In this document: positions 1 to 64,000 of the stretch, piece after piece | Layout: every line of letters starts with the position of its first letter | How positions within the stretch are numbered: the first letter of the stretch is position 1 | Assembly (NCBI RefSeq): GCF_029223525.1 | Contig: NZ_JARHTQ010000001.1 | Span: forward strand, 62,001 to 126,000 | Direction: 5' to 3' | DNA from: Streptantibioticus ferralitis | GTDB lineage: Bacteria; Actinomycetota; Actinomycetes; Streptomycetales; Streptomycetaceae | DNA length: 64,000 nucleotides | The notes under the pieces: generated by a model | Database searches by the model: none | What the model was told of the DNA's origin: nothing | The model's input: the letters and a program-made list of their open reading frames with translations, nothing else | Program-made: the position numbers and the translations under genes

Positions 1-510
1 GAACTGTCCGCCGCCGCGGGCGAGGACCGGCTGCTCGCCACCGCCGGCCCCGTACTCACCCATCTACGGGATGTGACCGGCGAGAGCGCGCAGCTCTACC
101 GGCGCCAGGGCGACATGCGGATCTGCGTGGCCGCGGCCGAGCGGCTGTCCGGACTGCGGGACACGGTGCCGGTCGGCTCCACGCTGCCGATGAAGGCCGG
201 ATCGGCCGCCCAGGTCCTGCTGGCCTGGGAGGAGCCGGAGCGGCTGCACCGCGGTCTGCAGGGCGCCCGCTTCACCGCCACCGCGCTGTCCGGCGTACGG
301 CGGCGCGGCTGGGCCCAGTCCATCGGTGAGCGCGAGCCGGGTGTGGCGTCCGTCTCCGCGCCGGTACGCGGGCCGTCCAACCGCGTGGTCGCCGCGGTAT
401 CGGTCTCCGGCCCGATCGAGCGCCTCACCCGCCACCCGGGCCGTATGCACGCCCAGGCGGTGGTCGACGCGGCGGCCCGCCTCAGCGAGGCCCTGCGCCG
501 GAACGGCTGA
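1..510 (+). CDS. ndgR: IclR-family regulator, C-terminal part (NdgR-like)
   Basis: The frame is open from the first base and ends at TGA 508-510, so about 169 C-terminal residues are present and the N-terminal helix-turn-helix lies outside the window. What remains is the IclR effector-binding domain, with the segments VGSTLPMKAGSAAQVLLAW and GVASVSAPVRGPSNRVVAAVSVSGP. Its place beside gltX and the Glu/Gln tRNA genes matches my memory of ndgR, the IclR regulator of leucine, methionine and other amino-acid genes in S. coelicolor. Many branched-chain amino-acid genes lie further along this window. The IclR domain is certain from sequence. The ndgR name rests on synteny and recalled similarity. 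Confidence 0.85.
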   Translation, partial: ELSAAAGEDRLLATAGPVLTHLRDVTGESAQLYRRQGDMRICVAAAERLSGLRDTVPVGSTLPMKAGSAAQVLLAWEEPERLHRGLQGARFTATALSGVRRRGWAQSIGEREPGVASVSAPVRGPSNRVVAAVSVSGPIERLTRHPGRMHAQAVVDAAARLSEALRRNG

Positions 511-594
511 CGCCTGGTCTTCGGGGGCTTCGGGGGATTCGGCGCCGCCGGGCTCCGCCGGAAGGTTGCTCGGCGTCGCGGCGGATTGAAGATC

Positions 595-614
595 ATTGGG
601 GGCGAGCCCCCAAT
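595..614. terminator. Hairpin between ndgR and the convergent tRNA cluster
   Basis: ATTGGGGGC and GCCCCCAAT form a 9-bp inverted repeat with a 2-base centre, followed by a run of C. It sits 85 bases after the ndgR stop, so it could end that transcript, although there is no U-tract. A closely similar hairpin occurs at 49180-49197, so it may instead be a dispersed intergenic repeat. Confidence 0.4.
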
Positions 615-724
615 CCCCCAACGATGCCCGGCCTGCTCGGCATCAGGGGCCCGCCCGGAGAAGCCCCGTACAGCGCCGGGCACTTGAGTGCCGAGCCTTC
701 ACAGCAGCCGTACCGCCACAACGC

Positions 725-753
725 AAAAGGCCTCCTGCTGAGCAGGAGGCCTT
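725..753 (-). terminator. Intrinsic terminator of the tRNA/gltX transcript
   Basis: On the minus strand a 12-bp stem (AAGGCCTCCTGC/GCAGGAGGCCTT, 3-base loop) runs straight into TTTT, right after the last tRNA-Glu. This is a textbook rho-independent terminator for the leftward tRNA unit. Confidence 0.9.
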
Positions 754-757
754 ACCG

Positions 758-830
758 TACCCCCGACCGGATTCGAACCGGCGCTACCGCCTTGAGAGGG
801 CGGCGTGCTAGGCCGCTACACAACGGGGGC
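758..830 (-). tRNA. tRNA-Glu(CTC), copy 2 of the cluster
   Basis: A 73-nt cloverleaf reads on the minus strand. The acceptor GCCCCCG pairs with CGGGGGT (first pair G-U), the anticodon loop CTCTCAA gives CTC, and the T-arm GCCGG-TTCGAAT-CCGG is present. CCA is not encoded. It is almost identical to the other tRNA-Glu at 917-989. The two differ by one compensatory base pair in the anticodon stem: CCGCC/GGCGG here, CTGCC/GGCAG there. Confidence 0.97.
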
Positions 831-916
831 CCTAGCGATCCTTCACACGGCGCCAACCGCGTTGTTCACAGCATCGCCTCCGGGTGCGACCCGGATGGTG
901 ACGGTGTCAGGATCTG

Positions 917-989
917 TACCCCCGACCGGATTCGAACCGGCGCTACTGCCTTGAGAGGGCAGCGTGCTAGGCCGCTACACAACGGGGGC
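917..989 (-). tRNA. tRNA-Glu(CTC), copy 1 of the cluster
   Basis: A 73-nt cloverleaf with acceptor GCCCCCG/CGGGGGT, anticodon CTC, the conserved GGTTCGAATCC T-loop region and no encoded CCA. It lies between the tRNA-Gln and the second tRNA-Glu on the minus strand, so the three are probably processed from one transcript. Confidence 0.97.
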
Positions 990-1011
990 TTGATCGAATT
1001 ACGTCGATCAG

Positions 1012-1083
1012 CTGGGGTACCAGGACTCGAACCTAGACTAACTGAACCAGAATCAGTCGTGCTGCCAATTACACCATACCCCA
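1012..1083 (-). tRNA. tRNA-Gln(CTG)
   Basis: A 72-nt cloverleaf with acceptor TGGGGTA/TACCCCA and discriminator G. The anticodon stem ACTGA/TCAGT holds the loop TTCTGGT, giving CTG. Its T1-A72 first pair is typical of bacterial tRNA-Gln. It follows gltX on the same strand. In actinobacteria this tRNA is mischarged with Glu by GluRS and then corrected by GatCAB, and both of those genes are in this window. Confidence 0.96.
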
Positions 1084-1655
1084 CCGAACTCAACCCCCCG
1101 GTGGAGGCCTTGTTTGGCGCTTACGCCCTCCGGTCCGGCCTTTTTCGGCCCGCCCGGGCGGCGCAGAAAGAACATTACCGGATGCCTGCCGTGGCGCCAA
1201 AATCGAATAGCCGGACCACCGACCGTGTACGGTGCGTGACCGCCGCCTTACCCCCCAGTGCCCACCACCAGGCCATCCCTCACAGGCGCCTGAACACTCC
1301 GTGACCGCCCGGCGGGAGGCTGCCTCCTCCCGCCCGCCGCAGGCGCGGCCAGACGGCCCGGACGGGCCCGCCAGGACCCTCCCGCGGCACACGGTCACGA
1401 CGAGGTGTCCGTGGCCTCGATGCCCGCCAGCCGCGGACCAGCGTGCGGCCGTGGTCGGACGCCGCGTCCGGTCGAGGTGCGGCGCGCCGCGAACTCCCCC
1501 TGTGGGACGGGTGACTGGCCGGCGTGCCGGAGGCCTGGCCGTCGCCGCGTACGAACTACGCAAACCCAGCAGCGCCGTTGGAAAGCATGAGAAAAACGCA
1601 TGGGAAAGGGGGCGGCGGCCACCATGGCCGCCGCCCCCTCTGTTGTGCGGGCGCG
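1084..1655. other. Intergenic region between gltX and the tRNA cluster
   Basis: No gene is supported in these 572 bases. The gltX terminator lies at its right edge (1608-1638). A tRNA promoter on the minus strand is expected near the left edge, but I could not pick convincing -35/-10 boxes. Open frames here on either strand are arginine/proline-rich translations of GC-rich DNA without ribosome binding sites. Confidence 0.6.
1608..1638 (-). terminator. Terminator downstream of gltX
   Basis: A perfect 14-bp inverted repeat (GGGGGCGGCGGCCA and its complement, 3-base loop) begins 18 bases past the gltX stop. On the minus strand it is followed by TTTCCC, a weak U-tract that is normal for high-GC actinobacteria. 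Confidence 0.8.
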
Positions 1656-3134
1656 TCAGTCCGTCAGCTTCGCCAGCGCGGCGTCGATGCGCGCCAGGGT
1701 CCGCTCGCGCCCGAGTACCTCAAGGGACTCGAACAGCGGCAGGCCGACCGTACGGCCGGTGATCGCCACCCGGACCGGGGCCTGGGCCTTGCCGAGCTTC
1801 AGGCCGTGCTCCTCGCCGGCGGCCAGCACGGCCTCCTTCAGCGCGTCGGCCTGCCACTCGGCGACGTCCGCGAGCTTGGCGCGTGCGGTGCGCAGCAGCG
1901 CGTCCGAGCCCTCCTTCATCGCCTTCTGCCAGGACGCCTCGTCCTCCACCGGCTCGTCGAGGAAGAGGAAGTCGACGTTGGCCGTGATGTCGGACAGCAC
2001 CGTGAGCCGGGTCTGCGCGTGCGGGGCGATGGCCTCGAAGGCCGCCTGGTCGAACGCCTCCGGGCGCCAGGGCGCGTGCGGGGGCTTCAGCCACGGGCCG
2101 CAGGCCTCGATGAAGTCCTTCACATCGAGTCGGCGCAGGTGCTCCGCGTTGATGTGCTCGCACTTCTTCAGGTCGAAGCGCGCCGGGTTGGCGTTGACGT
2201 CCTTGATGTCGAAGGCGGCGACCATCTCCTCCATGGTGAAGATGTCGCGGTCCTCGGCGAGCGACCAGCCCAGCAGCGAGAGGTAGTTGAGCAGCCCCTC
2301 GGGCAGGAAGCCGCGCTCCCGGTACAGGTTGAGTGAGGACTGCGGGTCGCGCTTGGACAGCTTCTTGTTGCCCTCACCCATGACGTACGGCAGATGGCCG
2401 AACTGCGGCGTGCTGCCGTTGCCGACGCCGATGTCGGCGAGCGCCGCGTACAGCGCGATCTGGCGCGGGGTGGAGGAGAGCAGGTCCTCGCCGCGCAGCA
2501 CGTGCGTGATCTCCATCAGCGCGTCGTCGACCGGGTTGACCAGGGTGTAGAGCGGGGCGCCGTTGGCCCGGAGGATGCCGTAGTCCGTCACGTTCTCCGG
2601 GCTGAAGGTCAGCTCGCCGCGCACCAGGTCGGTGAAGGTGATCGGCTGGTCGGGCATCCGGAAGCGCACGATCGGGGTGCGGCCCTCGGCCTCGTACGCC
2701 GCGATCTGCTCAGCGGACAGCTCCCGGCACTTGCCGTCGTAGCCGGACGGCTTGCCCGCGGCGCGGGCCGCCTCACGGCGGGCCTCCAGCTCCTCGGTGG
2801 TGCAGTAGCAGCGGTAGGCGTGGCCCGCCTCCTGCAGCTTGCGCGCCACGTCCGCGTAGATGTCCATCCGCTGTGACTGCCGGTACGGCGCGTGCGGGCC
2901 GCCCACCTCGGGGCCCTCATCCCAGTCGAAGCCGAGCCAGCGCATCGCGTCGAGCAGTTGGTTGTACGACTCCTCGGAGTCGCGGGCCGCGTCGGTGTCC
3001 TCGATACGGAAGACCAGGGTGCCCTTGTGGTGCCGGGCGAAGGCCCAGTTGAACAGGGCGGTGCGGACCAGGCCCACATGGGGGTTGCCGGTCGGGGAGG
3101 GACAGAAACGTACGCGTACGGGTGCGCTAGCCAC
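1656..3134 (-). CDS. gltX: Glutamyl-tRNA synthetase
   Basis: A class I aminoacyl-tRNA synthetase of 492 residues that charges tRNA-Glu. In organisms without GlnRS it also charges tRNA-Gln for later correction by GatCAB. The N-terminus carries the HIGH-type signature in [14 protein letters not shown] (about residues 7-20) and [13 protein letters not shown]. The KMSKS loop is KKLSKRDPQ near residue 258. The GTG start at 3134 gives the usual [10 protein letters not shown] beginning and overlaps the end of the upstream gene by 8 bases, so the two are probably translationally coupled. The tRNA-Gln and tRNA-Glu genes lie downstream on the same strand. Confidence 0.97.
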
Positions 3135-3945
3135 GCTTGATCACCTTGTTGGTGAGAGTTCCGATGCCTTCGATGGAGACGGCGACCTCGTCGCCGACGT
3201 TGAGGGGGCCGACCCCCGCCGGGGTGCCGGTCAGGATGACGTCGCCGGGGAGCAGGGTCATCGCCTCGGTGATGTTGACGATCAGATCCTCGATCTTGTG
3301 TGTCATCTCGCTGGTGCGGCCCGCTTGTCGCAGTTCGCCGTTGACCGTGCAGGTGATCGCCAGGTCGGCCGCGGTCTCCAGATCCATGTCCGTCTCCACC
3401 CACGGCCCGAGCGGGCAGGAGGCGTCGAAGCCCTTGGCGCGGGCCCACTGCTTCTCCGTGCGCTGCACATCACGCGCGGTGAGGTCGTTGGCGCAGGTGT
3501 AGCCGAGGATCACCTCGGCCACCCGCTCCCGCGGCACCTCCCGGCACATCCGTCCGATGACCACGGCGAGTTCCGCCTCGTGGTGCAGCTCGGCGGAGAA
3601 GGTGGGGTACGGGACCGGGTCGCCGGTGCCGATGACGGAGGTCGACGGCTTGAAGAAGGCGAACGGCGCGTCCGGCACCTCATTGCCCAGCTCGGCCGCG
3701 TGCTCGGCGTAGTTGCGCCCGAACGCGACGACCTTGCTGGGCAGCACCGGGGGCAGCAACCGGACCTTGCTCAGCGGGACCTTGGTGCCGCTGAGTTCGA
3801 ACTCGGCGAACGGGATGCCCTTGATGATGTTGATCGAGAGCTGGTCGTCCGGCTGGGTCCCAGGGGGTGTCCCCCCTGAGGACACCGGCCCTTCCACCGC
3901 GCCGAAGGCGACATTGCCGTCGATGGAGAATCTGGCGATGCGCAC
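3127..3945 (-). CDS. Fumarylacetoacetate hydrolase family protein
   Basis: 272 residues with the FAH-family fold, seen in [16 protein letters not shown], the metal-binding [12 protein letters not shown] and the C-terminal [22 protein letters not shown]. Family members cleave or decarboxylate 2-oxo acids in catabolism of aromatic and related compounds; the exact substrate cannot be read from sequence. I chose the GTG at 3945, which begins [15 protein letters not shown] as in homologues and has GAAGG about 11 bases upstream. Longer frames to 4008 add an unlikely leader. It overlaps gltX by 8 bases. Confidence 0.88.
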
Positions 3946-4042
3946 GGAAGCTGCGCCCTTCACAGGTTGGAGACTGACGCTCCAGGCTATCGCGGGGCGG
4001 CAGAGCACCCTCCGCCATTTCCTCCCGGGCGCGCGTGGCCCG

Positions 4043-4228
4043 TCAGGCGGTGGGCAGGGTGTCCAGGACCGTGCGGCGGGGGTTCGCGGTCTGCTGGGGG
4101 AGGTCGCGGGCCTCGGCCGCGGGCTCCTCGGCGACGGCTGCCGGGATCAGCTCGTCGGCGTCCTTCAGATGGGCGAGCGTGGTGCGACGCGGGTTGGCTA
4201 TCGGACGCATCAGCATCGTCGTCTTCAC
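4043..4228 (-). CDS. Small protein with duplicated ANPRRT motif
   Basis: A 61-residue product from the GTG at 4228 (MKTTMLMRPIANPRRTTLAHL...), or 57 residues from the ATG at 4216. The motif ANPRRT followed by a hydrophobic residue appears twice: ANPRRTTLAHL near the N-terminus and ANPRRTVLDTLPTA at the very end. An acidic, alanine-rich linker separates them. There is no signal peptide or membrane segment. The gene is on the gltX strand, about 100 bases before the FAH-family start, and divergent from cvnA1. I do not recognise the family. The repeated motif and the clean end suggest a real, possibly processed or binding peptide. The start is uncertain because AAAGG lies a rather long 13 bases upstream. 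Confidence 0.6.
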   Translation of the reverse strand: MKTTMLMRPIANPRRTTLAHLKDADELIPAAVAEEPAAEARDLPQQTANPRRTVLDTLPTA

Positions 4229-4876
4229 TTTTCGGTCCAGACCTTTTGCAGTTGGGCCGCCGTGCGGCGGCGTTTGTCGAACTTCCACCTTGTGTAAAGG
4301 CTCAGGCTATGCGTGCGCATTCCCGCGAATCCGTGACCCGGACAACGATCATCGTGTGATTTTGCTCACGAACAGCCCGGCAATTTACGCAAATCGCCTG
4401 GCCAATTCCGCGACCAGAAACCGGCATTGAGGACCGATCACCCCTTATCTCCGCCGAACGGCGTTACCGGGTCAGCACGGCCACGTACCGGGCTCGCGGG
4501 TAAAAGTCCGTTATCGCCGACATGGTCCTCGACTCGCGGTGATCTGTTGTCTGCGGTGCGTAACCGTTGTCACAGGTCGGCTGCGCACCTTGTTGGACTT
4601 CTCCGCCTGTGCTGGAATTCCACGGACCGCCGCGACCAGACGACCGGCACGCAGGGGGCGCGCAGGCGCGTCGAGCGGCGGTGCAACGGGCACTCGCCGG
4701 TCAACCGTTCCCCAGGGGGCCGCGGGCCCCCAAGAACCGACACCGTCCCGCCGTGCGCGCGGGGGACGCCTGGTCCAGAGGTTGCGACGCTAGTGCAGGG
4801 ACGTTTCAAGAGGGATGGCGGCGCCGCGGGAGACCCGGAGGCGCGCGACGGAGCCGGACGTGGTCCGGAGCCGCGA
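4229..4876. other. Divergent intergenic region before conservon 1
   Basis: 648 bases between the small peptide gene (minus) and cvnA1 (plus). The part at 4290-4440 is clearly richer in A/T than its surroundings and probably carries promoters. The plus frame upstream of 4877 stays open but is arginine- and proline-rich and lacks a convincing start. I found no certain promoter boxes. Confidence 0.5.
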
Positions 4877-7800
4877 GTGACTCCCCCCATGCCATCAGCC
4901 GACTCGGGCCCCCCGGCCACCGGACAGCCCGGCGCGAAGGGCGGCTCGTCCGGCACGGACGCCGGCCCCCGTGCCACGAGCACCCCAGCCGCGCCAAGCG
5001 GCGATGTCGAGCCCCCTGCCACCACGCGCTCGCGGGGCAAGCACGCCTCCCGTCTGGCGATGCGCAACTGGAGCATCCGTACCCGACTGGTCTCGCTGCT
5101 GGCGCTGCCCGTGGTCGCCGCGACCACGCTGGGTGCGCTGCGCATCCAGCAGCAGCTGGACAACGTCAACCAGCTCGACCACATGAAGCTGCTGACCGAG
5201 ATGACCGGTCACGCCACCAAGCTCGCGGACGCCCTGCAGAACGAGCGCGACAGCTCGGCGGGCCCGATCACCAGCGGCCACTCCAAAGACGACTCGGTGG
5301 TCGCCTCCCGGCAGGCCACCGACCAGCAGATCCAGGGCTTCCAGGACGCCACCGCGGGCATCAACACCAACGACAGCTCGCTGGTCGGCGTCCGCAGCAC
5401 GATCATCGACATCACCCGCCAGCTGCAGAGCCTCAAGCAGATCCGCGGCGACGCGTACAACAACCCCGGGTACATCTCGCAGACGGTCAGTGGTTACGAC
5501 CAGTTGATCAACTCGCTGCTCTCGCTCTCCCAGGACATGGCGCAGGCGACCAGCAACCCCGACATGATCCGCAGCACCCGGGCACTCGCCGCGTTCACCG
5601 CTGCCAAGGAGTACGAGTCGATCCAGCGGGCGGTCATCAGTGCCGCTCTCGCCAACTCCAGCGGTCCCTCGCTGTCCAACAGTGACCGGCTGTACGCACA
5701 GACCGCCTCGGACAGCGAGAACTCCGAGATCAAACGGTTCTCCGAGATCTACGGCCCCGGCTCCGCCGAGCTGATGAAGGCGCTGGACGGCGGAAACGTC
5801 GTGATCACCCAGGCCGACCAGTACCGCGACCGCGTCCTGCAGACGCAGAACGGCATCGCCCAGGAGCACAAGTCGTACCTGGACTGGTACGACCAGGCCG
5901 ACACCAAGATGCAGGAGATGTCCCGCATCGAGGCCGAGCTCCTCGACCAGATGCAGCAGAAGGCGCTCTCGCTGCGCTCCGCCGCCCAGCAGGACGCACT
6001 GATCAACGGTGCGCTGATCCTGCTCGTCCTCGGTGTGTCGCTGGTCGGCGCGTTCGTGGTGGCCCGCTCCATGATCCGCTCGCTGCGCAGGCTGCAGGAC
6101 GCCGCGCAGGATGCCGCCCAGCGGCGACTGCCCGAGCTGGTCAAGCAGCTGTCGGAGTCCGACCCGCAGGACGTGGACACCTCCGTCGAGGAAATCGGCA
6201 TCAACACCCGCGACGAGATCGGCCGGGTGGCCCGCGCGTTCGACGACGTCCACCGCGAGGCGGTCCGCCTCGCCGCCGAGCAGGCGCTGCTGCGAGGCAA
6301 CGTCAACGCGATGTTCACCAACCTCTCGCGGCGCAGCCAGGGCCTCATCCAGCGCCAGCTCTCGCTCATCTCCGAGCTGGAGAGCCGCGAGGCCGACCCG
6401 GACCAGCTGTCCAACCTCTTCAAGCTCGACCACCTCGCGACCCGTATGCGCCGCAACGGCGAAAACCTCCTCGTCCTCGCGGGCGAGGAGCCGGGCCGCC
6501 GCTGGACCCGGCCGGTGCCCCTGGTCGACGTGCTCCGTGCCGCGGCGTCCGAGGTGGAGCAGTACGAGCGCATCGAGTTGACCGCGGTGCCGCCGACCGA
6601 GGTCGCGGGCCGGGTCGTCAACGACCTCGTGCACCTGCTCGCCGAGCTGCTGGAGAACGCCACCTCGTTCTCCTCCCCGCAGACCAAGGTCAGGGTCACC
6701 GGTCACGCGCTGCCGGACGGCCGGGTGCTGGTCGAGATCCACGACACCGGCATCGGTCTGTCGCCCGAGGACCTGTCCGACATCAACGAGCGGCTGGCCA
6801 ACCCGCCGACGGTGGACGTCTCCGTCTCCCGGCGCATGGGTCTGTTCGTGGTCGGCCGCCTGTCCCTGCGGCACGGTATCCGGATCCAGCTGCGTCCGTC
6901 CGACTCCGGTGGTACGACCGCGCTGGTCATGCTGCCGGTGGACCTCACGCAGGGCGGTGCCAAGCCGAACGCCGGTGCGGGCCAGGGCAAGCGCGGCGGG
7001 GTCATCCCGCCGGTGCCGGGTGCCAAGAGCGCTGCCGGGGACATCGCGGCGGCACGCGGCGCCTCCGCCGAGGGCGGCGTCCGCCGGGCGGGTCAGCTCG
7101 GCCGCGGCCCGCAGCCGGGGCCGAGGACCAGGGGCGAGGTCCCGCCGGTCGGCCCGCGTCCCGCGCTGACCGGAAACCGCGACTCCGGCCCGGCCACCCC
7201 GCCGGAGCGTCCGCAGCCGCGCACCGACTCGGGCCTGCCGACCCGCCAGGGTCCGGGCGCGCCGCAGCAGCCGCAGCAGCCCACCCCGGCGTCGGCGTCC
7301 GGCGAGCGGCCCGCGCCGAGCTGGGCCCAGCAGGGCCGGAACGGCGCGGACGTGCCGCGTGGCCATGACGACGTGGAGTCCACGGCGCAGTTCGAGCGCC
7401 CGGCGTTCCCCGACGCCCAGCACCCCCAGGGCCCGCGGGCCGCCAACCCGGGTGCCCGGCAGCCGGGTTACGGCGACGCCTCCACCACGGGTCAGTTCCC
7501 GGTGACGCAGGCCCAGGGTGGCGCCGGGTACCCCGACAACAGCACGACCGGCGAATTCCGCGCCCCGACCGGCGAGTTCCAGCTGCCGCAGCAGCAGGAC
7601 GGCCGGCAGCAGGCCCCGTCCACCGACTTCTTCGGTGGCCAGCAGGCCGGTTCGGGCTCCGATGTCTTCGGCCCGCGCGGCCGCCAGGCACCGCAGCAGC
7701 GCCGTCCCGCCGCGCCCGCCCCGTACGAGACGACCGCCGAGTTCCCGGCGGTGGCGGACCAGCGCGGCCCGCAGGCCAGGGGTGGCAACGCGCCTCGCGA

Positions 7801-8341
7801 GCGCCGTCCGGAAGCCCAACTTCCGCCGGTCGTCGAGCCGATGGCGCTGCCACCCGCCAGTTCCCCCGGTGACGGCCGTTCGCCGATCTTCGAGTCGCTG
7901 GAGTCGGACTGGTTCCGGCAGCAGGACGAGGGCGGCCTCCCGTCCGGCAACGGCGCGGTCGCACAGCCACAGCAGCAGCCCCCGCTGACCGGCGGCCCGC
8001 AGCGGGCCCGCGTACAGAGCCCACCGCCTGGCGCGGGCTCTCAGGAATGGCAGTCCTCGCCCAACGACGAGCGGTGGCGGCGCGCCGAGCAGGTACGGGA
8101 GCCCGCCGCCGGCGGTATCACGTCTTCCGGTCTCCCCCGCCGCGTCCCGCGGGCGAACCTCGTCCCGGGCACCGCGGAGCAGACCTCGCAGACCGGTCCG
8201 CAGGTCTCGCGGGCGCCCGATGACGTACGCGGGCGGCTCACCAACCTTCGCCGCGGCATCCAGCAGGGCCGCAGCGCCGGGTCCGGCCAGACGGACGGAC
8301 GCGGCTTCGGTACCGGCACATCTCACCAGCAGGAGCGTTAG
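4877..8341 (+). CDS. cvnA1: Conservon 1 sensor histidine-kinase-like protein CvnA
   Basis: 1154 residues. A Pro/Ser-rich N-terminus of about 60 residues is followed by TM1 (about 64-88), a long extracellular nitrate/nitrite-sensor-like helical domain, TM2 (about 373-401) and a HAMP-like linker. The HATPase domain has N-box LLAELLENATSF near 580 and G-box IHDTGIGLS near 621. The last 450 residues are a disordered Pro/Gln-rich tail with repeated TTGEF-like motifs and the conserved end SSGLPRRVPRANLVPG. CvnA proteins act at the membrane with the roadblock protein, the DUF742 protein and the GTPase encoded downstream. The GTG at 4877 has GGAG six bases upstream; longer frames lack this. The stop touches the cvnB start. 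Confidence 0.9.
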   Translation: MTPPMPSADSGPPATGQPGAKGGSSGTDAGPRATSTPAAPSGDVEPPATTRSRGKHASRLAMRNWSIRTRLVSLLALPVVAATTLGALRIQQQLDNVNQLDHMKLLTEMTGHATKLADALQNERDSSAGPITSGHSKDDSVVASRQATDQQIQGFQDATAGINTNDSSLVGVRSTIIDITRQLQSLKQIRGDAYNNPGYISQTVSGYDQLINSLLSLSQDMAQATSNPDMIRSTRALAAFTAAKEYESIQRAVISAALANSSGPSLSNSDRLYAQTASDSENSEIKRFSEIYGPGSAELMKALDGGNVVITQADQYRDRVLQTQNGIAQEHKSYLDWYDQADTKMQEMSRIEAELLDQMQQKALSLRSAAQQDALINGALILLVLGVSLVGAFVVARSMIRSLRRLQDAAQDAAQRRLPELVKQLSESDPQDVDTSVEEIGINTRDEIGRVARAFDDVHREAVRLAAEQALLRGNVNAMFTNLSRRSQGLIQRQLSLISELESREADPDQLSNLFKLDHLATRMRRNGENLLVLAGEEPGRRWTRPVPLVDVLRAAASEVEQYERIELTAVPPTEVAGRVVNDLVHLLAELLENATSFSSPQTKVRVTGHALPDGRVLVEIHDTGIGLSPEDLSDINERLANPPTVDVSVSRRMGLFVVGRLSLRHGIRIQLRPSDSGGTTALVMLPVDLTQGGAKPNAGAGQGKRGGVIPPVPGAKSAAGDIAAARGASAEGGVRRAGQLGRGPQPGPRTRGEVPPVGPRPALTGNRDSGPATPPERPQPRTDSGLPTRQGPGAPQQPQQPTPASASGERPAPSWAQQGRNGADVPRGHDDVESTAQFERPAFPDAQHPQGPRAANPGARQPGYGDASTTGQFPVTQAQGGAGYPDNSTTGEFRAPTGEFQLPQQQDGRQQAPSTDFFGGQQAGSGSDVFGPRGRQAPQQRRPAAPAPYETTAEFPAVADQRGPQARGGNAPRERRPEAQLPPVVEPMALPPASSPGDGRSPIFESLESDWFRQQDEGGLPSGNGAVAQPQQQPPLTGGPQRARVQSPPPGAGSQEWQSSPNDERWRRAEQVREPAAGGITSSGLPRRVPRANLVPGTAEQTSQTGPQVSRAPDDVRGRLTNLRRGIQQGRSAGSGQTDGRGFGTGTSHQQER

Positions 8342-8764
8342 TTGAGTCCGATGAGCCAGGCGGCACAGAATCTGAACTGGTTGATCACCAACTTCGTGGA
8401 CAGCACGCCCGGTGTCTCCCATACGGTGGTCGTCTCCGCCGACGGGCTGCTGCTGGCGATGTCCGAGGGCTTCCCCCGGGACCGGGCCGACCAACTCGCG
8501 GCTGTTGCCTCCGGGTTGACCTCGCTGACCGCGGGCGCGTCCCGTATCTTCGAGGGCGGCAGCGTCAACCAGACGGTCGTGGAGATGGAGCGCGGCTTCA
8601 TGTTCATCATGTCCATCTCCGACGGTTCCTCCCTCGCCGTACTCGCCCACCCCGAGTGCGACATCGGCCTCGTCGGCTACGAGATGGCGCTGCTCGTGGA
8701 CCGGGCAGGCACCGTGCTCACTCCCGACCTACGCGCCGAGCTGCAAGGCACTCTGCTCGGCTGA
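8342..8764 (+). CDS. cvnB1: Conservon 1 roadblock/LC7 protein CvnB
   Basis: 140 residues of the roadblock/LC7 (MglB-like) fold, with LNWLITNFVDSTPGVSHTVV and the core VVSADGLLLAMSEGFPRDRADQLAAV split by short variable turns. It probably acts as partner or activator of the CvnD GTPase. The likely start is TTG 8342, six bases after AGGAG and directly after the cvnA1 stop; ATG 8351 is the alternative. It is almost identical to the cvnB2 product, and 8456-8614 is base-for-base identical to 13438-13596. Confidence 0.92.
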   Translation: MSPMSQAAQNLNWLITNFVDSTPGVSHTVVVSADGLLLAMSEGFPRDRADQLAAVASGLTSLTAGASRIFEGGSVNQTVVEMERGFMFIMSISDGSSLAVLAHPECDIGLVGYEMALLVDRAGTVLTPDLRAELQGTLLG

Positions 8765-8839
8765 TCCTTGATCTTTGCTGTACTCCCCCCGCAATGACCC
8801 GGACCAGCTTGCTACTGCTTCGCTCGGAGGACGACGTAC

Positions 8840-9250
8840 ATGACCCCGCCACCCGCCTCGCCCGACCCGTACGGTGCTCCTCACCACCTGCCGTACGAGG
8901 AGGAGGAAGGCGAACAGCCGCTGGTACGGCCTTATGCCATGACCGGTGGTCGCACCAGACCTAGATACCAGCTGGCCATCGAGGCGCTGGTGAGTACCTC
9001 CGCGGACCCTTCGATGTACCAGGGTCTGCTTCCTGAGCACCAGCGCATCTGCCATCTGTGCCGTGAGATCAAGTCGGTGGCGGAGATCTCCGCGCTGCTG
9101 GCGATCCCGCTCGGTGTGGCGCGGATCCTGGTGGCGGACCTCGCGGAGGCCGGAATGGTGGCGATCCACCAGCCGAGCAGCGGCGAGGCCGGCGGACAGC
9201 CCGATGTGACTTTGCTGGAGAGGGTACTCAGTGGACTTCGCAAGCTCTAG
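8840..9250 (+). CDS. cvnC1: Conservon 1 DUF742 protein CvnC
   Basis: 136 residues of the DUF742 family, with LVRPYAMTGGRTRPRYQL and HQRICHLCREIKSVAEISALLAIPLGVARILVADL in two pieces. The second part looks like a winged-helix-type fold. GGAGG precedes the ATG at a normal distance. The 3' end overlaps cvnD1 by 20 bases, the usual conservon arrangement. A 75-base gap separates it from cvnB1. Confidence 0.92.
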   Translation: MTPPPASPDPYGAPHHLPYEEEEGEQPLVRPYAMTGGRTRPRYQLAIEALVSTSADPSMYQGLLPEHQRICHLCREIKSVAEISALLAIPLGVARILVADLAEAGMVAIHQPSSGEAGGQPDVTLLERVLSGLRKL

Positions 9251-9878
9251 GCCGCAGGGAGCCGACCCGTACGGGCAAGGTGCGGGCGGGCTGCCCCAGC
9301 ACAGTGCGGCCTACGGGCAGCAGACGGCGCGGTCCACCACCTCCGCGAAGATCGTGGTGGCGGGCGGTTTCGGCGTGGGCAAGACCACCTTCGTCGGTGC
9401 GGTGTCGGAGATCAACCCGCTGCGCACCGAAGCGGTGATGACGGCGGCGTCGGCCGGGATCGACGACCTGAGCAAGGTCACCGACAAGACCACGACGACC
9501 GTGGCCATGGACTTCGGCCGCATCACCCTCGATGACGACCTGATCCTCTACCTGTTCGGTACTCCAGGACAAGACCGCTTCTGGTTTATGTGGGATGACC
9601 TGGTGCGTGGCGCGATCGGTGCGGTTGTCCTGGTAGACACCCGGCGGTTGTCCGACTGCTTCCCGGCCGTGGACTACTTCGAGAACTCCGGCCTGCCGTT
9701 CGTCATCGCGCTGAACGGCTTCGACGGGCACCAGCCCTACAAGCCGGAAGAGGTCCGCGAAGCGCTGCAGATCGGCCCCGAGTCGCCGATCGTCGTCACC
9801 GACGCCCGGCAGCGGGCGGACGCCAAGGGCACGTTGATCACGCTGGTGGAGCACGCCTTGCTGGCCAGACTCAAGTAG
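9231..9878 (+). CDS. cvnD1: Conservon 1 small GTPase CvnD
   Basis: 215 residues of the Ras-like/MglA-related GTPase family. The P-loop is GGFGVGKTTFVGAVSE, the G3 region is GTPGQDRFWFMWDDL and the G4-like motif is LNGFDG. It should switch with CvnA/CvnB input at the membrane. The GTG start gives MDFASSRPQG and lies inside the end of cvnC1, implying coupled translation. Compared with CvnD2 it has about 20 extra residues before the GTPase core. Confidence 0.94.
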   Translation: MDFASSRPQGADPYGQGAGGLPQHSAAYGQQTARSTTSAKIVVAGGFGVGKTTFVGAVSEINPLRTEAVMTAASAGIDDLSKVTDKTTTTVAMDFGRITLDDDLILYLFGTPGQDRFWFMWDDLVRGAIGAVVLVDTRRLSDCFPAVDYFENSGLPFVIALNGFDGHQPYKPEEVREALQIGPESPIVVTDARQRADAKGTLITLVEHALLARLK

Positions 9879-9908
9879 CCGTTGGATCTTGCCAGTTGTG
9901 ATCAGCTA

Positions 9909-9951
9909 GGAGCGGGCCCGCCTGTGTCTTATGACACGGCGGGCCCGCTCC
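9909..9951 (+). terminator. Strong terminator between the two conservons
   Basis: A 14-bp perfect stem (GGAGCGGGCCCGCC and complement) extends inward through GTGTC-TTAT-GACAC, 30 bases after the cvnD1 stop. It should insulate conservon 2 from conservon 1. Confidence 0.88.
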
Positions 9952-10200
9952 TTCATAACGTTTCGACAGAGAATCACCGGGGCGCGGACACCCCCCGCAT
10001 ACGATCCGTCTCACAGCGCTCACTTAACGCCCGTCATTTGCCGCCCAATAGAGCTTATGCCCGTTTTATCAGTCCTGTCTTGGCGGTTGGCGAAGTCTGT
10101 CCAGACGTTTGGAAAGGACCGCTGTGACGTGCTGGAATTCGTTGAACCAGCGAGTAGACACGGCACGTCGGTGTGTCGGCGCCGAGAGGTTGTTGGTCGA
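9952..10200. other. Upstream region of conservon 2
   Basis: About 250 noncoding bases between the terminator and cvnA2, locally less GC-rich near 10010-10100. It presumably carries the cvnA2 promoter. The frame of cvnA2 stays open through it but lacks a good start. Confidence 0.5.
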
Positions 10201-13200
10201 GTGAGGAATACGACGCGGACACGGCCTGACCCCGTGCAACCGGCCCGAGGCAATTTCACGCCGCCGGGCCGCGACACCGGGGTGACGGTCGACGAAGTCA
10301 TGCCGTCGGAACCGACGGGGAGCCGCTTGTCGCCGGGTAACTGGCGAGTGCGGACCCGGCTGAACGCGATCCTGCTGATCCCTGTCCTGGTCGCCCTGAT
10401 CGTCGGCGGCTTCAACGTCAAGGACTCGGTGGACCGCTACCAGCAGGCGGACGACGCGGTACGCACCGCCAAGCTGGTCCGAGCCGCGTCTGCCTATGGC
10501 CACGCATTGATTGACGAACGTGACCGCTCTGCGGTTCCCCTCCTCAAAGGGGACACAAAGAATTCCGAGGTAGTGGACAGCCGGGCCGCCACCGACGGGG
10601 CGGCGAACGCCTTCAACGCCGCCGTCGCGCAGATGCCCAACGTGCCCGACCTCAAGCGCCGACTGGCCTCTTTCCGCCAGGTCGAGCCGAAGCTCACCGC
10701 GCTGCGCGAGGCCGCGTACACCAGCAAGCTGCCCGGCGTGCAGACCGAAGAGGGCTACGTCCAGGTCCAGCACCCGCTGATGGAGTTCGCCAACGACCTC
10801 GGTTTCGGCACCAACAACATGACGAGCTACGGCCGCACGCTGTACGCCATCTCGCTCGCCAAGGCCGCCGAGTCGCTGACCCGCTCCATCGGCATGCAGA
10901 TCATGAACGAGGGCCCGGTCCCCGAGAGCGAGCGCAGGCTCCAGCTCACCGCGCTGTCCTCCTACGCGTACCTGGAGAACATCGCGCTGCAGGAGTACGA
11001 GGGCGGCGGTACGCCGACCGACATGCAGCGGCTGCAGGACGCCACTGACGCCGCGCAGCAGCAGGGCAAGCAGCAACTCGCCGACGCCAAGTCCAAGGCG
11101 CAGGCGGCCGGCCTGCCGTTCGTCGCCCCGCCGGACCGGGTGACGATGATCAAGGCGATCGCCTCCGGCGCCTCCTCGACCGCGCTGCGGGCCCAGGGCA
11201 TCACCCCGGACAGCTGGTGGGGCTCCTCCACCCTCGCCTTCAACGCCTATCGCTCGATCGAATCGACCCTCGCCAACCAGGCCGAGAGCGACGCCGCGGC
11301 CGTGGCGGCCGACGCCAAGAACAACGCGATCATCAACTCCGCCGCCGTACTGGCCGGTGTGCTGCTCGCCTTCGTCGTCGCCGCCCTGATGGCCCGCTCG
11401 ATGAGCCGCAGCATGCGCAAGCTGCGCACCTCGGCCTTCGAGGTGGCCGAGCAGCGGCTCCCGGCACTGGTCGACCAGCTCTCCCGCACCGATCCCGGCC
11501 GGGTCGACACCCGCGTCACACCGATCCCGATCAACACCCGGGACGAGATCGGCGAGGTGGCCAGGGCGTTCGACCAGGTCCACCGCGAGGCGGTACGACT
11601 CGCCGCCGAGCAGGCACTGCTGCGTGGCAACGTCAACGCGATCTTCACCAACCTGTCGGTCCGCAACCAGGACCTCATCCAGCGCCAGCTCTCGCTGATC
11701 ACCGAGCTGGAGAACAACGAGGCGGACCCGGACCAGCTGGAGAACCTCTTCCACCTGGACCACCTGGCCACCCGTATGCGCCGCAACGGCGAGAACCTGC
11801 TGGTCCTCGCGGGCGAGGAGCCCGGCCGCAGCTGGAACCAGCCGGTCCCGCTGGTAGACGTGCTGCGCGCCGCCTCCGCCGAGGTGGAGGACTACGAGCG
11901 CATCGAGCTGGCTGCGATACCCGAGACCGAGATCCACGGCGCGGCCGTGACCGACCTCGTCCACCTGCTCGCGGAGCTGCTGGAGAACGCCACCACGTTC
12001 TCCTCGCCGCAGACCAGGGTCAGGGTCACCGCGACCCGGCTGCCGGACGGCCGTGTCATGGTCGAGATCCATGACAAGGGCATCGGCCTGACCGCCGAGG
12101 ACTTCGCCGACATCAACCACAAGCTGGCCGACCCGCCCACCGTGGACGCGTCGATCTCCCAGCGCATGGGCCTGTTCGTGGTGGGCCGCCTCGCCGACCG
12201 GCACAACATCCGGGTCCAGCTGCGCCCCTCGGGCGAGCAGGCGGGCACCACCTCGCTGGTGATGCTGCCGGAGCCGATCACCCACGGTGGTGGTGGCGAG
12301 GAACTGCCGCCGGACGACTTCACCGTCTCCCGGATCGTCCCCGAGCACCAGACGACCGAGTTCCACTCCGGCCAGTTCACCGCCGCCGAGCTGGGCTTCG
12401 ACGACCGGGCCTACGAAGTCCCGAACGACGCGCGGTCCTTGGACCCGATCAGCCGCCAGCTCCGGCGCGAGGAGCGCCGGGCGGCGCTGGAGGCCGCCGC
12501 GGGCGAGCGGCAGCAAGGCGTGGATCGCCCGCTGTTCCGTGACGAGGTGGCACCCGCCACCCCCGAGCCCATCGCCGAACGGCAGCCGTACCAGCCCGAG
12601 CAGTCCTACCAGCCCGAACAGTCGTACGACTCCGAGCAGTCGTACCCCGGCTTCGAGCGGCCGGTGCCCCCGGTACCGAACCAGTACACCGGCGAGTACC
12701 AGATCCCCCAGCAGCCGTCGTACGAGACCGGTGGCCGGCCCGCGCACGGCTACCAGCCGGAGGGTGAGTTCACCTCCGCCCAGTGGCAGCCGGACTACCC
12801 GCGGGATGGCTGGTCAGCTCCGGCTTCGGATTCGCACTCCTCCCTTGGAGCCCCGGAGCGCGTAGGCTACGACGCACCGGAAGCCGAGACGACGAGCGCC
12901 TCTTCGCTGACCGATTCGGGGCTGCCGCGTCGCAACCGGCAGTGGCAGCAGCCGGAACCGGCCGCGCCGCAGCGGCAGGACGCGCTAGCGGACGGCCCCG
13001 CGCGGGAGCAGGGAGGCGATGGGCACGCCGACGACTGGCGTTCCGCGAACGACGAGCACTGGCAGCGGGCCGAACAGGCTCGTGAGCCCAAGGCCGGCGG
13101 AGTCACCAGCTCCGGCCTGCCACGGCGGGTCCCGCGGGCGAACCTCGTCCCCGGTGCCGCGCACCAGACCCCGCAGGGCGGCCCACAGGTCTCCCGCGCC

Positions 13201-13323
13201 CCGGAAGACGTCCGCGGCAGGTTGAGCAATCTGCGCCGCGGCGTCCAGCAGGGACGCAACGCTGGAACTGATTCCACCCCAACTGACAGCCAGGGCCTCG
13301 GCCCCAACCACCAGGAGCGTTAG
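10201..13323 (+). CDS. cvnA2: Conservon 2 sensor histidine-kinase-like protein CvnA
   Basis: 1040 residues with the same layout as the conservon 1 sensor. TM1 is about 52-74 (LNAILLIPVLVALIVGG), followed by a helical extracellular domain, TM2 about 375-402, a HAMP-like linker, and HATPase with LLAELLENATTF near 589 and IHDKGIGL. The C-terminal tail is low-complexity and contains three EQSY repeats around 12598-12645. It ends with the same conserved segment as CvnA1, SSGLPRRVPRANLVPG then QVSRAPEDVRGRL. The start is less sure: GTG 10201 has AGAGG 11 bases upstream, and GTG 10282 is an alternative. The stop directly precedes the cvnB2 start. Confidence 0.88.
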   Translation: MRNTTRTRPDPVQPARGNFTPPGRDTGVTVDEVMPSEPTGSRLSPGNWRVRTRLNAILLIPVLVALIVGGFNVKDSVDRYQQADDAVRTAKLVRAASAYGHALIDERDRSAVPLLKGDTKNSEVVDSRAATDGAANAFNAAVAQMPNVPDLKRRLASFRQVEPKLTALREAAYTSKLPGVQTEEGYVQVQHPLMEFANDLGFGTNNMTSYGRTLYAISLAKAAESLTRSIGMQIMNEGPVPESERRLQLTALSSYAYLENIALQEYEGGGTPTDMQRLQDATDAAQQQGKQQLADAKSKAQAAGLPFVAPPDRVTMIKAIASGASSTALRAQGITPDSWWGSSTLAFNAYRSIESTLANQAESDAAAVAADAKNNAIINSAAVLAGVLLAFVVAALMARSMSRSMRKLRTSAFEVAEQRLPALVDQLSRTDPGRVDTRVTPIPINTRDEIGEVARAFDQVHREAVRLAAEQALLRGNVNAIFTNLSVRNQDLIQRQLSLITELENNEADPDQLENLFHLDHLATRMRRNGENLLVLAGEEPGRSWNQPVPLVDVLRAASAEVEDYERIELAAIPETEIHGAAVTDLVHLLAELLENATTFSSPQTRVRVTATRLPDGRVMVEIHDKGIGLTAEDFADINHKLADPPTVDASISQRMGLFVVGRLADRHNIRVQLRPSGEQAGTTSLVMLPEPITHGGGGEELPPDDFTVSRIVPEHQTTEFHSGQFTAAELGFDDRAYEVPNDARSLDPISRQLRREERRAALEAAAGERQQGVDRPLFRDEVAPATPEPIAERQPYQPEQSYQPEQSYDSEQSYPGFERPVPPVPNQYTGEYQIPQQPSYETGGRPAHGYQPEGEFTSAQWQPDYPRDGWSAPASDSHSSLGAPERVGYDAPEAETTSASSLTDSGLPRRNRQWQQPEPAAPQRQDALADGPAREQGGDGHADDWRSANDEHWQRAEQAREPKAGGVTSSGLPRRVPRANLVPGAAHQTPQGGPQVSRAPEDVRGRLSNLRRGVQQGRNAGTDSTPTDSQGLGPNHQER

Positions 13324-13746
13324 TTGAGTCCGATGAGCCAGGCGGCACAGAACCTGAACTGGTTGATCACCAACTTCGTGGACAACACCCCCGGTGTTTC
13401 CCATACGGTGGTCGTCTCCGCCGATGGACTACTGCTCGCGATGTCCGAGGGCTTCCCCCGGGACCGGGCCGACCAACTCGCGGCTGTTGCCTCCGGGTTG
13501 ACCTCGCTGACCGCGGGCGCGTCCCGTATCTTCGAGGGCGGCAGCGTCAACCAGACGGTCGTGGAGATGGAGCGCGGCTTCATGTTCATCATGTCCGTCT
13601 CCGACGGTTCGTCGCTGGCCGTGCTCGCCCACCCGGAGTGCGACATCGGCCTGGTGGGCTACGAGATGGCGCTGCTCGTCGACCGGGCGGGCAGCGTGCT
13701 TACCCCTGATCTACGTGCCGAGTTGCAGGGCAGCCTGCTCGGCTAG
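13324..13746 (+). CDS. cvnB2: Conservon 2 roadblock/LC7 protein CvnB
   Basis: 140-residue roadblock/LC7 protein differing from CvnB1 at only a handful of positions (for example DNTPG for DSTPG and MSVSDG for MSISDG). It has the same TTG start six bases after AGGAG and the same junction with the cvnA stop. The DNA identity exceeds what protein constraint requires. Confidence 0.92.
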   Translation: MSPMSQAAQNLNWLITNFVDNTPGVSHTVVVSADGLLLAMSEGFPRDRADQLAAVASGLTSLTAGASRIFEGGSVNQTVVEMERGFMFIMSVSDGSSLAVLAHPECDIGLVGYEMALLVDRAGSVLTPDLRAELQGSLLG

Positions 13747-13890
13747 CCTGTCGGGCTCTACGGCCGTCTAGCCCCCCAACTACCGGACAGGCGTGCGCCG
13801 ATGCGTCACCGGACCGTATGGTGCGTTAACGCATCGGCAACCCTGCGGCGGAGACGGTGAACGGCACCCCGCCCAGCTGGAGGAGGAACC

Positions 13891-14448
13891 GTGGCAACGC
13901 CCCCAGGCGGATTTGGCGATCCGCAGCAGCAGCTGAAGCGATTCAACTTCCCCTCAGCGCCAAGCCCGCAGATGCAGCCGTCGCCGGAACCTGTCCGGCA
14001 CGAGCAGCAGCCGCCTGCGCCGCGGATTCAGCCGCACATGCCCCCGCAGGGGCCACCGCCGCGCTCGCGCGGCGGTGCACGGGGCCGTACGCCGCTCGGC
14101 TCCGACCAGCAGCCGCTGGTCCGTCCGTACGCCATGACCGGCGGACGGACCCGACCGCGCTACCAGCTGGCGATCGAGGCGTTGGTCTCCACGACCGCTG
14201 ATCCGGAGCGGCTGCGCGGCCAACTCCCGGAACACCAGCGGATCTGCCATCTGTGCCGCGAGATCAAGTCGGTGGCAGAGGTCTCCGCACTGCTCTCCAT
14301 CCCCCTCGGCGTCGCCCGAATCCTCGTCGCCGACCTGGCGGAGGCCGGACTCGTCGCCATCCACCAGCCCGGTGGCGACGAAGCCGCCGGTGGCCAGCCA
14401 GATGTGACACTGCTCGAAAGGGTGCTCAGTGGACTTCGCAAGCTCTAG
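13891..14448 (+). CDS. cvnC2: Conservon 2 DUF742 protein CvnC
   Basis: 185 residues. A Pro/Gln-rich N-terminal extension of about 70 residues precedes the same DUF742 core as CvnC1 (LVRPYAMTGGRTRPRYQL, HQRICHLCREIKSVAEVSALL). The GTG start is preceded by GGAGGAGG at a good distance. It overlaps cvnD2 by 20 bases. The N-terminal extension is the main difference between the two conservons at this position. Confidence 0.92.
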   Translation: MATPPGGFGDPQQQLKRFNFPSAPSPQMQPSPEPVRHEQQPPAPRIQPHMPPQGPPPRSRGGARGRTPLGSDQQPLVRPYAMTGGRTRPRYQLAIEALVSTTADPERLRGQLPEHQRICHLCREIKSVAEVSALLSIPLGVARILVADLAEAGLVAIHQPGGDEAAGGQPDVTLLERVLSGLRKL

Positions 14449-15007
14449 CGGTGCAGCCCGCTCCACCACCTCCGCGAAGATCGTGGTGGCGGGCGGCTTC
14501 GGCGTGGGCAAGACCACGTTCGTCGGTGCCGTATCGGAGATCAACCCGCTGCGCACCGAAGCCGTGATGACCTCCGCTTCGGCGGGAATCGACGACCTGA
14601 CGCATGCGCCGGACAAGACCACGACGACCGTGGCGATGGACTTCGGCCGCATCACGCTCGACGAGGACCTGATCCTCTACCTGTTCGGTACCCCGGGCCA
14701 GGACCGCTTCTGGTTCATGTGGGACGACCTGGTGCGCGGTGCGATCGGGGCGGTCGTCCTGGTCGACACCCGGCGGCTGGCCGACTGCTTCCCGGCCGTG
14801 GACTACTTCGAGAACTCCGGCCTGCCGTTCGTCATCGCACTGAACGGCTTCGACGGCCACCAGCCCTACGGTCCCGAGGAGGTCCGCGAGGCGCTGCAGA
14901 TCGGCCCCGAGACCCCCATCATGACCACGGACGCGCGCGCCCGCGGCGAGGCGAAGAGCACGCTGATCACGCTGGTCGAGCACGCCCTGATGGCGCGGCT
15001 TCGGTAG
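14429..15007 (+). CDS. cvnD2: Conservon 2 small GTPase CvnD
   Basis: 192-residue GTPase with P-loop GGFGVGKTTF, GTPGQDRFWFMWDDL and LNGFDG. It is very close to CvnD1 but lacks about 20 residues after the shared MDFASS start. The GTG start lies inside cvnC2. A strong hairpin follows at 15014. Confidence 0.94.
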   Translation: MDFASSSGAARSTTSAKIVVAGGFGVGKTTFVGAVSEINPLRTEAVMTSASAGIDDLTHAPDKTTTTVAMDFGRITLDEDLILYLFGTPGQDRFWFMWDDLVRGAIGAVVLVDTRRLADCFPAVDYFENSGLPFVIALNGFDGHQPYGPEEVREALQIGPETPIMTTDARARGEAKSTLITLVEHALMARLR

Positions 15008-15013
15008 CGTGAT

Positions 15014-15054
15014 GCGAAAGGTCCCCGCACACGATGTGTGCGGGGACCTTTCGC
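15014..15054. terminator. Bidirectional terminator between conservon 2 and accE
   Basis: A perfect 19-bp inverted repeat around GAT (GCGAAAGGTCCCCGCACAC and complement) begins seven bases after the cvnD2 stop. It can serve both cvnD2 and the convergent accB/accE unit. Confidence 0.88.
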
Positions 15055-15072
15055 GTTCTGGACGGCGATGTC

Positions 15073-15175
15073 AGGCGACGGCCTGCCAGCTGTGCGGGGC
15101 GCGACCGCACCATCCCGGGGGATAACCCCCGCACCCCCAGCCGCTTTAGGCGACCGCCTGCCAGCTGTGCGGGGC
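15073..15175 (-). repeat. Direct repeat of the accE 3' end
   Basis: 28 bases at 15073-15100 repeat at 15148-15175 with a single mismatch, 75 bases apart. The right copy is the end of accE. The left copy, read on the minus strand, encodes the same last residues APHSWQAVA and its own stop (TGA instead of TAA), with a synonymous change. It looks like a duplicated or displaced gene end. Confidence 0.8.
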
Positions 15176-15367
15176 ATGGAAGCCTGGGCTGCGTTCCAGG
15201 CGGCGCCAGTGGGCGATGTTGCGGGGCTCGGTGGCGGCTGCCTGGCGGGCGTTGGCGGCGGCGCGGGCGATGAGGACGGCGGTGATGGCCGCGAGTTCCT
15301 CGGGCTCGGCGTGCCCGCGCCGCACGGTAACGACGGTTTCGGCAGCGGCTTGCGTAGGAGTGCTCAC
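15146..15367 (-). CDS. accE: Acyl-CoA carboxylase epsilon subunit
   Basis: 73 residues of the actinobacterial ACC epsilon family, which stimulates and stabilises the alpha6-beta6 propionyl/acetyl-CoA carboxylase. The typical VTVRRGHAEPEELAAITAVL region and the C-terminal W-x-R near a serine-proline segment are present. The GTG at 15367 has GGAG six bases upstream and is preferred over ATG 15379, which has no ribosome binding site. It lies 22 bases after accB on the same strand. Confidence 0.85.
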   Translation of the reverse strand: MSTPTQAAAETVVTVRRGHAEPEELAAITAVLIARAAANARQAAATEPRNIAHWRRLERSPGFHAPHSWQAVA

Positions 15368-15389
15368 AGGGTTCTCCATAACTGCAGGG

Positions 15390-16973
15390 TTACTGCGGAG
15401 GGTTGCCGTGCTTGCGGGACGGCAGGTCGGCGTGCTTGGTGCGGAGCATGGCGAGCGAGCGGATCAGTACCTCGCGGGTCTCGGCCGGGTCGATCACGTC
15501 GTCGACCAGGCCGCGTTCGGCCGCGTAGTACGGGTGCATCAGCTCGGACTTGTACTCCTTGACCATGGCGGCGCGCATGGCGTCCGGGTCGTCCGCATCG
15601 GCGATCTGGCGGCGGAAGATGACGTTGGCGGCGCCCTCGGCGCCCATCACCGCGATCTCGTTGGTCGGCCAGGCGTAGGTCAGGTCGGCGCCGATGGACT
15701 GCGAGTCCATCACGATGTACGCACCGCCGTACGCCTTGCGCAGGATCAGCGAGATCCGCGGCACGGTGGCGTTGCAGTACGCGTACAGCAGCTTCGCGCC
15801 GTGCCGGATGATGCCGCCGTGCTCCTGGTCCACGCCCGGCAGGAAGCCGGGCACGTCCAGCAGCGTGATCAGCGGGATGTTGAACGCATCGCACATCTGA
15901 ACGAAGCGCGCGGCCTTCTCCGACGCCTCGATGTCCAGCACCCCGGCCAGCGCCTGCGGCTGGTTGGCGATGATGCCGACGACCTGGCCGTCGAGCCGGG
16001 ACAGCGCGCAGATGATGTTGGTGGCCCAGCGCTCGTGGACCTCCAGGAACTCGCCGTCGTCGACGATCTCCTCGATGACCTTGCGCATGTCGTAGGCACG
16101 GTTGCCATCGGCCGGGACCAGGTCCAGCAGCGCGTCACCGCGCCGGTCCACCGGGTCGCTGGTGGTCAGGACCGGCGGGTTCTCCCGGTTGTTCTGCGGC
16201 AGCAGGGAGAGCAGGTAGCGGACCTCTTCCAGGCAGCTCTGCTCGTCGTCGTAGGCGAAGTGCGCCACACCAGAGGTCTCGGCGTGCACATCCGCGCCCC
16301 CCAGACCGTTCTGCGAGACCTTCTCCCCCGTCACCGCCTGCACCACATCCGGGCCGGTGATGAACATCTGCGAGGTCTCCCGCACCATGAACACGAAGTC
16401 CGTCAACGCCGGACTGTACGCCGCACCACCAGCACACGGACCCAGCATCACGGAGATCTGCGGGATCACACCCGACGCCCTGGTGTTGCGCTGGAAGATC
16501 CCGCCGTACCCGGCCAACGCCGAGACGCCCTCCTGGATCCGCGCCCCCGCACCATCGTTGAGCGACACCAACGGCGCACCCGCCGCGATCGCCTTGTCCA
16601 TGATCTTGTGGATCTTCTGCGCATGGGCCTCACCCAACGCACCACCAAAGATCCGGAAGTCATGCGCATACACAAAGACCGTACGGCCGTGCACCGTACC
16701 CCACCCGGTGATCACACCATCGGTGTACGGCTTCTTCGCCTCCAGACCGAAACCGCTCGCCCGATGCCGGCGCAACGGCTCGACCTCACGAAACGAACCC
16801 TCGTCCAACAACAGGTCAATCCGCTCACGCGCGGTCAACTTGCCCTTGGCATGCTGCGCCTCGGTCGCCCGGTCACTCGGCCCCCGCCGCACCTGCTCAC
16901 GAATCGCATGCAGCTCCGCCACACGCCCACGGGCATCGCTCGCGTCGGCCGGCACCTCGTCCACAACGGTCAT
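15390..16973 (-). CDS. accB: Acyl-CoA (propionyl-CoA) carboxylase beta subunit
   Basis: 527-residue carboxyltransferase of the biotin-dependent carboxylases that make methylmalonyl-CoA or malonyl-CoA. Visible motifs are LTARERIDLLLDEGSF, the oxyanion-hole glycine pairs in GPCAGGAAYSPALTDF and the C-terminal LRKAYGGAYIVMDSQ. The length is normal. The ATG start gives MTVVDEVPADAS. It forms an operon with accE. The alpha/biotin subunit is not in this window. The product feeds fatty-acid and polyketide extender pools. Confidence 0.95.
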   Translation of the reverse strand: MTVVDEVPADASDARGRVAELHAIREQVRRGPSDRATEAQHAKGKLTARERIDLLLDEGSFREVEPLRRHRASGFGLEAKKPYTDGVITGWGTVHGRTVFVYAHDFRIFGGALGEAHAQKIHKIMDKAIAAGAPLVSLNDGAGARIQEGVSALAGYGGIFQRNTRASGVIPQISVMLGPCAGGAAYSPALTDFVFMVRETSQMFITGPDVVQAVTGEKVSQNGLGGADVHAETSGVAHFAYDDEQSCLEEVRYLLSLLPQNNRENPPVLTTSDPVDRRGDALLDLVPADGNRAYDMRKVIEEIVDDGEFLEVHERWATNIICALSRLDGQVVGIIANQPQALAGVLDIEASEKAARFVQMCDAFNIPLITLLDVPGFLPGVDQEHGGIIRHGAKLLYAYCNATVPRISLILRKAYGGAYIVMDSQSIGADLTYAWPTNEIAVMGAEGAANVIFRRQIADADDPDAMRAAMVKEYKSELMHPYYAAERGLVDDVIDPAETREVLIRSLAMLRTKHADLPSRKHGNPPQ

Positions 16974-17166
16974 GTATCGACCTTACGAGCGGTGGCCCCG
17001 TTTTCCTGGCGTTGACTTCTCACACTGTCAGAAGCGACTTCATGGAGGAACTCAACAGAAAGGAGTGGCGAAAGGGCCCCGTGCGAAGCGGACGGGACCC
17101 TCTCGTTTGTACCTTTCGCACCAGCCGGGGCGACCGGCGCGATCCGGCCGCGGAGCGCGGCCCCGG

Positions 17167-18039
17167 TCAGCGCCCGGCGACCGCCTCAGCGAGCGCGAGG
17201 ATCCGCCGCGCGTCCTCGACGTGCAGGTTCTCGATCATACGGCCGTCCACGGTGACCACACCACGGCCCTCACGAGCCGCCTCGTCGAACGCCTCGATGA
17301 TCCGGCGGGACCGCTCGATCTGCTCGGGCGAGGGCGCGAACACCCGGTTGCACGGCTCGACCTGTGCCGGGTGGATCAACGTCTTGCCGTCGAATCCGAA
17401 CTGCCGGCCCTGGACGCATTCGGCCTCGAAGCCTTCGAGGTCCTTCACGTCGTTGTAGACACCGTCCAGGATCGCCTTGCCGGTCTCGCGGGCCGCCAGC
17501 AGCGCCAGTGAGAGACCGGTGAGCAGCGGGGCGCGGCCCGGCACGTGTTCCGCGTGCAGTTCCTTGGCCAGGTCGTTGGTGCCCATGACGAGTACGGTCA
17601 GCCGTTCGCTGGCCGCGGCCACGGCGCGGGCGTCCAGCATCGCGCGCGGGGTCTCGACCATGGCCCAGATCGCGGTGCGGTCCGGGGCGCCCGCCGCCTC
17701 AAGGGCTCGTTCGACCTCCAGCACCGTCTCGGCCGACTCGACCTTGGGCACGACGACGGCGTCCGGGCCCGCCTCGGCGGCGGCCCGCAGGTCGTCGGCG
17801 TGCCAGGCGGTGCCGGGGCCGTTGACCCGGATGGTCACCTCGCGGTAGCCGTACTCGCCGGAGGCCGCGGCGGCGGCGACCCGCTTGCGGGCGTCGGCCT
17901 TGGCGTCGGGGGCGACCGCGTCCTCCAGGTCGAGGATGAGGGCGTCGGCCGGGATGGACTTGGCCTTCTCCAGGGCGCGTTCGTTGGCGCCGGGCATGTA
18001 GAGCACCGAACGGCGTGGTCGCAGGCTCGCGTTGGACAT
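17167..18039 (-). CDS. HpcH/HpaI-CitE type CoA-ester lyase
   Basis: 290 residues of the CitE/malyl-CoA lyase superfamily. Motifs include RRSVLYMPGANERALEKA, the metal-binding LILDLEDAVAPD and FGFDGKTLIHPAQV. Such enzymes cleave or form CoA thioesters such as citryl-, malyl- or beta-methylmalyl-CoA. The ATG at 18039 is preceded by AAGGAG at 11 bases; the open frame upstream of it is arginine-rich and overlaps the neighbouring gene. It follows that neighbour, another member of the same superfamily, by nine bases, so the pair is probably co-transcribed and may form a two-step or heteromeric system. Confidence 0.85.
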   Translation of the reverse strand: MSNASLRPRRSVLYMPGANERALEKAKSIPADALILDLEDAVAPDAKADARKRVAAAAASGEYGYREVTIRVNGPGTAWHADDLRAAAEAGPDAVVVPKVESAETVLEVERALEAAGAPDRTAIWAMVETPRAMLDARAVAAASERLTVLVMGTNDLAKELHAEHVPGRAPLLTGLSLALLAARETGKAILDGVYNDVKDLEGFEAECVQGRQFGFDGKTLIHPAQVEPCNRVFAPSPEQIERSRRIIEAFDEAAREGRGVVTVDGRMIENLHVEDARRILALAEAVAGR

Positions 18040-18047
18040 GGTGCGGT

Positions 18048-19100
18048 TCACTCCTTCTCGGCGGCGGCATAGGCCTCCGCGAGCTCCGGGTCGCGGGCGG
18101 CGAGTTCGTCCGCGAGTCGCGCCACCACCTGGCACTGCTTGTAGGTGGCGTCGTCCTGCATCTTGCCGTCGATCATCACCGCGCCGGTACCGTCGCCCAT
18201 CGCGGCGATCACCTTACGGGCCCAGGCGACGTCGGCGGGGGCGGGCGAGAACACCTTCTTGGCGATGGCGATCTGTACCGGGTGCAGGCTCCAGGCGCCC
18301 ACGCACCCGAGCAGGAAGGCGTTGCGGAACTGGTCCTCGCAGGCCACGGTGTCCTTGATGTCGCCGAACGGCCCGTAGTAGGGGAGGATCCCGTGCGCCG
18401 CGCAGGCGTCGACCATGCGCGCGATGGTGTAGTGCCACAGGTCCTGCTGGTAGGTGGCGCGCGGGGCGTCGCCCTGCGGGTCCTCCCGTACCAGGTAGCC
18501 GGGGTGTCCGCCGCCGACCCGGGTGGTCTTCATCCGGCGGCTGGCGGCCAGGTCGGCCGGGCCGAGCGAGATGCCCTGCATACGGGGGCTGGCGCCGGCG
18601 ATCTCCTCGACGTTGGCCACGCCGGTCGGGGTCTCCAGGATCGCGTGCACCAGGATCGGCCGCTCGGTGCCCGCCTTGGCCTCCAACTGGGCGAGCAGCC
18701 GGTCGACGTAGTGGATGTCCTCGGCGCCCTCGACCTTGGGCACCATGATCACGTCGAGTTTGTCGCCGATCTCGGTGACCAGGGTGATCAGGTCGTCCAG
18801 GACCCAGGGCGAGTCAAGGCTGTTGACGCGGGTCCACAACTGGGTGTTGCCGAAGTCGGTGGCCTTGGCGATGGCGACCAGTCCGGCGCGCGCCGCCTCC
18901 TTGCGGTCCGCCGCGACCGCGTCCTCCAGATTGCCGAGCAGTACGTCCACGGTCGGCGCGATGGCGGGGATCTTCGCCGCCATCTTCTCGTTGCCGGGAT
19001 CGAAGAAGTGGATCATCCGGGACGGCCGGAACGGCACTTCCCGTACCGGGGTCGGTGCCCCGACGGCCAGTGGGCGGAAGAAGTCCTTCGGAGAGCGCAT
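18048..19100 (-). CDS. Malyl-CoA/beta-methylmalyl-CoA lyase-like protein
   Basis: 350 residues of the HpcH/HpaI aldolase family. Visible motifs are [50 protein letters not shown] and [17 protein letters not shown]. It resembles the larger lyase type of the ethylmalonyl-CoA pathway, but substrate choice is inference. The ATG at 19100 follows GGGAG closely; the frame extends to 19157 without a better start. It lies upstream of the smaller CitE-type gene on the same strand. Confidence 0.83.
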
Positions 19101-19376
19101 CCAGTCTCCCTGGTCGGATCGAGGGGTGCGGGTCGCCGCCCGTCCCGGCGGCGCCATCCGGCCTTCACTCTAGGGGTGGCGGCGCGGTTACGTTACTGGT
19201 CAGTACGTGTGCCGTTGGTCACCGCACACCGGCCCGCGTGCCGCCCCCGGGTACCGGCGCCGCCGCGCACCGCCACGACCGGCTTCCGGCGCCGGTACCT
19301 CCAACAGCGGCGGCGTCCGCCTTAGAGTGCGGACCAGAGCACGTAGCCACCGCACCCGACCGACGCTGGAGCGCCC

Positions 19377-21161
19377 GTGTCGTCCTTCCGCATCGTTCCG
19401 TCCGGCTTCGAACTCGACGGCCGCCCGCTCCGCGTGCTCTCCGGCGCGCTGCACTACTTCCGGGTGCTGCCGCAGCAGTGGCCGCACCGGCTGCGGATGG
19501 TGCGCGCCCTGGGGCTCAACTGCGTGGAGACATACGTCCCGTGGAACCTGCACGAACCGCGCCCCGGCCGCTACGACTTCACCGGTACCGCCGACCTGGA
19601 CGCGTTCTTGACGGCATCGGCGGAGGCGGGGCTGTACGCGATCGTCCGGCCCAGCCCGTACATCTGCGCCGAGTGGGAGAACGGCGGGCTGCCCTGGTGG
19701 CTGCTGGCCGACCGCGAGCTACGGCTGCGGGTGTCGGACCCGGCGTATCTGGCGCACGTGGAGCGCTGGTACGACCAGCTGCTGCCGCACCTCGCCGCTC
19801 ACCAGATCACCCGGGGCGGCAATGTGCTGATGCTGCAGCTGGAGAACGAGTACGGGTCCTACGGCAGCGACACGGCGTATCTCGACCGGCTGCGCACGAT
19901 GATGCGCGAACGCGCCATCGACGTCCCGCTGTTCACCTCCGACGGCCCCGAGGACACCTTCCTCACCGGCGGCACGCTCCCCGGTGTCACCGCCACCGTC
20001 AACTTCGGCAGCCACCCGGAGGACGCCTTCGCGGAGCTGGCCCGCTTCCGGCCGGACAACCCGCCGATGTGCATGGAGTTCTGGTGCGGCTGGTTCGACC
20101 ACTGGGGCGAGAAGCGCGCGCTGCGTGATCCGGCCGACGCCACCGACACCCTGCGCCGGATCCTGGCCTCGGGCGCCTCGGTCAACATCTACATGGCACA
20201 CGGCGGCACCAGCTTCGGCACCTGGGCGGGGGCCAACCGCGGTGGCCCGTCGCACGACGGCCCGTACCAGCCGACGGTGACCTCCTACGACTACGACGCC
20301 CCGATCGACGAACGCGGCGCGCCCACGCCGAAGTTCTGGGCGTTCCGCGAGGTGCTCACCGAGTTCGCGGAACCCGGCGCGCCGCCGGAGCCCGAGCCGC
20401 TGCCGCCGCTCCTGCCGCCGTCGCGGGTGGAACTCACCGACTCTGTGCAACTGTTCGACCTGCTCGACTCCATCGCCACCCCGGCCGTGCGCTCCCCCGC
20501 ACCTCCGTCGTTCGAGGACCTCGGGCTGGCCCATGGCCTGGCGCTCTACGAGGCGCATGTGCCCGGGCCACGCACCGAGTACCCGCTGGCGCTGGAGGGC
20601 CTGGCCGACCGGGCGCACGTCTACCTGGACGGCGAACCGCTGGCGGTGCTGGAGCGGGATGAGGAGGACGAGCTTCCGCAGATCGCCGTCGGCACCCCGG
20701 GCGCCCGTCTGGAGCTGCTGGTGGAGTCGATGGGCCGGGTCAACTACGGGCCCCGGCTGGGCGACCGCAAGGGGGTCGCCGCGGTACGGCACGGCCAGCA
20801 GTACGTACACGGCTGGACGGTGCGCACGGTCCCACTCGGCGGACCGCTGCCGGATCTGCCGTGGGGCGCCTCGGCGGCTTCCACGGCCGCGGCGGGCCAG
20901 CGCCCTGGGCCGGTGTTCCACCGCGCCGCCCTCGACGTGGCCGAGCCGGGCGACGGGTTCCTGGCCCTGCCCGGCGGCACCAAGGGCTATGTCTGGGTCA
21001 ACGGCTTCTGTCTCGGCCGGTACTGGGACCGCGGTCCGCAGCGCACGCTCTACCTGCCGTGGCCGCTGCTGCACACGGGCCGCAACGAGATCGTGGTGCT
21101 CGAACTCGACGGTCTGCGGGACCGGTTCGTGGAGATCCGCGACGAACCCGACCTCGGCTGA
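19377..21161 (+). CDS. GH35 beta-galactosidase
   Basis: 594 residues of glycoside hydrolase family 35. The catalytic acid/base lies in MLQLENEYGSYG (about 155-165), and the nucleophile is the glutamate of CMEFWCGWFDHWGE (about 232). The N-terminal VLSGALHYFRVLPQQW and YVPWNLHEPRPG are family hallmarks. C-terminal beta-sandwich domains follow. There is no signal peptide, so it probably acts on imported galactosides. The GTG start has GGAG five bases upstream. A hydroxyacid dehydrogenase follows after 11 bases, suggesting an operon. Confidence 0.93.
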   Translation: MSSFRIVPSGFELDGRPLRVLSGALHYFRVLPQQWPHRLRMVRALGLNCVETYVPWNLHEPRPGRYDFTGTADLDAFLTASAEAGLYAIVRPSPYICAEWENGGLPWWLLADRELRLRVSDPAYLAHVERWYDQLLPHLAAHQITRGGNVLMLQLENEYGSYGSDTAYLDRLRTMMRERAIDVPLFTSDGPEDTFLTGGTLPGVTATVNFGSHPEDAFAELARFRPDNPPMCMEFWCGWFDHWGEKRALRDPADATDTLRRILASGASVNIYMAHGGTSFGTWAGANRGGPSHDGPYQPTVTSYDYDAPIDERGAPTPKFWAFREVLTEFAEPGAPPEPEPLPPLLPPSRVELTDSVQLFDLLDSIATPAVRSPAPPSFEDLGLAHGLALYEAHVPGPRTEYPLALEGLADRAHVYLDGEPLAVLERDEEDELPQIAVGTPGARLELLVESMGRVNYGPRLGDRKGVAAVRHGQQYVHGWTVRTVPLGGPLPDLPWGASAASTAAAGQRPGPVFHRAALDVAEPGDGFLALPGGTKGYVWVNGFCLGRYWDRGPQRTLYLPWPLLHTGRNEIVVLELDGLRDRFVEIRDEPDLG

Positions 21162-21172
21162 GGAGCCCTGGG

Positions 21173-22198
21173 ATGCCCCATCGCCCGCGCGCCGTCCTCG
21201 CCATGCGCCACGCGGTGCGGGACGCGCTCTTGGACCACACGGCGCTTCGCCGCCTGTGCCGCGTCGCCCGGCTCGACCCCGAGCTGCTGATCAGCGAGCC
21301 CGCCGACTTCTCCGGCTCCGGCCGGGCCGCAGAACTCGCCGAGGCCGAGGCGCTGTTCACCAGCTGGGGCTGCCCGCCGCTGACATCGGACGCGCTGAAC
21401 CGCATGCCGCGGCTGCGTACCGTCGTCCACGCGGCCGGTTCCGTCAAGGGGCACATCACCGACGCCTGCTGGGAGCGCGGACTGAGCGTCTCCTGCGCGG
21501 CGGACGCCAACGCGCTGCCGGTCGCCGAGTACACCATCGCGGCGATCCTGTTCTCCGGCAAACGCGTCCTGGACTCCGCGCTGGCCTACCGCGCCCGGCG
21601 CACCGCCCTCGATCCGCTGACCCTCTTCCCGCGGCACGCGCTGGGCAACTACCGCCGCACCGTGGGCGTCGTCGGGGCGTCCCGGGTCGGCCGCCGGGTG
21701 ATCGAGCTGCTGCGCCCGTTCGATCTGCGGGTGCTGGTGTACGACCCGTACCTGGCCGCGGACGCGGCGCATGAACTCGGCGCGGAACAGGTCGAGTTGG
21801 ACGACCTCGCACGGCGCAGCGACATCGTCACCCTGCACGCGCCCGCACTTGCGCAGACCCGGCACCTGTTCGACCGCGCCCGGCTGGCGTTGCTGCCGGA
21901 CGGCGCCACCTTGATCAACACCGCCCGCGGCTGGCTGGTGGACACCGAGGCGCTCACCGAGGAGCTGGTACGCGGCCGACTGCACGCCGTACTCGACCAC
22001 ACGGAACCGGAGGCGCTGCCCGACAGCTCACCGCTGTACGAGCTGCCGAACGTACTGCTCACCCCGCACATCGCGGGCTCGCTCGGCAACGAGCTGGCGC
22101 GCCTGGCGCACGCCGCCATCGACGAGCTGGCGCGCTACGCCGCCGGACTGCCCTACGCGCAGCCGGTCACCCGGCAGATACTGCGGCACTCCGCCTGA
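21173..22198 (+). CDS. D-isomer specific 2-hydroxyacid dehydrogenase
   Basis: 341 residues. The Rossmann fold is TVGVVGASRVGRRVIELL (a variant of GxGxxG), with the catalytic arginine in NTARGWLVD, the glutamate in DHTEPEALP and the histidine in LTPHIAGS. It oxidises a 2-hydroxy acid or reduces a 2-oxo acid with NAD(P); the substrate is unknown. Being coupled to GH35, it may act on a sugar-derived acid. The ATG at 21173 has AGGAG seven bases upstream. Confidence 0.9.
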   Translation: MPHRPRAVLAMRHAVRDALLDHTALRRLCRVARLDPELLISEPADFSGSGRAAELAEAEALFTSWGCPPLTSDALNRMPRLRTVVHAAGSVKGHITDACWERGLSVSCAADANALPVAEYTIAAILFSGKRVLDSALAYRARRTALDPLTLFPRHALGNYRRTVGVVGASRVGRRVIELLRPFDLRVLVYDPYLAADAAHELGAEQVELDDLARRSDIVTLHAPALAQTRHLFDRARLALLPDGATLINTARGWLVDTEALTEELVRGRLHAVLDHTEPEALPDSSPLYELPNVLLTPHIAGSLGNELARLAHAAIDELARYAAGLPYAQPVTRQILRHSA

Positions 22199-22208
22199 CC
22201 GGCGGGGC

Positions 22209-23825
22209 TCAGCAGTCCTGCGATTCGGCTCCGGCGCGGATCAACCCGTAGGTGTAGGCGTCGTCCAGCGCCTGCCAGGACGCCGCGATGACGTTCTCGC
22301 CGACACCCACGGTGGACCACTCCCCCCGACCGTCGCCGGTGGAGACCAGGACGCGGGTGGTGGACTCGGTGCCGTGCCGCCCCTCCAGGATGCGGACCTT
22401 GTAGTCGACCAGCTCCATGTGCGCCAGCGGCGGGTAGATGCGCTCAAGACCGGCGCGCAGCGCGCGGTCCAGGGCGTCCACCGGGCCGTTGCCCTCGCCG
22501 GTGGCGACGATCCGCTCGCCCTTCGCCCACAGCTTCACCGTCGCCTCGTTGACCTGGACGCCGTCCGGCCGCTGCTCGACGATGGCGCGCCAGGACTCGA
22601 CCCGGAAGAAGCGGGTGGCCTCGCCGCGCACCTCGTCGCGCAGCAGCAGTTCGAAGGAGGCGTCGGCCGCCTCATAGGTGTATCCGGCCAGTTCGCGCTC
22701 CTTGACCCGCTCGACGACGCGGCCCGCGAGTTCGCGGTCGCCGGTCAGGTCGTATCCGAGCTCCTTGCCCTTGAGCTCGATGGAGGCGCGCCCGGCCATG
22801 TCGGAGACGAGCATCCGCATGGTGTTGCCGACCAGCTCGGGGTCGATGTGCTGGTACAGGTCCGGGTCGACCTTGATGGCGGAGGCATGCAGTCCGGCCT
22901 TGTGCGCGAAGGCCGACACGCCCACGTACGGCTGATGGGTGGCAGGTGTGAGGTTGACGACCTCGGCGATGGCGTGCGAGATCCGGGTCATCTCGGCGAG
23001 CGTGCCCTCGGGCAGCACCCGCTTGCCGTACTTCAGCTCCAGCGCCGCCACGACCGGGAAGAGGTTGGAGTTCCCCACCCGCTCCCCGTAGCCGTTGGCG
23101 GTGCACTGGACGTGCGTGGCGCCCGCGTCGACCGCGGCGAGGGTGTTGGCGACCGCGCAGCCGGTGTCGTCCTGGGCGTGGATGCCCAGCCGGGCGCCGG
23201 TGTCGGCGAGCACCGTGCGCACCACGGCTGCGACCTGGGCGGGCAGCATGCCGCCGTTGGTGTCGCACAACACGACGACATCGGCCCCGGCCTCGTGCGC
23301 GGTCCGCACCACGGACTTGGCGTACTCCGGGTTGGCCCGGTAGCCGTCGAAGAAGTGCTCGCAGTCCACGAAGACCCGGCGCCCTTGCGAGCGCAGGTAC
23401 TCGACGGTGTCCCGCACCATCGCGAGGTTCTCCTCCAGCGTGGTGCGCAGCGCCAGCTCGACGTGCCGGTCGTGCGACTTGGCCACCAGGGTGATCACCG
23501 GCGCGCCGGACTCCAGCAGCGCGGCGACCTGCGGGTCCTCGTCGGCCCGCACGCCGGCCTTACGGGTGGCGCCGAAAGCCACCAGCTGTGCGTGCCGGAA
23601 GCCGATCTCCTTGCGCGCCCGCTCGAAGAACTCGGTGTCCCGCGGATTGGCCCCCGGCCAGCCGCCCTCGATGAACCCCACCCCGAACTCGTCCAGGTGC
23701 CGGGCGATGGCCAGCTTGTCGGCGACGGACAGGTTGATGCCCTCACGCTGCGCGCCGTCGCGCAGCGTGGTGTCGAAGACATGGAAGCTGTCGTCGGGCA
23801 GCGTGGGCTCGTTTTCTGCCGTCAT
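22209..23825 (-). CDS. cimA: Citramalate synthase
   Basis: 538 residues of the 2-isopropylmalate synthase family, of the CimA type (FDTTLRDGAQREGINLSVADK near residue 17 in two parts, then GFIEGGWPGANPRD and HAQDDTGCAVANTLAAV). It condenses pyruvate with acetyl-CoA to citramalate, an alternative entry to isoleucine. The C-terminal half is the LeuA-type regulatory dimerisation domain. The ATG at 23825 has AGGAG eight bases upstream. The frame is open back to 24077, but that part lies in the presumed leader. A candidate Ile-codon leader and terminator lie upstream. Confidence 0.93.
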   Translation of the reverse strand: MTAENEPTLPDDSFHVFDTTLRDGAQREGINLSVADKLAIARHLDEFGVGFIEGGWPGANPRDTEFFERARKEIGFRHAQLVAFGATRKAGVRADEDPQVAALLESGAPVITLVAKSHDRHVELALRTTLEENLAMVRDTVEYLRSQGRRVFVDCEHFFDGYRANPEYAKSVVRTAHEAGADVVVLCDTNGGMLPAQVAAVVRTVLADTGARLGIHAQDDTGCAVANTLAAVDAGATHVQCTANGYGERVGNSNLFPVVAALELKYGKRVLPEGTLAEMTRISHAIAEVVNLTPATHQPYVGVSAFAHKAGLHASAIKVDPDLYQHIDPELVGNTMRMLVSDMAGRASIELKGKELGYDLTGDRELAGRVVERVKERELAGYTYEAADASFELLLRDEVRGEATRFFRVESWRAIVEQRPDGVQVNEATVKLWAKGERIVATGEGNGPVDALDRALRAGLERIYPPLAHMELVDYKVRILEGRHGTESTTRVLVSTGDGRGEWSTVGVGENVIAASWQALDDAYTYGLIRAGAESQDC

Positions 23826-23930
23826 CTGGTGGACTCCTGTCGAGTGAGCGGGTTTACGGATCAACCAACTCCACTTGCCCCCAATGATCCCTCGCGCCTC
23901 GCTGCCTGGTGGTGGGTGGCCCAGGAAACG

Positions 23931-23957
23931 AAAAAACCTCTCGCGGATGCGAGAGGT
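23931..23957 (-). terminator. Intrinsic terminator in the cimA leader (candidate attenuator)
   Basis: On the minus strand ACCTCTCGC-ATCC-GCGAGAGGT runs straight into a T tract. It lies about 105 bases before the cimA start and about 80 bases after the short Ile-rich leader frame, the usual place for an attenuator. A plainer reading is the end of the gntR transcript, whose stop is about 150 bases upstream. Confidence 0.8.
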
Positions 23958-24034
23958 CTGCGCGCGGGTCTGGGACACGGTGATCGCCATCGCGCTCAGG
24001 TCTGCACGACGACGGCCACTGCGGACCGGCGCGC

Positions 24035-24049
24035 CTAGCCAATAATCAT
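24035..24049 (-). CDS. Candidate cimA leader peptide (M-I-I-G)
   Basis: ATG ATT ATT GGC TAG on the minus strand. It has two consecutive isoleucine codons of the rare ATT type, directly upstream of an intrinsic terminator and the isoleucine-pathway gene cimA. In the same frame a GTG at 24061 would give MSFAMIIG. No Shine-Dalgarno is visible, so translation would have to be leaderless or weak. The arrangement parallels the ilvB leader at 43661-43702. It is an inference, supported by position and codon choice, not by recalled homologues. Confidence 0.5.
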   Translation of the reverse strand: MIIG

Positions 24050-24104
24050 GGCGAAGGACACGGGGGCAGTTTGGCACAGGCGCGCTTCCGCGCGGATGGG
24101 CGTC

Positions 24105-24872
24105 TCAGGATGCGGGCATTTCGGCCGACGTGGCGCCCGACCCGCTCAGCCGATACTCCAGCACGTAGGACCCGGCGTCCAACAACATCTGCGTAACCTC
24201 GACGGGCCGCCGCCCGGCGGTGAACGCCGTGCGGCAGATCTCCACTACGGGCACCCCGGTAGCGAGCCGCAGGTCTTGGCGCTCGTCGTCACTCGGCATC
24301 CTGGCGCGCAACTCCTCCACGAAGTCGACCGGCTCAGCGCCCAGTTCCGCCAGCCTGGCGTACGTGCCGCCCGGCCCGGTGTCGCGCTGCGCGACGGCGG
24401 ACGACCGCACGAGATCGGCCGGGAGGAACGACGTGGCCAACTGCACCGGCCGTTCCTCGACCACGAACCGGCGACGACGGACAATCACCGGCGCTCCCGC
24501 GTCAAGCCCGAGCAGTCGCGCCACCTGTCGGGGCGCCTCGGCCTCGTACACCTCGACATCGGTCACAAGAGGGCGCTGCTCGACATCCGCGGACCAGATC
24601 GATTTGCCGCCCGACCAACGCGACTTGTCCAGGCGGTCGTTCGCGACCCGCCGGATCGGGCGAAACTCCCGCACATAGGTGCCCGAGCCAGGACGGGCCA
24701 CCGCCAGTCCCTCGCCCACCAGGAGTTTCAGCGCTTGGTTCGCTGTCATCTTGGCCACGCCGTACTGCTTCACCAGCGTGGGCTCACCGGGCAACCGATC
24801 CCCGGGCGCCAGTTCACCGGAATAGATCCGCGCCCTGATGTCATCGGCGATCTGCCGGGACGTCTCGGGCAT
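24105..24872 (-). CDS. GntR/HutC-family transcriptional regulator
   Basis: 255 residues. An N-terminal winged helix (RQIADDIRARIYSGELAPGDRLPG, then LVKQYGVAKMTANQALKLL) is followed by a C-terminal UTRA effector domain. The ATG at 24872 has GGGGAGAG upstream. A CTCCCTAGGG half-palindrome 19 bases before the start and two further copies at 24981 and 25018 suggest autoregulation and control of the divergent transcript. Such GntR genes with small partner genes are common in streptomycete accessory regions and integrative elements. No integrase or transfer gene is seen nearby. Confidence 0.9.
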   Translation of the reverse strand: MPETSRQIADDIRARIYSGELAPGDRLPGEPTLVKQYGVAKMTANQALKLLVGEGLAVARPGSGTYVREFRPIRRVANDRLDKSRWSGGKSIWSADVEQRPLVTDVEVYEAEAPRQVARLLGLDAGAPVIVRRRRFVVEERPVQLATSFLPADLVRSSAVAQRDTGPGGTYARLAELGAEPVDFVEELRARMPSDDERQDLRLATGVPVVEICRTAFTAGRRPVEVTQMLLDAGSYVLEYRLSGSGATSAEMPAS

Positions 24873-24890
24873 GGGCTCTCCCCTTCGTTC

Positions 24891-24901
24891 CTCCCTAGGG
24901 T
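24891..24901. promoter_or_regulatory. Operator 1, CTCCCTAGGGT
   Basis: A copy of the CCTCCCTAGGGAGG palindrome, intact on the left half and core (CCCTAGGG). It is placed 19-29 bases upstream of the GntR start, where binding would block its own transcription. Confidence 0.6.
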
Positions 24902-24974
24902 GATCAACCTAACCACACCCTCGAACGCCTGGCGAACGGGCATGACAACACCTCGGGCGCGAGCCGCACGCGCA

Positions 24975-25003
24975 TTGACATCCCTAGGGAGGTCCGCTGC
25001 AAT
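24975..25003 (+). promoter_or_regulatory. Rightward promoter with operator 2 in its spacer
   Basis: TTGACA (24975-24980), an exactly 17-base spacer and TGCAAT (24998-25003) form a good sigma-70-type promoter. The spacer begins with TCCCTAGGGAGG (24981-24992), so a bound regulator would exclude RNA polymerase. It reads toward the frameshifted small gene. Confidence 0.7.
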
Positions 25004-25017
25004 AGCGAGACCACCAA

Positions 25018-25031
25018 CCTCCCTAGGGAGG
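25018..25031. promoter_or_regulatory. Operator 3, CCTCCCTAGGGAGG
   Basis: A perfect 14-base palindrome about 20 bases downstream of the -10 box, in the presumed 5' untranslated region of the rightward transcript. Operators 2 and 3 have their cores 37 bases apart, between three and four helical turns. The likely ligand is the adjacent GntR protein. Confidence 0.65.
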
Positions 25032-25068
25032 ATCAATTGGACGCGAGGGGAGCAAGAGACGAGCAAGG

Positions 25069-25259
25069 ATGACACGAAGGCCGCTTGGGGTCCCGACCCC
25101 CTGCCGTACGTAGCCGACTGCGCGGAGTGCAACCGGCTGAAGAGCGCCGAGGACACGGCCCGGTCACAGCGGAACCCAAGCCAGGAGGTCGACTGCCGTG
25201 TACTGGCACGTCGACACCTGCGCACGGCGCACGGGGTGGTGTCGGTGGTGCGGGCATGA
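25069..25259 (+). pseudogene. Frameshifted small Cys-containing protein gene
   Basis: The frame giving DTKAAWGPDPLPYVADCAEC, then a charged stretch ending VLARRHLRTAHG, reads like a small protein family often found beside GntR genes in streptomycetes (recalled). It has no start codon between operator 3 and its conserved part. The only ATG (25069), after GAGCAAGG, is one base out of frame; that frame stops after 14 codons. Adding a single base after ATGAC would give MTTKAAWGPDPLPYV. So this is either a one-base deletion (a pseudogene) or a sequence error. The product would be about 63 residues. Confidence 0.5.
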
Positions 25260-25272
25260 CCATCAGGTCGGC
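25250..25272 (-). repeat. Fragment repeating the 3' end of the UTRA gene
   Basis: 23 bases here repeat at 25373-25395 with one mismatch. On the minus strand both encode ADLMVMPA. In the right copy this continues into the genuine UTRA C-terminus; in the left copy it continues into unrelated sequence. It is probably the remnant of a second UTRA gene or of a local rearrangement. Confidence 0.6.
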
Positions 25273-25332
25273 TGCGTGGATCACGCATTTCAGGGTGCGC
25301 ACATTTCATGCCGCGGCTCGCGGCACACGAAG

Positions 25333-25875
25333 TCATCCGATCGCCAATTCGTAGCGAAGGCGTTGGCGATGAGCGGGCATGACCATCAGATCGGCCTGGA
25401 TGGGCCGTTCGTCAGCGTCGAAGGTAACCCTGGCCAGCGTCAAGGCAGGCTGATGGGGCTCCAATTGCAGGACGTCACGCTCTTCGCGGTCCGGCATTCG
25501 CGCTCCGACATCCTCACGAACCCGCCTGCCGACGTAACCGAGTTCAGCGAGCAGTGCGACCGCACCGCCACGGATCTTCGCGGTGCCACACAGGGGCGTA
25601 CCAGCAGCAACGTGGAGTGGATAGTACGTGTCGGTCAACTCGGTTGGCTGGTCGTCCAGATACATAATGCGTCGGCGCACGATCACCGTAGCGCCGCGCG
25701 CAACGCCCAGCAGATCGGCAACCACCGACGACGCGTCCATCTCACCAGCCTGCACAATGCGCTGGGAGCCTCGTCCACCACGCGCGGCCGCTTCTGCGCT
25801 CCACGCATCCTGTCCACCACTCGCGGACGGTCTCACATAGCTCATGGAGCTGCCGACCCACTCGCCACTGCCCAT
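25333..25875 (-). CDS. Stand-alone UTRA-domain protein
   Basis: 180 residues matching only the effector (UTRA) half of a GntR/HutC regulator. Visible are ATVIVRRRIMYLDDQPTELTD, GGAVALLAELGYVGRRVRED and a C-terminal RPIQADLMVMPAHRQRLRYE. There is no winged helix. The ATG at 25875 (MGSGEWVGSSMSYVRP) has AGGAGG four bases upstream, so the short form is a genuine gene and not a broken one. Freestanding UTRA proteins could bind the same ligand or dimerise with the neighbouring GntR as a modulator; that role is inference. Confidence 0.75.
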   Translation of the reverse strand: MGSGEWVGSSMSYVRPSASGGQDAWSAEAAARGGRGSQRIVQAGEMDASSVVADLLGVARGATVIVRRRIMYLDDQPTELTDTYYPLHVAAGTPLCGTAKIRGGAVALLAELGYVGRRVREDVGARMPDREERDVLQLEPHQPALTLARVTFDADERPIQADLMVMPAHRQRLRYELAIG

Positions 25876-26044
25876 CACGCCTCCTACCCCACGGCGATCA
25901 CCTGACCCTACCCGCGCAGGCGTCCGGCGCTCCGCGCGCCCCTCCCTCGTCGTGGACGGGGCCGTAGCCCACCGTGGCATCGGAGCGGGAGCGCGCACGG
26001 GCCTGCCTCATTCACCGTAGGTGCCGTGCCGTAGCGGCATGTTG

Positions 26045-26078
26045 ACGGCCGCGCCCCACCTCGCGGGGGCGCGGCCGT
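26045..26078 (-). terminator. Terminator downstream of the phospholipase-D-like gene
   Basis: A 13-bp perfect stem (ACGGCCGCGCCCC and complement, 8-base loop) lies about 30 bases after the stop at 26108. Confidence 0.78.
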
Positions 26079-26107
26079 GCGATCAACGCGTGGTTGCCGC
26101 CGGGCCG

Positions 26108-27100
26108 TTACGACCAGGCCGTGCCGCCCGCGAAGTCCTTCGCGATCACCTTCTCCACGCCGTCGCCGATCTTCGCGTCCTGCAGGATGACGCCCAGCTC
26201 CCGGTTCCTGTTGAGCGAGGTGCTGGAGAAGTTCTCCGAGCCCACGAACACCTTCTCGCCCGCCGTCCCCTGGTCCGCGACGATCGCCTTCGCGTGGATG
26301 TACAGGGGGGCGTTGGCCGCGTACGTGCTCACCTGGACGCCCGCCGCCTTCAGGGTGTTGAACTCGCTCGCGTAGGTGTTGCCGGTGTTGGACATCGCCA
26401 CCTCGACCTTGACCCCGCGCTGGGCGGCCGCGGTGAGCGCGTTGACGACGACGGTGTCGCCCATCTCCTGGTTCTCCACGTACAGGTTGGTCTTCGCGCC
26501 GCTGATCAGCGCGAGGAGTTGGGACTGTGAGTCGGTGGGGGACCAGACGAGGTGGTCGCCGTCGCCGGGGGTGATCGACTTGTGTGCGTAGTCGGCGTTG
26601 AAGACCTGCTCGATCGCCGAGACGTCGGCGCCGTCGGTGTCGGTCACGCTGTAGTTGCGGTCCGCGGCGTAGTACTTCGAGGTCATGTTGCCGCTCATGA
26701 TGACGGCCTGGGTGCCGTCGACGACCATCGTCTTCTCGTGCGTGAAGTAGTACGTGCTGTTCGACCAGACCACACCGACGCCGTTGTTCTTCAGGTACGT
26801 GTAGGTGCTGGAGTTGGTGGACTTGCGGCGCTGGTCGAGGATGACGCGGACCTTGACGCCCGCCTTCGCCTTGCCCACCAGGTACTTCTGCGCGGTGGTG
26901 TCGACGAGTTCGTACATCGTCAGGTCGATGCTCTTGTGCGCCGAGTTGATCAGGTTGTAGATCGGCGTGATGCCCTGGTCGGGCTGGACGATCAGGGAGT
27001 ACGTGCCGGTTGCGGCGTGTGTTGTGGGGGCGATGAGGGCGAGGGCCGCGGTGGCGGCGACGCCGGCGGTTGCCAGTCGTGCTAACGGGAGACGGCGCAT
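26108..27100 (-). CDS. Secreted phospholipase-D-like protein with a TTA codon
   Basis: 330 residues. A Sec signal peptide (MRRLPLARLATAGVAATAAL, ending near THAA) precedes two complete HKD motifs, HEKTMVVDG (about 121) and IHAKAIVAD (about 266). Each is followed by the usual SGN/SEN turn (MSGNMTS, VGSENFSS). Both catalytic histidines, lysines and aspartates are present, so it should be an active phosphodiesterase of the PLD superfamily (phospholipase or nuclease). The ATG at 27100 has AGGAGG four bases upstream. Codon 6 is TTA (27083-27085), so translation should depend on the bldA tRNA and be late or developmental. Confidence 0.9.
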   Translation of the reverse strand: MRRLPLARLATAGVAATAALALIAPTTHAATGTYSLIVQPDQGITPIYNLINSAHKSIDLTMYELVDTTAQKYLVGKAKAGVKVRVILDQRRKSTNSSTYTYLKNNGVGVVWSNSTYYFTHEKTMVVDGTQAVIMSGNMTSKYYAADRNYSVTDTDGADVSAIEQVFNADYAHKSITPGDGDHLVWSPTDSQSQLLALISGAKTNLYVENQEMGDTVVVNALTAAAQRGVKVEVAMSNTGNTYASEFNTLKAAGVQVSTYAANAPLYIHAKAIVADQGTAGEKVFVGSENFSSTSLNRNRELGVILQDAKIGDGVEKVIAKDFAGGTAWS

Positions 27101-27183
27101 GCTTCCTCCTGTGTGGGGGTGAAGGCGCATCGCTTTGATGCCGCGTCACTGCGTACAGCGCGGACATGACAAACATATGGATG

Positions 27184-27870
27184 TCAGCCGACAAGTGAAT
27201 GACGCGCGTAGAGTTTTGGCCCAGGCTTTACTGGATCGACAGGGACCCGTAACTCGAACCCCTCACGCCCCCATCGACTGGTCCACGAACTCCCGTACGC
27301 GCCCGAGCACTTGATCCCGGTCCGCCCCGGCAGGCCGACCACCAGGTGGGTGCCGAAGCCGTCCAGCAGGGCCCGCATGCGTACCGCGAAGCGCTCCGGG
27401 TCGGCGGTGCGGAACTCGCCGCGTGAGATGCCCTCGGCGACCAGGGCGACCAGGGCGCGGTGCCAGACCAGTTCGAGTTCGAGCTGTCGCCGCAACGCCT
27501 CCTCACCCGGCTGCGAGCGGTTCCACACCTCGGACCACAGGACCCAGCGCGGATCGCGCGGGCCGTCGGGCAGGTAGCGGTCCACGAAGGCGTCCAGCCG
27601 CTCGCGCACCGGGACCGGCCTGGACAGCACGGCCCGGCGCTCGACGCCGAGCTGCTCCTCGCTCCACTCCAGGGTCTGCAGCAGCAGCTCGTCCTTGCTG
27701 CCGAAGTAGTACATGACATGGCCGCTACTCATACCGACCTCGCGGCCGAGCCCGGCGATGGTCAGCTCGGCGAGGCCGCGTTCGGTGATGGCCGCCATCG
27801 CGGCGGCCATCACCGCCGAGCGACCACAACGACAAGGCCCGGCGGCGCCGAGACCGCAACCACCAGGCAA
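27184..27870 (-). CDS. TetR-family regulator with a 3' frameshift
   Basis: The N-terminal TetR helix-turn-helix is clear (ERGLAELTIAGLGREVGMSS, HVMYYFGSKDELL), followed by a typical ligand domain up to VVGLPG. From the C run at 27325-27328 the frame as sequenced gives an unusual tail ending at 27184. Shifting by one base there gives ADRDQVLGRVREFVDQSMGA and a stop at 27263, a normal TetR ending. So one base was probably lost, in the genome or in the sequence. The likely start is TTG 27870, 16 bases after the ilvE stop, without a clear ribosome binding site; GTG 27813 is another option. Confidence 0.7.
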   Translation of the reverse strand: MPGGCGLGAAGPCRCGRSAVMAAAMAAITERGLAELTIAGLGREVGMSSGHVMYYFGSKDELLLQTLEWSEEQLGVERRAVLSRPVPVRERLDAFVDRYLPDGPRDPRWVLWSEVWNRSQPGEEALRRQLELELVWHRALVALVAEGISRGEFRTADPERFAVRMRALLDGFGTHLVVGLPGRTGIKCSGAYGSSWTSRWGREGFELRVPVDPVKPGPKLYARHSLVG

Positions 27871-27885
27871 CCGTCGAACTCGGCG

Positions 27886-28989
27886 TCAGCCGAGCCGGTG
27901 CATCCAGCCGTGGGTGTCCGCGGTGACGCCGGTCTGAATGTCCAGCAGCGCCCTGCGCAGCTTCATGGTGACCTCGCCCGGCTGGCCGTCGGCAACCGTC
28001 CAGTTGGCGCGGGTGGACTTGACCGAGCCGACCGGCGTGATCACGGCGGCGGTCCCGCAGGCGAAGACCTCGGTGAGGCCGCCGTTCTCGTTGCCGTTCT
28101 TCCAGTCGTCCACCGAGATCCGGTCCTCGGCCACCTCGTAGCCGAGGTCCTCGGCGATCTGCAGCAGCGACAGCCGGGTGATACCGGGCAGCAGCGAACC
28201 GGTCAGCTCGGGCGTGACGATCCGCTCCTTTCGGTCAGACTCAGCCCTGTACACGAAGTACAGGTTCATACCGCCCATTTCCTCGATCCAGCGGCGCTCG
28301 ATCGCGTCCAGCCAGACCACCTGGTCGCAGCCGTGCTCGAAGGCCTCGGCCTGTGCGACCAGCGAAGCGGCGTAGTTGCCCGCGCACTTGGCCGCACCGG
28401 TGCCACCGGGCGCGGCCCGCACGTACTCCTCGGAGAGCCAGACGGACACCGGCTTGACGCCACCGGGGAAGTACGCACCGGCCGGGGAGGCGATCACGAT
28501 GAACAGGTACTCGTTGGCCGGCTTGACGCCGAGCCCGACCTCGGTGGCGAACATGAACGGCCGCAGGTAGAGCGACTGCTCGCCTTCGCTGGGCACCCAC
28601 GCCTTGTCCTGGGTGACCAGCGCGTCGCACGCGGCGATGAAGGTCTCCACCGGCAGCTCGGGCATGGCCAGTCGGCGGGCCGAGGCCTGGAAGCGCTCGG
28701 CGTTGGCCTGCGGGCGGAAGGTGGCCACACCGCCGTCCGGCTGCCGGTACGCCTTGAGCCCCTCGAAGATGGACTGCGCGTAGTGCAGCGTCATGTTGGC
28801 CGGGTCGATCGAGAGCGGCGCGTACGGCACCAGTTGGGCATCGTGCCAACCGCGGCCCTCGGTCCACCGGATGGTGACCATGTGGTCGGTGAAGTGGCGG
28901 CCGAAGCCGGGGTTGGCGAGGATCGCCTCGCGCTCCGCGTCGGAGAGCGGGTGTGCCGAGGGCTTGAGCTCGATCGTGGGCGTCGTCAT
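27886..28989 (-). CDS. ilvE: Branched-chain amino acid aminotransferase
   Basis: 367-residue fold-type IV PLP enzyme for the last step of leucine, isoleucine and valine synthesis. Motifs are [26 protein letters not shown], the PLP-lysine region [13 protein letters not shown] (about 200) and the [10 protein letters not shown] segment. The start [15 protein letters not shown] is typical. leuB lies upstream, separated by a terminator and an AT-richer stretch with a perfect 16-base palindrome, so ilvE probably has its own promoter. Confidence 0.96.
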
Positions 28990-29048
28990 GTCTGCGTGTC
29001 CTTCACCGTGAGGTAGTGGCGGACCGCGTACTCCGCCTCGGGGTTGTT

Positions 29049-29064
29049 GCTAGGACGTCCTAGC
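29049..29064. promoter_or_regulatory. Perfect palindrome GCTAGGACGTCCTAGC upstream of ilvE
   Basis: A 16-base perfect inverted repeat 60 bases before the ilvE start. Its position and symmetry fit an operator for a dimeric regulator. The protein is not known; NdgR or another amino-acid regulator would be plausible. Confidence 0.45.
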
Positions 29065-29190
29065 TTCTTCCCGCAGTGCGGCCCTCTGTCCGATTATCAC
29101 CGAGAGGGCTTGGGGGGAAAACCAAGTGCACATGTGGCGCAGGTCGCGGCCCAGAGGTCGATGGTGGCATCCGGGATCGCCGTTGCACAG

Positions 29191-29239
29191 CACGAGGGCC
29201 TGTCCGGCGGATGAGGAATCCGCCGGACAGGCCCTCGTG
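29191..29239 (-). terminator. Terminator downstream of leuB
   Basis: A 22-bp perfect stem (it begins CACGAGGGCCTGTCCGGCGG and has a 5-base loop GAGGA) lies 40 bases after the leuB stop. It is strong, though without a long U-tract. Confidence 0.85.
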
Positions 29240-29278
29240 GGAGATGAGGTACCGGCGGTCAGCCGGCCCCCTTTTGAT

Positions 29279-30316
29279 TCAAGAGAGCCGGGCGGCGAGC
29301 GCGTCGCCGATGGCGCTGGTGGAGCGCTGGGCCTCGCCGCGCTCGGCGAGGTCGGCGGCGACCGCCTCCTCGATGCGCGCGGCCTCCGCGCGGTAGCCGA
29401 GGTGCTGCAGCAGCAGTGCGACCGACAGCACGGTGGCGGTCGGGTCGGCCTTGCCCTGGCCCGCGATGTCCGGCGCGGAGCCGTGCACCGGCTCGAACAT
29501 CGACGGGAACTCGCCGGAGGGGTTGATGTTCCCGCTGGCGGCCAGGCCGATACCGCCGGTGACGGCGGCGGCCAGGTCGGTGAGGATGTCACCGAAGAGG
29601 TTGTCGGTGACGATCACGTCGAACCGCTCGGGCTGGGTGACGAAGAAGATCGTCGCCGCGTCCACATGCAGATAGTCGGTGGTGACCTCGGGGAACTCCT
29701 GGCCGACCTTGTCGAAGATGTTCTTCCACAGATGACCGGCGTGCACCAGGACGTTGTTCTTGTGCACCAGGGTGAGCTTCTTGCGCGGCCGGGCCTGGGC
29801 ACGTGCGTACGCGTCGCGCACCACCCGCTCGATGCCGAAGGCGGTGTTGAGGCTGACCTCGGTGGCCACCTCGTGCGGGGTTCCGCCGCGCAGCACACCG
29901 CCGTTGCCCACGTACGGGCCCTCGGTGCCCTCGCGGACCACCACGAAGTCGATGTCGGGGTCGCCCGCGAGCGGGGACTTCACACCGGGGAGCAGTTTGC
30001 CGGGCCGCAGGTTGACGTGGTGGTCGAAGGCGAACCGCAGCTTGAGCAGGAAGCCGCGCTCCAGGACTCCGGACGGCACCGACGGGTCGCCGATCGCCCC
30101 GAGCAGGATGGCGTCGTGCTCCTTGAGCTGTGCCAGATCGGCGTCAGTGAGGGTCTCACCGGTCTCGTGCCAGCGCTTGGCGCCGAAGTCATAGGTCTTC
30201 GTCTCCAGCTTCACGTCCTGCGGAAGGACTGCGCTGAGCACCTTGAGTCCTTCGGCCACCACTTCCTGGCCGATGCCGTCACCGGGGATCACTGCGAGGC
30301 TGATGCTGCGAGACAT
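29279..30316 (-). CDS. leuB: 3-isopropylmalate dehydrogenase
   Basis: 345 residues of the isocitrate/isopropylmalate dehydrogenase family, catalysing the oxidative decarboxylation step of leucine synthesis. Motifs are [43 protein letters not shown] and [17 protein letters not shown]. The ATG at 30316 ([14 protein letters not shown]) fits the family; no good ribosome binding site is visible, so it may be leaderless. Confidence 0.96.
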
Positions 30317-30425
30317 GTTGGGCACTGTACGCCTCGTCCCAGTCAATGACATAGGCCATCCACAATGTGGACGCCCGATTGGCTGAGCGGCCAAGTCGCC
30401 CAGCCGGTCGGGCAGTTACGGGGCA

Positions 30426-30521
30426 TCAGCGACGCTCGTGACCGGTGGCCCCGCCGTTGTCACGGCGGTCCAGGGCGCGCTGCAGGGCTTCGGCGGCGTT
30501 CTTGCGGGCGGTCTCATCCAT
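30426..30521 (-). CDS. 31-residue protein upstream of leuB
   Basis: MDETARKNAAEALQRALDRR followed by DNGGATGHERR, probably one amphipathic helix with a flexible tail. The ATG at 30521 has GGAG nine bases upstream. I recall similar tiny proteins at this place in other streptomycetes, but no function is known. It is on the leuB strand, about 110 bases before it. Confidence 0.55.
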   Translation of the reverse strand: MDETARKNAAEALQRALDRRDNGGATGHERR

Positions 30522-30755
30522 GGTGCACAACTCCAACCATGACGGGGTCCCCCACGAAAGACAGGGGGCGAGGGGTGCGCCGGAGGGGGCGGGAGGCGGG
30601 CGCCGCAGGGGTGACCTGCGCGAAGGCACCGGCTCTCATCCGCCGATCGCTGGATCAAGCGAAGCGTTCGGCCTGACTACAACGCTAGGACGACTTCGCC
30701 GATCTGTCGCCGCGATTACTCGGACTTCCTACTATCTGAGACGGCAACCATGCGA

Positions 30756-30787
30756 ACGGCCCCTCCGGCATATGCCGAAGGGGCCGT
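30756..30787. terminator. Hairpin downstream of pruA
   Basis: 16-base arms (ACGGCCCCTCCGGCAT and complement, one mismatch) begin 21 bases past the pruA stop. The T run is on the plus-strand side, so it may act in either direction. Confidence 0.7.
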
Positions 30788-30808
30788 TTTCGCGGGTGCC
30801 GCGAGGGC

Positions 30809-32440
30809 TCAGCCCATGTGCGGGTAGCGGTAGTCCGTCGGCGGGACCAGCGTCTCCTTGATCGCCCGGGTGGACGTCCAGCGCATCAGGTTCTGCGCGG
30901 CGCCCGCCTTGTCGTTGGTGCCGGAGGCCCGGCCGCCGCCGAACGGCTGCTGGCCGACCACGGCGCCGGTCGACTTGTCGTTGATGTAGAAGTTGCCCGC
31001 GGCGTACCGCAGCGCCGCCATGGCGTGGGCGGCGGCGGCGCGGTCGCCCGCGATGATCGAGCCGGTGAGCGCGTACTTGGAGACGGACTCCATCTGCGCC
31101 AGCATCTGCTCGTAGTTCTTGTCCTCGTAGACGTGCACGGCGAGGAACGGGCCGAAGTACTCGTCCTGGAAGACCTCGTTCTCGGGGTCCGAGCAGACCA
31201 CGACGGTCGGGCGGACGAAGTAGCCCACCGAGTCGTCGTAGCTGCCACCGGCGATGATCTCGCAGGTCGGGTTGGCCTTGGCACGGTCGATCGCGGCCTT
31301 GTTCTTGGCGAAGGCACGGTCGTCGATCACGGCGCCGATGAAGTTGTCCAGGTCGGTGACGTCACCCATGGTGATGCCGTCGACCTCGGCCGCGAAGGCC
31401 TCCTTGAAGCCGCCGTCCCAGATGGAGCGCGGGATGTAGGCGCGGGAGGTCGCCGAGCACTTCTGGCCCTGGTACTCGAAGGCACCGCGGGTCAGTGCGG
31501 TCTTGAGCACCGCCGGGTCGGCCGACGGGTGGGCGACCACGAAGTCCTTGCCACCGGTCTCACCGACGATCCGCGGGTAGTTCTTGTACTTCTCGATGTT
31601 GGCGCCGACCGTCTTCCACAGGTACTGGAAGGTCCTGGTGGAGCCGGTGAAGTGGATGCCCGCCAGGTCGGGGTGGTTCAGCGCCACCTCGGAGACGGCG
31701 ATGCCGTCGCCGGTCACCAGGTTGATGACGCCCTTGGGCAGGCCCGCCTCCTCCAGCAGTTCCATCAGCAGCACGGCGGCGCGGGTCTGGGTCGGAGACG
31801 GCTTCCACAGCACGACGTTGCCCATCAGCGCGGGCGCGGTCGGCAGGTTTCCCGCGATCGCCGAGAAGTTGAACGGCGTGATCGCGTAGACGAAACCTTC
31901 CAGCGGACGGTGGTCGAGGCGGTTCCACACACCCGGGGAGTTCGCAGGCGGCTGCTCGGCGAGGATCTGCCGCGCGTAGGCGACGTTGAACCGCCAGAAG
32001 TCGACCAGCTCACACGGCGTGTCGATCTCGGCCTGCTGGGCGGTCTTGGACTGGCCCAGCATGGTCGCGGCGGCGATCGTCTCCCGCCACGGACCGGCCA
32101 GCAGCTCGGCGGCGCGCAGGATGATCGCGGCGCGGTCGTCGAAGGACATCTCCCGCCACGCGGGCGCCGCGGCCAGCGCCGCGTCGACGGCGTCCTGCGC
32201 GTCCTCGGTGCTGGCGTTCCGCAGCGTGCCCAGCTTGGCCGCGTGGTTGTGCGGCTGTACGACGTCGAAGGGCTCGCCGGCGCCCATCCGCTTCACGCCG
32301 CCGATGGTCATCGGCAGCTCGACCGGGTTCTCGCCGAGCTCCTTGAGCTTCGCTTCGAGACGGGAACGCTCCGGGCTCCCCGGCGCGTAGGAGTGCACCG
32401 GCTCGTTGACCGGGGTCGGGACCTGGGTCACGGCGTCCAT
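30809..32440 (-). CDS. pruA: 1-pyrroline-5-carboxylate dehydrogenase
   Basis: 543-residue aldehyde dehydrogenase that oxidises glutamate semialdehyde to glutamate, the second step of proline use. The catalytic glutamate is in IVGETGGKDF (about 294) and the cysteine in YQGQKCSATSRAYIP (about 326). The ATG at 32440 with upstream GGAG gives MDAVTQVPTPVNEPV. It lies 43 bases after the proline dehydrogenase gene on the same strand, so the two form an operon, probably controlled by the divergent PucR-type regulator. Confidence 0.95.
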   Translation of the reverse strand: MDAVTQVPTPVNEPVHSYAPGSPERSRLEAKLKELGENPVELPMTIGGVKRMGAGEPFDVVQPHNHAAKLGTLRNASTEDAQDAVDAALAAAPAWREMSFDDRAAIILRAAELLAGPWRETIAAATMLGQSKTAQQAEIDTPCELVDFWRFNVAYARQILAEQPPANSPGVWNRLDHRPLEGFVYAITPFNFSAIAGNLPTAPALMGNVVLWKPSPTQTRAAVLLMELLEEAGLPKGVINLVTGDGIAVSEVALNHPDLAGIHFTGSTRTFQYLWKTVGANIEKYKNYPRIVGETGGKDFVVAHPSADPAVLKTALTRGAFEYQGQKCSATSRAYIPRSIWDGGFKEAFAAEVDGITMGDVTDLDNFIGAVIDDRAFAKNKAAIDRAKANPTCEIIAGGSYDDSVGYFVRPTVVVCSDPENEVFQDEYFGPFLAVHVYEDKNYEQMLAQMESVSKYALTGSIIAGDRAAAAHAMAALRYAAGNFYINDKSTGAVVGQQPFGGGRASGTNDKAGAAQNLMRWTSTRAIKETLVPPTDYRYPHMG

Positions 32441-32483
32441 GTGAGGGGGTCTCCTTCTACCTTGGGGTGTGCTGCGGCGCCGG

Positions 32484-33413
32484 TCAGGCGCCGGGGATGA
32501 ACGAGCGGAGGAAGAACGCGAGGTTCGCGGGGCGCTCGGCGAGGCGGCGCATGAAGTACCCGTACCAGTCTGCGCCGTACGGCACGTAAATGCGCATGCG
32601 CTCACCCTCGCCGGCCAGGCGGCGCTGCTCGGCGGTACGGATGCCGAACAGCATCTGGAACTCGTAGTCGCCGGGCTGGCGCCCGTTGCTCCGGGCCAGG
32701 TCCTGACCGATGGCGATCATGCGCGGGTCGTGCGAGCCGATCATCGGGTACCCGGCGCCCGCCATCAGGATCTTCAGGCAGCGCACATACGCCCGGTCGA
32801 CCTCCCGCTTGTCCTGGTACGCCACGGAGGCGGGCTCCTTGTAGGCGCCCTTCACCAGGCGCACCCGGGAGTCCGGGGTGGCCAGCCGACGGCAGTCGTC
32901 CTCGGTGCGGAACAGGTACGACTGGACGACCGCGCCGGTGCCGGGGTGCTCCTTGCGCAGTTCGTCGAGGATGGCCAGGGTCGAGTCGACCGTGGTGTGG
33001 TCCTCCATGTCGAGGGTGACCGTGGTGCCCGCGGCGGTGGCGGCCTCGGCGACCTTCCGGACGTTCTCCAGCGCGATGTCGTGCCCGTCCACCGGGAGCG
33101 CCTGGCCGAAGGCGGACAGCTTCACCGACACCTCGGCGCGCTTGCCGAGCCCCTCGGCGGCGATGGCGTCCAGCAGCCGCAGGTAGGCGTCGCGGGTGGC
33201 GTTGGCGGTGGCCCGGTCGGTGACGTCCTCACCCAGGTGATCGAGGGTGACCTCAAGCCCGGCGGCGGTCAGCGCCCGGACGTTGGCCATGGCGGGGCGC
33301 AGCTCGTCACCGGCGACGAAACGGTCCACGACCGGCCGGGTGACGGGGGCGGCCGCGACGATGCGGCGCATACGGTCGCTGCGCGAGGCGGCGAGCAACA
33401 CGGGACCCAGCAC
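32484..33413 (-). CDS. Proline dehydrogenase
   Basis: 309-residue FAD-dependent monofunctional PRODH, the first step of proline catabolism. It has the beta-alpha barrel core with LSAFGQALPVDGH, VTLDMEDHTTVD, RLVKGAYKEPASVAY and YEFQMLFGIR. The GTG start at 33413 has GGAGGAG upstream. It is the first gene of the leftward proline unit. The intergenic region to the divergent regulator carries three inverted repeats. Confidence 0.94.
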   Translation of the reverse strand: MLGPVLLAASRSDRMRRIVAAAPVTRPVVDRFVAGDELRPAMANVRALTAAGLEVTLDHLGEDVTDRATANATRDAYLRLLDAIAAEGLGKRAEVSVKLSAFGQALPVDGHDIALENVRKVAEAATAAGTTVTLDMEDHTTVDSTLAILDELRKEHPGTGAVVQSYLFRTEDDCRRLATPDSRVRLVKGAYKEPASVAYQDKREVDRAYVRCLKILMAGAGYPMIGSHDPRMIAIGQDLARSNGRQPGDYEFQMLFGIRTAEQRRLAGEGERMRIYVPYGADWYGYFMRRLAERPANLAFFLRSFIPGA

Positions 33414-33530
33414 GGGGGCTCCTCCAAGGTGCGCGTAGAGCGGGGGTGCGTGGAGCGCATCCGCGCGGCGCGAAGCACGCGAAGTGGTGTCTTCGCGCAG
33501 GTGGCTCCGCCATGAAATTTAGGTTTCCCC

Positions 33531-33593
33531 CTCACGGTGAGCTATCGACAGGTGTCACGCATCCGTGACCCGCCCCTCATACACGTGTATGAG
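33531..33593. promoter_or_regulatory. Three inverted repeats between the proline genes and their regulator
   Basis: CTCAC-G-GTGAG (33531-33541), GTCACG-CATC-CGTGAC (33554-33569) and the perfect 18-base CTCATACACGTGTATGAG (33576-33593). The last one contains the start codon of the PucR-type gene. This is a dense operator region, suited to self-control of the regulator and control of the divergent operon. Confidence 0.6.
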
Positions 33594-34743
33594 CGACAAT
33601 GATCCGGTGCGCGGGGACTACAGCGACTACCAGGAACTCGTCGACGAGGTGTCGGCGCTGCTGGGCGCGCCCGCGACCCTGGAGGACCGCGATTTCCGGC
33701 TGATCGCGTTCTGCGCGCATGACAGCGACGCCAGCGCGATGGACCCGATCCGTACACGTTCCATCCTGACGCGCGGCTCGACCGCCGAGGTCCGTGCCTG
33801 GTTCGAGGGCTTCGGCATCGCGCGGGCCCAGGCGCCGGTGCGTATCCCGGCCGACCCGGAGGCGGGGATACGGGCGCGGATCTGTCTGCCGGTGCGCCAT
33901 CGCGGCGTGGTCTACGGCTATGTGTGGCTGCTCGACGACGGCCGGGCGCGGCCGCTGGGCGCGGCGATGGCGGTCGCCGCGCGCATCGGCACCCTGCTGG
34001 CCGCGGAGGCGCGCGCCGGAGCCGACCTGGGCCTGGAGCTGCAGGCGCTGATCACCGGACCGCGCGAGCGGCGCGAGGCGGCGGAGTACGTACTGCGAGC
34101 CGCCCTGGGGCGGTCCGCCGACGGGCCGTTCACGCTGGTCTGTGTGACCCCGTGGGACACCGCGGACACCGATGAGGACTCCGACGCCCTGCCGGACGTA
34201 CGCGGCGTTCCGGGCGCGGCGGCGCTGTGCACGGTACGGGACGACGGGCTGGCGGCGCTGATCCGGCTGCGGTCGGCGGATGTGGTGACTCCGGCCAGGA
34301 CCGCGGCCTCCCGGCTGCTGGAGTCGGTACGCGCCCGCGGCGCCGCCGCCGGGGTCGGTGAAGTGCGCCGGGGCCTCGCCGAGTTGGCGGACGCCTGGCG
34401 CGAGGCGTCGGGCGCGGCGCGGGCCGCGCACGCCCAGCCGAGGCTGGGGCCGGTGGCGGAGTGGTCGAACATCGGCCCGTACCGCCTGCTCACCGGTCTC
34501 CCGACCGGTACGGACCGCACGGTGGTGGCGCTGCTGCAGCCCGCGCACGCCGAACTCGCCCACACCGCGGAGGTGTTCCTGGACTGCGCGGGCCAGGCGG
34601 GCCGTGCCGCGGCGGCGCTGGCGATCCATCGCCAGACGCTCTACTACCGGCTGTCCCGGGTCGAGCGGCTGACCGGCCTGGACCTGGACGAGGGCGAGGA
34701 CCGGCTGCTGCTGCACATGGCGCTGAAGGCCGCGAAGCTGTGA
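33589..34743 (+). CDS. PucR-family regulator of proline catabolism
   Basis: 384 residues. A variable ligand-binding half is followed by the C-terminal PucR helix-turn-helix ([21 protein letters not shown]). Divergent placement from the proline dehydrogenase and pruA genes marks it as their activator, as described for PutR/PrcR-type proteins. The start ATG 33589 ([14 protein letters not shown]) has no Shine-Dalgarno and may be leaderless; GTG 33565 is an alternative eight codons upstream. The perfect palindrome over the start codon suggests autorepression. Confidence 0.88.
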
Positions 34744-34756
34744 CCGCGGTCCGCGG

Positions 34757-35155
34757 TCAGGAGGACGCGCACACCTTGGACAGCTCTGTCGCCGCATCGG
34801 CCAGCGGTTTCACATCCGGCGTCGCGCCCTTGTCCGCCGCGGCCTGGACACTGCGCGCCGCCTTGGCCACGTCGTCGGCCGCCTTGCGCTGGTCGACGTT
34901 GTGACTGCTCTTGTCCAACTCCCCGACGTCGCGCTGGAGTTTGCGCACCGACTCCGAGGTGCTCCTGCGCCGCTCGGAGTCCACCAGGTTCCCGACGTTG
35001 GTGACCGCCGACACCACGTCCTGCACATCACCGGCGATCTTCAGCGTGGACTTCCCGCAGTCCACCGACCTGTGCAGGTCATTGCAGGCCGTGAAGCCGG
35101 GGACCGCCAACGCGACCCCGAACACAACGCATAACGCCCGACCCCATAAGGACAT
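34757..35155 (-). CDS. Exported hypothetical protein
   Basis: 132 residues. MSLWGRALCVVFGVALAVPG is a signal sequence ending near FTAC, close to but not a perfect lipobox. The mature part is helical and charged (VDSERRRSTSESVRKLQRDV, DDVAKAARSVQAAADKG) with three cysteines (CND, CGK and the final CASS). GGGAGGGG precedes the ATG at 35155. It is convergent with the PucR gene, with 13 bases between their stops. No family is recognised. Confidence 0.7.
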   Translation of the reverse strand: MSLWGRALCVVFGVALAVPGFTACNDLHRSVDCGKSTLKIAGDVQDVVSAVTNVGNLVDSERRRSTSESVRKLQRDVGELDKSSHNVDQRKAADDVAKAARSVQAAADKGATPDVKPLADAATELSKVCASS

Positions 35156-35248
35156 ACCCGTGGTCCCCTCCCCCTTGGCACCCACCCTGCCATGCTAGGC
35201 CCTGCCCGGCGGGCCTTGGCGGAATTGTGTCCGGATCACGCCGTGGGG

Positions 35249-35422
35249 CTACTCGGCGGCGCGACGGCGGGAGTTGCGCGCGTCGTCGATGGCCATGTCC
35301 ATGAACGCGAGTACCTCCGTGCGCCGTTGGAGCGCTGAGCGGTGGAGTGACGGCCACTGTGCGTCGACCGCGGCCAGGTAGGCGTCGCCTACCTCGCGTA
35401 CCAGCGGATCCAGACGGTTCAC
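35249..35422 (-). CDS. Small helical protein coupled to the thioesterase gene
   Basis: 57 residues (VNRLDPLVREVGDAYLAAVD...) ending SRRRAAE, rich in helix-forming residues. Its GTG overlaps the thioesterase stop in the sequence GTGA, so translation is coupled. The function is unknown. Confidence 0.6.
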   Translation of the reverse strand: MNRLDPLVREVGDAYLAAVDAQWPSLHRSALQRRTEVLAFMDMAIDDARNSRRRAAE

Positions 35423-35841
35423 AGGCCGACGAGGGACGCGTCGGCGGCGAGCGCCCGGAAGTGCTCGCGCGGATCGGAGACGAGTCGGCGCGTCGCGAGG
35501 TCCATCAGGCCGCCGACGCTGTGGACTTCGGCGGCCAACGTGCCCTCGGCCGTGTGGATGGACTGCTCCATGCGGAACGACTTGCCCTCGCCCCACAGGA
35601 ACGTGCACGACACGTCGACCTCGTCACCGGCCCGTAGTTCACGATGGAACCGCAGCGTGGTCTCGATGTTCACCGGGCCGACCCCCTTGTCCAGCAGAGC
35701 GCTCTGCCGGACCCCGGCCTGCAGCATCATCACCCACCGGGCGTGCTCGGCGTACTGCAGGTAGACGCTGGTGTTGAGGTGCCCCTGCGAGTCGGTCTCA
35801 TAGCCGCGGACGGTGATCCGTACGGTGAACGGCGTGGCCAC
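35419..35841 (-). CDS. 4HBT-type acyl-CoA thioesterase
   Basis: 140 residues of the hotdog fold: RITVRGYETDSQGHLNTSVY with the HLN motif in place of the active-site aspartate region, then YAEHARWVMM and a sheet-forming ETTLRFHRELRAGDEVDV. It probably hydrolyses acyl-CoA. The GTG at 35841 has GGAGG six bases upstream; the frame continues to 36078 without a better start. Confidence 0.82.
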   Translation of the reverse strand: MATPFTVRITVRGYETDSQGHLNTSVYLQYAEHARWVMMLQAGVRQSALLDKGVGPVNIETTLRFHRELRAGDEVDVSCTFLWGEGKSFRMEQSIHTAEGTLAAEVHSVGGLMDLATRRLVSDPREHFRALAADASLVGL

Positions 35842-36113
35842 GGTGGCCCTCCCGGCGAACTGATGGACGATCGTTGGACCTTCATTGTGCGCCGTCCCCC
35901 GCGGAATCTCCCATGCCGCATACTCCCGTCGACGACAGCGCCCGGCGCAGCCCTCCGCCGCCGCGCAGGCGGTGGCGGCGACGGCTGTCCTGCCGTCAAG
36001 GATTCCGGTCAACTTCCGCCACTCCCCGGTTCGTTGATCGCCTGGTGGATGCGTCCATGGTCGGCTGGGCGCGGCCACCCGCGCCGGCGGTCAGCGGACG
36101 GGGAGTTGGCGGG

Positions 36114-37307
36114 TCAGTGCCCGGTCGTGGGGCGGCGCCTGCGCAGCGTCGTCGCGACACCGATCGCGGCGAGCACCAGTGCGCCTCCGACGGCACCGAG
36201 CCATCCGGTGCCGGGGCCAGCGGCCATGCTGCGGCTCGGGGCCGAAGCGGCGGTGACGACCAGGGAGTTGGTCATCCGTACCCGGCCGTGGTGGGCGACG
36301 ACCGTCACCGGGTAGCTGCCCGGCCTGAGGTCGGTACGCATCGTGGCGAGGTTGAAGTACCGCGGATCGTCACCGTCCGCGCCCTTGCTCTCGTCGCGCT
36401 GGAGCTTCACCGGGTGGGTGAAGGCCGGGGAAGTGGCGACGAGCCGGGTATCCTCGCCCGCGTCCGGGTACACGTCGTGCCACAGGATCTCGACCCGGCC
36501 GCCGGCCGGGACCTTGTAGCCGTGCTCGCGGGCGTCCTCCGGCGAGCCGTGCGGCGTGAAGAACGCGGGACCGCGTGCCTTGCCCAGATAGTCGGCGTCA
36601 CCGGGGCGCGCCGCCCGGACCGTGAGGCGCTGCTCGGTGATCCGGCCGCGCGGACCGTACAACTCGAAGGTGTACGTACCGTCCGTGAGGTCCGGCTTCA
36701 GCTCCGGCTGGGCGGAGAAGGCCCGGGGGTTGTAGAAGTCACCGATCTGGTCGCGGGCCAGCCGGGCCGGCTTGGGCAGCGCCGCGGAGCGCACGGTGAA
36801 GCCGCTGCCGGTCTCGCCCGGGTACAGGTCGTCGAACCGCACCGCCACCTGCTCCCCCGGCCGGGCCACCGCGGCCGAGGCCGTCACGCTCAACGACGGG
36901 CGCTGGGACCGTACGATCTGGATCTTGTCGCGGGCCACGACATGGCCGCCGACGGCGACGGCCAGCGGATACCAGCCGGGCTTGTCGGTCATGGACAGCG
37001 GCACCACGGCCTCGTAGGCGTCCTCGTCCTGGTGCCAGCGCAACCGGGTCGGGCTGTGGAACGCGGGCGACGTGGCGGTCACCCCGTACCGCGACCGGGC
37101 GCCGCTGACGCCCTCCAGCATGATGTCGACGAGTTGCCCGGGGCGGGCCTCGGTGCTGCCGTTCAGCATCAGTACCGGCTTCTCGCGGCCCGGAGCGGCG
37201 GCCGTACTCCCCGTCGCCGGAGCGGCGGCCTGCGCGTTGCCTGTCGCGACGCAGCCGCACAGCAGCAACCCGGACACCGCAGCGGCCAGCGGCCTGGACC
37301 AACTCAT
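36114..37307 (-). CDS. Cell-surface protein with C-terminal membrane anchor
   Basis: 397 residues. The N-terminal signal (MSWSRPLAAAVSGLLLCGCV) is followed by three repeated beta-rich units with related phrases (GVTATSPAFHSPTRLRWHQD, FTVRSAALPKPARLARDQ, LVATSPAFTHPVKLQRDE). A C-terminal transmembrane helix (WLGAVGGALVLAAIGVAT) and an arginine-rich tail end the protein. It should be displayed outside the membrane. A lipobox at LLCGC is possible. No enzymatic motif is visible. GGGGAG precedes the ATG. Confidence 0.78.
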   Translation of the reverse strand: MSWSRPLAAAVSGLLLCGCVATGNAQAAAPATGSTAAAPGREKPVLMLNGSTEARPGQLVDIMLEGVSGARSRYGVTATSPAFHSPTRLRWHQDEDAYEAVVPLSMTDKPGWYPLAVAVGGHVVARDKIQIVRSQRPSLSVTASAAVARPGEQVAVRFDDLYPGETGSGFTVRSAALPKPARLARDQIGDFYNPRAFSAQPELKPDLTDGTYTFELYGPRGRITEQRLTVRAARPGDADYLGKARGPAFFTPHGSPEDAREHGYKVPAGGRVEILWHDVYPDAGEDTRLVATSPAFTHPVKLQRDESKGADGDDPRYFNLATMRTDLRPGSYPVTVVAHHGRVRMTNSLVVTAASAPSRSMAAGPGTGWLGAVGGALVLAAIGVATTLRRRRPTTGH

Positions 37308-37416
37308 GGCGCTCCCCTACTCGTTGCGACCCGCCCCGACCCTTTACCGGGAACTCATCACCCCCATAGACGGAGGAAACAACCCATTGGTTGTGCGGCT
37401 CCCGTCGGGCATGAGT

Positions 37417-37450
37417 GTGGCCCAGCGCCTTTCGGAAGGCGCCGGGCCAC
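37417..37450 (-). terminator. Terminator downstream of serA
   Basis: The stem GTGGCCC-A-GCGCCTT, loop TCGG, AAGGCGC-C-GGGCCAC begins 17 bases past the serA stop. It has a stable tetraloop and one internal mismatch. Confidence 0.82.
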
Positions 37451-37466
37451 GGAACTCACGAGTGGG

Positions 37467-39071
37467 TCAGTCGACCAGGTTGACCGCTCGGGCCGAGGTC
37501 GCGCCGATCTCCTCGGCGATCTCGGCGAGCACCGACTGCGGGATGGAGTCGTCGACGGTCAGGGCGACCAGCGCCTCGCCGCCCTCGGTGGTACGGGCGA
37601 CCTGCATACCGGCGATGTTGATCCCGGCGTCCCCCAGGATCCGGCCGACGATGCCGACGATGCCGGGCCGGTCGCCGTACCGCAGGAAGGCCATGTGCTC
37701 GGTGAGGACCAGGTCCACATCGAAGTCGCCGACACCGACGATCTTCTGGACGTGCTTGGGGCCCGCGAGCGTGCCGGAGACGGACACCTCGTCGCCGCCC
37801 GCCAGCGTGCCGCGCACGGTGACCAGGTTGCGGTGCTCGGGCGATTCCGAGCTGGTCGTCAGCCGGACCTCGACGCCGCGCTCCTGCGCGAACAGCGGGG
37901 CGTTCACATAGCTGACCGTTTCTGCGACGACGTCCTCGAACACGCCCTTGAGGGTGGAGAGTTCGAGCACCTTGACATCATGCTGGGTGATCTCGCCGCG
38001 GACCTCGACATCGAGGCGGACCGCGACCTCGCCCGACAGGGCGGTGAAGATCCGGCCGAGCTTCTCGGCGAGCGGCAGTCCGGGCCGTACGTCCTCGGCG
38101 ATCACGCCGCCCTGCACATTGACCGCGTCCGGCACCAACTCGCCCGCGAGCGCGAGCCGTACGGACTTGGCGACCGCGATGCCCGCCTTCTCCTGGGCCT
38201 CGCCGGTCGAGGCGCCGAGGTGCGGGGTGGCGACCACGGAGTCGAACTGGAACAGTGGGGAGTCGGTGCACGGCTCGGAGGTGAACACGTCCAGGCCCGC
38301 GCCCGCGACCCGGCCCTCCTTCAACGCGGAGGCCAGCGCCTCCTCGTCGACGATGCCGCCACGTGCGGCGTTGACGATCCGGACGCTCGGCTTCACCCGG
38401 TGCAGCGCCTCATCGCCGATCAGGCCGATGGTCTCCGGGGTCTTCGGCAGGTGCACGGTGATGAAGTCGGCCACCTCCAGCAGCTCGTCGAGCGAGAGCA
38501 GCTTGACGCCCATCTGCGCGGCGCGCGCGGGCTGTACATAGGGGTCGTACGCGACGATCTTCATCCCGAACGCGGACATCCGCTGGGCGACCAGTACACC
38601 GATGCGGCCGAGGCCGACCACGCCGAGGGTCTTCTCCGAGAGCTCGACGCCGGTGTACTTGCTGCGCTTCCACTCGCCGTTCTTCAGCGCGGTGTTGGCC
38701 TGCGGGATGTTGCGGGCGGTGGCGATGATCAGGCCGCAGGCGAGCTCGGCGGCGGTGACGATGTTGGACGTCGGGGCGTTGACGACCATCACACCGGCCT
38801 TGGTGGCGGCGGAGACGTCGACGTTGTCGAGGCCGACACCGGCGCGGGCCACCACCTTCAGCTTCCGGGCGGCGGCGATGGCCTCGGCGTCGACCTTGGT
38901 GGCGCTGCGGACCAGGATCGCGTCGGCATCGGTGATCGAGCTCAACAGCTGGGACCGGTCAGCGCCGTTGCAGTGCCGGATCTCGAAGTCCGGCCCGAGG
39001 GCGTCAACGGTGGCGGGCGACAGCTCTTCGGCGATGAGTACGACAGGCTTGGTGGATGAAGCAGTGCTCAC
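37467..39071 (-). CDS. serA: D-3-phosphoglycerate dehydrogenase
   Basis: 534 residues of the long SerA type with an intervening domain and a C-terminal ACT domain, catalysing the first step of serine synthesis. The Rossmann motif is VGLGRIGVLVAQRM, with catalytic residues in NAARGGIVDE, the DVFTSEPC segment and TPHLGAST. The ACT domain (RPGIVGIVGRILGDAGINIA) senses serine in related enzymes. The GTG at 39071 with GAGGA upstream gives MSTASSTKPVV. It is the last biosynthetic gene of the leftward ilvBNC-serA series, separated from ilvC by a 900-base repeat field. Confidence 0.96.
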   Translation of the reverse strand: MSTASSTKPVVLIAEELSPATVDALGPDFEIRHCNGADRSQLLSSITDADAILVRSATKVDAEAIAAARKLKVVARAGVGLDNVDVSAATKAGVMVVNAPTSNIVTAAELACGLIIATARNIPQANTALKNGEWKRSKYTGVELSEKTLGVVGLGRIGVLVAQRMSAFGMKIVAYDPYVQPARAAQMGVKLLSLDELLEVADFITVHLPKTPETIGLIGDEALHRVKPSVRIVNAARGGIVDEEALASALKEGRVAGAGLDVFTSEPCTDSPLFQFDSVVATPHLGASTGEAQEKAGIAVAKSVRLALAGELVPDAVNVQGGVIAEDVRPGLPLAEKLGRIFTALSGEVAVRLDVEVRGEITQHDVKVLELSTLKGVFEDVVAETVSYVNAPLFAQERGVEVRLTTSSESPEHRNLVTVRGTLAGGDEVSVSGTLAGPKHVQKIVGVGDFDVDLVLTEHMAFLRYGDRPGIVGIVGRILGDAGINIAGMQVARTTEGGEALVALTVDDSIPQSVLAEIAEEIGATSARAVNLVD

Positions 39072-39928
39072 GGGGTCCTCACTTGTCCTTCGTGGGCGGC
39101 CGGTCCCGTACGGCCGCTCCAGGGAGGGAGGGATGGCATGCCGCGTGGAAGACGCACGACGCTGTGAGCCTGACGCGCTTGTTAACGAATTGTATCGGCG
39201 GACCACCGGACTGCGTCTGCCGGTCCGGCAGGATCACCCGCACGGGTCTATACGACGTGGACAACCACTACGCGGTCGTCCACACACCACCGCAACCGTC
39301 CCCCTCTCTCCTATCGGGGGCTGCGCCCCCGAACCCCCGCCCGGGGCTACGCCCCAGACCCCCTTGGGGGCTGCGCCCCGAACCCCGCCGGGGCCGTGCG
39401 GCCCCTCAGGCCCAGGGTCACTCCCCCCGCCCCGCTCGATGGGCACAGCCCAAGCGGAGCCGCGTCACGCCCGGCCGCAGCGGTAGAAGGGGGTCGCGGG
39501 GGCGCGGGGCCCGGGGGGACCCGAGGACGCAGCACCCCGGCGGGTTCCGGGGCGAGGCCCCGCCCCTCCTCCGGACCACAGCCCCACATCGCACCCCAGG
39601 CGCAGCCATGGAAGCGGATCAAGCGGCGCAGCCGCCGAGATTCTGGCACGGGGCCCCGCCCCCTCCGGACCACGGCCCCACACCGCACCCCAGCGGGTCG
39701 AGGACGCAGCCCCCCGGCACGGCCCGCAGGAGGCAGCCCCAGGCTCGGCCGGAGAACGCATCCCCCAGCCCTACCGGGGCTGCAACCGTTGAGGGGGGCT
39801 GGGGCGCAGCCCCCCGGCACGGCCCCGCGTCGCCCCCAGGACGTAGCCCTTGAAGGAGCCGCAAGGGGGCGCAGCCCCCGGCGGGGGTTTGGCCCCCGGC
39901 CCGGGCCCTCGCCCGGGGCCCGGTGGGG
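39072..39928. repeat. GC-rich field of imperfect palindromes between serA and ilvC
   Basis: About 600 bases (39315-39928) are built from units like GGGGCTGCGCCCC followed by a C-run (39316, 39343 and 39364 regions, and again near 39812 and 39866). There is also a 28-base direct repeat (39571-39598 and 39665-39692, two mismatches). Open frames occur on both strands but have skewed Arg/Pro/Gly composition and no ribosome binding sites. The AT-richer start (39150-39250) probably holds the serA promoter. Confidence 0.7.
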
Positions 39929-39951
39929 ATCCGGGGGCGGGGCCCCCGGAT
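39929..39951 (-). terminator. Hairpin downstream of ilvC
   Basis: ATCCGGGGGC-GGG-GCCCCCGGAT, a 10-bp perfect stem 23 bases past the ilvC stop, without a U-tract. Confidence 0.65.
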
Positions 39952-39973
39952 TTCGGGTACCGCGCCGGAGGCG

Positions 39974-41598
<1,625 letters not shown>

Positions 41599-41638
41599 AA
41601 CGGCGGGACTTCCTTCGCTTCTTCTCTCGGTCCTGGTC

Positions 41639-43516
41639 TCAGTCATCCATGTCGCCGAAGTCCGGGCGGACCCCGCGTGCGGCCATGACCTCGTCGTTGG
41701 AGGTACCGGCGGCGACCATCGGCCAGACCATCGCGTCCTCGTGGCAGATGAAGTCCACCACCACGGTCCGGTCGTTGATGGAGTTGGCCCTCTCGATCAC
41801 GGCGTCGAGGTCGGCCGGATCCTCACAGCGGATGCCCACGCAGCCCATCGCCTCGGCGAGCTTGACGAAGTCGGGGGTGCGGGTGCCGAGGCCGGCCGCC
41901 TTCTCCGCGCCCGCGGCGGAGCCGCTATCGGACTCTGTCGGGCCGGAGTGCAGCACGGTGTTGGAGTAGCGCTCGTTGTAGAAGAGGGTCTGCCACTGGC
42001 GGACCATGCCCAGGGCGCCGTTGTTGATGATGGCGACCTTGATCGGGATGTTGTTCAGTGCGCAGGTGACCAGTTCCTGATTGGTCATCTGGAAGCAGCC
42101 GTCGCCGTCGATCGCCCAGACCGTCGCCTCCGGCATGCCCGCCTTGGCGCCCATCGCGGCCGGGACCGCGTAGCCCATGGTGCCGGCGCCACCGGAGTTC
42201 AACCAGGTGTACGGCTTCTCGTAGTTGATGTACTGCGAGGCCCACATCTGGTGCTGGCCGACACCGGCCGCGTAGATGGTGTGCTCCGGTGCGAGCCTGC
42301 CGATGCGCTCGATGACCTGCTGCGGGGAGAGGCTGCCGTCCTCGGGCAGGTCGTAGCCGAGCGGGTACGTCTTGCGCCACGAGTCGATCTGTCCCCACCA
42401 TTCCGCGTAGTCACCGCGGTGGCCCGCCTCGTGCTCCGCCTGGACGGCGACGATCAGATCGGCGATGACCTCGCGGGCGTCACCGACGATCGGCACATCC
42501 GCGGCCCTGATCTTGCCGATCTCGGCCGGGTCGACATCGGCGTGCACGATCTTGGCGAACGGGGCGAAGGTGTCCACCCGGCCGGTGACGCGGTCGTCGA
42601 ACCGGGCGCCGAGCGCGACCAGCAGATCGGCCTTCTGCAGGGCGGTGACCGCGGAGACCGCGCCGTGCATACCGGGCATGCCGACGTGCTGCGGGTGGCT
42701 GTCGGGGAAGGCGCCCAGCGCCATCAGCGTGGTGGTGACCGGGGCGCCGGTCAGTTCGGCGAGGATCCGCAGTTCCTCGGTGGCGTGCGCCTTCAGCACA
42801 CCGCCGCCGACGTAGAGCACCGGCCGCTTGGCCTCGGCGATGAGCCTGGCGGCCTCGCGGATCTGCTTGGCGTGCGGCTTGGTCACCGGCCGGTAGCCGG
42901 GCAGGTCGGTCTGCGGCGGCCAGGTGAAGACGGTCTGCGCCTGCAGCGCGTCCTTGGCGATGTCGACCAGCACCGGGCCCGGGCGGCCGGTGGCGGCGAT
43001 GTGGAACGCCTCGGCGATGGTGTGCGGGATGTCCTCGGCTTTGGTCACCAGGAAGTTGTGCTTGGTGATCGGCATGGTGATGCCGCAGATGTCCGCCTCC
43101 TGGAAGGCGTCCGTACCGATCGACTTGGAGCTGACCTGGCCGGTGATCGCGACCAGCGGCACCGAGTCCATGTGCGCGTCGGCGATCGGGGTCACCAGGT
43201 TGGTGGCACCGGGGCCCGAGGTGGCCATGCAGACGCCGACCTTGCCGGTGGCCTGCGCGTAGCCGGTGGCGGCGTGGCCCGCGCCCTGCTCATGGCGGAC
43301 GAGGATGTGGCGCACGCGCTTCGAGTCGAACATCGGGTCGTAGGCGGGAAGGATGGCCCCGCCGGGAATGCCGAATACGGTGTCGGCGCCGACTTCCTCC
43401 AGAGAGCGGATGAGGGACTGGGCACCCGTCACATGCTCGGTGACGGGCTGTGCTGCCTGTGCCGCGCTGCGGGCCCGCGGCTGCGGATGGTGGGCCCCAG
43501 TGGCCTGCTCGGTCAT
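41639..43516 (-). CDS. ilvB: Acetolactate synthase large subunit
   Basis: 625-residue ThDP enzyme that makes acetolactate and acetohydroxybutyrate. The catalytic glutamate is in [14 protein letters not shown], and the ThDP motif is [14 protein letters not shown] through [12 protein letters not shown]. The N-terminal 35 residues are a variable extension. Transcription is governed by a leader peptide with the ILVL codons and an intrinsic terminator upstream. Confidence 0.97.
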
Positions 43517-43584
43517 CTGCGTTTCTCTTCTCGAAGAGGCCGCCCCGGCTCAATGGTATGAGGGGCGGTAGGTGCCAGTGCAAC

Positions 43585-43618
43585 AAAAAACCCCTCGTGC
43601 CGTTAGGCAAGCGAGGGG
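43585..43618 (-). terminator. Attenuator terminator of the ilvB leader
   Basis: On the minus strand CCCCTCGC-TTGCC-TAAC-GGCA-CGAGGGG runs into TTTTTTG. It sits between the leader peptide stop and ilvB. When the ribosome does not stall at the Ile/Leu/Val codons this hairpin should end transcription. Confidence 0.9.
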
Positions 43619-43660
43619 AGCGCGCCGGTGCTGTCATCGGGGCGGGTGAGTGGCCCCGGA

Positions 43661-43702
43661 TCAGCCGACGCGCTTTCCAAGTACGAGAATTCGGGTGCGC
43701 AT
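43661..43702 (-). CDS. ilvB leader peptide MRTRILVLGKRVG
   Basis: A 13-residue frame (ATG 43702, TGA ending 43661) behind GGAGGAGGGTCGGAG. It contains Ile-Leu-Val-Leu in a row. I recall the same peptide reported for the actinobacterial ilvB attenuator. Stalling on these codons under branched-chain amino-acid limitation should favour an antiterminator structure. Confidence 0.92.
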   Translation of the reverse strand: MRTRILVLGKRVG

Positions 43703-43779
43703 GGCTCCGACCCTCCTCCCCCTTGGACATCAGTGTCAAGTGGGTGGGACGGTCGTCTCATTATGTGAGCGTGGTGCTC

Positions 43780-46764
43780 TTATGTGAGCGCGGTATTCGG
43801 CTGGTCAGGGGACACCCCCCTGAGTCCCAGTCCGCTACCCGCCGGTACGACGTCCCGTTCAGCGCACATCGGTACCGGATAGCCGCCGCGGGCCAGCGAG
43901 CCGCGCAACCGCGGTTCGTCCAGCGGCCCGGCGAACGCCATGCCCTGCCCGTGCGTACACCCCATCTCGCGCAACGCCACCACCTGTTCCGGCCGGTCCA
44001 CCCCGTCGGCGACCGACCGCAGACCCAGATCGCGGGCGATCCGCAGCAGCCCGGCAGTGATCTTGTGTACTCGGGCCGACTCCACCAGATCCGCGGTGAA
44101 GGCCCGGTCCAGCCGCAGGACGTCGACCGGAAGCCGGCGTAGCGCGAGCATGCCCGCGTATCCGGTGCCGAAGCCCTCCAGCGCGATCGTCACCCCCGCC
44201 CGGCGCAGTGCGATCAGCCGCCGCTCCAACTCGTCCAGGCAGATCCGCGGATCATGGCCGGTGAGCGCCAGCACCAGCGCGCCGGCCGGTAGCTCATGGC
44301 GGGCCAGCAGCGACTCCACGCTCTTGGGCGGCAGATCGCGGCCCATCAGCCGACGCGCGGACATCCGCACCGAAACCGGCACCCGGTGCCCCAGGCGGTG
44401 CCGGTGTGCCGCCTGTTCGACGGCCTGCTCCAGCATCCAGCGGCTGACCTCGACGCGGTCCTCGTCCGCCTCCCGCCGACTGTCGGCCAGCCGCAGGAAC
44501 TCGGCCGGAGTGAACAGGATGCCCTGCGCGGAGCGCCAGCGGGCCTGCGCCTCGACGGCGTCGACGACCCCGCTCTCCAGGTCCACCACAGGCTGGTGAA
44601 GCAGCGTGAACTCGCCCCTGTCCAGGGCGGTTCGCAGCCGCTCGGCCAGTTCCGCACGGCGCGCCACCTCGGCTTGCATCTGCGGCGCGTACAGCTCAAC
44701 CCGGTTCTTCCCGGCGGACTTCGCCCGGTACATCGCCAGGTCGGCGTTGCGCATCAGCTCGGCCGGGCCGATGCCCGGCCCGGCGAAGGCGACGCCGATG
44801 CTGGCCGCCACCCGCACGGTGGTCTCCCCGACCCTCGGCCCGCCGTGCTCGGGGGAGGCGTTCCGCTCTGTGCCGCCATGCCCCTCGGCGGAGGCGCCGC
44901 GCGCCGCGGAACCGGCGAGGACCGCGTACGGCTCGGAGAGGGTGAGCCGCAGCCGTTCGGCGATCTCCACTATCTGCTGCTCGCGCACGTGCCGCTCGCC
45001 CTTGCCACCACAGATGAGGGCGGCGAATTCATCGCCGCCCAACCGTGCCGCCGTGTCGCCCGCCCGGACCGACTCTTGGAGCCTGCGGGCCGCCTGGATG
45101 AGGAGTTCGTCCCCCGCCTGGTGGCCGACGGTGTCGTTGACCGCCTTGAAGCCGTCCAGGTCGATGTAGAGCACGGCGGCGTCGCCGTCGTCGGCTCGGC
45201 GGCCGCCTAGCGCCTGGCGTACCCGCTCGGAGAACAGCGCGCGGTTGGGCAGGTCGGTGAGCGGGTCGTGGGAGGCGTTGTGCTGCAACTGGGCCTGCAG
45301 CCGCACCCGTTCGGTCACATCGCGGCTGTTGAAGATCAGGCCGCCCTGGTACCGGTTGACGGAGGACTCCACGTTGAGCCAGCCGCCGTCGCCTGAGCGG
45401 ATCCGGCACTCGATACGGGTGGCGGGCTCCTCGGAGGGTGGCGCGGCGAGGAAGCGCCGTACCTCGTGCAGCACTCTGCCGAGGTCCTCCGGATGGATGT
45501 GCGAGGCGAGTTCGGTACCCACCATCTGCTCGGCGTCACGGCCGTAGACCCCCTTGGCGGCGGGGCTCACATACCGCAGCACGCCGGTGTTCGCGGCGAT
45601 CATGATGACATCGCTGGACCCTTGGACCAGGGAGCGGAAGTGGTTCTCCTTCTGCGCCAGTTCCTGGGTGAGGGCGATGTTGTCGAGCAGCATGATGCCC
45701 TGGCGTGCGACCAGGACGAGGGCGACCGTACAGCCGGTGAACAGGACGACCCGGTCGATCTTCCGGCCGTTGAGCACGTTGTAGAGGATGCCCAACGTAC
45801 AGACGGCGGCCGCGAGGTACGGGGTGAGCGCGCCGAGTGAACCGCTGCCCCTGCGGTCCGGGGAGCCGCGCGGTGGCGCCGTGCGGCGGCTGGTCTCGCG
45901 CTTGCCGACCCACGGCGCGTACGCCAGCAGTATGCTCCCGGCGAACCAGCCCGCGTCCAGGATCTGCCCCGAGCGGTAGTGCTCACGCAGCAGCGGAGAG
46001 GTGAACAGCGCGTCGCACACAACGGTCAGGGCGAGCGCGGCGATCGCGGTGTTCACCGCCGACCGGTTGGCCGAGGAGCGCCGGAAGTGCAGCACGAGGA
46101 CCAGGGACACCAGCATGATGTCGAGTACCGGATAGGCCAGCGACAGCGCGATTCTGGCCGTACTGCGGCCGTCCCACTGCGCGGTACGGGCGAGCGCCAG
46201 GCTCCAGGTCAAGGTCAGCAGCGAGCCGCCGATCAGCCAGGCGTCAAGGCCGAGGCAGATCCAACCCGCCCTGTTCACCGGGCGTTTGGCGAGCACCAGC
46301 AGACCGATGATGGCCGGTGGAGCGAACATCAGGAAGCAGAAGTCGGCGGCGGAGGCACGCGGTACGGCCTCGCGCAGTACGACCTCGTACCATCCCCAGA
46401 CGCCGTTGCCCGCCGCGACCATCGCGGAGGAGATGGCGAACAGCACCCAGGCGGGCCGGTTTCGGCCAGGAACGGCACGCGAGTACCACAGGCAGGAGAC
46501 GCTGGCGGTCAGCGCGGCGGCGGACAGCCCGAAGTCGCCCATGAACTGCGCGAGCGTGGGCGTGCCCCAGCCGAGGGCGGCACCGGTGGCGTATCCGCCG
46601 CAGAGCACGGCAACGAGGAGTTGGGGCACGAGTGCCGTCCGGCCGCTGGCAGCGGCGGGACCGGAGAGCACCGCCCCGGACGCGCTCACCCGACCGCCCG
46701 GCACCGCACTCGGCGGTGTGTCCGTACCGGTGTGAGTCTCCATTGGCCGCACATCGCCCGTCAT
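43780..46764 (-). CDS. cdgE: Membrane PAS-GGDEF-EAL protein (CdgE-like)
   Basis: 994 residues. Several hydrophobic segments lie between about 45 and 370, then PAS (about 385-495), GGDEF with intact RLGGDEF (about 578) and a C-terminal EAL-like domain. The I-site RAGD stands five residues before GGDEF, so product inhibition is expected. The EAL part is degenerate: VEAQAR in place of EALLR, LEGFGTGYAG for DDFGTGYSS and VADGVD for VAEGVE. It should therefore make, not break, c-di-GMP. A Gly/Ser/His-rich insert of about 25 residues interrupts the GGDEF domain. It resembles CdgE (SCO5511) by memory and position. Confidence 0.88.
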   Translation of the reverse strand: MTGDVRPMETHTGTDTPPSAVPGGRVSASGAVLSGPAAASGRTALVPQLLVAVLCGGYATGAALGWGTPTLAQFMGDFGLSAAALTASVSCLWYSRAVPGRNRPAWVLFAISSAMVAAGNGVWGWYEVVLREAVPRASAADFCFLMFAPPAIIGLLVLAKRPVNRAGWICLGLDAWLIGGSLLTLTWSLALARTAQWDGRSTARIALSLAYPVLDIMLVSLVLVLHFRRSSANRSAVNTAIAALALTVVCDALFTSPLLREHYRSGQILDAGWFAGSILLAYAPWVGKRETSRRTAPPRGSPDRRGSGSLGALTPYLAAAVCTLGILYNVLNGRKIDRVVLFTGCTVALVLVARQGIMLLDNIALTQELAQKENHFRSLVQGSSDVIMIAANTGVLRYVSPAAKGVYGRDAEQMVGTELASHIHPEDLGRVLHEVRRFLAAPPSEEPATRIECRIRSGDGGWLNVESSVNRYQGGLIFNSRDVTERVRLQAQLQHNASHDPLTDLPNRALFSERVRQALGGRRADDGDAAVLYIDLDGFKAVNDTVGHQAGDELLIQAARRLQESVRAGDTAARLGGDEFAALICGGKGERHVREQQIVEIAERLRLTLSEPYAVLAGSAARGASAEGHGGTERNASPEHGGPRVGETTVRVAASIGVAFAGPGIGPAELMRNADLAMYRAKSAGKNRVELYAPQMQAEVARRAELAERLRTALDRGEFTLLHQPVVDLESGVVDAVEAQARWRSAQGILFTPAEFLRLADSRREADEDRVEVSRWMLEQAVEQAAHRHRLGHRVPVSVRMSARRLMGRDLPPKSVESLLARHELPAGALVLALTGHDPRICLDELERRLIALRRAGVTIALEGFGTGYAGMLALRRLPVDVLRLDRAFTADLVESARVHKITAGLLRIARDLGLRSVADGVDRPEQVVALREMGCTHGQGMAFAGPLDEPRLRGSLARGGYPVPMCAERDVVPAGSGLGLRGVSPDQPNTALT

Positions 46765-47004
46765 CCCCCTCGCGTCCTGAAGCGTCCGGTGTCGGCTACC
46801 GATCGGACTCTTCGTACCGGTGCGCGTAGTTCGTTTCCGGTGCGCGCCTGGGCCGCAGCGTGGCCTGTTCGGCGCACCCCCGCTCGGGACAATACACCAG
46901 ACTCGTCACTCAGGGACATACCTTCTCTACACAGCGTAACCAGGCGGATGATGGCGGTTTCAGAGCGTGTTCATCTGGTGCCGTTCGGTCAGATCTTCGG
47001 GTGC

Positions 47005-47946
47005 TCAGGGGGCGCTGATGATGTTGTGTAGCGGCTCCCCGGTGAGGTAGCGGCGCAGTTGCCCACACAGCAAGCGCCCGGCGCGCGGCGGGAACGCCGA
47101 GGAACTACCACCCACATGCGGGGTGATGAGTACGCCCGGCGCGTGCCACAGCGGATGCCCCGGAGGAAGCGGTTCCGGATCGGTGACGTCGAGCGCGGCG
47201 CACAACCGTCCGGACTCCAACTCGCCCAGCAGCGCCTTGGTGTCCACGACGCCGCCGCGCCCCACGTTGACCAGTAGCGCGCCGTCCGGCAGCCGGGCCA
47301 GGAAGCCGGCGTTGACCAGGTTGCGGGTCTCCTCGGTCAGCGGTGTCACCAGGATCACCACATCGACGCCGGGCAGCAGGTCCGGCAGCTCCGTCACGGC
47401 GTGCACCGGACCGCGTTCGGTGTCGCGCGCCGAGCGTGCGACCCGCACCACCTGGCACTCGAAGGGGGCGAGCCGGTCCTCGACGGCGGCGCCGATCGCA
47501 CCGTAGCCGACGATGAGGACGGTCTTGTCGGCGAGCGCCGGATACATCCCGGCGTACCACTTCTCGCCGTCCTGACCCCGTACGAAGCGGGGGATGCCGC
47601 GCAGCGAGGCGAGGGTGAGGGTGACGGCGAGCTCGGCGGTGCTGGCGTCGTGCACCCCGCGCGCGTTGCACAGCACCGCGTCCGGCGGCACATGGTCCTG
47701 TACGTGGTCGATCCCGGCGGTGAGCGTCTGTACGACGCGCGGCCGGGCGCCGTGCCGCAGCGGCCGGGTGGCGATCTCGGCGCCGCGCATGTACGGCGGT
47801 ACGTAGAAGTCGATGTCGCGCGGATCGGCGGGGAACTCGTCCTCGCCGTCCCAGTACACGTACTGCGGCCCCTCGGGGAGCCCGTCGATGGCGGCGGGGT
47901 CGATCGGCAGCCATACCGTCAGGGGGATGTTCACGCTTCGCACCAT
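47005..47946 (-). CDS. 2-hydroxyacid dehydrogenase
   Basis: 313 residues of the D-isomer-specific family. The Rossmann motif is VLIVGYGAIGAAVEDRL, with the arginine in NVGRGGVVDT, the acid in DVTDPEPLP and the histidine in ITPHVGGSS. The N-terminus is MVRSVNIPLTVWLP. The start could be ATG 47946 or GTG 47934; neither has a strong ribosome binding site. The substrate is unknown. It is divergent from the aldo-keto reductase gene across about 150 bases. Confidence 0.88.
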   Translation of the reverse strand: MVRSVNIPLTVWLPIDPAAIDGLPEGPQYVYWDGEDEFPADPRDIDFYVPPYMRGAEIATRPLRHGARPRVVQTLTAGIDHVQDHVPPDAVLCNARGVHDASTAELAVTLTLASLRGIPRFVRGQDGEKWYAGMYPALADKTVLIVGYGAIGAAVEDRLAPFECQVVRVARSARDTERGPVHAVTELPDLLPGVDVVILVTPLTEETRNLVNAGFLARLPDGALLVNVGRGGVVDTKALLGELESGRLCAALDVTDPEPLPPGHPLWHAPGVLITPHVGGSSSAFPPRAGRLLCGQLRRYLTGEPLHNIISAP

Positions 47947-48097
47947 GTTCAGGAGGCTATGCGACAGCCTGTACGACCGCGCCCGCCACAAGGGCGTTAC
48001 CTTGGGGTTCGCCTCCGGGTCAACCGCTACGCGAAGCGTCTTCGCTGAGTGTGGTGGTGGGGTGACGGGGAGGGGATGACGAGGAGGACGGGGCCAG

Positions 48098-49090
48098 GTG
48101 GAGCGCAGGACAATCGGTGCGGCAGTCCTTGAAGTGGGCGCGGTGGGGCTGGGTTGCATGCCGATGAGCTGGGCGTACACCACTTCGCAGCAGGAGGGCG
48201 AGGGCTCGCTACGGGCCGTACACGCGGCGCTCGACGCCGGGGTGTCGCTGATCGACACGGCCGACATGTACGGCCCGTTCACCAATGAGCTACTGGTGGG
48301 GCGGGTGTTGAAGGAGCGGCGGAGCGACGTCTTCGTCTCGACCAAGTGCGGGCTGCTCGTCGGCGACCAGCACATCGTGGCCAACGGCCGCCCCGGCTAC
48401 ATCAGGCGGGCCTGCGACGCCTCGCTACGGCGGCTGCAGACCGATGTGATCGACCTGTACCAGCTGCACCGGGTCGACCCCGAGGTGCCGATCGAGGAGA
48501 CCTGGGGCGCGATGGCGGAACTGGTCGCCGTGGGGAAGGTGCGTTCGCTCGGGTTGTGCGCGGTGGGCGCACGCGGCAACCGGCGCAACGGCACGGGGCT
48601 GCACGCCGAGACGGTGCGCCAACTGGGGCGGGCACAGCAGGTGTTCCCGGTCAGCTGTGTGCAGGCCGAGCTGTCGGTGTGGGCACCGGAGGCGCTGGAC
48701 GAACTGCTTCCGTGGTGCACGGCGCGCGGAATCGGCCTCATCGCCGCGATGCCGCTGGGCAACGGCTTCCTGACCGGCACGCTCACCCCGGGTCAGGGCT
48801 TCGAACCGGACGATGTCCGGGCCCGGCACCCGCGGTTCACGGCCGAGATGATGGCCGCGAACCAGCCCATCGTGGCTGGTCTGCGGCGAATAGCCGCCCG
48901 GTACGAGGCGACCCCCGGCCAGGTCGCCCTCGCCTGGGTGCTGGCCCAGGGGCGGCATGTGGTGCCGGTACCGGGTACGAAGAAGTCCCACTGGACGCGG
49001 GAGAACGCCGCCGCGGCGGCGCTGCGGCTGACCGCCGACGACCTCGCGGAAATCGCGACCTTGCCGCCCGCCAAGGGGTCTTGGGACTGA
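48098..49090 (+). CDS. Aldo-keto reductase
   Basis: 330-residue TIM-barrel NADPH oxidoreductase with the full AKR tetrad: aspartate and tyrosine in LIDTADMYGP, lysine in VSTKCGLL and histidine in LYQLHRVDP. The cofactor-binding end is VVPVPGTKKSHWTREN. The GTG start lies ten bases after GGAGG. Physiological substrates cannot be read from sequence. Confidence 0.9.
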   Translation: MERRTIGAAVLEVGAVGLGCMPMSWAYTTSQQEGEGSLRAVHAALDAGVSLIDTADMYGPFTNELLVGRVLKERRSDVFVSTKCGLLVGDQHIVANGRPGYIRRACDASLRRLQTDVIDLYQLHRVDPEVPIEETWGAMAELVAVGKVRSLGLCAVGARGNRRNGTGLHAETVRQLGRAQQVFPVSCVQAELSVWAPEALDELLPWCTARGIGLIAAMPLGNGFLTGTLTPGQGFEPDDVRARHPRFTAEMMAANQPIVAGLRRIAARYEATPGQVALAWVLAQGRHVVPVPGTKKSHWTRENAAAAALRLTADDLAEIATLPPAKGSWD

Positions 49091-49657
49091 GCGTTCGCCC
49101 GGGGCGGCCGGTGGTTGCGGGTGGTGCGGTACCGCCGGGCCGCACCGTCGTGGTCACTCGCCGTCGCGACGGGCCTTTCTTGGGGGCAAGCCCCCAAACC
49201 CCCAGGGCGTGGGGAGCCTGCCCCGACTGGAGCTCCCACGGAGGGGCACCGCCGGTCCGCGCCGTGGCGCTGGTAGGAGACCTTCCGCGCCCAGGCGAGC
49301 AGTACCAGAACCCCGCCGCGACGGCCGGCAACCACAACGGCGTGAACCGGCCGCCAGCACGCCGCCCCAATGCACAACACCCCGGCGAGTTACGGCCGTT
49401 CGGCACTCCCGGTCCGCACCGTGGGACCACGCGCCGTGGCACTGGTAAGAGATCCTCCGCGCCCAGGCGAGCGGTACCAGAACCCCGCCACGACGGCCGG
49501 CAACCACAACGGCGTGAACCGGCCGCCAGCAGGCCGCCCCAACCCACAACACCCCGGCGGTGCGCGGGCGGCCTCATGGCCGAGGCCCGCCCGACAGGCA
49601 CTGTCGCGGCGGGGACGCGCGCCCCACCCCCGTGGGGGCACGCGCCTCCCGCCGCCG
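49091..49657. repeat. Intergenic repeat region (hairpin and tandem 128-bp repeats)
   Basis: It contains a hairpin TTGGGGGC-AA-GCCCCCAA (49180-49197). It also contains two direct repeats of 128 bases, 49261-49388 and 49433-49560, which match at 118 positions and recur with a 172-base period. Open frames across the repeats have arginine/proline bias and no ribosome binding sites, so I do not call a gene. Confidence 0.8.
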
Positions 49658-52600
49658 TCAGTTGGCCGCGGTCGCCGACTCCGCGGTGAACAGCCGCAGC
49701 CGGTGTGCCAGGGCCGCCGCCTCGCCCCGGCCCGAGACGCCCAACTTGGCCAGGATGTTGGAGACATGGACGCTCGCCGTCTTCGGCGAGATGAACAGCT
49801 CCTCGGCGATACGGCGATTGCTCTGCCCCGCCGCGACAAGGCGCAGCACATCGCGTTCGCGCGGCGTGAGGCCCAACTCCTCCGCCGGTTCGGGCTCGTT
49901 GTCGGGGAGCGGCTCGCCCAGCGGCAGCCGGGCGCGCCTGGCCAGCAGCTCGATGCCCTCGCGCAGCGGACCGGCGCCGATGCGCTCGGCGGCTGCGTGT
50001 GCCAGGGCGAGCGGCCGCGCGGCGCACTGCCGGTCCGCGCCGTCCGTGCCGGGGGCGAGCAGCGCCTCCGCCCAGCGGTACTGGGCCAGCGCCAACTGGT
50101 AGGGGCGCTCGACGGGTTCGACGGCCGCGGTGACCTCCGCCCAGAGCTCGGCGGTGTCCCGGCCTTCGGCGCGCAGCAGTTCGGCGTCCACCAGGCGGGC
50201 GTGCGCGTCCCATACCGGAAGTCGGCCGGGCAGCCGCCGGGCCGCGGTCCGTATGCGGCCGAGGACCTCGGCACGGTCCGGTTCGGCGGCGGGCAGTCCG
50301 CGGGCGTCCGCCTCGGCGCTGGCCGCCGAGAGCAGCAGCGGCCAGGCGTAGCGCTGCGCACCCGGTGGGAAGCCCGCCGCGAGCGCTTCGTCCAGCGCGG
50401 CGCGGACGTCCTTGATCCGGCCGCGGGCCGCCGCGAGGCTGAGGGTGTGCCGGAGTACGGGGATGGTGTACTGCGGCTGCGGATCATGGGTGCCGTAGTG
50501 CTCGCGGGCGACCGTCAGTTCCCGCTCGGCGGCGTCCAGCTCGCCGCGGCCCAGGGCGAGTTCGGCGAGCCGACTGGCGGCGGTGGCCCGGGGCTTGGCG
50601 CCGGCGGCCAGGCGGCGCGCGGCCAGCGCCGCTTCCTCGGCCTCGGCCCAGCGCCCGAGTGAGAGCAGCGACTCCGCGAGGTTGCAGTACGACCGCGCCC
50701 TGGCGTCGGACAGCCCGAACCGGCGCACCACCTCGACGCCCTTGAGCGCCGCCTCCACCGCCTGGGTGGAGTGGCCGACGCCTTCGAGGGCGGAGGCGTA
50801 GTTGACGTAGGCGCGGCCGAGCACGCTGACGTTGCCGAGTTCGGTGACCCGCTCGCAGAGCTCCGCCATCTCGGCCAGGCCGCCCGCGACATCGCCGGAG
50901 TCGACCTTGAGCCAGCCGAGGGTGAGGCGGGCGTGCAGTTCGGTGCCCTCGGCGCCGACCAACCGGGCCAGCTCCACCGCCCGTTCCGCGGTGACGAAGG
51001 CCTCGGGCCCCGGCTCGTGCATCATGCTCCAGCCAGCGACCTGCGCCAGCACGTCGGCGTGCACGGCGGACGGCGGCAGGCCGCGCACCAGCTCCTGGGC
51101 GCGGCTGAGTTCCGCCCAGCCGTCGCCGCGGCCCAGTCCCTCTATCAGCTTGCCGCGCTGGGTCCAGAACCAGGCGGCGCGCAGGGGATCGGCGCCGCCG
51201 TCCAGCGCGCGCAGCGCCCGTTTGATGACGGCGAGCGCACGCTCCCGCTGCCCGGACAGATGGGCGGCGACCACCGTCTCGGCGAGCAGGTCGAGATGGC
51301 TCAGGGCCTGGTCGTCGCAGCCGCAGGCCGGGTACACCTCTGCGTAGTCGAAGGGCCGCTGCGCCTGGCGTATCTCCGGCGGATTGTCCTCCCACAGCTC
51401 CAACGCCCGCTCCAGCAGCCGCATTTGCTCGGCGTAGGCGTATCGACGGCGGGCCTCGACGGAGGCGGCAAGCACGGCGGGCAGCGCCTTGGCCGGGTCG
51501 TGTGCGTGGTACCAGTAGCTGGCGAGCCGGGCGGCGCGTTCATCGGCCCGTACCAGACCGGGGTCGGCCTCCAGGGCTTCGGCGTAGCGCCGGTTGAGGC
51601 GGGTGCGCTCGCCGGGCAGCAGATCGTCGACGACGGCCTCGCGGACCAGGGCGTGCCGGAACCGGTAGCCGTCGCCATCCGCGGTGGGCAGCAGGATGTT
51701 GGCGCCAACGGCGTCCCGCAGCGCCTCGATCAACTGGTCCTCACCCAGTCCCGCCACGGCCGCCAGCAGTGGGTACTCCACTTCGGAGCCGCCCTTGGCG
51801 GCGATCCGCACCACCCGCCCGGCGTCCTCCGGCAGCGCCTCGACCCGTACCAGCAGCAGGTCGCGCAGCGACTCGCTGAGCCCGGTCTCGCACCCCTGGG
51901 CGATGCTGCAGGCCAGTTCCTCGACGAAGAACGCGTTTCCCTCGGAGCGCTCGAAGACCCGGTCGACCAGCGCCTGGCCGGGTTCTGAGCCGTTGATCCC
52001 GGCCATCTGGGCCTGCACCTCGGCCCGGTTGAAGCGGGACAGCTCGATGCGGCGCACGGTGCGCATGCGGTCGAGCTCGGCGAGGAACGGCCGCAGCGGG
52101 TGGCGGCGGTGGATGTCGTCGGAGCGGTAGGTGACGACCACGACCAGATGGGCGCGGTGCAGCGAGCGGAAGAGGTAGCTGAGCAGTTCACGGGTGGAGC
52201 TGTCGGCCCAGTGCAGGTCCTCGATCGCGACCACGAGGGTGCGGTCCGCCGCGAGCCGTTCGAGCAGCCGCGCGGTCAGCTCGAACAGCCTTACCCGGCC
52301 GGTCTCGTTGTGCGCTTCGCGGGTGGCCTCGCCCAACTCCGGCAGTAGACGGGCCAGTTCGCCCTCCAGTCCGGCGGCGGCGGTGGCCAGCTCGTCGCCG
52401 AGCTGCCGGTGCAGGGCGCGCAGCACGGTGGCCACCGGGGCGAACGGCAGGCCGTCGGCGCCCATTTCGACGCAGCCGCCGATCGCGGTGACCGCGCCCG
52501 CCGCACAGGAGCGGGCGAGGAACTCCTCGATGAGCCGGGTCTTGCCGACCCCCGCCTCACCGCCGATCATCAGCGCCTGCGGCTCGCCCGCGCGGGCGCG

Positions 52601-52687
52601 GGCGAGCGCGGCGTCGAGCGTGGTCAGCTCGCGGATGCGGCCGACGAACACCGGGGATACGGACTGCGTCTGCACGATGCTGAGCAT
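49658..52687 (-). CDS. Large ATP-binding LuxR-family (LAL) regulator
   Basis: 1009 residues. An N-terminal AAA/NACHT-like ATPase has Walker A GGEAGVGKTRL and Walker B VVAIEDLHWADSS. A long helical, TPR-like middle (about 350-930) and a C-terminal LuxR helix-turn-helix (GLTPRERDVLRLVAAGQSNR, KTASVHVSNILAKLG) complete it. This is the MalT/LAL architecture, which responds to small ligands. The ATG at 52687 (MLSIVQTQSVSPVFVGR) has no clear ribosome binding site; a GTG at 52744 is possible. Neighbours give no clear target. Confidence 0.9.
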   Translation of the reverse strand: MLSIVQTQSVSPVFVGRIRELTTLDAALARARAGEPQALMIGGEAGVGKTRLIEEFLARSCAAGAVTAIGGCVEMGADGLPFAPVATVLRALHRQLGDELATAAAGLEGELARLLPELGEATREAHNETGRVRLFELTARLLERLAADRTLVVAIEDLHWADSSTRELLSYLFRSLHRAHLVVVVTYRSDDIHRRHPLRPFLAELDRMRTVRRIELSRFNRAEVQAQMAGINGSEPGQALVDRVFERSEGNAFFVEELACSIAQGCETGLSESLRDLLLVRVEALPEDAGRVVRIAAKGGSEVEYPLLAAVAGLGEDQLIEALRDAVGANILLPTADGDGYRFRHALVREAVVDDLLPGERTRLNRRYAEALEADPGLVRADERAARLASYWYHAHDPAKALPAVLAASVEARRRYAYAEQMRLLERALELWEDNPPEIRQAQRPFDYAEVYPACGCDDQALSHLDLLAETVVAAHLSGQRERALAVIKRALRALDGGADPLRAAWFWTQRGKLIEGLGRGDGWAELSRAQELVRGLPPSAVHADVLAQVAGWSMMHEPGPEAFVTAERAVELARLVGAEGTELHARLTLGWLKVDSGDVAGGLAEMAELCERVTELGNVSVLGRAYVNYASALEGVGHSTQAVEAALKGVEVVRRFGLSDARARSYCNLAESLLSLGRWAEAEEAALAARRLAAGAKPRATAASRLAELALGRGELDAAERELTVAREHYGTHDPQPQYTIPVLRHTLSLAAARGRIKDVRAALDEALAAGFPPGAQRYAWPLLLSAASAEADARGLPAAEPDRAEVLGRIRTAARRLPGRLPVWDAHARLVDAELLRAEGRDTAELWAEVTAAVEPVERPYQLALAQYRWAEALLAPGTDGADRQCAARPLALAHAAAERIGAGPLREGIELLARRARLPLGEPLPDNEPEPAEELGLTPRERDVLRLVAAGQSNRRIAEELFISPKTASVHVSNILAKLGVSGRGEAAALAHRLRLFTAESATAAN

Positions 52688-52756
52688 CGCACAGGGGTCT
52701 GACAATCCGGTGGGCCTCGATCGGCGGACCGGGACGGCGGTCACCGTACCGAAGGG

Positions 52757-52939
52757 TCAGGCGGCCAGGCGCGGACGGATGAGAGAGCGCAGCCGGGCCA
52801 CCGCGCCTGTGCGGGCCGCCGGTGCGGTCTGCGGCTGGCCGCCCCGCCCCTGCCGCGCCTCCTGGGCCTGCCGCCACTGGTAGGCGGCCTGCCGCAGTTC
52901 GGCCGCGCGGGACCGGGCCTCGGACTCGTAGTAGTACAT
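52757..52939 (-). CDS. Small tyrosine-led protein MYYYESEARSRAAEL
   Basis: 60 residues. The N-terminal Tyr triplet is followed by a charged helix (RSRAAELRQAAYQWRQAQEA) and a basic tail (VARLRSLIRPRLAA). AGGGGG precedes the ATG at 52939. I recall similar short proteins in other streptomycetes, of unknown function. It lies about 90 bases after the MMPL gene on the same strand. Confidence 0.65.
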   Translation of the reverse strand: MYYYESEARSRAAELRQAAYQWRQAQEARQGRGGQPQTAPAARTGAVARLRSLIRPRLAA

Positions 52940-53031
52940 GACTCCCCCTGTGAACTCGGTGACTTCGGCTTGTCGAACTGCCTCAAGCCTCGTCCCCAAG
53001 GGGGCCGCGCCGCATCGGGCGACTTCCCGAT

Positions 53032-55269
53032 CTATGCGGTGTCGGGTGCCTTAGGCCGCAGGTCGTCGTGCGGTTGGGGGTCCTTAGGCGGCGTCGGGGC
53101 CACCTCAGCCTCGGGCGCCTCGATGCTGATCCGGGGCAGTCTGCGCTCCAGCCACCCGGGCAGCCACCAGTTGGCGCCACCGAGCAGATGCATCAGCGCC
53201 GGTACCAGCAGGGTGCGCAGGACGAAGGCGTCGAGCGCCACCGCGGCCGCGAGTCCGATGCCGAACATCGCGATCACCCGGTCGCCGCTGAGCACGAACG
53301 CGAGGAACACCGAAATCATGATCACCGCGGCCGAGTTGATCACCCGGCTGGTCTCGGCCAGCCCGATCCGTACCGCCCGCCGGTTGTCGCGCGTCTCGCG
53401 CCACTCCTCGTACATCCGGCTCACCAGGAACACCTGGTAGTCCATGGAGAGCCCGAACAGCACCGACACCATGATCACCGGTAGGAACGGCTCGATGGGA
53501 CCGGCTCGGCCGAGGCCCAGCAGTTCGCTGCCCCAGCCCCATTGGAAGATCGCCACGACCACCCCGAAGGACGAGGCGACGGCGGCGACGTTCATCAGCG
53601 CGGCCTTCAGCGGGATGCCGAGGCTGCGGAAGGCGAGCAGCAGCAGCACGCCGCCCAGCGTGATCACCACGCCGACGAAGACCGGCAGCTTGCTGACGAT
53701 CACGGAGGCGAAGTCGTCGTAGCCCGCGGTGACACCGCCCACCTGCACCCGAAGGTCCGTGCCCGCCTCGGCGGCCGGGACCACGTCGTGCCGCAGCCGG
53801 TTGATCAGGTCGCTGGTGGCCTGGGACTGCGGGGCGGTGCTGGGCACCACGGTCAGCACCGTGACGTCGCCGGAGCGCTGGGCGGTCCCGGCGGCCACCG
53901 AGGCGACGCCGTGGGTGTCACGCAGTGTGTCGGTCAGCTTGTCCAGCGCGACCTTGTCGGCCGCGTCGTCGGTCTGTGCGACCAGCTGCAGCGGACCGTT
54001 GACGCCCGGCCCGAAGCCGTGTGCGACCAGGTCGTACGCTTTGCGGGTGGTGGAGGTCGCCGGGTCGTTGCCCTGGTCGGAGGTGCCCAGGCGCATCGAC
54101 AGCACGGGCACCGCCAGCGTCAGCATGACCACTGCCGCCACACCGGCCAGCAGTTTCGGGTGGCGTTCGACGAAGCTCGACCAGCGGGCGGCCAGGCCGG
54201 TGGGCAGCTCCGGCTGCGGTCCGTGTTCGGCGAGCCGCCGCCGTTCGCGCTTGCTGAGCGCGTACTTGCCGATGATGCCAAGCAGCGCGGGCAGCAGGGT
54301 GACCGAGGCGGCGACGGTCAGCAGGACGGTCATCGCGGCCGCGATCGCGACGCCGGTGAGGAAGCTCAGCCGCAGCACGAGCATGCCCAGCACCGCCACG
54401 CACACGGTGCCGCCCGCGAACACCACCGCACGCCCCGAGGTGGCGACGGCACGCTCCGCCGCCTCCTGGACGTCCAGCCCGCGCCGTAGGCCCCTTCGGT
54501 GCCGGGTGACGATGAACAGCGCGTAGTCGATGCCGACGCCAAGGCCGATCAACGTGCCGAGCATCGGTGCGAAGTTGGCGATGCTCATGACATGGCTGAG
54601 CAGTTGGATGCCCATCGTGGCCGCGCCGACGCTGACCACAGCGGTCACGATCGGCAGACACATCGCCGCCAGTGAGCCGAACGCCACGAAGAGCACGACG
54701 GCGGCCACCGCCACCCCGACGACCTCGCTGAGCTGCCCGCTCGACGGCTGGGTGAGCGCGATGGCGTCGCCGCCCAGCTCGACCTGGAGGTTCTTGGTCG
54801 CCGCGGCCTTCGCGGTGGCCACCACCTGCCGTACCTGGCCGGCCTTGAGGTGCTCGGCGTCCTTTGCGAAGGTGACGGTGGCGTACGCGGTGTGTCCGTC
54901 CCGGCTGATCTGCGCGGCACCGCCGTCGGCCGTCCTGGCCGCCGTGCCGTACGGGTTGCTGACACCGGTGACGCCGGGCAGATGGGAGACCTGGTCGAGC
55001 GCGTGGCTGACGCGCTGCTCGACGGCGGCGGCGCGGACCGTGCCATGCGCGGAGTGCCAGACGATGGTGTCGGACGAGCCCGCCGCACCCGGGAACGCCT
55101 TGCCCAGCAGCGCTGCCGCCCGACCGGCTTCGGTGCCCGGCACGTCGTAGCTGCTGGAGTACGCGGAGCCGGTGGCGAAGGCCGCCGTGGTGAGCCCGGC
55201 GAACGCCGCGAGCCAGAGCACGATGACGGCTAGGCGGCGGTGCAGACACCACCGGGCGAGTACGGCCAT
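53032..55269 (-). CDS. MMPL-family (RND-like) transporter
   Basis: 745 residues with two halves, each a large extracytoplasmic loop followed by a cluster of transmembrane helices (about 12 in total). Visible motifs are LGVGIDYALFIVTRHRRGL in the first half and FGLSMDYQVFLVSRMYEEW in the second, the MMPL signatures with the proton-path aspartates. It probably exports lipids or other hydrophobic molecules. The start MAVLARWCLHRRL (ATG 55269) precedes the first helix. Confidence 0.9.
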   Translation of the reverse strand: MAVLARWCLHRRLAVIVLWLAAFAGLTTAAFATGSAYSSSYDVPGTEAGRAAALLGKAFPGAAGSSDTIVWHSAHGTVRAAAVEQRVSHALDQVSHLPGVTGVSNPYGTAARTADGGAAQISRDGHTAYATVTFAKDAEHLKAGQVRQVVATAKAAATKNLQVELGGDAIALTQPSSGQLSEVVGVAVAAVVLFVAFGSLAAMCLPIVTAVVSVGAATMGIQLLSHVMSIANFAPMLGTLIGLGVGIDYALFIVTRHRRGLRRGLDVQEAAERAVATSGRAVVFAGGTVCVAVLGMLVLRLSFLTGVAIAAAMTVLLTVAASVTLLPALLGIIGKYALSKRERRRLAEHGPQPELPTGLAARWSSFVERHPKLLAGVAAVVMLTLAVPVLSMRLGTSDQGNDPATSTTRKAYDLVAHGFGPGVNGPLQLVAQTDDAADKVALDKLTDTLRDTHGVASVAAGTAQRSGDVTVLTVVPSTAPQSQATSDLINRLRHDVVPAAEAGTDLRVQVGGVTAGYDDFASVIVSKLPVFVGVVITLGGVLLLLAFRSLGIPLKAALMNVAAVASSFGVVVAIFQWGWGSELLGLGRAGPIEPFLPVIMVSVLFGLSMDYQVFLVSRMYEEWRETRDNRRAVRIGLAETSRVINSAAVIMISVFLAFVLSGDRVIAMFGIGLAAAVALDAFVLRTLLVPALMHLLGGANWWLPGWLERRLPRISIEAPEAEVAPTPPKDPQPHDDLRPKAPDTA

Positions 55270-55453
55270 TCCCCTGCTTCCTGGAACTTCTCTACCAAAC
55301 AGATCTTTCAGGGGTAATGCCCTCAAAGAACCTCGGGTACAGCGGTCCACTGTGGCAGCCGAAAAAGATCCTTTGCGGCTTTCGTGGGCTTCCTCACACA
55401 TGCGGGCGGGAATTCTCAGCAGCCCTTCATCGGAGCCTTATCCAGCCCATACA

Positions 55454-55491
55454 CGGGGGCGGCGACCCGGTGAACCGGATCGCCGCCCCCG
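55454..55491 (-). terminator. Hairpin downstream of gatB
   Basis: CGGGGGCGGCGA and its complement (12 bp) lie 16 bases past the gatB stop. There is no U-tract. Confidence 0.65.
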
Positions 55492-55506
55492 TTGCCTACG
55501 GACAGC

Positions 55507-57015
55507 TCAGCCCTGGACGCCCAGCCGCTCCAGGATCAGCTCACGAGCCCTGGCCGCGTCGGCCTGCCCGCGGGTGGCCTTCATGACCGCGCCGACCAGT
55601 GCGCCCGCCGCGGCGACCTTGCCGTCCCGGATCTTGTCCGCGACGCCGGGGTTGGCCGCGATGGCCTCGTCCACGGCGGCGCCCAGCGCACTGTCGTCGG
55701 AGACGATGGCCAGACCGCGCTGCTCGACGACCTGGTCGGGGTCGCCTTCACCGAGCAGGACGGCCTCGATGACCTGGCGGGCCAGCTTGTCGTTGAGCGT
55801 GCCCTCGGCGACCAGCGCGCAGACCCGGGCGACCTGCGCCGCGGTGATGGGCAGCGCGCTCAGCTCGGTGCCGGACTCGTTGGCGCGGCGCGCCAACTCG
55901 CCCATCCACCACTTGCGCGCCTGGTCGGCCGGGGCGCCCGCGTCGATCGTCGCGACGATCGGGTCGATGGCGCCCGCGTTCAGCACCGACTGCATCTCGT
56001 GGTCGGAGATGCCCCACTCCGCCTGCAGGCGCTGCCGCCGCACCCGCGGCAACTCCGGCAGCGTCGCCCGCAGTTCCTCGACCCACTCGCGCGCCGGCGC
56101 GACCGGGACCAGGTCCGGCTCGGGGAAGTACCGGTAGTCCTCGGCCTCTTCCTTGATCCGGCCCGAGGTGGTGGAGCCGTCCTCCTCGTGGAAGTGCCGG
56201 GTCTCCTGCACGATCGTGCCACCGCCGCCGAGCACGGCCGCGTGCCGCTGGATCTCGAACCGGACGGCGCGCTCCACGCTGCGCAGCGAGTTGACGTTCT
56301 TCGTCTCGGAGCGGGTGCCGAACTTCTCCCGGCCGATGGGCCGCAGCGACAGGTTGACGTCGCAGCGCATCTGGCCCATCTCCATCCGGGCCTCGGAGAC
56401 GCCGAGCGCCTTGATGAGCTCACGCAGCTCGGCCACGTACGCCTTGGCGACCTCGGGGGCCTTGGCACCGGCGCCGACGATCGGCTTGGTGACGATCTCG
56501 ATCAGCGGGATACCGGCCCGGTTGTAGTCCAGCAGCGAGTGCTGGGCGCCATGGATACGGCCCGTCGCACCGCCGACGTGGGTGGACTTGCCGGTGTCCT
56601 CCTCCATGTGGGCGCGCTCGATCTCGACCCGGAAGGTCTCGCCCTCGACGTCGACGTCCAGATAGCCGTTGAAGGCGATCGGCTCGTCGTACTGCGAGGT
56701 CTGGAAGTTCTTCGGCATATCCGGATAGAAGTAGTTCTTCCGGGCGAAGCGACACCATTCGGCGATCTCGCAGTTGAGCGCGAGACCGATCTTGACGGCG
56801 GACTCCACGCCGACCGCGTTGACCACCGGCAGCGAGCCGGGCAGGCCGAGGCAGGTGGGGCAGGTCTGCGAGTTGGGCGGTGCGCCCAGCTCGGTGGAAC
56901 AGCCGCAGAACATCTTCGTCTTGGTGCCCAGCTCGACATGGACCTCAAGGCCCATGACGGGGTCGAAGGCCGCCAGCGCGTCCTCGTACGACACCAGGTC
57001 TTCAGTGACAGTCAC
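55507..57015 (-). CDS. gatB: Glu-tRNA(Gln)/Asp-tRNA(Asn) amidotransferase subunit B
   Basis: 502 residues. GatB activates the mischarged glutamate with ATP, and GatA supplies ammonia. The hallmarks [31 protein letters not shown] and [16 protein letters not shown] are present, with the C-terminal YqeY-like tail domain. The GTG start gives [14 protein letters not shown]. It is separated from gatA by a small membrane-associated protein gene. Confidence 0.97.
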
Positions 57016-57039
57016 GGAAACTTTCCCTTTTCTGACCCG

Positions 57040-57279
57040 TCAGTCGGCGAGGACATCGCCGCTGTCAAGGCGGCGCAGATCGCGTACGAGCAGGGCCACG
57101 CCGGTGACGATGGCCGTCGCACCCACGACCGCGTCAACGAGCTTGAGCCTGTCGCTCTCGCTCCGCGCGGTACGCAGCTGCTTGATCACGGAGACCGCAC
57201 CGAACAGCGAGGTGCCGATCTGCAGGTAGGTGCCGGCCTTGGACTTCTTGAAGCCCTTGACCTTCTTCACGGTGCTCAT
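57040..57279 (-). CDS. Small conserved protein between gatA and gatB
   Basis: 79 residues. A basic N-terminus ([20 protein letters not shown]) and one hydrophobic helix ([20 protein letters not shown]) are followed by a short acidic end. Its ATG overlaps the gatA stop in ATGA, so it is translationally coupled inside the gat operon. I recall an equivalent gene at this position in S. coelicolor, with no known role; it may tether or accompany the amidotransferase. Confidence 0.75.
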
Positions 57280-58769
57280 AGAGTCGGTGCCTCCTCAAGC
57301 AGCGGGTGTCCCCAACGGGCGGTGAACGCGGCCTCGACCGCCGCGCCGACCCGGTAGAGCCGGTCGTCGGCCAGCGCGGGGGCGATGATCTGCAGGCCCA
57401 CCGGCAGACCGTCCTCCGGCGCCAGTCCGCACGGCAGCGACATGGCCGCGTTGCCCGCGAGGTTCGCCGGGATGGTGCACAGGTCGGCGAGGTACATCGC
57501 CATCGGGTCGTCCGCCCGCTCCCCGATCGGGAACGCGGTGGTCGGGGTGGTCGGCGAGACCAGGACGTCCACCTCGCCGAAGGCCCGCTCGAAGTCGCGG
57601 GTGATGAGGGTGCGGACCTTCTGCGCCGAGCCGTAGTAGGCGTCGTAGTAGCCGGAGCTGAGCGCGTAAGTGCCCAGCATGATGCGGCGCTTGACCTCGG
57701 GGCCGAAGCCGGCCTCGCGGGTGAGCGAGGTGACCTCCTCGGCACTGCGGGTGCCGTCGTCGCCGGTGCGCAGCCCGTACCGCAGACCGTCGAACCGGGC
57801 CAGGTTCGATGAGCACTCGGACGGCGCGATCAGGTAGTACGCGGCCAGCGCGTAGGTGAACGACGGGCAGGAGACCTCGACGACCTCGGCACCGAGCTCG
57901 CGCAGCATCTCCACGGAGTCGTTGAAGCGCTCCATCACACCGGCCTGGTAGCCCTCACCGGCGAACTCCTTGACGACGCCGACCCGCAGGCCCCTGACGT
58001 CGCCGCTGCGCGCCGCCTCGACCACCGGCGGAACCGGCGCGTCGATGGAGGTCGAGTCCAGCGGGTCGTGCCCGGCGATCGCCTCGTGCAGCAGCGCCGC
58101 GTCCAGGACCGTACGGGCGCACGGCCCGCCCTGGTCGAGCGACGAGGAGAAGGCGACCATGCCGTAGCGGGACACCGCCCCGTAGGTCGGCTTGACGCCG
58201 ACCGTTCCGGTCACGGCCGCGGGCTGGCGGATCGAGCCGCCGGTGTCGGTGCCGATCGCCAGCGGCGCCTGGAAGGAGGCGAGCGCGGCGGAGGATCCAC
58301 CACCGGAACCGCCCGGGATACGGGTGAGGTCCCACGGGTTGCCGGTGGGGCCGTAGGCGCTGTTCTCGGTCGAGGACCCCATGGCGAACTCGTCCATGTT
58401 GGTCTTGCCGAGGATGACGATGCCCGCGTCCTTGAGCTTGCGGGTCAGCGTCGCGTCATAGGGCGGAATCCACCCTTCGAGGATCTTGGAGCCGACGGTG
58501 GTCGGCACGCCCTCGGTGGTGAAGATGTCCTTGAGCGCGAGCGGCACACCGGCAAGCGGGCCCAGCTTCTCGCCCTTGGCCCGCTTGCCGTCCACCGCGC
58601 GGGCGGCGGCCAGCGCGCCCTCGGTGTCCACGTGCAGGAAGGCGTGCACCTTCTCGTCGATCGCGGCGATGCGGTCCAGATGCGCCTTGGCGACCTCCAC
58701 GGCGGAGGTCTCACCGGAGGCGATCTTCGCGGCGGTCTCAGCCGCGGTGAGCCTGGTCAGGTCGGTCAT
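57276..58769 (-). CDS. gatA: Glu-tRNA(Gln)/Asp-tRNA(Asn) amidotransferase subunit A
   Basis: 497-residue amidase that releases ammonia from glutamine. It carries the Ser-cisSer-Lys triad: lysine in VPLALKDIF (about 80) and serines in [14 protein letters not shown] and [12 protein letters not shown]. It lies between gatC and the small coupled gene. Confidence 0.97.
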
Positions 58770-58867
58770 GCCGCTGCCTTACTGTTCGCTTCTCCGCCCG
58801 CGCGGCGCGAAGGCGCGGCATTCGTGGTCGGGTGCGGCCCGGCGGCCGCGCGTACGTCGCTCACGGT

Positions 58868-59164
58868 TTAGTCCTCCCCCAGGATCTGCGGCACCTTGAA
58901 GCGCTGCTGTTCCTGTGCCGGGGCGCAGGAGAGGGCCTGCTCGGGGGTCAGCGACGGCCGGACGGTGTCCGGGCGCATGACGTTGGTGAGCGGCAGGGGG
59001 TGCGAGGTCGGCGGTACGTCCTCGCCGGCCACCTCGGAGACGCGGGCGACCGCGCCGATGATCTCGTCGAGCTGTGCGGCGAAGTGATCGAGCTCTTCGA
59101 CCTTCAGCTCAAGACGCGACAGCCGGCCGAGGTGGGCGACCTCCTCGCGCGTGATGCCAGGCAT
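58868..59164 (-). CDS. gatC: Glu-tRNA(Gln)/Asp-tRNA(Asn) amidotransferase subunit C
   Basis: 98 residues; GatC holds GatA and GatB together. It begins [20 protein letters not shown] and contains [16 protein letters not shown], both typical. The ATG at 59164 has AGGA seven bases upstream. First gene of the gatCA-x-B operon. Confidence 0.96.
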
Positions 59165-59374
59165 GCGGCGATCCTCAGGGGGTGAGTGTGTAGGTTTCGC
59201 GGCCAATCCTATGGCGGCGGCCCCCCGACCCGCGAAACGGTTTGTCCTTCCGCCGGGCGGCGAGGTCCCCGGCAGCGCCGCCGGTCACGCCGCCGCCCGC
59301 GGGGCGGAGGGTACGGACCGGGGCGGCGCGGGCTCCGGGGCGCCGCCCCGGCCGGGGCGGCCGGGCGGGAGAAG

Positions 59375-61507
59375 CTACTTCACGACCTGGCCGGAGGAGT
59401 GGGAGGCCTCGGCCTCCTGGGCCGGAGCGGCGGCGACGGAGTCGTCGTCGCCGCGGTGCCACCCGCTCTTGGCCCGGATCCGCAGCCACGCGGTGGTCTC
59501 CTCCGGCGGCATCGCGGCGGCGACCAGCCAGCCCTGGATCGCGTCGCATCCAAGATCGCGCAACCGTTCCCAGGTCTCGTCGTCCTCGACGCCCTCCGCG
59601 ACGACCAGCAGTCCCAGCGAGTGCGCCAGGTCCACCGTGCACCGGACGATCTCCGCGTCCTCGGTGTCGACCACCAGCCGGGCCACGAACGACCTGTCGA
59701 TCTTCAACTCGCTTACCGGCAGCCGCCGCAGATGCACGAGCGACGAGTAGCCGGTGCCGAAGTCGTCGAGCGACATCTTCACCCCATGGCCGGTCAGCCC
59801 GGCCAGCGTGTCGGCGGCGCGCTGCGGGTCCTCCAGCAGGACGTGTTCGGTGATCTCCAACTGCAGGGCGCCGGGCGGGACTCCATGCCGTGCCAGCCGG
59901 GCGGCGACCGCGCCCGCGAAGCCGGGGCTGTGTACGTCGCGCGGCGAGACGTTGACCGCGACCGGGACCTCTATCCCCATCTTGCGCCACCGCGCCACCT
60001 GGGCCAGCGCGGTCTCCAGGACGTACTCGGTCAGCTGCGGCATCAGCCCGGAGCTCTCCGCGATGGCGATGAACTCCTCCGGGCTGACCCGGCCGCGTTC
60101 CGGATGCACCCAGCGCAGCAGCGCCTCAAGCCCGGCCACCTGGCCGTCGAAGCGGACCTTTGGCTGGTAGTGGAGCTTGACGTCGCCCACGTCAAGGGCG
60201 CGCCGCAGATCACCCAACAGGCCCAATCGGTCAGGGGTGTTGCCGTCCCGAGTGGCCTCGTAGACCTCGACCCCGCTACGGTCCTGCTTGGCCTCGTACA
60301 TCGCCACGTCCGCGCGCCGCAGCAGGCCTTCGGCGTCCACCGCGTGGTCGGGGAAGACCGCGACCCCCGCGCTGGCCTCCAGCACCAGCGTCAGGCCGTC
60401 CAGGTTGAGCGGCGAACTGAGCGCGCCCACCAGCGTGCGGGCCACCCGCTGGGCGCGGGTCGGCGAGTCACATGCGGGCAGCAGTACGGCGAACTCGTCA
60501 CCGCCGAGGCGGGCGGCCTCCGCCCCCCGCGGCAGCGCGAGCCGCAGCCGGTCGGCTATCTGCAACAGCAGCCGGTCGCCGGCGAGATGACCCAGGGTGT
60601 CGTTGACCGAGCGGAACCGGTCGAGGTCGATCAGGACCAACGCGGCACGTTCGCCGTTGCGTTCCGCGTGGTCGAGCGCCGCCCAGGTGCGCTCCAGCAG
60701 CCACTGGCGGTTGGGCAGTCCGGTGAGCGGATCACGCAGTTGCTCCTCGGCGCGGGCCCGGGCGATCCACAGCGTGGAGTCCAGCGCGATCAGCGGCACC
60801 GCGAACAGCGGCAGCACCACCGGCATCCGATCGGCCACCACGACGATGAGCGGCGAGATCCCCAGCAGGGCGACCCCGACCAGGCCCTGGCGTATCAGCG
60901 CGGTGCGGGCCACGGTGGGCAGTCCTCCGCCGCGCGGCGCGACCGAGTACCACAACAGGGCGCGGGTCGCAGCGAGGTAGCACAGTGAGGCCACCACGAC
61001 TATGGGCAGCGCGGACAGCTGCCAGGTCTCGGGGCGCCAAGGACGTTCGACGGAGGGATGGTTGCCGGAGGCGGTGAGGGCGAGGGCGGCCGCCCCGATG
61101 CCCAGGATGTCCACGGCTCCGTGCAGCACCGCCTGCCGCCAGCGGTGCCTGCGGGCCGTGCCGACCAGCACCACCACGGCCAGGCTGACCAGGACGGACG
61201 GCACCCAGCCGTACAGCAGCAGCACCGCGAGGGTGAGCGCGGCGCCCGATCCGGTGCCGCCCCACCAGCGGTCCCGGCCGAGCGCCACCAGATGGCCGAC
61301 GATGATGCCGGTCAGGATGGCGAACGCCCAGCCCGGCGCACCGCCGGGGAAGAGCGCATGACCGTCCGCCAGTATCCGTGCCACGCCTGCCGTGAGCGCC
61401 AGCGCGGCGGCGGCCACCAGCCCTCCGCGCAGCACCGCCGGGGGTACCGGCGGCACGGCGGACCGCGGTCGGCGCGAAGCCGGCCCGGCGTTGTCCGTCG
61501 GTTTCAT
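59375..61507 (-). CDS. rmdB: Membrane GGDEF-EAL protein (RmdB-like)
   Basis: 710 residues. About six hydrophobic segments (30-240) precede GGDEF (RLGGDEFAVLL, about 333) and EAL (LEALLRWVHPERG, about 457). The EAL metal and catalytic residues are intact: EITEHVLLED, LDDFGTGYSS, KIDRSFV and AEGVED. So it can break down c-di-GMP and may also make it. The inhibitory I-site is lost (RGAE in place of RxxD). Its place beside ligA and its form match my memory of RmdB (SCO5495), a phosphodiesterase affecting development. The ATG at 61507 follows GAGAGGG. Confidence 0.9.
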   Translation of the reverse strand: MKPTDNAGPASRRPRSAVPPVPPAVLRGGLVAAAALALTAGVARILADGHALFPGGAPGWAFAILTGIIVGHLVALGRDRWWGGTGSGAALTLAVLLLYGWVPSVLVSLAVVVLVGTARRHRWRQAVLHGAVDILGIGAAALALTASGNHPSVERPWRPETWQLSALPIVVVASLCYLAATRALLWYSVAPRGGGLPTVARTALIRQGLVGVALLGISPLIVVVADRMPVVLPLFAVPLIALDSTLWIARARAEEQLRDPLTGLPNRQWLLERTWAALDHAERNGERAALVLIDLDRFRSVNDTLGHLAGDRLLLQIADRLRLALPRGAEAARLGGDEFAVLLPACDSPTRAQRVARTLVGALSSPLNLDGLTLVLEASAGVAVFPDHAVDAEGLLRRADVAMYEAKQDRSGVEVYEATRDGNTPDRLGLLGDLRRALDVGDVKLHYQPKVRFDGQVAGLEALLRWVHPERGRVSPEEFIAIAESSGLMPQLTEYVLETALAQVARWRKMGIEVPVAVNVSPRDVHSPGFAGAVAARLARHGVPPGALQLEITEHVLLEDPQRAADTLAGLTGHGVKMSLDDFGTGYSSLVHLRRLPVSELKIDRSFVARLVVDTEDAEIVRCTVDLAHSLGLLVVAEGVEDDETWERLRDLGCDAIQGWLVAAAMPPEETTAWLRIRAKSGWHRGDDDSVAAAPAQEAEASHSSGQVVK

Positions 61508-61702
61508 GCCCGTCCCTCTCACAGCCTGGGGTGCTGCGCCTGTTGGTAGCCACGCCCGGCGATGAGACTGATGCCCGGCAGGAGCGCTCCTCAACAGTAG
61601 GCCGGATAAGCCTGCCGCGGGCAGCGATCCACCGTGGTTGCCCGAATGGAACACGGCTTCCCTCATCCTTCTGGTATGCGCCGAACGGGTGACGTATACC
61701 TG

Positions 61703-64000
<2,298 letters not shown>

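Follow-up and report, generated by a model that had tools for sequence, protein, structure and literature searches.

In the 64,000-nt stretch of Streptantibioticus ferralitis DNA analysed here (hereafter the window), a tiny frame with two successive isoleucine codons and a terminator-like hairpin lie between the end of a gntR gene and cimA, which raises the question of whether this leader couples cimA expression to isoleucine supply. An original prediction, made from the letters of the sequence, had read it as an isoleucine-responsive attenuator. We find it likely that the leader indeed controls cimA by ribosome-mediated transcription attenuation, with charged tRNA-Ile as the signal sensed, a reading for which conservation, codon bias, geometry, covariation and the swapping of codons between genes all argue, and from this sequence record we infer the response to isoleucine itself.

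All parts of the putative element lie on the minus strand. The upstream open reading frame (uORF; 24061-24035) reads GTG TCC TTC GCC ATG ATT ATT GGC TAG and encodes VSFAMIIG, the two ATT isoleucine codons (24046-24041) being exactly as originally described and, by codon counts, constituting the predicted stall site. Behind it lies P1 (24034-23960), a long hairpin predicted by folding and covariation, which contains a variable, covarying inner hairpin and whose predicted 5′ arm, GCGCGC.GGUCCGC, and 3′ arm, GACC.GCGCGC, span 24034-24021 and 23970-23960, respectively. The predicted intrinsic terminator hairpin (23959-23934) follows at a distance of 0 nt and is succeeded by a T tract. The downstream gene, presumably the regulated one, is cimA as had been supposed (22209-23825, ATG at 23825), its product scoring 630.9 bits against the citramalate synthase model TIGR00977 (cut-off 450). 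Both terminator and T tract stood up, as did their approximate placement 80 bases behind the frame (75 bases from stop codon to stem), but the stem is predicted to have 11 pairs, six of them G-C, rather than the 9 bp originally given. Terminator prediction yielded two such sites in the 22.5-25 kb interval, one per strand, compared with 0.8 ± 1.0 in shuffled sequences; the fold of the leader has a z-score of −5.8 relative to 200 shuffles, and ATTATTGG occurs once in the window, with 0.11 occurrences expected. Searching the whole window against Rfam 15 returned three tRNAs only and no leader match at the gathering threshold, and the leader alone gave sub-threshold scores of 14.5 bits (threshold 56) on the other strand and 13.4 bits (threshold 50) on this strand. 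The three tRNA genes are consecutive and map to 758-1083 on the minus strand.

It had been suggested that aligned cimA upstream regions of Streptomyces might share a short frame with isoleucine codons plus the terminator. In the best 80 of 586 relatives from a CimA search, nearly all Streptomyces by name and fetched with their flanks, this leader unit was present upstream of cimA at 80/80 of the streptomycete-type loci. This bears on the simpler alternative, also raised at the outset, that the hairpin ends the gntR transcript as an ordinary terminator; the uORF would then be a chance frame. While gntR does end at 24105, 43 bases upstream of the uORF and on the same minus strand, a GntR relative was encoded upstream in 0/80 relatives (tblastn E ≤ 1e-5, within the upstream stretch fetched), the longest open frames upstream in these 80 fall into 27 sequence clusters, and uORF, isoleucine codons, spacing and terminator remain with cimA over much of the class. 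We therefore grant a gntR terminator hardly any probability.

Within the window leader and its 80 relatives, the codon usage of the uORF is striking against that of the gene it precedes. The first isoleucine codon was ATT in 81/81 uORFs and the second position ATT in 60, ATC in 16, ATG in 4 and ACC in 1, whereas in the relatives' own cimA genes, 80 in all, 1482 of 1489 isoleucine codons are ATC and only 7 are ATT. We count against the attenuator reading that the second position thus encodes Met in four and Thr in one of the 81. The commonest form of the uORF, VLSFAMIIGSRRAGPQ followed by a stop codon, accounted for 34/81. Start codons were GTG in 80 cases and ATG in one; since the codon preceding the first isoleucine is not ATG in 13/81, the frame starts at the in-frame GTG, which the original prediction had offered as one option, and the other, a frame M-I-I-G beginning at that ATG, can be set aside. 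Downstream of the isoleucine codons, CGCGCCGGTCCGCAG was present in all 81 aligned leaders, and the reading frame through it varies by clade, giving IIGSRRAGPQ or IIGSSAPVRS.. (also ..SSAPVRSGH), with a stop codon immediately after IIG in the window and in its closest relative, L002. An invariant sequence read in different frames argues that it is kept as RNA and not as peptide.

The distribution of the leader was surveyed with R1, a covariance model of 139 positions, whose sole match at E below 0.1 in the home genome was the cimA leader. R1 matched 121/121 sampled genomes of the family (17/17 genera) and 174/394 sampled genomes of the class (70/138 genera), both being counts of matches as such, whatever the gene downstream; some genomes had a second match, before a gene other than cimA. 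CimA itself (TIGR00977, E ≤ 1e-100) was found in 310/394 of the class genomes. The 96 loci examined outside the family comprised 16 (L114-L129) and 13 (L201-L213) that had been chosen by R1 match and 67 (L134-L200) taken from the cimA list regardless of R1, with diverse genera favoured and genomes already fetched left out. Among these 67 loci, the unit lies upstream of cimA in 50, of which the script called 48 and inspection by eye added L145 and L181. By script criteria it was absent from 17, which belong to f18 (8), f25 (7), f39 (1) and f35 (1), the family labels here and below (f11, f17, f18, f25, f35, f39) being the tool's own; ten of these negatives were checked as sequence, and the other seven were called by the script, which had missed two positives. 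In the f25 and f39 negatives viewed, cimA seems to lie directly behind the end of an ilvE-like gene. Three f18 loci with cimA and no leader (L135, L184, L194) share a different upstream block, in which a TTA triplet occurs together with an arm GCGCG(T/C)TCCGG.

Outside the family, the enrichment of the rare codon recurs: the isoleucine clusters of the 72 script-positive leaders contain 84 ATT and 73 ATC codons, compared with 1 ATT, 239 ATC and 3 ATA in the cimA coding frames of L114-L129. The final cluster comprises two isoleucine codons in 39 of these leaders, three in 23 and a single one in 10, the last again counted against the attenuator reading. Five loci lacked the cimA motif used by the script, namely L210, where the gene is cimA with a variant motif, and L209, L213, L203 and L211.

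We next consider the two hairpins. RNAalifold returned P1 plus terminator as the consensus structure of the family leaders, in which the inner hairpin covaries and the base of P1, with both of its arms, is almost invariant. In leaders from beyond the family, changes in one arm are compensated in the other, GCGCGCCGG being replaced by GCGCGUCGG, GCGCAUCGG or GCGAACUG with matching partners. In an alignment of 76 sequences, standard pairs filled 97.5% of the pair cells, and 176 cells carried double changes as compared with 34.8 ± 7.4 after shuffling, although rows that were selected and aligned with R1 are biased toward the structure; structures slid along the same alignment reached at most 63.3% pairing and 27 double-change cells. 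These rows derive from 79 sources aligned to R1, minus L179 and L188 (no match) and L168 (partial match). The spacing of the two hairpins is equally constrained: the linker measured 0 nt in 80/81 and 1 nt in one of the family leaders, and 0 nt in 60/72 and 1 nt in 11 of the non-family leaders, the remaining value of 9 (L156) being an artefact of a later isoleucine codon having been picked, which makes 0-1 nt in 152/153 overall. As a weak control, we took loosely defined terminator-like sites (81 sites, 40 of them without a GCGC-type arm, minus the seven leaders L003, L015, L025, L073, L129, L131 and L132); a hairpin of 6 bp or more lay 0-1 nt away in 12/33 cases, counted by eye, and a strict definition left just three sites, two of them flush. 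Chance thus produces flush arrangements with some frequency in GC-rich DNA, and flushness is no proof by itself.

P1 and the terminator coexist in minimum-energy folds; they share no bases and merely abut, and a pair extending P1 into the terminator is missing from 150/152 leaders, the first junction position pairing in 2/152. The antiterminator originally put forward, in which ACCTGAGCGCG would pair with CGCGAGAGGT, falls into the middle hairpin, which is variable, and even the closest relative, L002, does not conserve it; it was dropped, as the terminator has a probability near 1 in ribosome-free and stalled models alike.

Upstream of the uORF, a −10-like hexamer, CAAACT (24073-24068, minus strand), lies 6 nt before the start codon. 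A hexamer nAnnnT ends exactly 6 nt upstream of the start codon in 77/81 family leaders, which suggests a leaderless transcript. In 61/72 leaders outside the family, 5-9 nt separate the end of a [TC]AnnnT hexamer from an in-frame start, whereas only 27/758 other ATG or GTG triplets have a hexamer so placed. Judged from these motifs, the cimA leader transcript is probably leaderless, with its 5′ end at the uORF's GTG or right beside it.

In enterobacterial trp, his and leu attenuators, whether transcription terminates or reads through depends on where the ribosome stands on the control codons. The geometry of the cimA leader would suit such a decision. The first isoleucine codon is located 11-15 nt upstream of P1 in 148/152 leaders (81/81 in the family, 67/71 elsewhere), and in 152/152 P1 has begun at the latest 5 nt after the stop codon's first base. 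We modelled the ribosome as a 16-nt mask that begins where the P-site codon does, with the stalled codon in the A site. Over the 81 family leaders, the folding model gave P1 a mean probability of 0.998 with the ribosome stalled at the first isoleucine codon, 0.745 at the second and 0.000 on the stop codon. The terminator, in the same free-RNA model, had a mean probability of 0.999 without a ribosome and in either stalled state, and of 0.953 (minimum 0.153) with the ribosome on the stop codon; the sole modelled loss of the terminator falls in the state expected to terminate. In these models the ribosome gates P1, yet a free-RNA equilibrium by itself predicts no antitermination upon stalling. 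Of the features of a classical attenuator, the leader thus has the frame with end-product codons (isoleucine, enriched in rare ATT) and an intrinsic terminator, predicted and covarying, between uORF and first gene, and a base-pairing antiterminator exclusive of the terminator did not emerge from equilibrium models of the free RNA. We judge it to be an attenuator by its parts and its logic that departs from the classical scheme in one feature, base-pair exclusion.

From these observations we infer a leaderless start, stalling, and an opposition of P1 to termination, which may combine as follows. Transcription would begin at or beside the GTG, and a ribosome would translate the short frame. With ample charged tRNA-Ile, it would reach the stop codon and its footprint would cover the 5′ arm of P1; with P1 blocked in this way, the terminator would halt transcription before cimA. 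When charged tRNA-Ile is short, the ribosome would stall at the first isoleucine codon (in streptomycetes always the rare ATT), a spacing that would leave P1 free to fold before the terminator is complete, with read-through into cimA as the outcome. The least certain part is how P1 might act. Since it shares no bases with the terminator, we propose as a hypothesis drawn from the geometry that P1, abutting the terminator base, is a steric obstacle in the exit channel of the polymerase and so prevents the final pairs of the terminator from forming there.

Two other accounts of P1 keep the codons and the terminator and replace this step. In the first, the same attenuator would antiterminate when its P1 loop base-pairs, pseudoknot-like, with the terminator's right shoulder. 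Such pairing has a published precedent in the Corynebacterium ilvB-II motif, for which an antiterminator formed by P1 loop and P2 shoulder has been proposed (PMC10272879). In our leaders, duplexes of loop and right arm averaged −6.4 kcal/mol, whereas shuffled loops gave −5.6 kcal/mol (n = 71, Wilcoxon p = 0.003). At some f17 loci the pairing was very strong (GGACCCC/GGGGUCU, −14.0). However, loops swapped between species pair equally well (mean −6.1, p = 0.50), several leaders have P1 loops of just 3-5 nt that could hardly pair with the terminator, and the weak signal may merely reflect C-rich loops and G-rich arms, so that we regard loop pairing as rather unlikely. As a separate observation, a GGAC in the P1 loop and a GUCC in the terminator loop recur jointly at f17 loci (L121, L122, L125, L136 and others), where, by sequence, the two loops could kiss.

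In the second account P1 would do no more than make RNA polymerase pause and so keep it in step with the ribosome, the switch being made by another structure or factor, such as a P1-bound protein or Rho. The compatibility of P1 with the terminator in the folding models would fit, as P1 then need not be an antiterminator, and the near-invariant arms inside the family could reflect binding of a factor. Yet the compensated variation of the arms outside the family points to a structure and not to a sequence-specific binding site, and the flush placement of P1 in nearly all leaders is unneeded for pausing; we consider this account, too, improbable.

A second model, R2, was built from 94 positions of 76 leaders, 74 of cimA and two of ilvB (L209, L213), and its E-values are rough. 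In the home genome it recovered the cimA leader (E = 7.6e-16) and two others. One is the leader of ilvB in the window (43580-43702, minus strand), with uORF MRTRILVLGKRVG and stop, P1 and a flush terminator, which the original prediction had said to follow the same logic and which this mostly-cimA model finds, weakly, at a rough E = 0.003. The other (L083, C15:124875-124963; rough E = 8e-4) has the uORF MRAVRLLLSQPR, P1 and a terminator. R2 matched 270/394 sampled genomes of the class and 72/296 genomes drawn from the phylum. Twenty of the phylum-draw matches were fetched, one of which (L231) belongs to the class. Fifteen of the 20 precede ilvB-like genes and carry leucine, valine or isoleucine codons, two (L217, L233) have leucine codons before leuA (TIGR00973, 715.7 and 714.5 bits), and L230 has four isoleucine codons before cimA outside the class (TIGR00977, 700.7 bits). 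For L225 and L235 none of the reference proteins matched, and L235, with an upstream hairpin of 3 bp, is probably a chance match. Linkers in the 20 measured 0 nt in 10, 1 nt in 7, 2 nt in 2 and 3 nt in 1. Likewise, in f11 genomes the R1 matches precede ilvB, with Val-Val (L209) or Leu-Val-Ile (L213) codons, and cimA was not found in these two genomes. Codon identity varies with the gene behind a constant scaffold, which is strong evidence that sensing operates through the codons.

The swap also weighs on the notion that the sensor is the uORF peptide, acting by nascent-chain arrest, and not the decoding of codons. An LSFA N-terminus is common among streptomycete uORFs, as a peptide sensor might require. 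Outside the family, however, the peptides have little in common beyond the isoleucine cluster, which becomes leucine or valine before leuA and ilvB, and the choice of rare ATT would not matter to a peptide sensor; arrest by the peptide is thus very unlikely. Codon decoding remains our reading, and a broader form of it is possible, if tentative: actinobacteria might share one modular attenuator scaffold, with codons matched to the gene, abutting hairpins without shared bases, and steric antitermination. A leaderless uORF would then present isoleucine codons for cimA, leucine codons for leuA or leuS, and leucine, valine or isoleucine codons for ilvB, and the ribosome-gated hairpin would antiterminate by occupying the terminator base at the exit channel rather than by base-pair competition.

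Compared with the enterobacterial attenuators mentioned above, with their overlapping 2:3 and 3:4 hairpins, the cimA leader is predicted to have two abutting, non-overlapping ones. Among its closest published counterparts are those of Corynebacterium, where ilvB-II and ilvBNC leaders are described as having a 5′-end uORF with branched-chain codons and a hairpin beside a U-tract terminator (PMC10272879; PMC11857589), as the cimA leaders do. The architecture of ilvB-II is alike, the cimA leader differing in the gene and in its isoleucine control codons; expression of ilvB-II is given as higher in minimal than in rich medium (PMC10272879). In ilvBNC, by contrast, antiterminator and terminator overlap at a GCC trinucleotide (PMC11857589); the three-base overlap of the C. 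glutamicum 'fast attenuator' was looked for in the cimA leaders and not found, the first junction position pairing in only those 2/152 cases.

Within Streptomyces, the relatives of R2 type are the ilvB leader IlvL, MRTRILVLGKRVG, and the leuS leader LeuL2, MRAVRLLLSEPR, as given in PMC8079986 and PMC1262725; the latter peptide resembles MRAVRLLLSQPR. They precede other genes and carry Ile/Leu/Val or Leu codons where the cimA leader has Ile. P1 is flush with the terminator in the window ilvB leader, as in the cimA leader, whereas the leuS-like leader has a 2-nt linker. The LEU element of leuA likewise has a leader peptide with codons for the pathway amino acid, and the gene behind it belongs to the enzyme superfamily of cimA; as portrayed in PMC1262725, it comprises a pseudoknot and a base stem pairing with the Shine-Dalgarno box, with no obvious terminator, in contrast to the clear terminator of cimA. 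On the functional side, uORF-based transcription attenuation has experimental support for M. tuberculosis ilvB1 (PMC13236596). For the sister ilvB leader of S. coelicolor, altering codons reportedly left regulation unchanged (cited in PMC1262725), a result that we count against the attenuator reading.

Leaders of ilvB and leu genes are known from actinobacteria; the original prediction named none for cimA, and we found none described in the open-access PMC papers searched. In the text available, cimA is not among the entries of the 2005 survey of actinobacterial leaders (PMC1262725) nor among the eight leader peptides of S. lividans (PMC8079986). The leader would thus add a widespread putative isoleucine sensor, absent from the open-access papers searched, to the citramalate route in bacteria, the main antibiotic producers among them. 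A mechanistic question arises as well, namely whether a terminator can be blocked by an abutting hairpin with which it shares no bases; if so, this might explain the reported non-classical behaviour of the S. coelicolor ilvB leader and would provide a simple codon-programmable control part.

A further element lies upstream of the promoter. In the alignment of the 81 leaders, TGAGACG (24101-24107, minus strand) has an invariant TGAGA in 81/81. TGAGACG is also found upstream of the ilvB promoter in the window (43745-43760, minus strand), there as the inverted repeat TGAGACGACCGTCCCA. Judging by sequence, the elements at ilvB and cimA may be an operator common to both genes, at which a branched-chain regulator such as NdgR would bind.

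Leaders with isoleucine codons also precede small genes, both in the family (L130-L133, taken as second R1 matches) and in another family (L203 and L211, with ACT-like genes). The proteins tested from L132, L133 and L211 gave a weak match to ACT_4, below the Pfam cut-off, and such small ACT-like genes are perhaps, from their leaders, a second isoleucine-controlled gene in some lineages. Repeats similar to the inverted repeat at ilvB precede the leaders in L130-L133.
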